Shown: positions 1 to 29,836 of the stretch, piece by piece
Layout: each line of letters opens with the position of its first letter
Position numbering within the stretch: the first letter of the stretch is position 1
IMG/VR virus record: IMGVR_UViG_3300025168_000428
Coordinates: 1-29,836 of that record
Source: a virus
Length of the DNA: 29,836 bases
Strand: one strand, 5' to 3'
The notes under the pieces: model-generated
What the model was told of the DNA's origin: nothing
The model's input: the letters and a program-made list of their open reading frames with translations, nothing else
Database searches by the model: none
Made by a program: the position numbers and the translations under genes

Positions 1-163
1 TTGCAAATAAATTCACTAAACTAATCAGATTACCAATAATGTCCATACCGAAGAACCCGCCAACAAAAATCAATTGAACGAGAACCCCAAGACCAATAAC
101 AGATAATAGCACATCTTTAAGACCTGCCACTACATCTATTATCATAGCCATAGTATTTTTCAT
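1..163 (-). CDS. Small hydrophobic protein, 3' end outside the window
   Basis: On the minus strand an ATG at 163-161 opens a frame of 54 codons with no stop before base 1. It begins MKNTMAMIIDVVAGLKDVLL and continues with Leu/Ile/Val/Gly/Phe-rich sequence, so it looks like one or two short membrane or amphipathic segments. A purine-rich AAAGGGGG stretch (minus-strand sense, 171-178) lies just upstream of the ATG and is a plausible ribosome binding site. It is the only credible minus-strand gene here and is divergent from the structural operon. I do not recognise a family. The short, glycine-rich hydrophobic make-up could suit a small membrane or virion protein, but that is a guess. Confidence 0.6.
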   Translation of the reverse strand, partial: MKNTMAMIIDVVAGLKDVLLSVIGLGVLVQLIFVGGFFGMDIIGNLISLVNLFA

Positions 164-252
164 ATTCGTTTCCCCCTTTTATTAATCTAAAAGACTACAA
201 ATTCCATAGTCGTATAATAACTATATACCAATCTAACAAAAATTAAATGATA

Positions 253-260
253 TATAAATA
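253..260 (+). promoter_or_regulatory. Putative T4-type late promoter box TATAAATA
   Basis: The intergenic stretch 164-328 between the divergent small gene and the structural operon contains TATAAATA, the exact T4 late-promoter -10 box, 69 bases before the ATG at 329. It sits at the head of a long same-strand run of baseplate and tail genes, where a late promoter is expected. The stretch is very AT-rich, so a chance match is possible. The rest of the stretch holds a short GCAAAA direct repeat (310-325) and no gene. Confidence 0.45.
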
Positions 261-328
261 TATATCCCTATTTTTTAAGTTTTATCTATTTATTATTAGA
301 TTAAAAACAAGCAAAAATAAGCAAAATT

Positions 329-718
329 ATGTCAACAGATTACGAAATATTCAAAGGAAAAACACTCGGAGATGTGTTCAAAGACATCTATGATAATTCC
401 CATACCAATAAAAAACAATTAGAAGTATTGATGAAAGAGGTAGTGGGGTTTATTAAAGATGGTGATACTGCCGTGCAAATAATTCCTATGTTAAAGGAAT
501 ACTTAGAAATCAATGTAAAGAACGATGAGCAACTCGTCAAACTAGCAACAATCGTTCAAAGAATTACAGCAGCTGAAGGTAGAGCAACAGCTGATGGAGA
601 TGAGTTCGGATTATCCGAATCAGAAAAAGAACAATTAATGGACGCAATAGAAGAAAATGTTCAAGAGTTACAAAACAAGCAAGACGAGATTATTCAAGAT
701 ATCAAACAGGAAAACTAA
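329..718 (+). CDS. Small helical protein at the head of the baseplate operon
   Basis: A 129-residue acidic protein, first of the + strand structural operon. It is predicted largely alpha-helical, with a C-terminal run rich in Glu, Gln and Lys (about residues 95-129) that could form a coiled coil. There is no signal peptide and no recognisable catalytic motif. Its stop overlaps the start of the hub gene by one base (TAATG), implying co-translation with gp5. No strong Shine-Dalgarno sequence precedes the ATG. By position it may be a baseplate component or an assembly helper, but I do not recognise the family. Confidence 0.75.
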   Translation: MSTDYEIFKGKTLGDVFKDIYDNSHTNKKQLEVLMKEVVGFIKDGDTAVQIIPMLKEYLEINVKNDEQLVKLATIVQRITAAEGRATADGDEFGLSESEKEQLMDAIEENVQELQNKQDEIIQDIKQEN

Positions 719-2421
719 TGGCTAACATTATCAAGAAGGGTTCTGGTGGAGAACCAAATCCTTTAGATAATCAATTACTAACAAGTGATGGATTAAAAAA
801 CAAACTTGCGCAATTAGGCGCAGAACACTTATTTTTTGAATTAGAAGTATTAGAAGTTGTTGATACTTTTAGATTAATAAATGCGGATACCGATGAGACA
901 ACAACATCACAACCAGGTGCTATACTTGGTAGATATGTTTTTTCAGAGCAAGGTGATAGAGCTTCTGAATTACAAGAATTTTTACCATTAGATACTAACA
1001 TACTACAATACCCATTGGTTGGTGAAGTTGTAATTGGGTTTGAATTTAATAATAATAGATATTATTTTGGTAAGGTAAATGATGTCTTATCAAAAGTAAA
1101 CTTTAGTAAATTTAATATAAGTGGTGTTGATAAAGCAAGCACATTAGAAGATGATGAAAGCCCAACACTAAACGCTGGGATAGACAAAGAGGACTTAATG
1201 CAAGGCGAATACTTCTTTGATGTAGAACCAGAAAGACTTCTTGCTGATGAAGGGGATACTATTATTCAAGGAAGATTTGGAAACTCAATTAGATTGGGTA
1301 GTAATCAGAGACTTGGAAGTATTGATTCTTCCAATGTTAAGATTGTAGCAGGTGTTATAAGTGGTAAAGAAACACTTACTGAAGATAAAGCATCTATATA
1401 CTTAACGAATGATGAACAAGTAACGTATTCAGAACCTACAAAAACATTAGCACCTAAGATGGGTGGATTTTTTGGTAGAGATTTAGATATAGATTATACA
1501 GGCCCACAAATAGTATTTGATTCCGATAGAGTTATGATAAATGCTAAATCAAATGATATTGGTATTTTTGCACAAGGTGAAGTATTTATTAAAGGTAATA
1601 GTGTAAATATTGAAAATTCTGAAGCAGTGAGTATTGTAACCAAATCATTAGTAGCAGATACATCAGCAGGAGTAAAGAAAGATATAACTAAAAAACTAAA
1701 TGATGTAGATGGTGATACAAAGTTATTACCAGAAAACATTTTACCAATGGCAGAATCTATGAAACCACATATAGCAGCTATTAACAACGGAGTAATATCA
1801 GCGGCATCAAAAATATTACCACCCGTAATAGCACCAGGAACACCAAACCCATTAAATCTTTTTGGTCATCTACAAGACTTAAGATTTTTTGAAAATCAAT
1901 TAAAAGAAGTAAAAAAGTTTTTTAAATTTGAATGGTTAAATAAACAAGAGTGGAAAACCGTGTCTTTAAATGACGTTACGGAAGCACTCGGATTAAATGA
2001 ATTAGATTCTCTTCCTGAAAATAACATAGTTAAGTGGGAAGAATTTTTTGATGATATAGATGCGGCAAAAGCTAAAGTAGCAAACATACAAGCTCAGGCA
2101 GCTGCAGCAGCTGTATCGGTTGCGGCATTAAATGCAGCATTTGATGCGATACAAGGTGGTGGTGGTAGTGTTGAATCAATAGTAGAAGCACTTGACGCTT
2201 ACGAAGCAGACCCAAATAATCCACCATTAGACACAACAGATATCAGAGATATCATTTCAGATGGTGCTGATACTGAAGGTGTTAAAAGATACCTTGACTT
2301 TGGTGGTTCACCACAAGTTAGAGAATTATTAATCAGTTCTCAAAAAAAGGAGCAAGATGCTCAAAAAATGTCTTCAATGGGAATAATTGCAGACTTGATT
2401 AATGAAGGAATGAATTTATAA
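718..2421 (+). CDS. gp5-type baseplate hub protein, OB fold, no lysozyme domain
   Basis: A 567-residue central hub protein, the likely base of the tail spike at the tip of the contractile tail tube. Residues about 37-125 fit an N-terminal OB-fold region (YPLVGEVVIGFEFNNNRYYF). The segment TIIQGRFGNSIRLGS (about 181-195) is typical of gp5/VgrG-like hubs just before the beta-helical needle, and short beta repeats follow (about 270-310). The C-terminal half is helical and Ala-rich, including a poly-Ala stretch near 460. T4 gp5 has about the same length (575 residues) but carries a lysozyme domain between OB fold and beta-helix; no such domain is visible here. It lies in the usual marine T4-like order gp5, small protein, gp25, gp6. 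Confidence 0.85.
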   Translation: MANIIKKGSGGEPNPLDNQLLTSDGLKNKLAQLGAEHLFFELEVLEVVDTFRLINADTDETTTSQPGAILGRYVFSEQGDRASELQEFLPLDTNILQYPLVGEVVIGFEFNNNRYYFGKVNDVLSKVNFSKFNISGVDKASTLEDDESPTLNAGIDKEDLMQGEYFFDVEPERLLADEGDTIIQGRFGNSIRLGSNQRLGSIDSSNVKIVAGVISGKETLTEDKASIYLTNDEQVTYSEPTKTLAPKMGGFFGRDLDIDYTGPQIVFDSDRVMINAKSNDIGIFAQGEVFIKGNSVNIENSEAVSIVTKSLVADTSAGVKKDITKKLNDVDGDTKLLPENILPMAESMKPHIAAINNGVISAASKILPPVIAPGTPNPLNLFGHLQDLRFFENQLKEVKKFFKFEWLNKQEWKTVSLNDVTEALGLNELDSLPENNIVKWEEFFDDIDAAKAKVANIQAQAAAAAVSVAALNAAFDAIQGGGGSVESIVEALDAYEADPNNPPLDTTDIRDIISDGADTEGVKRYLDFGGSPQVRELLISSQKKEQDAQKMSSMGIIADLINEGMNL

Positions 2422-2437
2422 CTAAATAGGAGTAGTA

Positions 2438-2911
2438 ATGAAGAAAAATGACTTAGTAAAAATAATCGAATTAGTTGTCCGTAAAGAAGTTAAAAAGCAG
2501 ATGACCGAGATATTTATTAACGAAGATAAAGAAATCAGCTTATCAGAAGTTATTTCTAAACCAAAACAAAAAGCTAAAAAAAGAAGAGTTAAAAAACAAT
2601 ACTCAAAAAATTCAGCATTGAACGAAGTATTGAACAAAACCAATCCATTAGGTCAAACTGACGATTACCCATCATTGGGTGGTGGAGTATTAGGTTCAAA
2701 CAATATGGCAGAAGTATTGGGTTATGGAAATTTAGGTGGAAAGCAAGATAAAGAAACAGCAAGAGAAATGGCAGCAGTAGACACAATTAAGAAAGCTGGA
2801 GTTAGTGTAGATTCAGTTCCAGAAGGTGTACAAGATGCTTTAACTCGTGATTACTCTGGACTAATGAAAGCAATTAACAAAAAGAAAAAAGGTGAGAACT
2901 TTAGACCATAA
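2438..2911 (+). CDS. Conserved-looking small basic protein between gp5 and gp25
   Basis: A 157-residue protein preceded by AGGAG eight bases before the ATG. The N-terminal 30 residues form a charged amphipathic helix (MKKNDLVKIIELVVRKEVKK), followed by a Lys/Arg-rich linker (about 42-55) and a Gly-rich middle (about 70-95). There is no membrane segment or enzymatic motif. It sits between hub and gp25 wedge genes and its stop overlaps the gp25 start by one base (TAATG), so it is probably made with the baseplate proteins and may be a minor baseplate or hub-associated component. Function unknown. Confidence 0.75.
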   Translation: MKKNDLVKIIELVVRKEVKKQMTEIFINEDKEISLSEVISKPKQKAKKRRVKKQYSKNSALNEVLNKTNPLGQTDDYPSLGGGVLGSNNMAEVLGYGNLGGKQDKETAREMAAVDTIKKAGVSVDSVPEGVQDALTRDYSGLMKAINKKKKGENFRP

Positions 2912-3318
2912 TGGCAAGTGTAAGAGAAATAGATAAAAATGATGATATGTATGTTGGAGTTAGATTTCCATTAGGTTACAGTCAAGAAGGTTTTTTGTTT
3001 AAGACAAAAACTATATTGGAACAAGCTAAAGCTAATCTAAGAAATCTACTATTAACATCAAAGGGTGAAAGAGTTATGCAACCTGAGTTTGGTTCAAGAT
3101 TAACTGATGTATTATTTGAACAAGGGCCAGATGTTCAGAATCAAATAGATGAAGTTATTAGAGAAGCAACTTCATTTTGGTTACCATACATAAACATAAA
3201 CGATATAGGTGTGGTTCAAAACGATAGTAATATCGTAGATGTATCAATAGACTTTTCAGTATCAGTAGACCCTGATTCTTTTGAAACACTAACATTTAAT
3301 TTTAATATTGGAGAATAA
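2911..3318 (+). CDS. gp25-like baseplate wedge protein
   Basis: A 135-residue protein of the T4 gp25 / P2 gpW family, which clamps the inner baseplate and initiates the sheath. The family signature is clear: NLLLTSKGERVMQPEFGSRL (about residues 44-63), with the conserved Gly-Glu-Arg and the Pro-Glu-Phe-Gly core, followed by FE and a helix containing IDEVIREA. Length matches T4 gp25 (132 residues). It is followed after two bases by gp6, the same W-J order seen across contractile injection systems. Confidence 0.93.
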   Translation: MASVREIDKNDDMYVGVRFPLGYSQEGFLFKTKTILEQAKANLRNLLLTSKGERVMQPEFGSRLTDVLFEQGPDVQNQIDEVIREATSFWLPYININDIGVVQNDSNIVDVSIDFSVSVDPDSFETLTFNFNIGE

Positions 3319-3320
3319 GA

Positions 3321-5294
3321 ATGCCGAGGCAAGTAGACTACGGAACAAATAAAAAATTAGTAAAGAAAGAGGTAAATTATCTCGGTAGAGATTTCCGTGA
3401 TATAAGACAAAATCTTATAGAATTTGCAAAGAGTTACTTCCCAACAACATACAATGATTTCAATGAAGCATCACCAGGAATGATGTTTGTTGAGATGGCA
3501 GCATATGTTGGTGATGTGTTGAATTATTATGTAGATAATCAATTCAGAGAAACACTTTTACAACACGCAGAAGAAAGAAAAAATGTATTAGCAATTGCTC
3601 AATCATATGGATATAAACCAACATTAGCAGCACCTTCAATAGTAGAACTTACGGCTCAAGTTGATGTTCCTGCTAAAAACTTAGGTAGTGGTAATTTTAA
3701 AGCAGACTTAGATTATGCTGGTATCGTTAGTGCAAACTCAACCGTAATGTCAACAAACGGAACAGAATTTAGTTTAATGGATGATGTTAATTTTAAAACA
3801 TCAAGTTCATTAGACCCAATGAAAGTAGAAATACTACAACCAGATTCAGGTAACATTCCAACAAATTATAGATTAACTAAAAAAGTTTTAGCTAAATCTG
3901 GAACAAGAGAAACAGAAACATTTACATTTACAGGCGCTAAAAAGTTTGACAAGATAGTTTTATCGAATGAAAAGGTAACAGAGATTGTATCGGTAACTGA
4001 TAGTGAAAATAATACATACTATCAAGTTCCTTTCTTAGCACAAGATACAGTGTTTGAGTCAGAAGAGAATACAACACTAAATGACCCAGCGTTATCACAA
4101 TATCAAAATGATACACCTTACTTATTGAGGTTAATCAAAACAGCAAGAAGATTTACAACTTATGTTCGTGATGATAATAAAATGGAGTTAAGGTTCGGTA
4201 GTGGTATTAGTGCAGACGCAGATGAAGAATTAATACCAAATCCAGATAATGTTGGTTCATCATTAGGAACTGGCATTTCAAGGTTAGACGAATCGTTTGA
4301 CCCAACAAATTTCTTAAAAACACAAACATTTGGATTAGCACCATCAAACACTACATTAACTATACAATATAATTATGGTGGTAGTGTTGAGGATAACGTT
4401 CCATCAAATGCTATTAACAGATTTAATAGGAAGACTTACACAAATAGTACAGAAAATTTAAATAGTGATACACAAGATATTTCAAATGCAACATTAGTGA
4501 TATTCAATGAATCACCAAGTTCAGGTGGAGCAAGTCAAGAAACACTAACAGAGATAAAAGAAAATGCTGCAGGATACTTTAATGCACAAAACAGAGCAGT
4601 AACAAGAGCAGACTACATAACAAGAGTTTATTCCTTACCACAGAAATATGGAAACATAGCAAAAGCTTATGTTGTTCAAGATGAACAATTAGAACTAGAA
4701 GGACAATTGGAAGTTATCGATGGAGTAGCAAAGAAAGTTAATCCAACAACCATTCCTAATCCACTAGCACTAAATATGTACTTGTTAGGGTATACAGGAA
4801 ATAAAAAATTAACTCAAGTAAACAATGCAGTAAAACAAAATTTAAAATTATATCTTTCACAATATAGAGTATTAACAGATGCGATTAATCTTAAAGATGC
4901 TTATGTAATAAACATCGGTGTTAAGTTTAATATCATAACTCGTAGAGGATTTAATAAAAATGATGTATTGTTCAGAGCAATACAACAAGTCAAGAAATTC
5001 TTTGCAACAGAAAAATGGCAAATTAATCAACCAATTATATTGAGTGACTTAGCATATCAGATTTCATTAGTTGATGGAGTAGTTTCTATTGTTCCACCAG
5101 AAACAAACAATCCACAAAAGAATTTAATTGTTATTGAAAACAAACATTTAACAACAGACAATTATAGTGGTAATGTTTACGATATAGATTCAGCATCAAA
5201 AGATGGAATCATATATCCATCATTAGACCCAAGTATATTTGAACTGAAATTCCCTGATATAGATATCGAGGGAAGAGTATTGGGAGATAAATAA
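3321..5294 (+). CDS. gp6-like baseplate wedge protein (gpJ superfamily)
   Basis: A 657-residue protein, nearly the length of T4 gp6 (660). gp6 forms the ring of wedge dimers joining the inner and intermediate baseplate. The N-terminal segment has the family pattern, with SPGMMFVEMAAYVGDVLNYY (about residues 49-68) followed by a helix with HAEERKNVLAIAQSYGYKP, typical of gpJ-like wedge proteins. The C-terminal half contains AVTRADYITRVYSLPQKYG (about 425-443), also characteristic. The GGAG of the gp25 C-terminus (3310-3313) serves as the ribosome site. The stop overlaps the next ATG by one base. Confidence 0.92.
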   Translation: MPRQVDYGTNKKLVKKEVNYLGRDFRDIRQNLIEFAKSYFPTTYNDFNEASPGMMFVEMAAYVGDVLNYYVDNQFRETLLQHAEERKNVLAIAQSYGYKPTLAAPSIVELTAQVDVPAKNLGSGNFKADLDYAGIVSANSTVMSTNGTEFSLMDDVNFKTSSSLDPMKVEILQPDSGNIPTNYRLTKKVLAKSGTRETETFTFTGAKKFDKIVLSNEKVTEIVSVTDSENNTYYQVPFLAQDTVFESEENTTLNDPALSQYQNDTPYLLRLIKTARRFTTYVRDDNKMELRFGSGISADADEELIPNPDNVGSSLGTGISRLDESFDPTNFLKTQTFGLAPSNTTLTIQYNYGGSVEDNVPSNAINRFNRKTYTNSTENLNSDTQDISNATLVIFNESPSSGGASQETLTEIKENAAGYFNAQNRAVTRADYITRVYSLPQKYGNIAKAYVVQDEQLELEGQLEVIDGVAKKVNPTTIPNPLALNMYLLGYTGNKKLTQVNNAVKQNLKLYLSQYRVLTDAINLKDAYVINIGVKFNIITRRGFNKNDVLFRAIQQVKKFFATEKWQINQPIILSDLAYQISLVDGVVSIVPPETNNPQKNLIVIENKHLTTDNYSGNVYDIDSASKDGIIYPSLDPSIFELKFPDIDIEGRVLGDK

Positions 5295-6460
5295 TGCATT
5301 ATTTTGAATTTGGAAAACGAGATACAACACTTTATTCGGGCGGAACAACATCTTCCATTAATACTGGATTAGACGAAATATTAGAAGTCAATAAAGTCGT
5401 TCAACAAAATGGTAGTATAGCAAACGTATCAAGAATCTTGATGGACTTTGACTTAGCATACATTTCAGAATCAATCCAAAGTGGTGTAATGCCAACGGGA
5501 ACAAAATTCTTTTTAAATTTATTCGACGCAACTTCAGAAGAAGTTGAAGCAGAACAAAAATTACACGTCTATATGGTAAGTGGTAGTTGGAAAGCAGGAA
5601 CAGGAAAACTTGACCACAATCCAGTAACGGATGATGGAGCAAGTTATCAATATCGTAATCACGCAGCAAAAACACCTTGGGTAACAGGTTCAGTATTGAC
5701 TGAGGGTGGTACTTGGTTTACATCAAGTATTGATGCCAATCAAGAGTATGGAATTAGTTCTTCTTTCGATATTACGTTTGACAAGAAGGATGTCAGAGCA
5801 GATGTAACAGACTTGGTAAATAATTTTATTTACTCAAGTTCAGTTTATCCGAACAACGGATTTATTATCAAAAGAGAAGATAGTGGTTCTTATGGAAACA
5901 ACAACGCAACAGCAAGTTTTGATTTCAATACAGGACAAGAAGGTGATTCAAGTCGTTTAGGAAATCTAAAATTCTTTTCAAGAGAAACACATACAATATA
6001 TCCACCTAAGTTGGAAGCAGTGTGGGACGATTCAGTTTGGACAACAGGAAGTTTATCACCATTAAGTTCAACAGACTTAGAAAGACTAAAAGTTTATTTT
6101 AAAAATTTAAGACCTGAATATAAGGAAAAGTCAAAAGTAAAACTAAGAGTAGTTGGTAGAGAATTATATCCAACAACAGCTTTTGCTACAACACCTGCAG
6201 AATTGGATGTAAAATATTTACCAAGTGCATCTGCTTTTTATTCAGTTCGTGACGCAGAAACAGAGGAAGAAATAATTCCATTTGGAACAGGTTCAAAGAT
6301 TAGTTGTGATTCAACAAGTAACTTCTTTAACATACAAATGGACGGACTACAAGCAGAGAGAAATTATAGATTTGCTATCAAAGTAATTAGTGGTAGTGAC
6401 ACTACTGATGAACAAATTAATTTCTATGATGATGAATTTGAATTTAGAGTGGTAAGATAA
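5294..6460 (+). CDS. Tail/baseplate protein with DNRLRE-like beta-sandwich domain
   Basis: A 388-residue structural protein. Residues about 35-255 follow the layout of DNRLRE/CBM-like jelly-roll domains: a hydrophobic RILMDFDL strand, a VYMVSGSW strand, a GGTWF turn, DVRADVTDLVNNF before a GFIIKRE strand, and a closing FFSRETHTIYPPKLEAVW. In that family the last element is typically 'F.SRE....PPKL'. The domain is known mostly from secreted proteins and is thought to be a carbohydrate-binding or adhesive fold. The C-terminal third is another beta-rich region. Lying straight after gp6, it may be a wedge or peripheral baseplate protein that touches the cell surface. Family assignment is by eye. 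Confidence 0.65.
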   Translation: MHYFEFGKRDTTLYSGGTTSSINTGLDEILEVNKVVQQNGSIANVSRILMDFDLAYISESIQSGVMPTGTKFFLNLFDATSEEVEAEQKLHVYMVSGSWKAGTGKLDHNPVTDDGASYQYRNHAAKTPWVTGSVLTEGGTWFTSSIDANQEYGISSSFDITFDKKDVRADVTDLVNNFIYSSSVYPNNGFIIKREDSGSYGNNNATASFDFNTGQEGDSSRLGNLKFFSRETHTIYPPKLEAVWDDSVWTTGSLSPLSSTDLERLKVYFKNLRPEYKEKSKVKLRVVGRELYPTTAFATTPAELDVKYLPSASAFYSVRDAETEEEIIPFGTGSKISCDSTSNFFNIQMDGLQAERNYRFAIKVISGSDTTDEQINFYDDEFEFRVVR

Positions 6461-6461
6461 A

Positions 6462-7178
6462 ATGCCTTACTTACCATCGGACGCAAGAAAAAAATCTGAA
6501 GAATATAATAATATTCTAAGTGGAGATGTCATAGAATATCAGAATACAATTGAAGACCTAAAGAAGTCATTAAATATATCAGGTTCAGTAGTTGATGCGA
6601 AAGCACCACTAAGAAATTCAGAAGGAATATTACAATCATTTGAGGGTTCAATAGATGGATTATCATTAGAAGAAGATTTTCAACAAGTTCGTTTAGAAAA
6701 CAAACAACAATTCTTTACAGGACAACTTGATAATAGTTTTAGTTTCTTTGGAGCAGGACAAGATAGTTCAACAACAGATTCAGAAACAGAGACAACAAGC
6801 AACCAAATAACTACGGAAGTAATTGAGTTTCAAGCAACCATAAGAGATTATTTAATTCAAGTCATCAATGAATTTTTTAATGAAGAAAACACACCAGATA
6901 TGTCGACAGATGCTTTACACGAAAAGATATTGAAATTTTTTACAGAAAACAAAAAAGATAAAAAAAATGTTAACGCTGATGGTTGGGAAGCATTTAGAAT
7001 TAATACGAAAAGAAACGTTAGAGGCATAAGTGGTAAAAGACTAATTGAAATATTTAAAGATTTAAAGAATTTTCGTTATGATGAAATAGTTGAAGACCAT
7101 TTATACAGAACATTACAAGGTCAACGAATATGGTTACAACTTGGATTTCCATACATAATAGATAAGAAACTTAATTAA
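6462..7178 (+). CDS. Unknown structural protein in the baseplate module
   Basis: A 238-residue acidic protein without signal peptide or membrane segment. A Ser/Thr/Glu-rich linker (about 100-120, with SSTTDSETETTSN) separates an N-terminal helical part from a C-terminal domain of about 110 residues containing a Lys-rich loop and the ending YRTLQGQRIWLQLGFPYIID. It begins one base after the previous stop and lies between two structural genes, so a role in baseplate or fibre attachment is likely. I do not recognise the family. Confidence 0.7.
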   Translation: MPYLPSDARKKSEEYNNILSGDVIEYQNTIEDLKKSLNISGSVVDAKAPLRNSEGILQSFEGSIDGLSLEEDFQQVRLENKQQFFTGQLDNSFSFFGAGQDSSTTDSETETTSNQITTEVIEFQATIRDYLIQVINEFFNEENTPDMSTDALHEKILKFFTENKKDKKNVNADGWEAFRINTKRNVRGISGKRLIEIFKDLKNFRYDEIVEDHLYRTLQGQRIWLQLGFPYIIDKKLN

Positions 7179-7186
7179 GGGTAACA

Positions 7187-8062
7187 ATGGCTTTAGAATA
7201 CGGATTCACAGACAAAGAAAAAATAAACTATTACCAACCAAGTAAAGTTTATAGTAGTTTCGGTAAAGATACTACCAATGACTATATTGCATTATATGTC
7301 TATGATATTAATGATACTCTGCTCGTAACAAGAATAATGGGATTGGATGAAGTTGAATTTACCAATGATGGTTCTTTTGTTGATTTGGATATTGGACAAC
7401 ACTTAAGAACATTAGGTTTTAGACAAGGTGACTTTAAGGTTACTTATAAATTTTTAAGAAGATTGGCAGGTAGACCAAGAAGTATTTTTGTTAAAGATAA
7501 TGGAACTATATTTAAAGGTGAAGCTGAAAGAAAAATAATTAACGGAGAAATAAGATACTTTCAAAAAACATCTGATGAACAAAAATCAAATTCAGAACCT
7601 ATGGAAGTATTTATTAAAGAACAAAAATATATAATTTCTCAAACTTCACCTGACAAAACAGAATTAAATATTACAACTGACAACTTAGTTACGAATGCAG
7701 AATATTTAACCGACTTTAAAGAAATGAATGCTATGATTGAATATAGTGCAATTGAAGCAGATAACTCTGGATTAATTAAATTTGACTCAAAAGACCAAAA
7801 TGTTTTAGAGTTTGATATCAATTCAAAGGATAGAGGATTCACACAAAATATGGTAGGTGGACAAATTATTATACCAAGTCTATACAAGATTACAGGTAAT
7901 GAAGATACAACAAATGAAGATACTTCACCACCACAACAAGACCCAATTACTGAAGATGAATATAGAGAATTAACACAGGAAGAGTTAATTGAATTAGCTT
8001 CACAAGGTGATGAAATAGCAGATATGACACTTCAAGAACAAGCGGCAGACGAACAATACTAA
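7187..8062 (+). CDS. Unknown structural protein in the baseplate module
   Basis: A 291-residue protein that looks beta-rich. The N-terminal half alternates short strands (YIALYVYDINDTLLVTRIM; DFKVTYKFLRRLAG), and the C-terminal about 50 residues are very acidic and low-complexity (EDTTNEDTSPPQQDPITEDE, then Glu/Gln-rich). No catalytic or membrane motif is seen. A weak AGGGTAAC ribosome site precedes the ATG, and the stop overlaps the next large gene by one base. Its position between gp6 and the giant tail protein suggests a T4 gp8-like or connector role, which I cannot confirm from sequence. Confidence 0.7.
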   Translation: MALEYGFTDKEKINYYQPSKVYSSFGKDTTNDYIALYVYDINDTLLVTRIMGLDEVEFTNDGSFVDLDIGQHLRTLGFRQGDFKVTYKFLRRLAGRPRSIFVKDNGTIFKGEAERKIINGEIRYFQKTSDEQKSNSEPMEVFIKEQKYIISQTSPDKTELNITTDNLVTNAEYLTDFKEMNAMIEYSAIEADNSGLIKFDSKDQNVLEFDINSKDRGFTQNMVGGQIIIPSLYKITGNEDTTNEDTSPPQQDPITEDEYRELTQEELIELASQGDEIADMTLQEQAADEQY

Positions 8063-10926
8063 TGGCTAGAACAAGAACAGAAGAAAGAATGGGAGAAACT
8101 TACGGAGAAGCATCCGAAGGACGTAGCTCAAGAAAAAATCAAGCGACTTCTAATAGAGCGCCATCAGGCGGTGGTGCACCACGTTTACCCAAACAACCTA
8201 AGATAGAACAAATAACTGAGGAGAAGGATACTTCACAGCCAGGTAATGCCGCAGCAAATATTGCAGCAGCATACACACCAAAACCACCAAAAGCTGTAAC
8301 TGAAGCAGAAGTAAAGTCTGAAATAGTAGCAGTATGTTTGAGGGGACAACCAACACCATCACCAATTAAACCATTGGTTATTCCAGCACCAGCAATTTTA
8401 CCACCAACAGTAATTCCAGAAAAATCTACCAAGGATATAGGTGTTCAAACACCAATGCAAATAAGGTCAGAAACAAATTTAAGACCCGACGGAGTAACAG
8501 AAATTCTTGGACCAGGCGGAGTAGTATTGGAAGAAATCGGTGGAGATGGAAGAGTTCTCGTTGACCCAATAAAAGATGTAGGATTTGACCCAAAAGACCC
8601 ACCACCAGCTATTCAAGCACTTAGAGAAGATTTTGCAGAACACGTAGCAACAGGTAAAGATGAGGCAGGAGAAGTATTTGAGGCAAAGCCAGACACAAAG
8701 AAAGCTTTAAAGAAAGCTGGATTAGAAAGATTTATTCCTAAAGTTCCTAAAAAAGTTATTGAATCCACTACTGAAAATGAAGGTGGTCAAAAAGGTGGTA
8801 CGGCAAAAGAAAAAATTATAACCACGACTCAGGCACAAGTAAAATTAACACCAAGAGATTATGTAGCAACAATTACAGAAGTCTTAGATAGTAATCGTGT
8901 TCGTGTTTCGTTATCATATAATGATGGAGTAAATCAATATCAACATAAGGGTGATGATGAAGTAGCAAAGAAATTTAAAAACTTCCGAGTCAATTATATA
9001 AATAATAATATTGAACGATACAAAACCTATATGGTAAAAGATAATCAATATTATTTAATTACAAATGAAGAACTTGGAGCAAGTGGTAAAGAAAGATTTG
9101 TTAAATTAAAACAACCACTACAAGGTACAGATGTAGATGATAAAGTTTTATTTGTAGAAAAAAGACTGCCAGACTATAAGGATATCGTTACATTAAATCC
9201 ATTTGTAGAAGCAGAAGACAGCAGTATATTTTTAAGAATACCAAATTTAAATTCAGTTGATAATCCAATTGACTTTCAAGGAACTAATTATAAAAGTCAC
9301 GATGGGTTGTTAAGTAATAAAGATGATGACGCAAGAGATATTGAAAGATTATTAACATCGGGTAGTTTATTAGATGTTCAACCAAATATTGATTATCAAA
9401 AAACAACAACTGATTTATCAATAGAAAACGATGATACAGGTTTTGGAAACTTTGTTCATTTCTCAAATGCAGAAAGAAGACTTATTAATTTTAAAGAAAA
9501 ATTAACATTGATTGAAAGTCATAGTGCAGCTAGTGCTTCATTAACAACAATATCAAGTTCTGCTAACACAAGATTAGATTTACAAAGAAAGAAACAACGA
9601 GTGATTAATTCGTTTGACCCATATGAACATTATTTATATTTTGAAAGTTCATCTTACGTGAGTTCATCAGACGGACAATTCCACGATACAGCTTGGCCTA
9701 AATCAAATTCATCTTCACCATTTACATTACAATCAACAGGAGATGCTTCAAGTTGGTACAACTCTATGATATCAAGTGCTTCTTCTTATGACCAAGGAAA
9801 TATGAATTCATTGAGAAATTCATTACCATTACACATTAATCAAGATACTGAAAATAATGTATTCTTAGAATTTATGGATATGGTCGGACAACAATTTGAT
9901 GAGATATGGACTTACACAAAATCCATTACGGATGTTAATATAAGGGTAGAAAAGTTATCAGAGGGTATATCAAAAGATGTAGCACAAAATTATGCACGAG
10001 CACTTGGATTAAACTTAACAAGTGGAAATGATTTGGTAAATTTACCTGAATATCTATTGGGTAATGATGTTGATGGAACTTCAGTATTTGAATCACCACA
10101 AGAAGCCGTAACCGAAGAAATTTGGAAAAGGATATTAGCAAACTTACCTTTCTTTATTAAATCAAAAGGAACGGAAAGAGCATTAAAAGGATTATTAAAT
10201 TGTTATGGTATACCGAGTTCAATATTACGAGTAAGAGAATATGGTGGACCAGATAAGGGAACACGAGTTAATTATGAAATTAAAAGAAAGTTTACACGAG
10301 CAACAGACTTTAGGTCTTCTCAATTTGTTAAATCACATTGGAAAACAGCCGCAGACGGACAAGTTCCTGATACGATAGAAGTTAGATTTAGAACACCTAA
10401 ATCACAAGACCAAGTCATATTACAAAAAGATAATGACTTTGCTATTTCATTACAAGACAATGGTTCAACAGATGATTATGGATTTTTAAGATTCGAAATA
10501 AGTGGTTCAGACCAAGTGTATGACCAATTTATAACTTCATCGACATTACCATTTTATAACGATGACTTCTGGTCAGTAATGTTAACAAGAAAAGATACAA
10601 GTGGAAATGAAGTTACCGATGATAAGATATTAAGTCAAAGTATTTATGAATTAACAACAAAACAATATGATTCAACAAGACAAAGAATTTTATACCAATC
10701 AAGTGAAAGTTTACAAACACACACTTCAAGTTTAGCAACTGATGTAAACAACATAACAGGTAGCCAATTAAATGCAGCATACACATCAAGTGGACACATT
10801 TATCTTGGTGGTAGTGGTAGCGCATTTGGTGCTAACACATTTACAGGTTCATTAATGGAGTTTCGTGTGTGGTCAGAACCATTGAGCAGCATACACATCA
10901 AGTGGACACATTTATCTTGGTGGTAG
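8062..10926 (+). CDS. Giant tail/baseplate protein, N-terminal part of a frame-broken gene
   Basis: Encodes 954 residues before a premature stop caused by the 112-bp tandem duplication at 10774-10998. The N-terminus (1-150) is a Pro/Ala/Gly-rich disordered tail. The middle contains beta-rich and Ser-rich stretches. Residues about 687-730 (LPFFIKSKGTERALKGLLNC onward) resemble the helix-rich core of P2 gpI-like tail proteins, which usually follow gpW and gpJ equivalents, as here. Residues about 755-941 form a LamG/concanavalin-like sandwich ending GHIYLGGSGSAFG and GSLMEFRVWSEPL. The last 12 residues are out-of-frame sequence from the duplicated copy. Position and size recall T4 gp7 (about 1030 residues). 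With one repeat copy removed, 8062-12283 is a single 1369-residue frame. Confidence 0.75.
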   Translation: MARTRTEERMGETYGEASEGRSSRKNQATSNRAPSGGGAPRLPKQPKIEQITEEKDTSQPGNAAANIAAAYTPKPPKAVTEAEVKSEIVAVCLRGQPTPSPIKPLVIPAPAILPPTVIPEKSTKDIGVQTPMQIRSETNLRPDGVTEILGPGGVVLEEIGGDGRVLVDPIKDVGFDPKDPPPAIQALREDFAEHVATGKDEAGEVFEAKPDTKKALKKAGLERFIPKVPKKVIESTTENEGGQKGGTAKEKIITTTQAQVKLTPRDYVATITEVLDSNRVRVSLSYNDGVNQYQHKGDDEVAKKFKNFRVNYINNNIERYKTYMVKDNQYYLITNEELGASGKERFVKLKQPLQGTDVDDKVLFVEKRLPDYKDIVTLNPFVEAEDSSIFLRIPNLNSVDNPIDFQGTNYKSHDGLLSNKDDDARDIERLLTSGSLLDVQPNIDYQKTTTDLSIENDDTGFGNFVHFSNAERRLINFKEKLTLIESHSAASASLTTISSSANTRLDLQRKKQRVINSFDPYEHYLYFESSSYVSSSDGQFHDTAWPKSNSSSPFTLQSTGDASSWYNSMISSASSYDQGNMNSLRNSLPLHINQDTENNVFLEFMDMVGQQFDEIWTYTKSITDVNIRVEKLSEGISKDVAQNYARALGLNLTSGNDLVNLPEYLLGNDVDGTSVFESPQEAVTEEIWKRILANLPFFIKSKGTERALKGLLNCYGIPSSILRVREYGGPDKGTRVNYEIKRKFTRATDFRSSQFVKSHWKTAADGQVPDTIEVRFRTPKSQDQVILQKDNDFAISLQDNGSTDDYGFLRFEISGSDQVYDQFITSSTLPFYNDDFWSVMLTRKDTSGNEVTDDKILSQSIYELTTKQYDSTRQRILYQSSESLQTHTSSLATDVNNITGSQLNAAYTSSGHIYLGGSGSAFGANTFTGSLMEFRVWSEPLSSIHIKWTHLSWW

Positions 10927-10998
10927 TGGTAGCGCATTTGGTGCTAACACATTTACAGGTTCATTAATGGAGTTTCGTGTGTGGTCAGAACCATTGAG
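10774..10998 (+). repeat. Exact 112-bp tandem duplication inside the giant tail gene
   Basis: The segment starting GCAGCATACACATCAAGTGG at 10774 is repeated exactly from 10886, with a period of 112 bases and no mismatch that I can find; copy two ends at 10998 (CCATTGAG, then TGCAAG). The flanks differ (T before copy one, A before copy two), so the boundary is sharp with about one base of microhomology. Since 112 is not a multiple of three it shifts the frame and splits the LamG-containing gene. Both copies encode the same final strands of the LamG domain. It may be a real tandem duplication or a short-read assembly artefact. Confidence 0.95.
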
Positions 10999-12283
10999 TG
11001 CAAGTGTATTCAACAATCACGTTAGAGCACCAAAGTCATATAACGGAAATAGTATTTCATCATCATACGATGACTTATTAGTTCGTTATGAATTAAATGA
11101 CAACAAGAATTTACAATCATCACCAACCTTTTCAAACTCTGCACATTTAAAAACATATGAGTTAGGAACTTCTGGTAGTGATGTTAATGGGTTTACGGGT
11201 AATTTCTCAAGAACATTAGTAGACCAAGAAAAATTAAGAGTACCAGATATTGGTGGTGTTCGTAGAAATGCTACGAAAGTTAGAATCGAGGACTCGATTT
11301 TGACAGGAAACTTGAATCGTAATAAACCAGTACAAAAATCATCACAAGATTTTGCACCAATAGATAGTAATAAACTTGGTATTTATTTTGCACCAACTGA
11401 TGTAGTGAACGAAGACATAATGTATAGTGTAGCAGACTTTGACTTTGATGATTTTATTGGTGACCCAAGAGATGAATTTAGAGTAAATTATCCAGAATTA
11501 AGAAGTGTTCGAAGAGAATATTTTAAACGATATACGAATACAAATAACTTCTTTGATTATTTAAGAATACTAAGTTTCTACGACTCAAGTGTATTTACAC
11601 AAGTAAAGAATTTAGTTCCTGCCAGAGCAAAAGCTTCAGTCGGTGTGTTGATTGAACCAACTATTTTAGAAAGAAGTAAACAGATTGTTGGAGATAGACC
11701 TGAATTTGATAATCGTTATTTTGAAAATGCAGGACACTTTGGTGAGGGAATAAAGGTAACAAGATATATAACAGGTTCAGCTGATAATTATTTCGAAACA
11801 AGTGGTGAATACAATACATACAATGGTGAAATTAATTTAAATAATAGTACAGGTTCATCATTAGGATTTTTAAATCAACGCTCTTTAATGGTGTTGGACG
11901 CATTAGACCCACGAAGTGAATTTGGTTCATTATACGCAACAGCAAGTGTTTCTCGAGGAACAAGTAATAAAATATTTACAGAAACATTACAACCAAATTT
12001 AACGGCATCAAGAGCAGCAGAAAATAATCAAGAAGAAGTATTCTTTTATTCAAGTTCATTGAGTGCTTCAATAGGAGAGTCGGTAGCATATAGTTCATCA
12101 TTTATAACAAGTGATTTACAGAGTATTGCATATGATTCACCGCTATTTAGAACATTTTACCTCGGAACAAAACTTACAAGAGATAACACAATAGATGGAA
12201 AAGAACCTATTGAGATTAACCAAGTATCACCAACAACAATAGTGACACAAGATTCAGACATAACTAAACTAAGAACGGATTAA
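10967..12283 (+). pseudogene. C-terminal part of the giant tail/baseplate protein (frame-shifted)
   Basis: The in-frame continuation of the gene starting at 8062, moved to another frame by the 112-bp duplication. The first ATG in this frame, at 10967, lies inside the LamG domain (MEFRVWSEPL, present in both copies), has no ribosome site and is unlikely to be a true start; the frame is open back into copy two at about 10886. The 438 residues complete the LamG domain and continue with the segments FDYLRILSFYDSSVFTQVKN and VPARAKASVGVLIEPTILER, then Ser-rich beta sequence. There are no decayed codons or further stops, so either the break is recent or it is not real. Confidence 0.75.
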
Positions 12284-12288
12284 AACTA

Positions 12289-12360
12289 ATGGAAAATTTA
12301 ACTTTCTTATATTTATTAGAGAACAAGAATAGTTATATAATTTCCACAGGAGCAAAATAA
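12289..12360 (+). CDS. Possible 23-residue micro-ORF upstream of a tail gene
   Basis: The 78-base gap between the giant tail gene and the gene at 12362 is almost filled by ATG...TAA coding 23 residues (MENLTFLYLLENKNSYIIST then GAK). Its last codons contain AGGAG (12348-12352), which is also the likely ribosome site of the next gene. There is no clear ribosome site of its own. It could be a leader peptide or chance. Confidence 0.25.
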   Translation: MENLTFLYLLENKNSYIISTGAK

Positions 12361-12361
12361 A

Positions 12362-13069
12362 ATGGGATTTTTAGACAATACGAGTATAACAGTAGACGCA
12401 ATTTTGACCAAGAAAGGTCGTGAACTTTTGGCAAGAGGGCAGAACGAATTTAAAATAACAAAATTTGCATTAGCAGATGACGAGGTTGATTATAACCTTT
12501 ACGATACAACACACCCAAATGGGTCAAACTTTTATGGGGCAGTGATTGAAAATATGCCTTTATTAGAAGCGTTCGTAGATGAGAATCAGCTAATGAGATA
12601 TAAATTGACAACACTTCCAAAGGAAACAGCAAAACTTCCTATATTGGAATTACCTTCACCTTCATTGACTTTCAATGGAGCAGGACAAACTCAAACCATT
12701 ACACCAAACACTCGTAATGGTATTGATACATCATACATATTCATATTACAGAACGCAGAAATAGCAAATATTTCACCAGTAGGTGTCGCAGTTTCTAGCA
12801 CATCCCAACAAGCTAAACAAATAGCAAAAACGGGTGGAGTTCTTCAAGAAGAGTTTGATACATTTCCAAAAGCTGGTGGAACAACAACTCCAGTATTTAT
12901 GAATGAAGGAGAAAGAAAACGCTCAATCACAATTACTGCTAAGTCAGTTAACTTGATATCAAGGTCAATAACAGCACAAACTTCAACAAATATAACGGTA
13001 GTAGGTAATAATTCAGGTGCACAATTTACCTTACCAATAACCGTTAAAGCAGACCCAAGTAAAGTATAA
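12362..13069 (+). CDS. Tail or fibre structural protein
   Basis: A 235-residue protein. The N-terminal 60 residues (MGFLDNTSITVDAILTKKGR, then a segment ending FALADDEVDYNLYD) resemble the N-terminal attachment domain of phage tail-fibre/collar proteins, in which an 'xLTxxG' helix is followed by a strand carrying 'FALADDE'-like sequence. The C-terminal part is beta-rich, with Thr/Ser/Gln-rich strands and alternating hydrophobics (RSITITAKSVNLISRSITAQ), as in Ig-like or fibre shaft folds. An AGGAG ten bases upstream supports the start. It probably sits between baseplate and fibres; the assignment is by pattern and position. Confidence 0.65.
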   Translation: MGFLDNTSITVDAILTKKGRELLARGQNEFKITKFALADDEVDYNLYDTTHPNGSNFYGAVIENMPLLEAFVDENQLMRYKLTTLPKETAKLPILELPSPSLTFNGAGQTQTITPNTRNGIDTSYIFILQNAEIANISPVGVAVSSTSQQAKQIAKTGGVLQEEFDTFPKAGGTTTPVFMNEGERKRSITITAKSVNLISRSITAQTSTNITVVGNNSGAQFTLPITVKADPSKV

Positions 13070-13079
13070 GGAGTAATTA

Positions 13080-14123
13080 ATGTCAACATTTCAAATATTT
13101 GATAAAGAAAATGATGTAGTTGAAAATCAAAGAACAACTATCTCAAGTGGATTATGGACAGGTGGTTCAGGAACTTTAACCGCAGCATATACACAATCTA
13201 CAAATGGAAATATTACAGGTTCCTTTTTAGATATCTATAACGAAGACCCAAATCTTTCAAGTTCAGCAGAAGTCCAATACGCAGTTGGATATGCACACTT
13301 TGACGGAAGTGGTTCAAGAGGTAACACAACTAAATTAACAACAGGTGGTAGACAATCAAAAGCATTGTATAGTCAATTCAGAAATGTATTGTTAGCACCA
13401 AACACAGATAAGTTTGAATTTACATCTTCACCAACAGCATCAGGCGATAAAGACTTTTACTTTGTTTCGTTCCAAAGAGCAAGACAAAGAGAAAAGATTG
13501 ACCCAGGAAATTGGGAATTACATTTAGCAGGAGCAATGCCAGCAGGTGATACACACGATAGTAAAATTAAATTAATTGATGATAGTGGAGCAGGAGCAAA
13601 TGTTACCGTTAATCAAGGTGGTAGAGTATTTAATGTTGTTAGTGGTTCAGTAGCAGGTGGAGTTAATGTAACAGCAGCAGCTGAAACAGCATTCGGTGCT
13701 TATGGATTATTTTATCCCGACTTAGGATTAATATTATTAAATGCTAAGATGGCTGAATTGAGTGGTGGTTTAGCAGCTAATCCAAGAAGTGCAGATGCAT
13801 TTGACAACAGACCACAAGCATTCTATAACTCAATTGAATCAGGTTCATACTTTGCAGCTCGTAGAGAAGAAGAAATTAGTTCAACGAATTACTTTGTTCG
13901 TGTTAATAACAAGAGATTTAACTTTAGTTCTAATCCAACATTTGCAACAGGTTCGGATGGTTCTTTAACTCAAGCTACTTTCTTTAAAGACCCTAAAACT
14001 TTTATTACACAAGTTGGTCTTTATAATAATGAGAATGAGTTATTGGCAATTGCTAAGTTATCTCAACCTTTACTAAAGTCATATTCAAGGGAAGCTATTA
14101 TTAAAGTGAAACTTGATTTTTAG
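13080..14123 (+). CDS. Tail protein A, shares its C-terminal domain with the next gene
   Basis: A 347-residue beta-rich structural protein with AAGGAG eight bases before the ATG. Gly/Ser/Thr-rich strands run throughout the N-terminal 250 residues. The last 45 residues (PKTFITQVGLYNNENELLAI, then AKLSQPLLKS and IIKVKLDF) match the end of the next protein position by position: 'VTxIGLYxxxNELLAxxKLxxP' then 'VxxD'. This ending resembles the closing segment of tail or fibre proteins in T4-like and jumbo phages. The protein is probably part of the distal tail or fibre. There is no signal peptide and no enzymatic motif. Confidence 0.7.
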   Translation: MSTFQIFDKENDVVENQRTTISSGLWTGGSGTLTAAYTQSTNGNITGSFLDIYNEDPNLSSSAEVQYAVGYAHFDGSGSRGNTTKLTTGGRQSKALYSQFRNVLLAPNTDKFEFTSSPTASGDKDFYFVSFQRARQREKIDPGNWELHLAGAMPAGDTHDSKIKLIDDSGAGANVTVNQGGRVFNVVSGSVAGGVNVTAAAETAFGAYGLFYPDLGLILLNAKMAELSGGLAANPRSADAFDNRPQAFYNSIESGSYFAARREEEISSTNYFVRVNNKRFNFSSNPTFATGSDGSLTQATFFKDPKTFITQVGLYNNENELLAIAKLSQPLLKSYSREAIIKVKLDF

Positions 14124-14132
14124 GACAAAATA

Positions 14133-15116
14133 ATGTTCAAAAATCTTGAATTACAAGAATCAACAGTTAGACCTTTTAAAACTCATAAGAACTTTACATT
14201 TAGTAATAATGATAGTGGAAGTGGAATATGGGGAATAAAAGCTCGTAGTGGTTCTTTATACAATTACATAAGCGCATCAGACGCAGTGACTGAAGTCGTA
14301 TCGGGTTCAGTAACAACACGATATTTTTCATCACCAACTTGGCATATGTTAAATCAAACATTTTATGCTAATCACATAACAGCAAGTTATAATCCAGGAC
14401 TTATAAGTAGAAATTTAAATACATCTGCTTCAATACTAAGTGTTGGTAGAGATTTATTTGGGGAAGAAATAAAACCGGGTAGTCTTGACTTATCGGTAAC
14501 GATTGGTAGTGTAACTTTTGATATTAGAGATGATGGAGATGGTAATCTTTATGATAATGCACACTCTGCAAGTTTCTCAACATTTAAAACAAACAAATTT
14601 ACAAGTGGTAGTACAACTACTACAAATGCAGTAGGTAGTGGTAGTGAAGTCGGTAATATAATGTATGGTCAAGGACTATTAGTCTTTACTGATACAGGTT
14701 CTTACGCTGATGCAGCAACATCACCATTTACTTTAAAGTATCAAGCAACTCATACAATATATGAATATGAGTACCTTGTAAAAGCAAAACCTTTTGAATT
14801 TAATACTTCAACAAATATCAGTTTAACACCTGATAGAAGTGGTAGTATTACAGTAAAAGAGGGTGCGGTTTCAATGTCTAACTTCTTCCCACCAAGTCAT
14901 AATCCAAGTGGTCACGGAACAGGAAGTTATGCAACATTCTATAATGCAGCATCTGAGTCATTACCAATGGTAACTGGTTCAGAATTTAAACCATATGTGA
15001 CAGATATAGGTCTTTATAGTGAAGACAATGAACTATTAGCTCACGGAAAATTAGCAAAACCTATCAGATTAAGTGATGATATCGAGACGACTTTTGTAGT
15101 TCGTTTTGATGTATAA
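14133..15116 (+). CDS. Tail protein B, C-terminal paralogue of tail protein A
   Basis: A 327-residue beta-rich structural protein. It starts MFKNLELQESTVRPFKTHKN and is rich in Ser, Thr and Gly. Its C-terminus (KPYVTDIGLYSEDNELLAHG, then KLAKPIRLSD and FVVRFDV) is clearly homologous by eye to that of the upstream protein, pointing to duplication of an attachment or polymerisation domain on different bodies. It is the last obvious virion gene before the secreted-protein cluster; a 51-base gap follows. Confidence 0.7.
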   Translation: MFKNLELQESTVRPFKTHKNFTFSNNDSGSGIWGIKARSGSLYNYISASDAVTEVVSGSVTTRYFSSPTWHMLNQTFYANHITASYNPGLISRNLNTSASILSVGRDLFGEEIKPGSLDLSVTIGSVTFDIRDDGDGNLYDNAHSASFSTFKTNKFTSGSTTTTNAVGSGSEVGNIMYGQGLLVFTDTGSYADAATSPFTLKYQATHTIYEYEYLVKAKPFEFNTSTNISLTPDRSGSITVKEGAVSMSNFFPPSHNPSGHGTGSYATFYNAASESLPMVTGSEFKPYVTDIGLYSEDNELLAHGKLAKPIRLSDDIETTFVVRFDV

Positions 15117-15167
15117 TCTTTGTAAACTTTATATTTATTATTGAATTGAACCTTAACGGAGAACATA

Positions 15168-18131
15168 ATGTTTCGTTTTATGAAAAAGATGGTTATAACG
15201 ACAGTTATGTTTGGATTTGTCTTTGCACAAAGTCCAATCATAAGGGTAAAACAAATTGGTGAATGGAAAACACCAGAGTATTGGTGGAAAGCACAGGAGA
15301 CTGTACAATTACAGACTTTCTTAGCTGATGATATATCAACACCAGCTTTTAAGAATAATAATTTTGATTCTTGGAGAGATGACATTTTAGAAATAGAAGT
15401 CACTCTTGACGATGTAGGACAAGATATTACTACATTTAGATTTGATATTGCATTTGACAACGATTTAATCACTTGGATTGAAAATGATGGAACTAATCAA
15501 GAAACATCAATCAATGCTTGGAGTCAAGGAAACTCACGAGTAATTGTGGGTTCACATATAGCAGATTGGACTGAAGGTGATGAAACATCAAATAATTCAA
15601 CTGACTATTCTTTTGAAGTAGTTCACTTTTCTAATGTTGGATACACAGACGCTATCCAAAGTAGTGGGAATGAAACTTCAGCACAGGATTCAGGCTATGA
15701 TTGGTTAAGAGTTACTATGGTAAGTCACGGAGTTGATGCTAATAGTGATGGAACACCAGATTTTACATTTGGTAATGGAAACGGAAATCAAGCACAAGTA
15801 TTAAAATTACAATTTAGAATTAATGATGTAGTTGATAATTATCAACCACGTTCATTTAGAATACCTACACTTTATAGTGGTGGAACTGGATACTATACTT
15901 TCGTATCCGATGACTACCTATTAGATTATAAAGTTTACATTGACGGAAACTTTGATACCGCAGTAGACAATACAGGTAATGGTGGAGCAAGAGGAGATAT
16001 TTCTCTACATCCAAAACTTGTTGATGTTGAAGGCTTCGGTAGATACATTGGTGAATGGGTTGATGTAAATGGAGATGGAGTAAAAGATTCAGGTGATGAC
16101 TTTGAACAAAAAACTTATCCTTATTGGAAAGTTGTATTTGAGTTAGATGAAAATAATCCTGATACAGACGGAAACGGAACCGCTACACCATTCCCTACTT
16201 GGTATAATATAGAAGATGTTGCTGATGATTCAAACACAGCAGACGAAGATTTATCTGATGATGTTATTGGAGATGGTAGTGGAACATATTACTATCTGAA
16301 AATGACCGACACAAACGGAGTAACAACATTAGCAGACCAAGCATTACCTGATAAAGGATTCTTAGGAGTATCATATTTTGATTACACCTATACGGATAAA
16401 AATGGATATTATAATATTCAATTACCAAGAAATAATACTTATCGTGTTTCTATCTGGCCACCAGACGCAGCAGATGATATTGGTCAACATACACAATTAG
16501 AATTGGATAGAGGAGCGATTACAAACATTAATGACGCAATCGCAGCATTTAATTTCCAATCAAACAAATTTGAAAATTCTAATGATATTAAAGTAGATTC
16601 ACCAAGTGCTTACTTAATTGGTGATGTAGACGGAGATGATGTATTCCAATTAAATGACGCATACTTTATATGGGCATATGTAAGTGGAGTATTTTCAACA
16701 TCATATACTCACATTAATGGAAACTCATATCAACAATGGTCAAGTATAGATAATTTAAAATCAAATGGAAGTGCACAAACTCTTAATTATTATCAAGCAC
16801 TTAGAGGTGGTGATACAAAACAAAGAAGAGAGTTTACATTATTTTTAGATGACGACTTAGCACAAGAAACAACATCACTAACAAAAGACGCTGGTGGAGT
16901 TGCTTGGTTTAATCCTTTAATGGATGATGTCGTAACAGGTATGGATACTTTACAAGTAAGTATTGGAGCAGGAACATCAACCTTTGATGACCCGGACATT
17001 ACTACTGATGGAGATGTAAATCCAGATTACACTTATGATGAGGTCGCAGTTTACTTTACAGGTGATATGAATTTATCAGGAACAAAAGTTCAAGAAAGTG
17101 GTGGTGATGGATATCAAGACGCATATGCAGGAACAACATATTATCGTTGGGCAACACACACGGTTCAAAACGGAAGTTCAGGAGATAACTCTTGGAATCA
17201 GAATTGTGTAAACGCATCTTGTGATGACGCACCAAGTGCTTGGACATACACAAATACAAATGGTGAATATGATGGAGCAAGTAAAATTATGGCTACAAAT
17301 TCAACACCCGATGTAAGTTTATCATTACCAGACGATGGAAGTGTTAAAGTTCAAATGGGTAACCAAGTTGTAGTTCCTTTGACAATTACACCTAATTTAG
17401 ATTTGGTAACAGGAGAACCTACTAAGATAGCAGGTTTTGAATTTGAGGTTAGATTTGATACTAATCAATTACAATTTATTGACGCTCAAACAGGACTTTT
17501 ACCAGGACCTTGGATGACTTACTTAAATGAAAGTGAGATTGATGACGAGGGATATAAAACAATTTCATTCGGAGCATTAGAAAATTCACCAAACAATGCA
17601 CCAGAGGACTATTATTTGACTGAAGAGTTAGTTGGACTACAATTAGTATTCAATTCACAACTTAATGAAAATAATAATCAAGAGTGGACAGAAGCTGACT
17701 TACAATTTGTAGGAAAAGCTAACGCTGGTAATCCAGCGGGTGATGATTTATTTATGGAAAGACAAAGTGGAAAAATAAACATATGGAATAAGTTTTGGGC
17801 ATTTGGTGGTGGACAACCATCAGAAGATGAGATGACTTATGTTTATCCAAATCCATATAAAGATAGTGAACATAGTTCAATTAACTTCCAATTCTATATG
17901 GAACAATCAGGTAATGTGATGATTAGTATATACAACGCTAATGGTCAAAAGGTTGGAACTTTATTAGATGAAGTTGTTAATGACGGAATGCACACATATA
18001 CTTTCTCAGACTTGCCAGATGCTTTCGGTGATGGATATGGTGGATATCAAGAATTAGATTCTGGTATTTATCTATTCGTAATGGAAACAGAAAACAAAAT
18101 TAAGTCTAAGAAATTTACAATAATTAAATAA
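15168..18131 (+). CDS. Secreted surface protein with T9SS type A sorting domain
   Basis: A 987-residue protein with a signal peptide (1-20, FVFA|Q21), so exported through Sec. Two beta-sandwich regions look cohesin-like: about 72-225 (DDILEIEVTLDD, FRFDIAFDNDLITWI) and about 715-872 (KIAGFEFEVRFDTNQLQFID). Residues about 451-507 look like a dockerin doublet: TNINDAIAAF, then GDVDGDDVFQLNDAYFIWAY with the Ca-binding Asp series. Further Asp/Gly loops (DVNGDGVKDSGDD at 299-311) look Ca-binding. Residues about 890-987 are a T9SS type A sorting domain: YVYPNPYKDS, ISIYNANGQKVGTLL, LDSGIYLFVM, ending KSKKFTIIK. T9SS carries such proteins across the outer membrane and anchors them or releases them. 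GGAG lies six bases before the ATG. The gene lies between tail genes and a PorV-like gene. It is unusual for a phage; a host-derived origin is likely. Confidence 0.85.
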   Translation: MFRFMKKMVITTVMFGFVFAQSPIIRVKQIGEWKTPEYWWKAQETVQLQTFLADDISTPAFKNNNFDSWRDDILEIEVTLDDVGQDITTFRFDIAFDNDLITWIENDGTNQETSINAWSQGNSRVIVGSHIADWTEGDETSNNSTDYSFEVVHFSNVGYTDAIQSSGNETSAQDSGYDWLRVTMVSHGVDANSDGTPDFTFGNGNGNQAQVLKLQFRINDVVDNYQPRSFRIPTLYSGGTGYYTFVSDDYLLDYKVYIDGNFDTAVDNTGNGGARGDISLHPKLVDVEGFGRYIGEWVDVNGDGVKDSGDDFEQKTYPYWKVVFELDENNPDTDGNGTATPFPTWYNIEDVADDSNTADEDLSDDVIGDGSGTYYYLKMTDTNGVTTLADQALPDKGFLGVSYFDYTYTDKNGYYNIQLPRNNTYRVSIWPPDAADDIGQHTQLELDRGAITNINDAIAAFNFQSNKFENSNDIKVDSPSAYLIGDVDGDDVFQLNDAYFIWAYVSGVFSTSYTHINGNSYQQWSSIDNLKSNGSAQTLNYYQALRGGDTKQRREFTLFLDDDLAQETTSLTKDAGGVAWFNPLMDDVVTGMDTLQVSIGAGTSTFDDPDITTDGDVNPDYTYDEVAVYFTGDMNLSGTKVQESGGDGYQDAYAGTTYYRWATHTVQNGSSGDNSWNQNCVNASCDDAPSAWTYTNTNGEYDGASKIMATNSTPDVSLSLPDDGSVKVQMGNQVVVPLTITPNLDLVTGEPTKIAGFEFEVRFDTNQLQFIDAQTGLLPGPWMTYLNESEIDDEGYKTISFGALENSPNNAPEDYYLTEELVGLQLVFNSQLNENNNQEWTEADLQFVGKANAGNPAGDDLFMERQSGKINIWNKFWAFGGGQPSEDEMTYVYPNPYKDSEHSSINFQFYMEQSGNVMISIYNANGQKVGTLLDEVVNDGMHTYTFSDLPDAFGDGYGGYQELDSGIYLFVMETENKIKSKKFTIIK

Positions 18132-18139
18132 GAGGGACA

Positions 18140-18997
18140 ATGATGAAAAAATTATTAAGTTTATTAGTATTAACAGGAACATTATTTGCACAAGCAAATG
18201 ATATCTTTACACTTAATCCAAGTGTAAATAGTGCCGGTATGGGTAATGTCGGTATAGCACACGCAGATGTAAGAAATGTATTTCACAATCCAGCCTTTGC
18301 AGGACTAAAAAAGACACATTACGAAATATCACACGTAAAATGGTTACCAAACTTATCAGATGATATGGGATATCAAAGTATGTTACACACTTCAGATATG
18401 GGTTGGTCAGGTGAAATATTTTACTTTGATTACGGAACACAAACAGAAGCTAATTCAGGCGGAATCATCATAGGTGATTTTGAATCAGCATCATTTAGAA
18501 TGAGTGGTGGTTATGGATTTGGATTCAACGATTGGTTAGTCGGAGCAAGATTAAATTTCTATCATCATAATTTTGTAGACGATATTGATATCGGTATGAA
18601 CTATGGATTTGATATCGGTGCTTACAAAGAGTTCGGTAATACATCAGTTGGTATCGTATTAAAAGATGTCGGTGGTGATACAGAAATATTAGAACAAACA
18701 CTTAATTTACCTATGTCAATAGGTGTTGGTGTTGGACAAAAATTTGGAGACTTTACATTAGCATCTGATGTTAAGGTATTTGAGGATTATAATTCGATTG
18801 GTATTGGTGGAGAATATTCACTTGGTGTCGCAAGTTTAAAAGCAGGATACTATACTGAATCAGAATTTGATGTTGATTACTTTACAATAGGTGGTGGCAT
18901 TAACGCAGGTATCGTAGACTTATCATTAGCATATTACTACAATACAGATAGTTTTCATAACGAAACTTTAATGATTTCATTTGGATTTAACTTCTAA
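18140..18997 (+). CDS. PorV/PorQ-like outer-membrane beta-barrel protein
   Basis: A 285-residue protein with signal peptide (LTGTLFA|Q18). The first mature segment, SAGMGNVGIAHADVRNVFHN followed by PAFAG, matches the hallmark of the PorV/PorQ (UPF0164) family, 'GMGxxGxAxxD...xxNPA'. The rest alternates aromatic-flanked strands with Gly turns and ends in a beta-signal-like LMISFGFNF. PorV is the T9SS shuttle that binds the C-terminal sorting domains of substrates and brings them to the attachment complex. Directly following a gene for a T9SS substrate, it may escort that protein. A second ATG at 18143 is also possible; GAGGG lies before both. It could instead be a general FCB-type barrel or transporter of the same superfamily. 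Confidence 0.72.
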   Translation: MMKKLLSLLVLTGTLFAQANDIFTLNPSVNSAGMGNVGIAHADVRNVFHNPAFAGLKKTHYEISHVKWLPNLSDDMGYQSMLHTSDMGWSGEIFYFDYGTQTEANSGGIIIGDFESASFRMSGGYGFGFNDWLVGARLNFYHHNFVDDIDIGMNYGFDIGAYKEFGNTSVGIVLKDVGGDTEILEQTLNLPMSIGVGVGQKFGDFTLASDVKVFEDYNSIGIGGEYSLGVASLKAGYYTESEFDVDYFTIGGGINAGIVDLSLAYYYNTDSFHNETLMISFGFNF

Positions 18998-19128
18998 TGG
19001 ATATCGTTGAAATATGGAATTCAATAGGATACTTTGACGGAATATTGTTTACAATATGGTTAGGGATATTGTATTATGGAAAATGTTGGATAGACAGCAG
19101 ATTTAAAGTTATTAATTATCATAAATAG
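18997..19128 (+). CDS. 43-residue membrane micro-protein
   Basis: ATG at 18997 overlaps the stop of the PorV-like gene (TAATG) and gives MDIVEIWNSIGYFDGILFTI, then WLGILYYGKCW and a short basic tail (KVINYHK). One aromatic-rich transmembrane helix is likely (about residues 9-31), with the positively charged end in the cytoplasm. Tight overlap on both sides of an operon of envelope genes supports reality. Function unknown; small phage TM proteins in such places are often holin-like, but nothing here proves it. Confidence 0.5.
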   Translation: MDIVEIWNSIGYFDGILFTIWLGILYYGKCWIDSRFKVINYHK

Positions 19129-19137
19129 GAAAATAAA

Positions 19138-19551
19138 ATGGCAAAACAAGTAGACGCAGAACAATTAGTAGATAATTTACAAAACGCAAAGTTTGGATTA
19201 TCAATACAAAACATAGTAGCTATCGTTACGGTATTATCATCACTTATAGCAGGTTGGTATACTTTTACAGGTAGAATAGATTCATTAGAAGAAGTGGTTC
19301 AAGGATTTGCAGAAGCAAGTGATATTGAATTAGTCGGACAGAAGTTAGATACTTTTGAAAAAGATATTGATTACCTTAAAGAAAGAATCGATTCTTTTGA
19401 AGGTGTTGATTTATCAGGTATCACAGGTGATATCATTAAGTTAGAAGCTGAAATTAAAGATGTTAAAAGAAATGCTAACGCAGCTCATAAACACATAGAT
19501 AAACACGAAGTGGATTTTCACGGAGACCCATTAGCAAAATTTAAAAAATAA
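19138..19551 (+). CDS. TM-anchored coiled-coil protein
   Basis: A 137-residue protein with one transmembrane helix (about 23-43, [20 protein letters not shown]), preceded by a short acidic N-terminus and followed by a coiled coil (about 48-115) with regular hydrophobic spacing. The C-terminal tail carries His117, His119, His123 and His128. Single-TM, coiled-coil architecture fits an inner-membrane spanin subunit or a chemotaxis-like signalling scaffold; it has no lipobox or enzymatic motif. It overlaps the ferredoxin gene by one base. The function is not established; a lysis or envelope role is inferred from the neighbours. Confidence 0.65.
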
Positions 19552-19838
19552 TGACTTTTATAATAACAGAACCGTGTATCGGAACTTGTGATACAGCTTG
19601 TGTGGATGTATGTCCAGTAGATTGTATTCACGGCCCAATAGATGTAACGGGAGCAGGAGCAGAAGTAGCAGGATTAAAAACATTAGATGGAATGCAATTG
19701 TATATTGACCCCGAAGAATGTATTGATTGTGGTGCTTGTGAGCCAGAATGTCCAGTTGACGCAATATATGACGAAGATGCTGCACCAGATGATATGCAAA
19801 AGTTCATAGAAATTAACGCAAACTTTTTCAAGGAGTAG
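19551..19838 (+). CDS. Bacterial-type ferredoxin with two Fe-S cluster sites
   Basis: A 95-residue ferredoxin, a small soluble electron carrier. First site: Cys9, Cys13, Cys17 and Cys21-Pro ([17 protein letters not shown]), with Cys25 also present. Second site: Cys57-x2-Cys60-x2-Cys63-x3-Cys67-Pro ([12 protein letters not shown]). The spacing Cys9-x7-Cys17-x3-Cys21-Pro matches the [3Fe-4S]/[4Fe-4S] seven-iron family (Azotobacter FdI type), but the usual fourth Cys at residue 12 is Thr and an extra Cys is at 13, so the first cluster is probably [3Fe-4S], perhaps convertible. The acidic C-terminal tail is typical. Phage-encoded bacterial ferredoxins are uncommon; the redox partner is not evident in the window. 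Confidence 0.93.
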
Positions 19839-19842
19839 AAAA

Positions 19843-20547
19843 ATGAAAAAATTATTATCACTATTAATAACAATACCTTTCTTACTTAGTTGTGCAACAA
19901 CATCATTAGAAGCACAATCAGGTAAATCAAAAGTTCAAACTAAAATAGCATCTTATGAGGCAGAAAAAACTCTTGATGATATCAAATGGTATGACGGAGA
20001 ACCTGAAGGTATTCAAATGATTAACATTAAAATACCACAAGAAATGGTTAATATGTATCCAGAACTTCGTGAGAAGAGAGTCGGATTCGGTATGACCAAT
20101 AGAATCATCGAAGCACTTGAAGAAGCTGGTCGTTTCTATTTCGTAGAAGAAAAGGATGAAATAATCGCTAAAATGGTTAAAGAGTGGGAACGTAGTGTTA
20201 ACGGAATGTTAGAAGAAGAAATAAGTGTCGGACAATTTGCAACTACTAAATACTTTATTTACGCAGAACTATATGACTTCTCAGTTTCTAATACAGAAGA
20301 AATTAAAAGAAGAAAAGTTAAAGTAAGTAACAAAACGAGTGTTGGTATTCAAGTTCGTTTAGTTTCAGTTGAAACAGGTAGATACATTACAGGTAGTGGT
20401 TTAGGACAATCAACAAAAGAAGGTGCAGGATTTTTAAAGAATCCAAATATGGAATTTGACCAATCAACGGTTTCATACGCAACAACAGGAGCAACCATCA
20501 CAGCAGTAGCAAACGTACTAAGACGTATGGAAAAACGAGGTTGGTAA
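19843..20547 (+). CDS. CsgG-family outer-membrane lipoprotein
   Basis: A 234-residue lipoprotein of the CsgG (curli secretion channel) family. The lipobox Leu14-Leu15-Ser16-Cys17 follows a 13-residue hydrophobic signal segment. Family features include MTNRIIEALEEAGRFYFVEE (helix then strand, as in CsgG), a segment on TTKYFIYAELYDF, the strand VGIQVRLVSVETGRYITGSG and a closing helix ending RRMEKRGW. CsgG of E. coli is 277 residues and forms a nine-fold outer-membrane pore. AAGGAG lies seven bases before the ATG. The neighbouring OMP-like and second CsgG-like genes suggest one complex. It may be a secretion pore, but CsgG relatives also serve as structural lipoproteins. Confidence 0.82.
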   Translation: MKKLLSLLITIPFLLSCATTSLEAQSGKSKVQTKIASYEAEKTLDDIKWYDGEPEGIQMINIKIPQEMVNMYPELREKRVGFGMTNRIIEALEEAGRFYFVEEKDEIIAKMVKEWERSVNGMLEEEISVGQFATTKYFIYAELYDFSVSNTEEIKRRKVKVSNKTSVGIQVRLVSVETGRYITGSGLGQSTKEGAGFLKNPNMEFDQSTVSYATTGATITAVANVLRRMEKRGW

Positions 20548-20552
20548 AATGA

Positions 20553-21548
20553 ATGAAATGGTTACTTACACTACTATTAATAGGTAGTTTATACGGACAA
20601 ACTCGAAACTCTGATTTCAGTTATAATTATGTAGACCCTTGTACCCAACAAGCAGTTAATCTTAATTATAAAACCGAAACAACCCAAGATGGATTTTGGG
20701 TTACCTATTACAATCAAAGAAAATTTTTTACTTGGGTAGAGGTAGCAGACGGAACATTACAGAATTGGACTGAACAAGTCTATTCGGATTTCCAAAGTTT
20801 GTTTCCTTGTGCGGTTAACATAGCAGAAGAAGCTATCGCATCAGTTGTTAGTTTAAATCTTCAAGGTGAATTTGACGAAGAAGGTGAGGATATATCAACA
20901 ACGGAACCAAGTTTTATTGGTGGAGATATAGTTTCCACTAAATATGAATGGGCTTGGGTTACATCATTGAACTCTACATATATGACAGAGAACTTTGATT
21001 TAACGAGAGAACAAAATTATACTGCTAACGTTACTACCAATGGTAGAAAGTTTTTAGGTTTGTACGGACAAGGATTCAAACTAAAAGCTAAAAAACAAAA
21101 TTTATTTTGGAATGTTGGTGGATTATGGTATAGAACTTTTGAAGGAGATGATTGGTTAATTACAGGCAATTATGGAAAAGTTCTAAAGAAAAGATTTAGA
21201 GAGATTGGATTAGTAAGTTCGAGTATCGGAAAGATATCAGGACAAGATTTCTTTAACGTAAACACAATGTACGGATTCCAAACCAGAGTTCCTATTAGGG
21301 ATACAGATTTGGTTTTGCAAACATTTGTGAGTTACACGGTATTTAGATATTTTGAGGGATTAAATCAAGAAACTAAATACTTATTATTAGAAAGTCCGAT
21401 ATTGATTTATCCTGGCTTTAGTTTAGATATTCCTTTTGGACAATCTTTTAAACTAAATGTTGGATTTAATATTGGATATAACACATTGGTTAATGACTTG
21501 GGTGATAGAAATGTTACTTATTCATTAGTCATAGGAACTAACTTTTAG
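20553..21548 (+). CDS. Putative outer-membrane beta-barrel protein beside CsgG
   Basis: A 331-residue protein with signal peptide (LLTLLLIGSLYG|Q16). The N-terminal domain (about 20-100) contains DPCTQQAVNLNY with two spaced Cys (about 29 and 90), possibly disulfide-bonded in the periplasm. The rest is amphipathic beta strands with aromatic girdle residues (NLFWNVGGLWYRTF, DLVLQTFVSYTVFRY, FKLNVGFNIGYNTLV) and a C-terminal VTYSLVIGTNF that reads like a BAM beta-signal. It sits between two CsgG-like genes and is probably a partner channel or anchor. An ATG at 20549 belongs to a dead frame, so 20553 is the start. Confidence 0.65.
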   Translation: MKWLLTLLLIGSLYGQTRNSDFSYNYVDPCTQQAVNLNYKTETTQDGFWVTYYNQRKFFTWVEVADGTLQNWTEQVYSDFQSLFPCAVNIAEEAIASVVSLNLQGEFDEEGEDISTTEPSFIGGDIVSTKYEWAWVTSLNSTYMTENFDLTREQNYTANVTTNGRKFLGLYGQGFKLKAKKQNLFWNVGGLWYRTFEGDDWLITGNYGKVLKKRFREIGLVSSSIGKISGQDFFNVNTMYGFQTRVPIRDTDLVLQTFVSYTVFRYFEGLNQETKYLLLESPILIYPGFSLDIPFGQSFKLNVGFNIGYNTLVNDLGDRNVTYSLVIGTNF

Positions 21549-21556
21549 GAGTGAAA

Positions 21557-22198
21557 ATGAAAAAGATATTAGATACAATATTTTCTGATAACGGAGAGTT
21601 TGTTGTTCGATTTTTATTTGCAGTAGTGTGTATGGGATTTTTAACAGCTAATCTTTTTGGTCAAATGACTGAAACAGACAAAGAAATCACTAAACAAGAG
21701 CAAAGAGATAAACGAGTAGTAAGTAATCTTGTTGGACAAATGCCACAACCAACTATGGTTGATGAGTTAAAAGTCCCTACAATGAGTATATCTAATTTTG
21801 TAAATCAAGCAGAAATAGAGGGTCTTGAAGATTCAAGAGTTTTTCTTGGTGTCAGACAAATCCTTACTGAAAATGTAATGGATTCGAGATACGATTTAGT
21901 TGAAGGGAATTCAGACTTTGAAATGAAAGCTAGAGTAGTTTATTTAGGTAGACCGAGAACATCAGCAACGATTTTAGGATTGTTTAAAAGAGAATCAACA
22001 ACAACAGAAATTAGAGTTGTGGTTGAATTGATTAATAAAAAAACAGGCAAAGTAGTTAGCGGTAATGGTGTAGGATTTACCAAAAGAGATATAAGTGCTA
22101 CCGGGTTACAAATAAATGAAGATTTACCTTTTGATAGAAGTGAGCTTGGTGGTGCATTGAAAGAGGCCATCGGAAATGCAGTTAAAGAAATATTATAA
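21557..22198 (+). CDS. Second CsgG-like protein, signal peptide but no lipobox
   Basis: A frame also open from GTG 21551, but AGGAG at 21547-21551 sits five bases before the ATG at 21557, so a 213-residue product is chosen. A long N-terminal signal (about 16-36, ending TANLFG|Q) follows a charged 15-residue head. The mature part keeps the CsgG order: a first strand TMSISNFV, a segment with ARVVYLGRPRT, a strand TTTEIRVVVELINKKTGKVV, then GNGVGFTKRDIS and a C-terminal helix GALKEAIGNAVKEIL. It has no lipobox Cys, unlike the neighbour at 19843. It may form a heteromer or stack with the lipoprotein. Confidence 0.68.
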   Translation: MKKILDTIFSDNGEFVVRFLFAVVCMGFLTANLFGQMTETDKEITKQEQRDKRVVSNLVGQMPQPTMVDELKVPTMSISNFVNQAEIEGLEDSRVFLGVRQILTENVMDSRYDLVEGNSDFEMKARVVYLGRPRTSATILGLFKRESTTTEIRVVVELINKKTGKVVSGNGVGFTKRDISATGLQINEDLPFDRSELGGALKEAIGNAVKEIL

Positions 22199-22904
22199 AG
22201 ACATAGTATCATTAATGGCAACATTGTCATTATTGGCTACTGTTCTTTTTATAAACAAATATGATGTGAAACAATTGTATCGTGAGTTTGCAACTCTGCG
22301 ATTAAAAGTAGATATTCAAGAAAAAGTAATTGCTAATTTAGAAGATAGAGTTTATAATTATTCTAAACAATATCGTGAATTACAAGTAGAACTTGAAGAG
22401 CATAATAAAACTCGTGGTATTGAAAATGCAGACTTGTATGAAAGACTAAGAGAACTTGAAAGAGAGATATTAGTCCTTTCAGATATGGTTGCTAATAGAA
22501 AACCTGATACAGTGTTTTCAGCAGGAAGTGATGTAAGAGAATTCGTTGACAGACAAGAAAATCGATTAGGATTTTATGAAACTCAAGGAACAGCATTACT
22601 TGGTTGGAAAGATGATTATTTAACAACGTCTCAATTTAAATTGAATACGGTTGGTAATCTTACATTACAACCAAAAATAAAAAAAGTCAATAAAGATGAA
22701 TTTTATTCATATATTGATGAAACAAGTATTGGTGGAATAACAGTTCACGGACAAGGTGAAATACAAAAAATAGAACCACCAAGAAATCAATTAAGTCTTG
22801 GCCCATTTATAGGAGTTGCATACAACCAAACAACAGGTTTAACAGAACCAATTGTTGGAATTGGATTAACATATAATCTAATTAAAATTTGGGATTGGAG
22901 ATGA
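22176..22904 (+). CDS. TM plus coiled-coil protein, possible i-spanin
   Basis: A 242-residue protein that starts 23 bases inside the previous gene, with GAGG before the ATG. One transmembrane helix (about 10-27, IVSLMATLSLLATVLFIN) is followed by a long coiled coil (about 33-105, rich in Leu/Glu/Arg) and a C-terminal beta domain ending LSLGPFIGVAYNQTTG and GIGLTYNLIKIW. The N-terminal TM helix and periplasmic coiled coil suit an inner-membrane spanin, and similar endings (G.F.GV...VGIGLTY.L) occur in Rz-like proteins of Bacteroidota phages, as I recall. An alternative is a tether for the CsgG pair. No partner o-spanin lipoprotein of usual small size is obvious. Confidence 0.55.
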   Translation: MQLKKYYKDIVSLMATLSLLATVLFINKYDVKQLYREFATLRLKVDIQEKVIANLEDRVYNYSKQYRELQVELEEHNKTRGIENADLYERLRELEREILVLSDMVANRKPDTVFSAGSDVREFVDRQENRLGFYETQGTALLGWKDDYLTTSQFKLNTVGNLTLQPKIKKVNKDEFYSYIDETSIGGITVHGQGEIQKIEPPRNQLSLGPFIGVAYNQTTGLTEPIVGIGLTYNLIKIWDWR

Positions 22905-23110
22905 TTAAGTTAGAGTTAAAAAGAGATGGAACACAAAACATTACAAAAGTTTGTAATATGTGTGGTTGCCATATAGAAGATTTGGTAATTGAAGATATAA
23001 TGGTAAAGAAAGATTCTGATGTTACAGTCAAAGATAAAGACGGAAACGAAATAACAAGAACAGAATTACCAAGTAATTTAAAAGAATGTCAATGTGAGGA
23101 GTGTGAATAG
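22901..23110 (+). CDS. Small Cys-rich protein, possible zinc-binding
   Basis: The frame extends upstream to 22889, but GGAG (22896-22899) and the ATGA overlap at 22901 favour MIKLELKRDG as the start (69 residues). It contains CNMC (Cys-x2-Cys) near the N-terminus and a C-terminal ECQCEECE, in all five or six Cys that could bind zinc as a knuckle pair. There is no membrane segment. Function unknown; a small zinc-ribbon regulatory protein is possible. Confidence 0.65.
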   Translation: MIKLELKRDGTQNITKVCNMCGCHIEDLVIEDIMVKKDSDVTVKDKDGNEITRTELPSNLKECQCEECE

Positions 23111-23307
23111 TGGGTTGGTTCGGAAGTAAAAAAGTAGAAGAAAAGGAAAGTAAAGAAAAAAATATTGAATTACAAAATAAATCATACAATGATAAGGTAG
23201 ATAGTAATACACCTGATAACTTAATTTATCAAGGGCCAATGTCTGGTATGGAAGAAGCTCTCAATAAATTTAAAGAAACCGGTGAAAAGACTGGAGATAT
23301 AAGATAG
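23110..23307 (+). CDS. Small charged hypothetical protein
   Basis: A 65-residue protein beginning with GTG that overlaps the preceding TAG (TAGTG) and beginning MGWFGSKKVEEKESKEKNIE, very Lys/Glu-rich and probably disordered. No recognisable domain. It is linked to the next gene by another TAGTG junction. Function unknown. Confidence 0.55.
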   Translation: MGWFGSKKVEEKESKEKNIELQNKSYNDKVDSNTPDNLIYQGPMSGMEEALNKFKETGEKTGDIR

Positions 23308-23948
23308 TGATTAATTTAAAAAATATAGTTGTGGAAAGTTTAAAAGATATGGTATTTGGTAAAACCATAAAACCTAAACACAAAAAACGTATGAAAAAGG
23401 AAACAAAGTTATTTTCAAATAATCCTAAACTTACAATGACACCACCACCACCTAATGACAGTCAAAAAACAAAGTCTGAAGTTCATTATTTGTTAGCATA
23501 TAATGATGGAGTTATTGATAGTAAGCAGGCAAATAAGTATGATAATATAATAAATGCTTTTATGCCAGCAATCAAAGAAAATGATGTCGATATGACAGAA
23601 GATGACTTAGAACAAATAATAGATGAAGGTGGAAAGTTTAGTTTAAAAATAAAGTATAAGTACAATAGACCAAGACCATATCAGATAGCAGAGTATTATA
23701 ATATAGACGATTTTAAAATACATAAATTAGATAGTGCTAAAACACCATCGTATCCAAGTGGTCACGCAATGCAAGGTCGTTTAGTTGGACTTATGTTGAG
23801 TGAAAAAGACCCATACAATGAGAATCAATATATGGAGATATCAAAAGACATATCAGAATCACGAATAATGGCAAGAGCACACTATCCAACGGATAAAGAC
23901 TATGGTGAGAAATTAGCAGATGAACTATTTGAACAAAGGATAAAATGA
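23307..23948 (+). CDS. PAP2-superfamily (class A) acid phosphatase-like protein
   Basis: A 213-residue protein with GTG start in TAGTG. All three PAP2 motifs are intact: Lys114-x6-Arg121-Pro122 (KIKYKYNRP), Pro150-Ser151-Gly152-His153, and Ser185-Arg186-x5-His192-x3-Asp196 (SRIMARAHYPTD). His192 is the expected nucleophile and His153 the acid/base. There is no signal peptide or TM helix, so it should be soluble and cytoplasmic, unlike membrane lipid phosphatases. Possible substrates are nucleoside monophosphates or other phosphomonoesters. Vanadium haloperoxidases share the motifs but are larger. The first 50 residues are basic and Pro-rich. Confidence 0.85.
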   Translation: MINLKNIVVESLKDMVFGKTIKPKHKKRMKKETKLFSNNPKLTMTPPPPNDSQKTKSEVHYLLAYNDGVIDSKQANKYDNIINAFMPAIKENDVDMTEDDLEQIIDEGGKFSLKIKYKYNRPRPYQIAEYYNIDDFKIHKLDSAKTPSYPSGHAMQGRLVGLMLSEKDPYNENQYMEISKDISESRIMARAHYPTDKDYGEKLADELFEQRIK

Positions 23949-24340
23949 AAAAACTATTAACAGAATTACACTTACTAATGGAAAGAATAGACTTTCAATA
24001 TGTAGCAACAGAATTAGTAAAGAACTACAATTTAAAATCTAAAGTAAAGTTTGGAACATTCAGTAAAGATAAAGGTGGTTATAATTGGGATGATGATGTA
24101 ATTAATTTACGAAAGTCTTTTTCAAATGTAGATGACTTTATCATTACGGTTTTACACGAAATCCATCACGCTATCCAAGTCGATAAATACGGAAGAAAGA
24201 AGTTCTTAAAGAAATATGCTCAAGCAGGTAATATGGCTGCATTAGATGGTAAAGATAGATATCTTGCAAATAAGTGGGAAAGAAAAGCAGAGAATTGGGC
24301 TCAACAGGAATATCGTAGAAAATGGAAAGGTAAGTTTTAA
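23945..24340 (+). CDS. HExxH zinc metalloprotease-like protein
   Basis: A 131-residue protein overlapping the previous stop (ATGA). His71-Glu72-Ile-His-His75 (VLHEIHHAIQVDKYG) is an HExxH zinc site, with Glu116 (ERKAENWA) as a plausible third ligand in the gluzincin/ImmA-IrrE or SprT-like manner. No secretion signal. In phages, single-domain HExxH proteins of this kind are sometimes anti-repressor-like (ImmA-type) or DNA-repair SprT-like proteases; neither can be chosen here. It is the last gene before a 133-base gap. Confidence 0.7.
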   Translation: MKKLLTELHLLMERIDFQYVATELVKNYNLKSKVKFGTFSKDKGGYNWDDDVINLRKSFSNVDDFIITVLHEIHHAIQVDKYGRKKFLKKYAQAGNMAALDGKDRYLANKWERKAENWAQQEYRRKWKGKF

Positions 24341-24473
24341 TACTGGTATAACTTTTGCTTTGTCAATACCTACCTACAATTATATATATGTTTGAAAATC
24401 ACCAAAATCAATTATTTCTTTTTTAAATAAAATAAATTATGTTTTAGAAGTTTTATCTTATACTTATTAGTAT
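24341..24473 (+). other. Intergenic gap before the DNA-metabolism module
   Basis: A 133-base gap, the longest between + strand genes. It holds AT-rich sequence (TATATATA, then A/T runs). An imperfect hairpin (GGTAT at 24345-24349 with ATACC near 24366-24370) has no T tract. A sigma70-like -10 candidate, TATACT, lies near 24460, but I can find no convincing -35. The following gene begins at an ATG with no visible Shine-Dalgarno. The gap probably carries a promoter separating late and DNA-metabolism genes; the exact site cannot be defined by eye. Confidence 0.35.
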
Positions 24474-24812
24474 ATGAAAAGTCGTTCAGCCAAGAATAAA
24501 GGTAAAAGGTTACAGAATTCAGTCCGAGATTTAATCTTAGAAAAATTCAATCAATTAGAAGAAGATGATGTTCGTTCAATCACAATGGGTGATTCGGGTG
24601 AAGATATTCTTTTGTCACCAGCTGCAAGGAAGTTATTTCCTTTTTCAGTAGAATGTAAAAACCAAGAAAAGTTAAATATATGGAGTTCATTAGAACAAAC
24701 AGAAACTAATGCGGGTAAGCATACACCTTTATTGATATTTAAGAGAAATAGAAGTAAAACATACGCAGTTTTACAATTAGATGATTTAATGGAGATGTTA
24801 AATGAAAGATAA
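24474..24812 (+). CDS. PD-(D/E)XK nuclease, Holliday-junction-resolvase-like
   Basis: A 112-residue basic protein. It carries the PD-(D/E)XK core: a helix with KGKRLQNSVRDLILEKF at the N-terminus, Asp44 in SGEDILLS, and Glu60-Cys-Lys62 in PFSVECKNQE, followed by an IW-SSLEQTETNA helix and a strand (TPLLIFKRN). The order and length fit small phage Hjc/resolvase-like endonucleases. It would cut branched or flap DNA during replication and recombination. The genes that follow are DNA-metabolism genes, which supports the call. Confidence 0.78.
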   Translation: MKSRSAKNKGKRLQNSVRDLILEKFNQLEEDDVRSITMGDSGEDILLSPAARKLFPFSVECKNQEKLNIWSSLEQTETNAGKHTPLLIFKRNRSKTYAVLQLDDLMEMLNER

Positions 24813-26196
24813 CAGAGTAAAGATAGAAAAGTGGACAGATGATAAGTCAACAGAATATGATTTCAAAGTATTGATTTATGGAAACTACACTTATAGAAAA
24901 AATTTAGAAGCAGATAGTTTAGTAGAGGTATTACGACACGTAATTCCATTTATGTCTAAACAACAAAAAATACATTTTACAATTCCAATACCTGAATATG
25001 TAGAATCGTTAAACTTTCCTAATGTAGAACAAATCATTTATAAACAACCAACCTATATCAATACTATGCGACAACACTTCAATGTGATGGAGTTTATGAA
25101 GATTGTTGATTGGAGACATAATGATTGGGATATCGTTTATACACACTTACCAGAACACTCTTTACAAATAGCAAATTGTTTTCACAACGGAACAAACATT
25201 GAACCAAAGATAATTGGTTATTCACATTGGTTTGAAGTTCCTGAAAATGCACCATACGGAGAGGGTATGCCAGACTATCGTGTAAATCCAAAGAACAATC
25301 CAGTTCGTTCAATTGATTTATCAGTAGCAGGTTTATTGGTTCAACAAGAGTGTGGAGTCAATTCAGATTGGTTAAAACAGCTAACAATTAACGAAGCATC
25401 CAAACACTACAATCAAGAAGTATTAGATGACTTAGAAAAAATTATACAACCACATTATCTTGGTGTTGATAGAATTAATATTAGAAAAGAATATAAAGAC
25501 AAGACTGTTATCTTTAATCATAGAGGAGCAGGATATACGGGTTGGGCTTGGTTTTGTGAAGCTATGGACGAACTTTGGACTGAACGACAGGACTTCAAAG
25601 TCTATACTACTATGGCAAGCCCATCACCTTCAAGAGAATGGCATGAGAAAGTCAACTTAGCCGGTAGAGATGAATATATGGATTTCTTATCTACGATGAA
25701 GTTTGGTGTCGGAACATTCGAAACATATAGTGCTTGGTCAATATCAACGACTGATGGATTTAGTGTTGGTGTTCCATATCTATTACCAAATAAATTATGT
25801 TATCCTGAAATGGTTAGTGTTTCTGACAAACCTTATCCATACTTATATGAGGACAAGAAAGACTTTAAGAAAAAGTTTATAGAGATGTTAGATAATCCTA
25901 TCGATTACAATACAGAAGAACTTGCACAACATATGATATGGGAAGAAAGAATATCTAAGTGGTTTAATAGTTGGAAAAATGTATACGACTTGAAACCAAT
26001 GGGAGATACTGAAGGATTACAAAAATGTATTGATTTTATTAAGAAAAAAGGTGTAACGAACAAATTTGATATGATGAAAGAATTTGGATGGGGTTACAGA
26101 GTTAAGTTTAATTCTTACAGAAATGCATTAAGAGGTAATAAAAATATTAAATTCACCAAAGATGGATACGAGTGGATAGGAGACGATGATGAATAA
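24802..26196 (+). CDS. GT-B-like glycosyltransferase with winged-helix-like tail
   Basis: A 464-residue protein overlapping the nuclease gene by 11 bases. The second Rossmann-like half begins with VIFNHRGAGYTGWAWFCEAM (about 236-255) and contains GVGTFETYSAWS (302-313) then GFSVGVPYLLP (319-329), the 'E...A...G.P.L' nucleotide-sugar-binding layout of GT-B enzymes. Residues about 403-462 (CIDFIKKKGVTNKFDMMKEF, then SYRNALRGNKNIKFTKDGYE) read like a winged helix with a beta wing, suggesting that it binds nucleic acid. If so, the target may be phage DNA, as for T4 glucosyltransferases. Other targets, such as surface glycans, are open. The fold call is by eye. Confidence 0.65.
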   Translation: MKDNRVKIEKWTDDKSTEYDFKVLIYGNYTYRKNLEADSLVEVLRHVIPFMSKQQKIHFTIPIPEYVESLNFPNVEQIIYKQPTYINTMRQHFNVMEFMKIVDWRHNDWDIVYTHLPEHSLQIANCFHNGTNIEPKIIGYSHWFEVPENAPYGEGMPDYRVNPKNNPVRSIDLSVAGLLVQQECGVNSDWLKQLTINEASKHYNQEVLDDLEKIIQPHYLGVDRINIRKEYKDKTVIFNHRGAGYTGWAWFCEAMDELWTERQDFKVYTTMASPSPSREWHEKVNLAGRDEYMDFLSTMKFGVGTFETYSAWSISTTDGFSVGVPYLLPNKLCYPEMVSVSDKPYPYLYEDKKDFKKKFIEMLDNPIDYNTEELAQHMIWEERISKWFNSWKNVYDLKPMGDTEGLQKCIDFIKKKGVTNKFDMMKEFGWGYRVKFNSYRNALRGNKNIKFTKDGYEWIGDDDE

Positions 26197-26317
26197 AGAG
26201 TTTAGATATAAATGTAATGCAGGTGTCTATGAAACTGATAGTTATTTTGGATTAGGTTGGATGATATTTAGTCATAGATGTTGGCACTTATTCAATCACG
26301 GCAAATGGATGGACTAA
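26186..26317 (+). CDS. 43-residue micro-protein
   Basis: ATG at 26186 (GGAG 26179-26182 upstream) overlaps the glycosyltransferase stop and encodes MMNKEFRYKCNAGVYETDSY, then FGLGWMIFSHRCWHLFNHGK and WMD. It is rich in aromatics with Cys and His, and its stop overlaps the next ATG (TAATG). This tight packing supports reality. Function unknown; a small metal-binding protein is possible. Confidence 0.55.
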   Translation: MMNKEFRYKCNAGVYETDSYFGLGWMIFSHRCWHLFNHGKWMD

Positions 26318-26454
26318 TGAGCAAAAAGAAATCAATATTTGATTCTGGCACAACCAAAGGCTCTGCACCAAGAAAATCTAATAAAAAGAAGTATGATGAA
26401 AATTGGGAAAAGATTTTTGGTAAGAAAAAGAACAAGGATACAAAAAGTAAATGA
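26317..26454 (+). CDS. 45-residue Lys-rich micro-protein
   Basis: ATG at 26317 overlaps the previous stop by one base and gives MSKKKSIFDSGTTKGSAPRK, then SNKKKYDENWEKIFGKKKNK and DTKSK. Very basic and likely disordered; probably nucleic-acid-binding or a fragment of a larger family. Stop overlaps the next ATG (ATGA at 26451). No recognised family. Confidence 0.55.
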   Translation: MSKKKSIFDSGTTKGSAPRKSNKKKYDENWEKIFGKKKNKDTKSK

Positions 26455-26996
26455 ACAAAGAAAAAATAGTTATAGCAAGTGGATACTTTGACCCGATACA
26501 CGTTGGTCATTTAGAATATTTAAAAATGGCAAATGAGTTAGGTGATAAGTTAGTAGTTATCATCAATAATGACGAACAAGCTACATTGAAAAAGGGTAAA
26601 CCCTTTATGGCAGAAAAGGATAGATTAGAAATCGTTTTTGCGTTAGGTATAGTGGACGAAGTCTTGATAAGTATAGATGAGGACGCTAGTGTATGTAAAT
26701 CACTCGAAATGGTAGCCAGGTTCCACGAACTTTCAAGCCTTACCTTTTGTAAGGGTGGGGATAGAAACTTTGGAGAAGTTCCAGAAGTTAAGACTTGTGA
26801 GAGATTAGACATTGAAATGGTAGATGGATTAGGTGAAAAGATTAGAAGTTCATCGGAATATACGGGCTTAAAAGAAAAGTCACCTACATTAGTTGATGTA
26901 GAGATGATTAGTCAAGGTATTAAGAATTTAGACTTAGAAGAAGAGTTAGAAGCTCGTGATTTAAAAGCTAGAGAATCGGGTCTATTGGAAGTATGA
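26451..26996 (+). CDS. HxGH nucleotidyltransferase (cytidylyltransferase-like)
   Basis: A 181-residue enzyme of the cytidylyltransferase-like superfamily, which activates a phosphorylated substrate by attaching CMP or AMP. His17-Val-Gly-His20 (GYFDPIHVGHLEYL) is the phosphate-binding motif, with KGGDRN (101-106) and KIRSSSE (130-136) as the later conserved motifs. Closest in look to RfaE/HldE ADP-heptose or TagD-type glycerol-3-phosphate enzymes. The C-terminal about 40 residues are an acidic helical extension. It lies two small genes downstream of the glycosyltransferase, so it may make its sugar donor. The substrate is uncertain. Confidence 0.8.
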   Translation: MNKEKIVIASGYFDPIHVGHLEYLKMANELGDKLVVIINNDEQATLKKGKPFMAEKDRLEIVFALGIVDEVLISIDEDASVCKSLEMVARFHELSSLTFCKGGDRNFGEVPEVKTCERLDIEMVDGLGEKIRSSSEYTGLKEKSPTLVDVEMISQGIKNLDLEEELEARDLKARESGLLEV

Positions 26997-27931
26997 ATTT
27001 AAGTTTAATACAATTATTAGACAAAGTATTGAATTCCAAAGGACAAACATTGAGTAAAGCCAATGAATATATGTATTGGAGTCCATTCGTCACACACCAC
27101 AAACCAAAACTACAAGTCAATATCCAAACGGGTAAATGGCATTGTTGGGTAAGTAATCAAGGTGGACATAATTTATATCAATTATTTAAGAAAGTTGGCG
27201 CGGGATATAATGATTTCAAAGAGCTAAATGAATTGCTCGGAGATGTATCTTTTTATCAGAAAGGTGATGATAAGAAATCAGAAGTCATTCAATTACCAAA
27301 AGAATATAAGTCGTTATCAGACCCGTTCGATAAGTCAATCGTTAAAGAACACGCAATAAGATTTTTAAGAAAAAGAGGAATACTATATGAAGATATAGCA
27401 AGGTATAATTTAGGATATTGTTCAGAAGGTGTATACAACAATAGAATTATTGTACCGAGTTATGATTCAGATGGGAAGTTAAATTACTTTGTCGGTAGGG
27501 ATTTTTATAACTCAAATTTCAAATATAAGAACCCACCATTTCCAAAAGACGTAGTCGGATTCGACCTTTACGTTAATTGGTCATTACCGATTATCTTGGT
27601 AGAGGGTGTATTTGATGCTATGAGCATTAAATCCAACGCAATCCCTTTGTTCGGAAAAAGTATTTTACCTAAACTTTCAAATAAAATTATCGAAAAACGT
27701 GTTAACTCTATATTTATTGTTTTGGATAGTGATGCTTTTGACGATGCTATACAAATGGTTGAAAGGTTTTCCGACAATGGTATATCCGTAAACTTTGTTA
27801 AGTTGGACGGGAAAGACCCAAACGATTTAGGTTATCATCAAATGATTGAAGAAATTCATAACGCTATTCCAATGAACTTTAAAACTTTAATGGAAATGAA
27901 GCTCTATGGAAAACAATATCTGGCAAATTGA
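26993..27931 (+). CDS. TOPRIM DNA primase (T4 gp61/DnaG-like)
   Basis: A 312-residue primase that would make RNA primers for lagging-strand synthesis. The catalytic core shows NRIIVPSYDSDGKLNYFVGR (about 150-169) and the TOPRIM acidic residues: Glu204 (ILVEGVFDAM), Asp245 and Asp247 (FIVLDSDAFDDA). The N-terminal zinc region corresponds to the CHC2 finger: YWSPFVTHHKPKLQVN then GKWHCWVSNQGGHN. The expected 'CPFH...CFxC' ligands are largely replaced; only Cys51 and some His remain, so zinc binding is probably lost or altered. Length and lack of a helicase domain suit gp61. A one-base-frame ATGA overlap links it to the gene before. Confidence 0.85.
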   Translation: MNLSLIQLLDKVLNSKGQTLSKANEYMYWSPFVTHHKPKLQVNIQTGKWHCWVSNQGGHNLYQLFKKVGAGYNDFKELNELLGDVSFYQKGDDKKSEVIQLPKEYKSLSDPFDKSIVKEHAIRFLRKRGILYEDIARYNLGYCSEGVYNNRIIVPSYDSDGKLNYFVGRDFYNSNFKYKNPPFPKDVVGFDLYVNWSLPIILVEGVFDAMSIKSNAIPLFGKSILPKLSNKIIEKRVNSIFIVLDSDAFDDAIQMVERFSDNGISVNFVKLDGKDPNDLGYHQMIEEIHNAIPMNFKTLMEMKLYGKQYLAN

Positions 27932-28112
27932 CGAAGGAATATACAAGGTTCACGTTCGTGATTTAGATGCCTATGCTAAGATTAAAAAATTTTTAAAATC
28001 CAATGAAAACAATTGGTATAAAAAAGACGGAGTCATATTCGCATATGACCTTACCGTAGAAGAGAATAAGTTAAAAGAAGTAAAGAAAATACTCAAGGAG
28101 TTTGATTGTTAG
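27906..28112 (+). CDS. Small conserved-looking protein next to primase
   Basis: A 68-residue protein that starts 26 bases inside the primase gene. It has two short alpha/beta repeats with DLDAYAKIKKFLKSN and a second helix ENKLKEVKKILKEF, like a small alpha/beta ferredoxin-fold unit. No catalytic motif. Its terminal AAGGAG (28095-28100) is probably the ribosome site of the next gene. It may be an accessory to the replication or recombination genes either side. Function unknown. Confidence 0.65.
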   Translation: MENNIWQIDEGIYKVHVRDLDAYAKIKKFLKSNENNWYKKDGVIFAYDLTVEENKLKEVKKILKEFDC

Positions 28113-28120
28113 AATCAAAA

Positions 28121-29836
28121 ATGAAGGTTCCATTTAGGAAACTAAAACACATACATCACATTAGTGATATCCAAATCAGAAATTTACAACGACACAAAGA
28201 ATACGAACAAGTATTTGAAGGACTTTACGAAGAAGTAAGGAAGAATCCAAAGAATGCTATATCGTATATTGGTGGTGATATTGCACACTCAAAGACTGAG
28301 ATGTCGCCTGAGTTAGTAGACCAATTGTCAAGGTTGTTTAAAAACTTAGCAGACATATGTCCATTAGTTATTATCGCTGGTAATCACGATGCTAATCTAA
28401 ACAATAGAAATCGTATGGATGTTCTAACACCAATCGTAGAAAATCTAAATCATCCAAATCTACATTATCTAAAAAAGACAGGTGTGTATAGGTGTGCAGA
28501 TACTAATTTAATAGTGTGGGATGTTTGGGATAAAGAGAAAGATTATATCAAAGCAAAAGATGTTAAAAACGATGATACTAAAATCGTGTTGTTCCACGGA
28601 ACAGTTGATAAAGCAGAAACAGATTTAGGATTTAAATTACCATCAGACGTTCATATAAATAAATTTAAAGGATATGATTTAGGATTACTTGGTGATATTC
28701 ATAAACGTCAATTTGTTAATAAAGAAGAAACTATTGCGTATTGTGGTTCGTTGGTTCAACAAAATCACGGAGAAGATGTCGGTAAAGGTTACTTATTATG
28801 GGATGTCCCAAAGAGAAAATCAAAATACATTGAAATACCAAATGAGTACGGATATTACACGATTGATATCGATAATGGTAAATTGCCAGAACTACCTAAG
28901 TTTCCTGCTAAACCAAGAATAAGAATACGAGTATCAAATACCAAACCAGCAGAACTAAAACGATTGATGACCAAGATTCAGAAAATGGCAAACATTCAAG
29001 AGTCAGTCATTACGAGAGTTGATGGACTATCAACAGAAAAAATTCGTGATAAGAAAATTAATATTGGTGATGTAACGAGTGTGGACTATCAATTCAGTTT
29101 AATTCAAGAATATCTAAATAACAATTATATGGTTGATGAAGACACTATGATTAAGGTTAAGAAAGTTCTTGAGGAAGTAAATCAAGTCATACCAGAAGAG
29201 CACATCCAAAGAAATGTAAATTGGAAATTAAAGAAATTTGAATTTAGTAATTTGTTTAGTTATGGTGAAGACAATGTAGTTGACTTTACTAAGTTAAATG
29301 GTATTGTTGGATTGTTTGCACCAAACGCAAGTGGTAAATCAGCATTGTTAGATGCGTTATCATTTTGCTTGTTTGACATATCTACAAGAGCAAATAGAGC
29401 ATCCGATATTATCAATACAGCAAAAACTAATTTGTATTGTAAATTAAATTTTGAGATTGATGGTGTTGATTACTTTATTGAAAAAATAGGTAAGAAGAAT
29501 TTAAGAAGTGGTCACGTCAAAGTAGATATTAACTTTTGGTTTGTTGATGAGACAGGCGTTGAAGTTAGTCTTAATGGAGACCAAAGAAGAACCACGCAAT
29601 TAAATATTAAAAAAGTAATTGGAGATTTTGAAGACTTTATCTTAACATCAATGTCAAGTCAAAACGATTCTACGGTGTTTATCAATAAAACACAGAAAGA
29701 AAGAAAAGAATTGTTATCTCAGTTTATGGGATTAAAGATATTTGATAAATTATGGATACAGGCAAATGAAGATATTAGAGAAGTAAATGCTTTGTTGACA
29801 GACTTTAAGAAAGCAGACTATGATTCAGAGTTGGCA
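28121..29836 (+). CDS. SbcD-SbcC (gp47-gp46) fused recombination nuclease, 3' end outside the window
   Basis: A single frame of 572 codons with no stop, cut by the window end. Residues 1 to about 380 are a Mre11/SbcD-like metallophosphoesterase: Asp16-Ile-Gln18, Gly52-Asp53, Gly-Asn88-His89-Asp90, His159 (LFHG), and Gly-Asp192-Ile-His194. Residues from about 388 start an SbcC/Rad50 ATPase: FEFSNLFSYGEDNVVDF, then Walker A Ala-Ser-Gly-Lys406-Ser (GLFAPNASGKSALLDAL), followed by the Q-loop region (SMSSQNDSTVF). The two subunits, separate genes 47 and 46 in T4, resect ends and promote recombination-dependent replication. Compared with Pyrococcus Mre11, two metal His appear as Gln18 and Asp192. 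Start: AAGGAG 28095-28100 suits an upstream in-frame TTG at 28106 (five extra residues) better than the ATG at 28121; I chose ATG conservatively. Confidence 0.85.
   Translation, partial: MKVPFRKLKHIHHISDIQIRNLQRHKEYEQVFEGLYEEVRKNPKNAISYIGGDIAHSKTEMSPELVDQLSRLFKNLADICPLVIIAGNHDANLNNRNRMDVLTPIVENLNHPNLHYLKKTGVYRCADTNLIVWDVWDKEKDYIKAKDVKNDDTKIVLFHGTVDKAETDLGFKLPSDVHINKFKGYDLGLLGDIHKRQFVNKEETIAYCGSLVQQNHGEDVGKGYLLWDVPKRKSKYIEIPNEYGYYTIDIDNGKLPELPKFPAKPRIRIRVSNTKPAELKRLMTKIQKMANIQESVITRVDGLSTEKIRDKKINIGDVTSVDYQFSLIQEYLNNNYMVDEDTMIKVKKVLEEVNQVIPEEHIQRNVNWKLKKFEFSNLFSYGEDNVVDFTKLNGIVGLFAPNASGKSALLDALSFCLFDISTRANRASDIINTAKTNLYCKLNFEIDGVDYFIEKIGKKNLRSGHVKVDINFWFVDETGVEVSLNGDQRRTTQLNIKKVIGDFEDFILTSMSSQNDSTVFINKTQKERKELLSQFMGLKIFDKLWIQANEDIREVNALLTDFKKADYDSELA

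Follow-up and report, generated by a model that had tools for sequence, protein, structure and literature searches.

Within the window, meaning the whole stretch of 29,836 nucleotides analysed here (IMG/VR record IMGVR_UViG_3300025168_000428), the gene of a predicted T9SS cargo is followed by that of an outer-membrane barrel and by a block of further genes. Their features are the following:

15168 to 18131, plus strand: g14, predicted exported cargo, 987 aa, T9SS type A substrate (ORF, Pfam, TIGR04183)
16623 to 16658, plus strand: dockerin-like calcium-loop motif DVDGDDVFQLND of g14, residues 486-497 (read from the sequence)
17337 to 17495, plus strand: C-terminal cohesin domain of g14, residues 724-776 (Pfam PF00963)
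17841 to 18122, plus strand: C-terminal T9SS type A sorting domain of g14, residues 892-985 (TIGR04183)
18132 to 18139, plus strand: 8-base gap between g14 and g15, with a ribosome-binding-like GAGGG (read from the sequence)
18140 to 18997, plus strand: g15, PorV/PorQ-family outer-membrane barrel, 285 aa (NF033709, fold model, tree)
19138 to 19551, plus strand: g16, small membrane/coiled-coil protein, by eye (weak PHROGs matches)
19551 to 19838, plus strand: g17, ferredoxin-like protein, from its cysteine pattern, by eye (phrog_8732, 3.8e-20)
19843 to 20547, plus strand: g18, CsgG-like envelope protein with a lipobox-like N-terminus, by eye (profile comparisons)
20553 to 21548, plus strand: g19, exported protein, by eye; homologue of immuto gp018 (homology)
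21551 to 22198, plus strand: g20, exported protein, by eye; homologue of immuto gp019 (homology)
22176 to 22904, plus strand: g21, membrane-anchored coiled-coil, spanin-like protein (phrog_739 Rz-like spanin, 1.6e-4)

The C-terminal type A sorting domain, which the initial annotation had assigned to the 987-residue protein, is confirmed by TIGR04183 (34.2 bits over residues 892-985, cut-off 23, E 1.9e-8) and by Pfam Por_Secre_tail (27.4 bits, cut-off 27); TIGR04183 finds it in 13 of the 13 aligned phage cargo rows, some of which, as in the barrel alignment of equal size, are near-copies of one another. The cargo had also been described as cohesin/dockerin-like: the cohesin part stands (PF00963, 25.8 bits, cut-off 24.1), while dockerin is reduced to the calcium loop, as Pfam Dockerin_1 gives no match to g14 at E <= 0.1. 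Dockerin_1 matches are found in 6 out of 38 cargo rows. The N-termini of g14 (...FVFAQ) and g15 (...TLFAQ) were read as signal peptides by eye. By its domain matches, g14 is a phage-borne T9SS type A substrate of cohesin type, likely to be exported via the host T9SS.

The barrel gene starts eight bases downstream of the cargo, as originally described (ORFs 15168-18131 and 18140-18997, both on the plus strand); the gap, GAGGGACA, includes a GAGGG resembling a ribosome-binding site. The likeness of the barrel to PorV/PorQ holds for the family, not for PorV itself. The family model NF033709 is just passed by g15 (90.2 bits, cut-off 90, E 1.9e-25) and all 13 aligned barrel rows match the PorV family at E <= 0.01; the scores against the equivalog models of PorV (NF033710: 40.5 bits, cut-off 250) and PorQ (NF033711: 54.5 bits, cut-off 220) lie well below threshold. 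In the tree, the phage barrel rows form their own clade (100/99) outside PorV and PorQ, on a long branch (3.9) which leaves the placement unsure. The protein is about 90 residues shorter than PorV-like rows; an insertion of about 40 residues, present in 3 of the 3 PorV-like rows compared, is absent from g15 and from 2 of 2 PorQ-like rows. According to the curated models, g15 is a member of the PorV/PorQ family, orthologous to neither. For this match, as for that of the g14 sorting domain, chance is excluded as the source.

Structure prediction, proposed for both proteins, succeeded for the barrel; the g14 model (pLDDT 40.2, pTM 0.29) is too poor for fold comparison. The g15 model features 14 long strands in a FadL-type fold (pLDDT 70.8), and its top two Foldseek matches, 8gl6_F (E 9e-11) and 6h3i_F (7e-10), are chains of the T9SS translocon, presumably PorV. 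In VIA-align, T9SS chains (Z 27.4) score level with FadL transporters (27.0), and one chain from the BAM complex of F. johnsoniae is matched as well (Z 24.2), so that the fold alone is no proof of a shuttle role. BamG of that complex is described as FadL-type in a passage of PMC12611786. The barrel profile gives chance-like matches only among PDB sequences, and the BFVD fold search with g15 yields weak matches to phage proteins, several of them named outer-membrane barrels (best E 1.4e-4, TM 0.39).

The two-gene order recurs in related phage contigs. The barrel is present in all 15 related virus contigs that extend at least 0.8 kb beyond the cargo, and the barrel scan returned 15 virus contigs, with the cargo in every one; the two genes are directly adjacent in 12 of the 15 and separated by one small ORF, or an equal gap, in 3. 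Two further contigs carry the barrel: in L107 the cargo is adjacent, while L106 begins within the barrel. The 15 contigs bearing the pair come, by name, from 14 IMG datasets and show it in phage context; in L014, L028 and L052, the tail region, the whole block and later phage genes follow one another uninterrupted. The GC content of g14 and g15 resembles that of their neighbours, in agreement with the base use reported earlier. The dN/dS values, 0.18-0.25 for g14 and 0.16-0.26 for g15 (versus six chosen relatives each), are similar to those of the tail-region gene g12 (0.13-0.33, five relatives). Because of the synteny across virus contigs and of dN/dS values of 0.16-0.26, g14 and g15 are phage genes under purifying selection. 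Their histories differ in part: the match is 91% for the tail region, 88% for the cargo and 57% for the barrel in L009, and 70%, 79% and 94%, respectively, in L024. These values indicate that phages exchange g15 separately from the cargo, which argues against a tight cargo-shuttle matching; g15 as shuttle or anchor of g14 is plausible.

Downstream of the barrel, g16 is conserved in the related contigs reaching that position, none being seen in L009; its PHROGs matches are weak (best 5.8e-4; a spanin-like one 0.027). g17, a doubtful member of the module, is found in L010, L011, L014, L028 and L052; in L103 and L107 the ORF spacing is too tight to fit it, and no counterpart is present among gp013-gp019 of Flavobacterium phage immuto. 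Genuine CsgG is reached by g18 profiles, indirectly, through L100; the cut-off of Pfam CsgG (PF03783) is not passed by g18 (one row of five matches, at E 0.018), and other families match equally weakly or better (e.g. MksE, 0.0015 in 3 of 5 rows). Neither CsgG nor CsgF chains turned up in PDB searches with the g18 and g19 profiles, and comparison of g18-g21 with the CsgF/CsgG cluster of HTVC008M gave nothing significant, g18 being unlike the CsgG of that phage. g20 is perhaps a distant paralogue of g18. A promoter scan of the block gave 34 sites, versus 40.6 in shuffles.

Immuto (Immutovirus, NC_055915) is a cultured phage, isolated on Flavobacterium, which shares baseplate and primase homologues with the window. 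Like the window, it features a protein with cohesin and sorting domain, gp015, with homologues of g18, g19 and g20 next to it. Unlike the window, it has its cargo split into gp014 and gp015, its module at 10.5-16.4 kb, with the tail genes at 82-101 kb, and no PorV-like gene found by the barrel profile, a profile which does match elsewhere (162 out of 395 Bacteroidota genomes). The whole-protein profile match between the cargo and immuto is weak (6.2 bits): it is the cohesin and sorting domains that carry the likeness, along with the split gp014/gp015 match. Phages of this group probably infect Bacteroidota. The genome scan gave one place only, L023, a phage contig assigned to a Flavobacteriaceae MAG by binning; L023 aside, 199 Flavobacteriaceae genomes contain short matches in nine cases, 8 of them within the sorting-domain region, and neither search identified a host genome for the window's lineage. 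That this lineage is marine is a guess.

g18 was used to fetch further loci: at least 416 places were confirmed, of which 80 were analysed, including near-copies, with 64 distinct complete g18 proteins. Among these 80 of at least 416 places, a sorting-domain cargo lies upstream of g18 in 45 loci and a cargo homologue without recognized sorting domain in 20; the classes derive from a custom profile of 38 proteins, are partly circular because these all match Pfam Por_Secre_tail, and may miss diverged domains. The form without the sorting domain matches the cargo profile over 492 columns, with probability 100. In the same sample (80 of at least 416), g19 is present in 77 loci, 3' of g18 in 74, and g20 in 64, but 3' of g18 in just 32. 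A set of 50 virus records (the first 50 of the 75 loci left once five known window-lineage contigs are omitted, out of at least 416 places) contains 30 sorting-domain matches, 28 of which, on contigs of 5-306 kb, share the strand of g18 and precede it by 312-1428 b. Gene order and homology place the cargo within a wider phage module, together with the CsgG-like gene and two others for envelope proteins; given the 20 loci of 80 without recognized sorting domain, T9SS export would not be essential to this module. A PorV-like gene is found in 6 of the 45 loci with sorting-domain cargo (available flanks only, 80 of at least 416 places) and in 2 of the 50 records (of at least 416 places), both fragments. 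Since PorV-like genes are few among g18 loci and none is found in immuto, these phages seem usually to rely on the host's shuttle, and the need for a phage-supplied one is not supported; judging from its distribution, the PorV-like gene was added by the window's lineage.

Taken together, it is on balance probable that the locus encodes a phage surface-display module, in which g14 is exported via the host T9SS, g15 acts as shuttle or anchor and the CsgG-like block is a companion. During infection, g14 would cross the inner membrane by Sec, its sorting domain would fold in the periplasm and the protein would exit through the host SprA translocon. Collecting the cargo would fall to the host PorV in most members of the group; in the window's lineage, g15 would take over this task or act as the cargo's own anchor in the outer membrane, a role modelled on SprF-type barrels, each of which serves the type B substrate whose gene lies just upstream. 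Once on the infected cell, the cohesin-type protein would alter the cell surface, most likely by receptor masking or exclusion of other phages, and the CsgG-like block may be a second phage-made envelope device working with it. We infer that the purpose is surface display, perhaps superinfection exclusion; the aggregation or altered binding put forward in the initial annotation may also be uses.

Other explanations have to be considered. According to passages of PMC12618676, the host probably has PorV in excess or recycles it, which makes the need for a phage copy less than obvious. It is possible, albeit doubtful, that host T9SS and host PorV handle the cargo and that g15, no more than a neighbour, is an unrelated outer-membrane protein, such as a FadL-type channel or a decoy that mimics the host: this would fit with the few PorV-like genes (2 of 50 records and 6 of 45 cargo loci, of at least 416 places, and none in immuto), with the VIA-align tie between T9SS chains and FadL transporters, and with the independent swapping of a protein that scores under the equivalog cut-offs. 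Against this explanation stand the presence of the cargo in all 15 barrel-scan contigs and in L107 (L106 begins within the barrel), the PorV/PorQ family model passed by g15 and the two top Foldseek matches, both T9SS translocon chains and presumably PorV.

The CsgG-like block might instead be the machine proper, made by the phage and serving the cohesin-type protein by export or permeabilisation, the T9SS domain being an optional extra in T9SS hosts. The homologue without recognized sorting domain upstream of g18 (20 of 80 loci, of at least 416 places), the link of g18 profiles to genuine CsgG and the CsgG/CsgF genes known in marine myophages (parts of PMC7029224 and PMC9004378) speak for such a device; we still regard it as unlikely, in view of the failure of g18 at the Pfam CsgG cut-off, of other families matching as weakly or better, of its dissimilarity from HTVC008M CsgG and of the absence of CsgG chains from its PDB matches. 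A virion fibre or adhesin, suggested by the position of the cargo directly 3' of the tail-region genes g12 and g13 in the window and its relatives, is very improbable because of the gene order of immuto, where the counterpart module (10.5-16.4 kb) is far from the tail genes (82-101 kb), and is also at odds with the signal peptide, by eye, and sorting domain of g14. A host fragment or an assembly join has next to no probability, even if the available sequence stops within the cargo gene at 29 of 45 cargo loci: it is ruled out by the synteny of the pair in 15 virus contigs from 14 IMG datasets, all in phage context.

If the surface-display module is real, phages remodel the Bacteroidota surface by feeding their own protein into the host T9SS, some of them supplying a dedicated outer-membrane partner, and shuttle specificity extends to type A substrates; a widespread phage envelope gene block would gain a role. 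Cultured immuto on Flavobacterium would then be an immediate test system, with the natural cargo forms with and without sorting domain as a ready comparison. More tentatively, a large phage group, probably of Bacteroidota, may possess its own surface-assembly kit, whose cohesin-type cargo exits by the host T9SS in its sorting-domain form and, in the form lacking that domain, by another route, perhaps the CsgG-like block, with the window's lineage adding the first dedicated type A shuttle or anchor. Were this last reading true, the rule of one shuttle for all type A substrates, held to share one PorV (passages of PMC12618676), would give way to a cargo-specific pair.

Phage-encoded T9SS cargo, of which the initial annotation knew no example, was already reported in 2020, for Cryophage, in a paper presumably by Bellas et al. 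There, phage genes with type A sorting domains were described, and use of the host T9SS and superinfection exclusion were suggested (parts of PMC7468147). The Cryophage cargo consists of an endoglucanase, a glycoside hydrolase and a PA14 protein, whereas that of the window is cohesin-type; the relevant passages mention no PorV-like gene or CsgG-like block, while the window cargo adjoins both, conserved across the lineage (PMC7468147). In the open-access literature searched, a PorV-family partner and a CsgG-module link of phage T9SS cargo were not found. Marine myophages carry CsgG/CsgF genes, for which lysis-timing or pore roles are proposed: the pelagimyophage and Melnitz clusters are, like that of the window, phage envelope clusters with a CsgG-type protein, but, unlike it, feature no T9SS cargo in the passages describing them (PMC7029224, PMC9004378). 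With PorV and PorQ of the T9SS, g15 has in common the NF033709 family and the FadL-type fold; it differs in scoring under both equivalog cut-offs, in forming its own clade and in being shorter than PorV. Type A domains suffice for T9SS export and use PorV, while for type B substrates the shuttle gene commonly lies directly 3' (passages of PMC12618676). The pair of type B substrate and SprF/PorP-type shuttle of F. johnsoniae is accordingly like g14-g15 in having the shuttle gene directly downstream; it differs, as far as described there (PMC12618676), in that the g14 domain is of type A and g15 belongs to the PorV/PorQ family.

Two adjacent genes in the window, a linear virus record of 29,836 bases, encode a cargo protein (g14, 987 aa) and a barrel of the PorV/PorQ family (g15, 285 aa).

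Features of the window; the assignments from g04 to g31 are family matches
15168-18131: g14, cargo
18140-18997: g15, barrel, beginning 8 bases past g14 and preceded by GAGGGACA
g04, g05: baseplate wedge proteins
g26: RusA-like resolvase
g29: DNA primase
g31: SbcC-like protein

Genes g12 and g13, without a clear family match, are named tail-region genes by position. The phage records heading the matches listed for g29 (primase) and g05 (baseplate) are Microcystis phage Mel-JY01, an uncultured 484-kb phage and Flavobacterium phage immuto; g14 and g15 have no tblastn match at E <= 0.01 in the phage record collection.

In g14, residues 892-985 form a T9SS type A sorting domain (34.2 bits, cut-off 23), and residues 724-776 a cohesin domain. 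The g15 protein just clears the PorV/PorQ family model (90.2, cut-off 90) and scores far below the cut-offs of both the PorV and the PorQ equivalog models. Its AlphaFold model (pLDDT 70.8, pTM 0.72) contains 14 long strands; the top Foldseek matches, 8gl6_F and 6h3i_F, are both T9SS translocon chains, which we take to be PorV, the entry titles saying translocon only. VIA-align Z values of 27.4 and 26.9 for these chains tie with 27.0 for a FadL mutant. In a tree including 16 PorV-like and 5 PorQ-like rows from Bacteroidota, labelled by us from length and start motif, the 13 phage barrel rows form a separate clade (100/99), whose position is unsure, its branch being very long (3.9 changes per column). 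A stretch of about 40 residues, found in PorV-like rows, is missing in the phage barrel (alignment with 3 PorV-like and 2 PorQ-like rows).

Both g14 and g15 are phage genes. Searches of IMG/VR retrieved 45 cargo loci and 15 barrel loci, all 15 barrel contigs being included in the 45. The cargo is complete in 16 loci, and 15 of these carry the barrel; in the sixteenth, L025, the contig stops 85 bases past the cargo. Cargo and barrel are directly adjacent in 12 of the 15; one small ORF separates them in L009 and L014, and the gap in L011 equals that of L014. L011/L014 and L016/L021 are near-copies, and the compared proteins of L008 do not differ from the window's. Gene order upstream and, in long enough contigs, downstream (g16-g31) is largely conserved, with some genes lost or relocated. 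Values of dN/dS are 0.18-0.25 for g14 and 0.16-0.26 for g15 (six chosen relatives each), and 0.13-0.33 for g12 (five relatives). The barrel is swapped among phages: identity to the window is 91% for g12, 88% for g14 and 57% for g15 in L009, and 70%, 79% and 94%, respectively, in L024.

The intervening ORFs (L009 12957-13451, 164 aa; L014 12970-13368, 132 aa) have a signal-like start, which in L009 is similar to that of g20, whose product in the window looks exported by eye. As retrieved, 29 of the 45 cargo loci stop within the cargo gene (the L046 contig itself continues), as if the gene were highly variable within populations, disrupting assembly.

L023, a phage contig of the same lineage, was assigned by binning to a Flavobacteriaceae MAG, and the host of immuto is Flavobacterium. 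A Bacteroidota host is likely at most, since binning of phage contigs is error-prone.

Three further genes of the window were observed. A ferredoxin-like gene (19551-19838; phrog_8732, 3.8e-20; two cysteine clusters by eye) lies within the envelope block and is found in L010, L011, L014, L028 and L052; in L103 and L107 ORF spacing is too tight for one. A 464-aa gene (24802-26196), glycosyltransferase-like by eye and without NCBIfam match, has no counterpart in L014, L028 and L052, and therefore looks like an insertion. The nucleotidyltransferase at 26451-26996, related to heptose-phosphate adenylyltransferase (TIGR02199, 1.1e-18, below cut-off), may be a sign that the phage processes surface sugars.

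The wider module includes g18, which encodes a CsgG-like envelope protein. In IMG/VR, at least 416 places in viruses hold a member of the g18 family, and 80 of these underlie the locus counts; identity to g18 is just 35-41% in 72 of the 80. According to our own sorting-domain profile, a sorting-domain cargo lies upstream of g18 in 45 of these loci and a homologue without recognised domain in 20, while 7 begin too close to g18 and 8 show neither form. For the same 80 of at least 416 places, a g19-like gene is present in 77 (downstream of g18 in 74), and a g20-like gene in 64 (downstream in just 32, the other hits lying upstream). Fifty records of these loci, many of them fragments, were searched for both partners: the sorting domain is found at E <= 0.001 in 28 and above cut-off in 27, a PorV-family match in 2, both close relatives of the window. 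Of 30 sorting-domain places, 28 share the strand of g18 and precede it by 312-1428 bases, on contigs of up to 306 kb. The remaining two lie elsewhere in the record, at a large distance from g18 (L137 record, G612, 58327-58560; L131 record, G606, 10341-10508, the latter below cut-off), so some phages may have more than one T9SS substrate.

The resemblance of g18 to CsgG is only distant. Pfam CsgG reports one of five g18 rows (E 0.018), other families reach similarly weak or stronger scores (MksE at 0.0015 for 3 of 5), and no significant match to the curli cluster of pelagiphage HTVC008M was found; the protein is therefore termed CsgG-like, not CsgG. Across 395 Bacteroidota genomes the five-row profile matches a single protein (E 5.5e-7), which Pfam clearly identifies as CsgG (8.7e-37).

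Among 38 aligned cargo proteins, including those of the window and immuto, Pfam Por_Secre_tail matches 38, TIGR04183 34 (E <= 0.001), Cohesin 23 and Dockerin_1 6. Cohesin is also found in 9 of 13 proteins without sorting domain (10 full-size, 3 of the immuto gp014 kind). Profile alignment of 32 full-size sorting-domain proteins with the 10 domain-less ones spans 492 columns (probability 100, E 2.4e-43). For the cargo family of the window, the alignment with the sorting-domain set covers 230 columns, made up of the C-terminal cohesin and sorting domains (99.1, E 8.8e-19), whereas that with the domain-less set is confined to 84 columns of the cohesin part (68.2).

In immuto the counterpart block is gp013-gp019 (10.5-16.4 kb). 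Its gp015 combines a cohesin with a sorting domain (46.5 bits). Among seven proteins searched, gp017, gp018 and gp019 match the g18 (2e-47), g19 (9e-10) and g20 (1e-9) families. A 630-aa cargo covers gp014 and gp015 in a single run, indicating that immuto has the same protein split in two. The barrel profile, which matches 162 of the 395 Bacteroidota genomes, finds nothing in immuto at E <= 1. Two genes ahead of gp015, gp013 (L095 8704-9702) features a C-type lectin domain and, by eye, a dockerin-like loop, and is a possible partner of gp015 in a phage cohesin-dockerin pair.

We infer the following working. The available text of PMC12618676 reports that a type A domain alone exports a reporter through T9SS, using PorV, which is apparently in excess or recycled; as such domains suffice, the host T9SS very probably takes g14 as a substrate. 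The g15 barrel is a candidate shuttle or anchor. Its absence from most g18 loci with sorting-domain cargo (a PorV-like gene is in the examined flanks of 6 of 45) suggests that there is no general need for it. Cohesin-type domains bind partners. Receptor masking or exclusion by the displayed g14 protein would be the simplest guess.

For Cryophage, phage-encoded T9SS cargo was proposed in 2020, together with superinfection exclusion and a takeover of the host system (PMC7468147, in the available text), and CsgG/CsgF clusters are known, from the available parts of PMC7029224 and PMC9004378, in marine myophages. The open-access literature searched describes neither a phage PorV-family partner nor T9SS cargo combined with a CsgG-like block, and gives no function for the large phage block of the g18 family. 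Type B substrates, in the available text of PMC12618676, are often followed directly by a shuttle gene of their own; g14-g15 is like these pairs in adjacency and gene order, whereas its parts are type A.

Follow-up and report, generated by a model that had tools for sequence, protein, structure and literature searches.

The window analysed here is a 29.8-kb virus record (29,836 nucleotides), and its genes include matches to baseplate wedge subunits. A run of plus-strand genes at 15168–22904 encodes, in order, a 987-residue exported protein, a PorV-family barrel, a transmembrane (TM)/coiled-coil protein, a ferredoxin, CsgG1, a second barrel, CsgG2, and another TM/coiled-coil protein. The run thus encloses csgG1 (19843–20547, 234 residues), the barrel gene (20553–21548, 331 residues), and csgG2 (21551–22198, 215 residues, start codon GTG), all on the plus strand. 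The gap between csgG1 and the barrel gene is 5 nt and that between the barrel gene and csgG2 is 2 nt. The three genes are real, and their positions and order are exactly those given in the initial annotation. Upstream of the run, the sequence MEFRVWSEPLS occurs within 10880–11000 at the end of the open reading frame (ORF) 8062–10926 and again at the start of the ORF 10967–12283; this short duplication may break up a single large structural protein or be an assembly fault. Two adjacent tail-region proteins (13080–15116) share a similar C-terminal domain.

Two TM/coiled-coil proteins flank the three genes. The upstream protein, tmcc1 (19138–19551, plus strand), has an N-terminal TM segment and a coiled coil, gives weak coiled-coil and holin-type matches, and is conserved in 14 loci. 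It stands where gp16 stands in other phages. Members of the gp16 family (e.g., L056:9690–10007) have a single TM segment and a Pro-rich periplasmic tail, which in the members inspected ends in, for example, EEPxW with a C-terminal Trp. Between tmcc1 and csgG1, inside the module, lies the gene for a 2[4Fe-4S] ferredoxin (19551–19838, plus strand; PF00037, E 2.2e-11) that is specific to the subgroup of the window (11 loci). The downstream protein, tmcc2 (22176–22904, plus strand), is conserved in the subgroup, and its gene overlaps csgG2 by 23 nt. Its anatomy is spanin-like, with an N-terminal TM segment, a coiled coil, and C-terminal beta-like strands; it matches the Rz-like spanin phrog_739 (E 1.6e-4), mostly over the TM segment and the coiled coil. 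The protein encoded at L046:3225–3851 looks unrelated to tmcc2 but shares its plan, with an N-terminal TM segment, a periplasmic part, and C-terminal amphipathic beta-like strands. Proteins of this plan are possibly a kind of spanin-like protein whose far end sits in the outer membrane.

CsgG1 carries a lipoprotein signal in this phage, with the lipobox L14-L15-S16-C17 (residues 14–17; 19882–19893, plus strand) behind the signal peptide. By sequence, CsgG1 of the window gives no convincing match in Pfam, PHROGs, NCBIfam, or the PDB, and direct sequence and profile searches of the PDB with CsgG1 and CsgG2 give no useful match. The AlphaFold2 (AF2) model of CsgG1, built from 35 relatives (pLDDT 78.1), has the CsgG fold. 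CsgG structures are the top matches of the model by Foldseek (E 2.7e-8), and VIA aligns 146 residues of CsgG with a Z of 12.3 and an rmsd of 3.8. PelC follows CsgG in the VIA list (Z 10.1), and then come envelope proteins such as LptE and TraT (Z 7.8).

The HMM search proposed in the initial annotation finds no match to the CsgG family PF03783 for CsgG1 or CsgG2 of the window, both of which fall below the Pfam cut-off. Four of the 35 CsgG1 relatives match PF03783 (best E 8.5e-5), and a chromosomal relative from Ignavibacteriales exceeds the cut-off (28 versus 20.8 bits). Comparison of CsgG1 with a profile of 12 true CsgG proteins by hhalign is not significant (P 1.3, E 0.041), nor are those of true CsgG with CsgG2 and with the barrel. 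Low profile diversity may account for this result, which leaves kinship possible, and CsgG1 and CsgG are likely distantly akin. The description of CsgG1 as a CsgG-family lipoprotein therefore holds for the fold and the lipobox, and fails for membership of PF03783. A lipobox-like motif is present in just 14 of the 35 relatives, so lipidation varies among them, and the pairing of a lipidated with an unlipidated protein, suggested initially, is not supported as a general principle.

CsgG makes a multi-subunit barrel with two transmembrane hairpins, the trait used here for comparison. The CsgG1 model has a long hairpin (residues 137–175, with strands at 137–155 and 158–175). A polar or acidic run at about residues 149–152, SEDE in most relatives, is conserved in this hairpin and argues against a lipid-facing strand. 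The hairpin is a poor transmembrane candidate. It is doubtful that CsgG1 forms a membrane channel of its own, and the polar run suits a soluble ring better.

CsgG2 (plus strand) has a hydrophobic signal and lacks a lipobox at the cleavage site, as noted initially. Sequence comparison identifies it as a diverged paralogue of CsgG1. It matches the CsgG1 family by hhalign (P 98.3, E 1.7e-14), and CsgG1 and CsgG2 match each other by tblastn in several loci (E ~1e-5). Iteration caused the csgG1 and csgG2 HMMs to merge, and members were assigned by best score; the un-iterated comparisons support the paralogy. The relatives of CsgG2 resemble YajG: 12 of 36 match PF03923 (Lipoprotein_16/YajG; best E 1.9e-4), which CsgG2 of the window itself does not, and one matches the TraT family weakly (E 0.028). 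CsgG2 is thus CsgG-like in that it is homologous to CsgG1, and none of its 36 relatives matches PF03783.

The protein encoded between them is predicted to be an outer-membrane barrel, as its description as barrel-like had suggested. Its N-terminal domain has two invariant cysteines, C30 and C86, and is followed in relatives by a low-complexity linker. In the AF2 model (pLDDT 73.7 overall, ~80–92 in most strands), residues 121–330 (20913–21542, plus strand) form a barrel of 12 strands with a C-terminal F. Outer-membrane barrels are its structural matches. The best Foldseek match is the amyloid exporter FapF (E 7.5e-5), and the model has the FapF-type layout of a 12-stranded barrel with an N-terminal extension. 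However, VIA ranks CymA (Z 19.4), NalP (Z 17.4), EspP, and OmpG, so that porins and autotransporters equal or beat FapF in similarity. In addition, the protein has no sequence match to FapF in NCBIfam, and no fap genes are seen. The safe identification from the model is an outer-membrane barrel of about 12 strands.

The first gene of the run (15168–18131, plus strand) encodes a candidate cargo. This 987-residue protein, conserved in loci L002, L004, and L005, has a signal peptide, a dockerin-type loop, a cohesin domain, and a type A sorting domain of the type IX system (T9SS). The dockerin-type calcium loop DVDGDDVFQLND (residues 486–497; 16623–16658, plus strand) has a short match to the C-terminus of the gp13 type in the isolated Flavobacterium phage immuto (E 2.3e-4, P 44.5). 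The cohesin core (residues 724–776; 17337–17495, plus strand) matches PF00963 (E 1.3e-5) and, by hhalign, the cohesin region of immuto gp15 (P 91.9, E 7e-7). The sorting domain (residues 892–985; 17841–18122, plus strand) matches TIGR04183 with 34.2 bits (E 1.9e-8), above the cut-off of 23, which marks the protein as T9SS cargo. Directly behind this gene, in the window and in 11 related loci of its subgroup only, lies the gene for a PorV/PorQ-family barrel (18140–18997, plus strand). It reaches 90.2 bits with NF033709, against a cut-off of 90, misses the equivalog cut-offs of both PorV and PorQ, and has no match among the collected phage records. T9SS is found in Bacteroidota and relatives (PMC7468147). 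The T9SS signal and the PorV-type sequence point to a host of this phage in that range.

Similar exported proteins occur in the related loci. Among 52 related cargo proteins, cohesin (20), the T9SS sorting domain (16), and C-type lectin (10) are the commonest domains, followed by laminin-G (4), PA14 (3), dockerin (3), and GLEYA (2). A dockerin-type loop (pattern D.[DN].[DNST].{6}D) is present in 86 of 108 cargo proteins versus 22 of 446 other proteins from the same loci, and signal-like N-termini, by a crude rule, in 124 of 128 versus 106 of 446. The iterated HMMs of cargo, gp14, and gp13 also merged, with members assigned by best score. Most cargo proteins have no detectable T9SS domain, indicating that the CsgG/barrel set is independent of T9SS cargo. 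CsgF and curlin-repeat partners are absent from the annotated ORFs of the 29.8-kb window and from the recurrent neighbors in related loci. The initial statement that no curlin is visible is therefore correct, but the cargo it left open now has a candidate in the exported cohesin/dockerin/T9SS protein.

A scan of viral contigs with the single CsgG1 sequence finds no relative, whereas a scan with the CsgG1 alignment finds at least 425, of which 80 were kept. Loci were fetched via csgG1 or csgG2 only. The contigs are partly redundant, and counts by cluster are more reliable. Among the viral contigs, each of the 53 whose flanks are long enough has csgG2, the barrel gene, a TM protein, and cohesin/dockerin/lectin cargo nearby, and every part is present in all 15 CsgG1 clusters formed at 80%. 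The genes csgG1 and barrel lie on the same strand in 86 of 86 cases, with a median gap of 5 nt. That all 53 full-flank viral loci carry the gene set rules out chance as its source. A shared complex, with the barrel as partner as suggested initially, is likely, because CsgG1 and CsgG2 are members of a single CsgG-related group and co-occur with the barrel. Other recurrent neighbors are a 281-residue low-complexity protein with an N-terminal hydrophobic stretch (13 loci; L040:11169–12014) and a DNA/RNA non-specific endonuclease (nine loci; L036:13989–14588).

Scanning 84,980 species genomes with a pattern gives three bacterial loci. With a profile, one genome is hit among the 295 of the class to which the Flavobacterium genome belongs, and two are hit among the 149 of the Ignavibacteriales class. 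The Flavobacterium locus is a 12.6-kb contig with further module genes and a peptidoglycan-binding, lysin-like ORF, and is possibly a phage. Since bacterial loci are few and one of them may be a phage, the family is mostly viral. In an Ignavibacteriales metagenome-assembled genome, a chromosomal csgG1–csgG2 pair (L090:9929–11232) is followed by genes for a large exported protein, a CHASE2-type protein, and a 428-residue protein that by eye looks barrel-like. The pair is a possible cellular source. The 428-residue protein was rejected as a relative of the barrel: its layout is alike, yet it does not match the barrel profile, and that profile, searched without a positive control, matches none of the 149 genomes of the class.

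Phage immuto carries the module as gp13–gp19. Gp13 is lectin- and dockerin-like, gp14 is dockerin-like, and gp15 has a cohesin and, by eye, a T9SS-like C-terminal tail; gp16 is the TM protein, gp17 is CsgG1, gp18 is the barrel, and gp19 is CsgG2. Gp14 and gp16–gp19 are annotated as hypothetical only. The C-termini of gp13 and gp14 are one dockerin-like domain (E 2e-12). The N-terminus of gp14 does not match the cohesin of gp15; gp14 was therefore dropped as a cohesin adaptor, and that step of a cellulosome-like chain falls.

A large phage group, whose hosts appear to be Bacteroidota-type bacteria, carries the conserved set, and the encoded proteins probably act jointly, remodeling or opening the infected cell's surface. 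Our preferred reading, held tentatively, is a ring-and-barrel device resembling PelBC and FapF that serves the co-encoded surface proteins. CsgG1 and CsgG2 would be subunits of a periplasmic ring or collar at the outer membrane, beside or beneath the 12-stranded barrel, as the PelC lipoprotein ring lies beneath the PelB barrel. PelC is among the VIA matches of CsgG1, and PelBC is a precedent for a lipoprotein ring combined with a separate barrel; such an arrangement appears to fit better than a membrane channel of CsgG1. The inner-membrane protein with a periplasmic tail (gp16; tmcc1 in the window) would link to CsgG1, CsgG2, and the barrel. The device would help Sec-exported cohesin, dockerin, and lectin proteins to cross the outer membrane or assemble on the surface, and in the subgroup of the window the cargo would additionally use a T9SS signal and a PorV-like shuttle. 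The infected cell would thereby be coated with adhesive proteins made by the phage, which could block superinfection or hold neighboring hosts. The analysis shows the co-conservation, the predicted folds of CsgG1 and the barrel, the cargo domains, and the signal-like N-termini; we infer the ring, the physical association, the role in export, and the benefit to the phage. Several points count against such a device. T9SS-tagged cargo should exit via the T9SS of the host, which would leave CsgG and the barrel needless for such cargo, and endolysin and small two-TM genes are common neighbors, which fits lysis. The nonsignificant hhalign comparison of CsgG1 with true CsgG and the equal or greater similarity of porins and autotransporters to the barrel also count against it. 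A bolder version is rather doubtful: a widespread phage organelle in which an envelope-spanning ring-and-barrel complex builds a cellulosome-like cohesin/dockerin/lectin array, using its own exporter and a borrowed host type IX system.

Lysis is the strongest competing explanation. CsgG-fold rings, the barrel, and the proteins with TM/coiled-coil tails may permeabilize or fuse the envelope late in infection, as an outer-membrane stage of lysis. In 27 of 88 loci, a GH19 or peptidoglycan-binding endolysin is encoded no more than 9 kb away, but on the strand of the module in only 14 of the 27, about half being on the other strand. Small two-TM proteins are encoded on the same strand in 40 and 36 loci, but none of the small TM proteins has a holin match. 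Gp16, which has one TM segment and a Pro-rich tail with a conserved Trp at its end, and the spanin-like tmcc2 are suited to this role, and lysis has been suggested for phage CsgG, namely CsgGF of phage Melnitz (PMC9004378). The ever-present cohesin/dockerin/lectin cargo, however, has no obvious role in lysis. We consider this explanation unlikely, with real weight nevertheless, because endolysin and small TM genes recur beside the module.

It is improbable that the module acts in surface or superinfection exclusion without export, TraT-like rings and displayed lectins blocking receptors or the DNA entry of competing phages. The cargo domains are of sugar-binding types, but the TraT matches of CsgG1 and of one CsgG2 relative are weak, at a level that common arrangements also reach, and the barrel and the TM tail are left unexplained. 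The initial annotation had CsgG1 and CsgG2 build a single channel together, stacked or mixed, and made the barrel their partner, which amounts to a joint pore in the outer membrane. Their paralogy and the long hairpin of the CsgG fold agree with such a pore, which we regard as equally improbable given the polar run in the hairpin, the lack of conserved lipidation, and a barrel that may itself already supply a pore. That the proteins end on virions or serve adsorption is very unlikely: in the window, baseplate and probable tail genes precede the module, but its proteins have signal peptides and T9SS signals, and in immuto it adjoins nucleotide-metabolism genes.

CsgG genes in marine phages have been puzzling, since neither their cargo nor their role is clear. 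The module adds a second, large phage group, in which CsgG-fold pairs always occur with a barrel and candidate cargo. Immuto and Flavobacterium sp. LMO8 are an isolated phage–host pair, which makes the question testable. If the ring-and-barrel device is real, phages rebuild the outer surface of the host during infection with export and adhesion proteins of their own, partly via the type IX system. The literature searched, in which subscription journals are mostly missing, contains no description of the module; it covers CsgG in pelagiphages and relatives and, in one paper, phage T9SS cargo.

As the initial annotation stated, CsgG genes are known from marine T4-like phages, and they are real precedents: CsgG and CsgF of pelagimyophages and of Melnitz are accompanied by curlin-associated proteins (PMC7029224, PMC9004378). 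The module shares with this curli exporter the CsgG1 fold, coding by T4-like phages, and a likely outer-membrane location. It differs in having two CsgG-related paralogues and a separate barrel, optional lipidation, other cargo, and a window protein outside PF03783; the CsgF and curlin-repeat partners present in HTVC008M and Melnitz are not seen in the window. In Caulobacter and Brevundimonas phages (L106 and L107), a CsgG-like gene lies between those for a small exported protein and a repeat-rich exported protein. The exopolysaccharide exporter PelBC (PMC12141448) shares the principle of a CsgG-fold lipoprotein ring, dodecameric in PelBC, with a separate outer-membrane barrel, but the barrel of the module has 12 predicted strands instead of 16, there are two CsgG-related proteins, the proposed cargo is protein, and Pel enzymes are absent. 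FapF shares the order of N-terminal part, linker, and 12-stranded barrel, and is one among many barrel matches. YajG/Lipoprotein_16, the weak match of CsgG2 relatives, is a family of unknown function. Like cellulosome-type assemblies, the co-encoded exported proteins have cohesin and dockerin-like parts; unlike them, the module is phage-encoded and has lectin-type domains instead of enzymes, and its cohesin/dockerin pairing is putative. The one report of T9SS cargo in a phage, Cryophage (PMC7468147), shares phage-encoded T9SS type A sorting domains and PA14; it names cargo genes only, and CsgG, curli, and cohesin are absent from its text.
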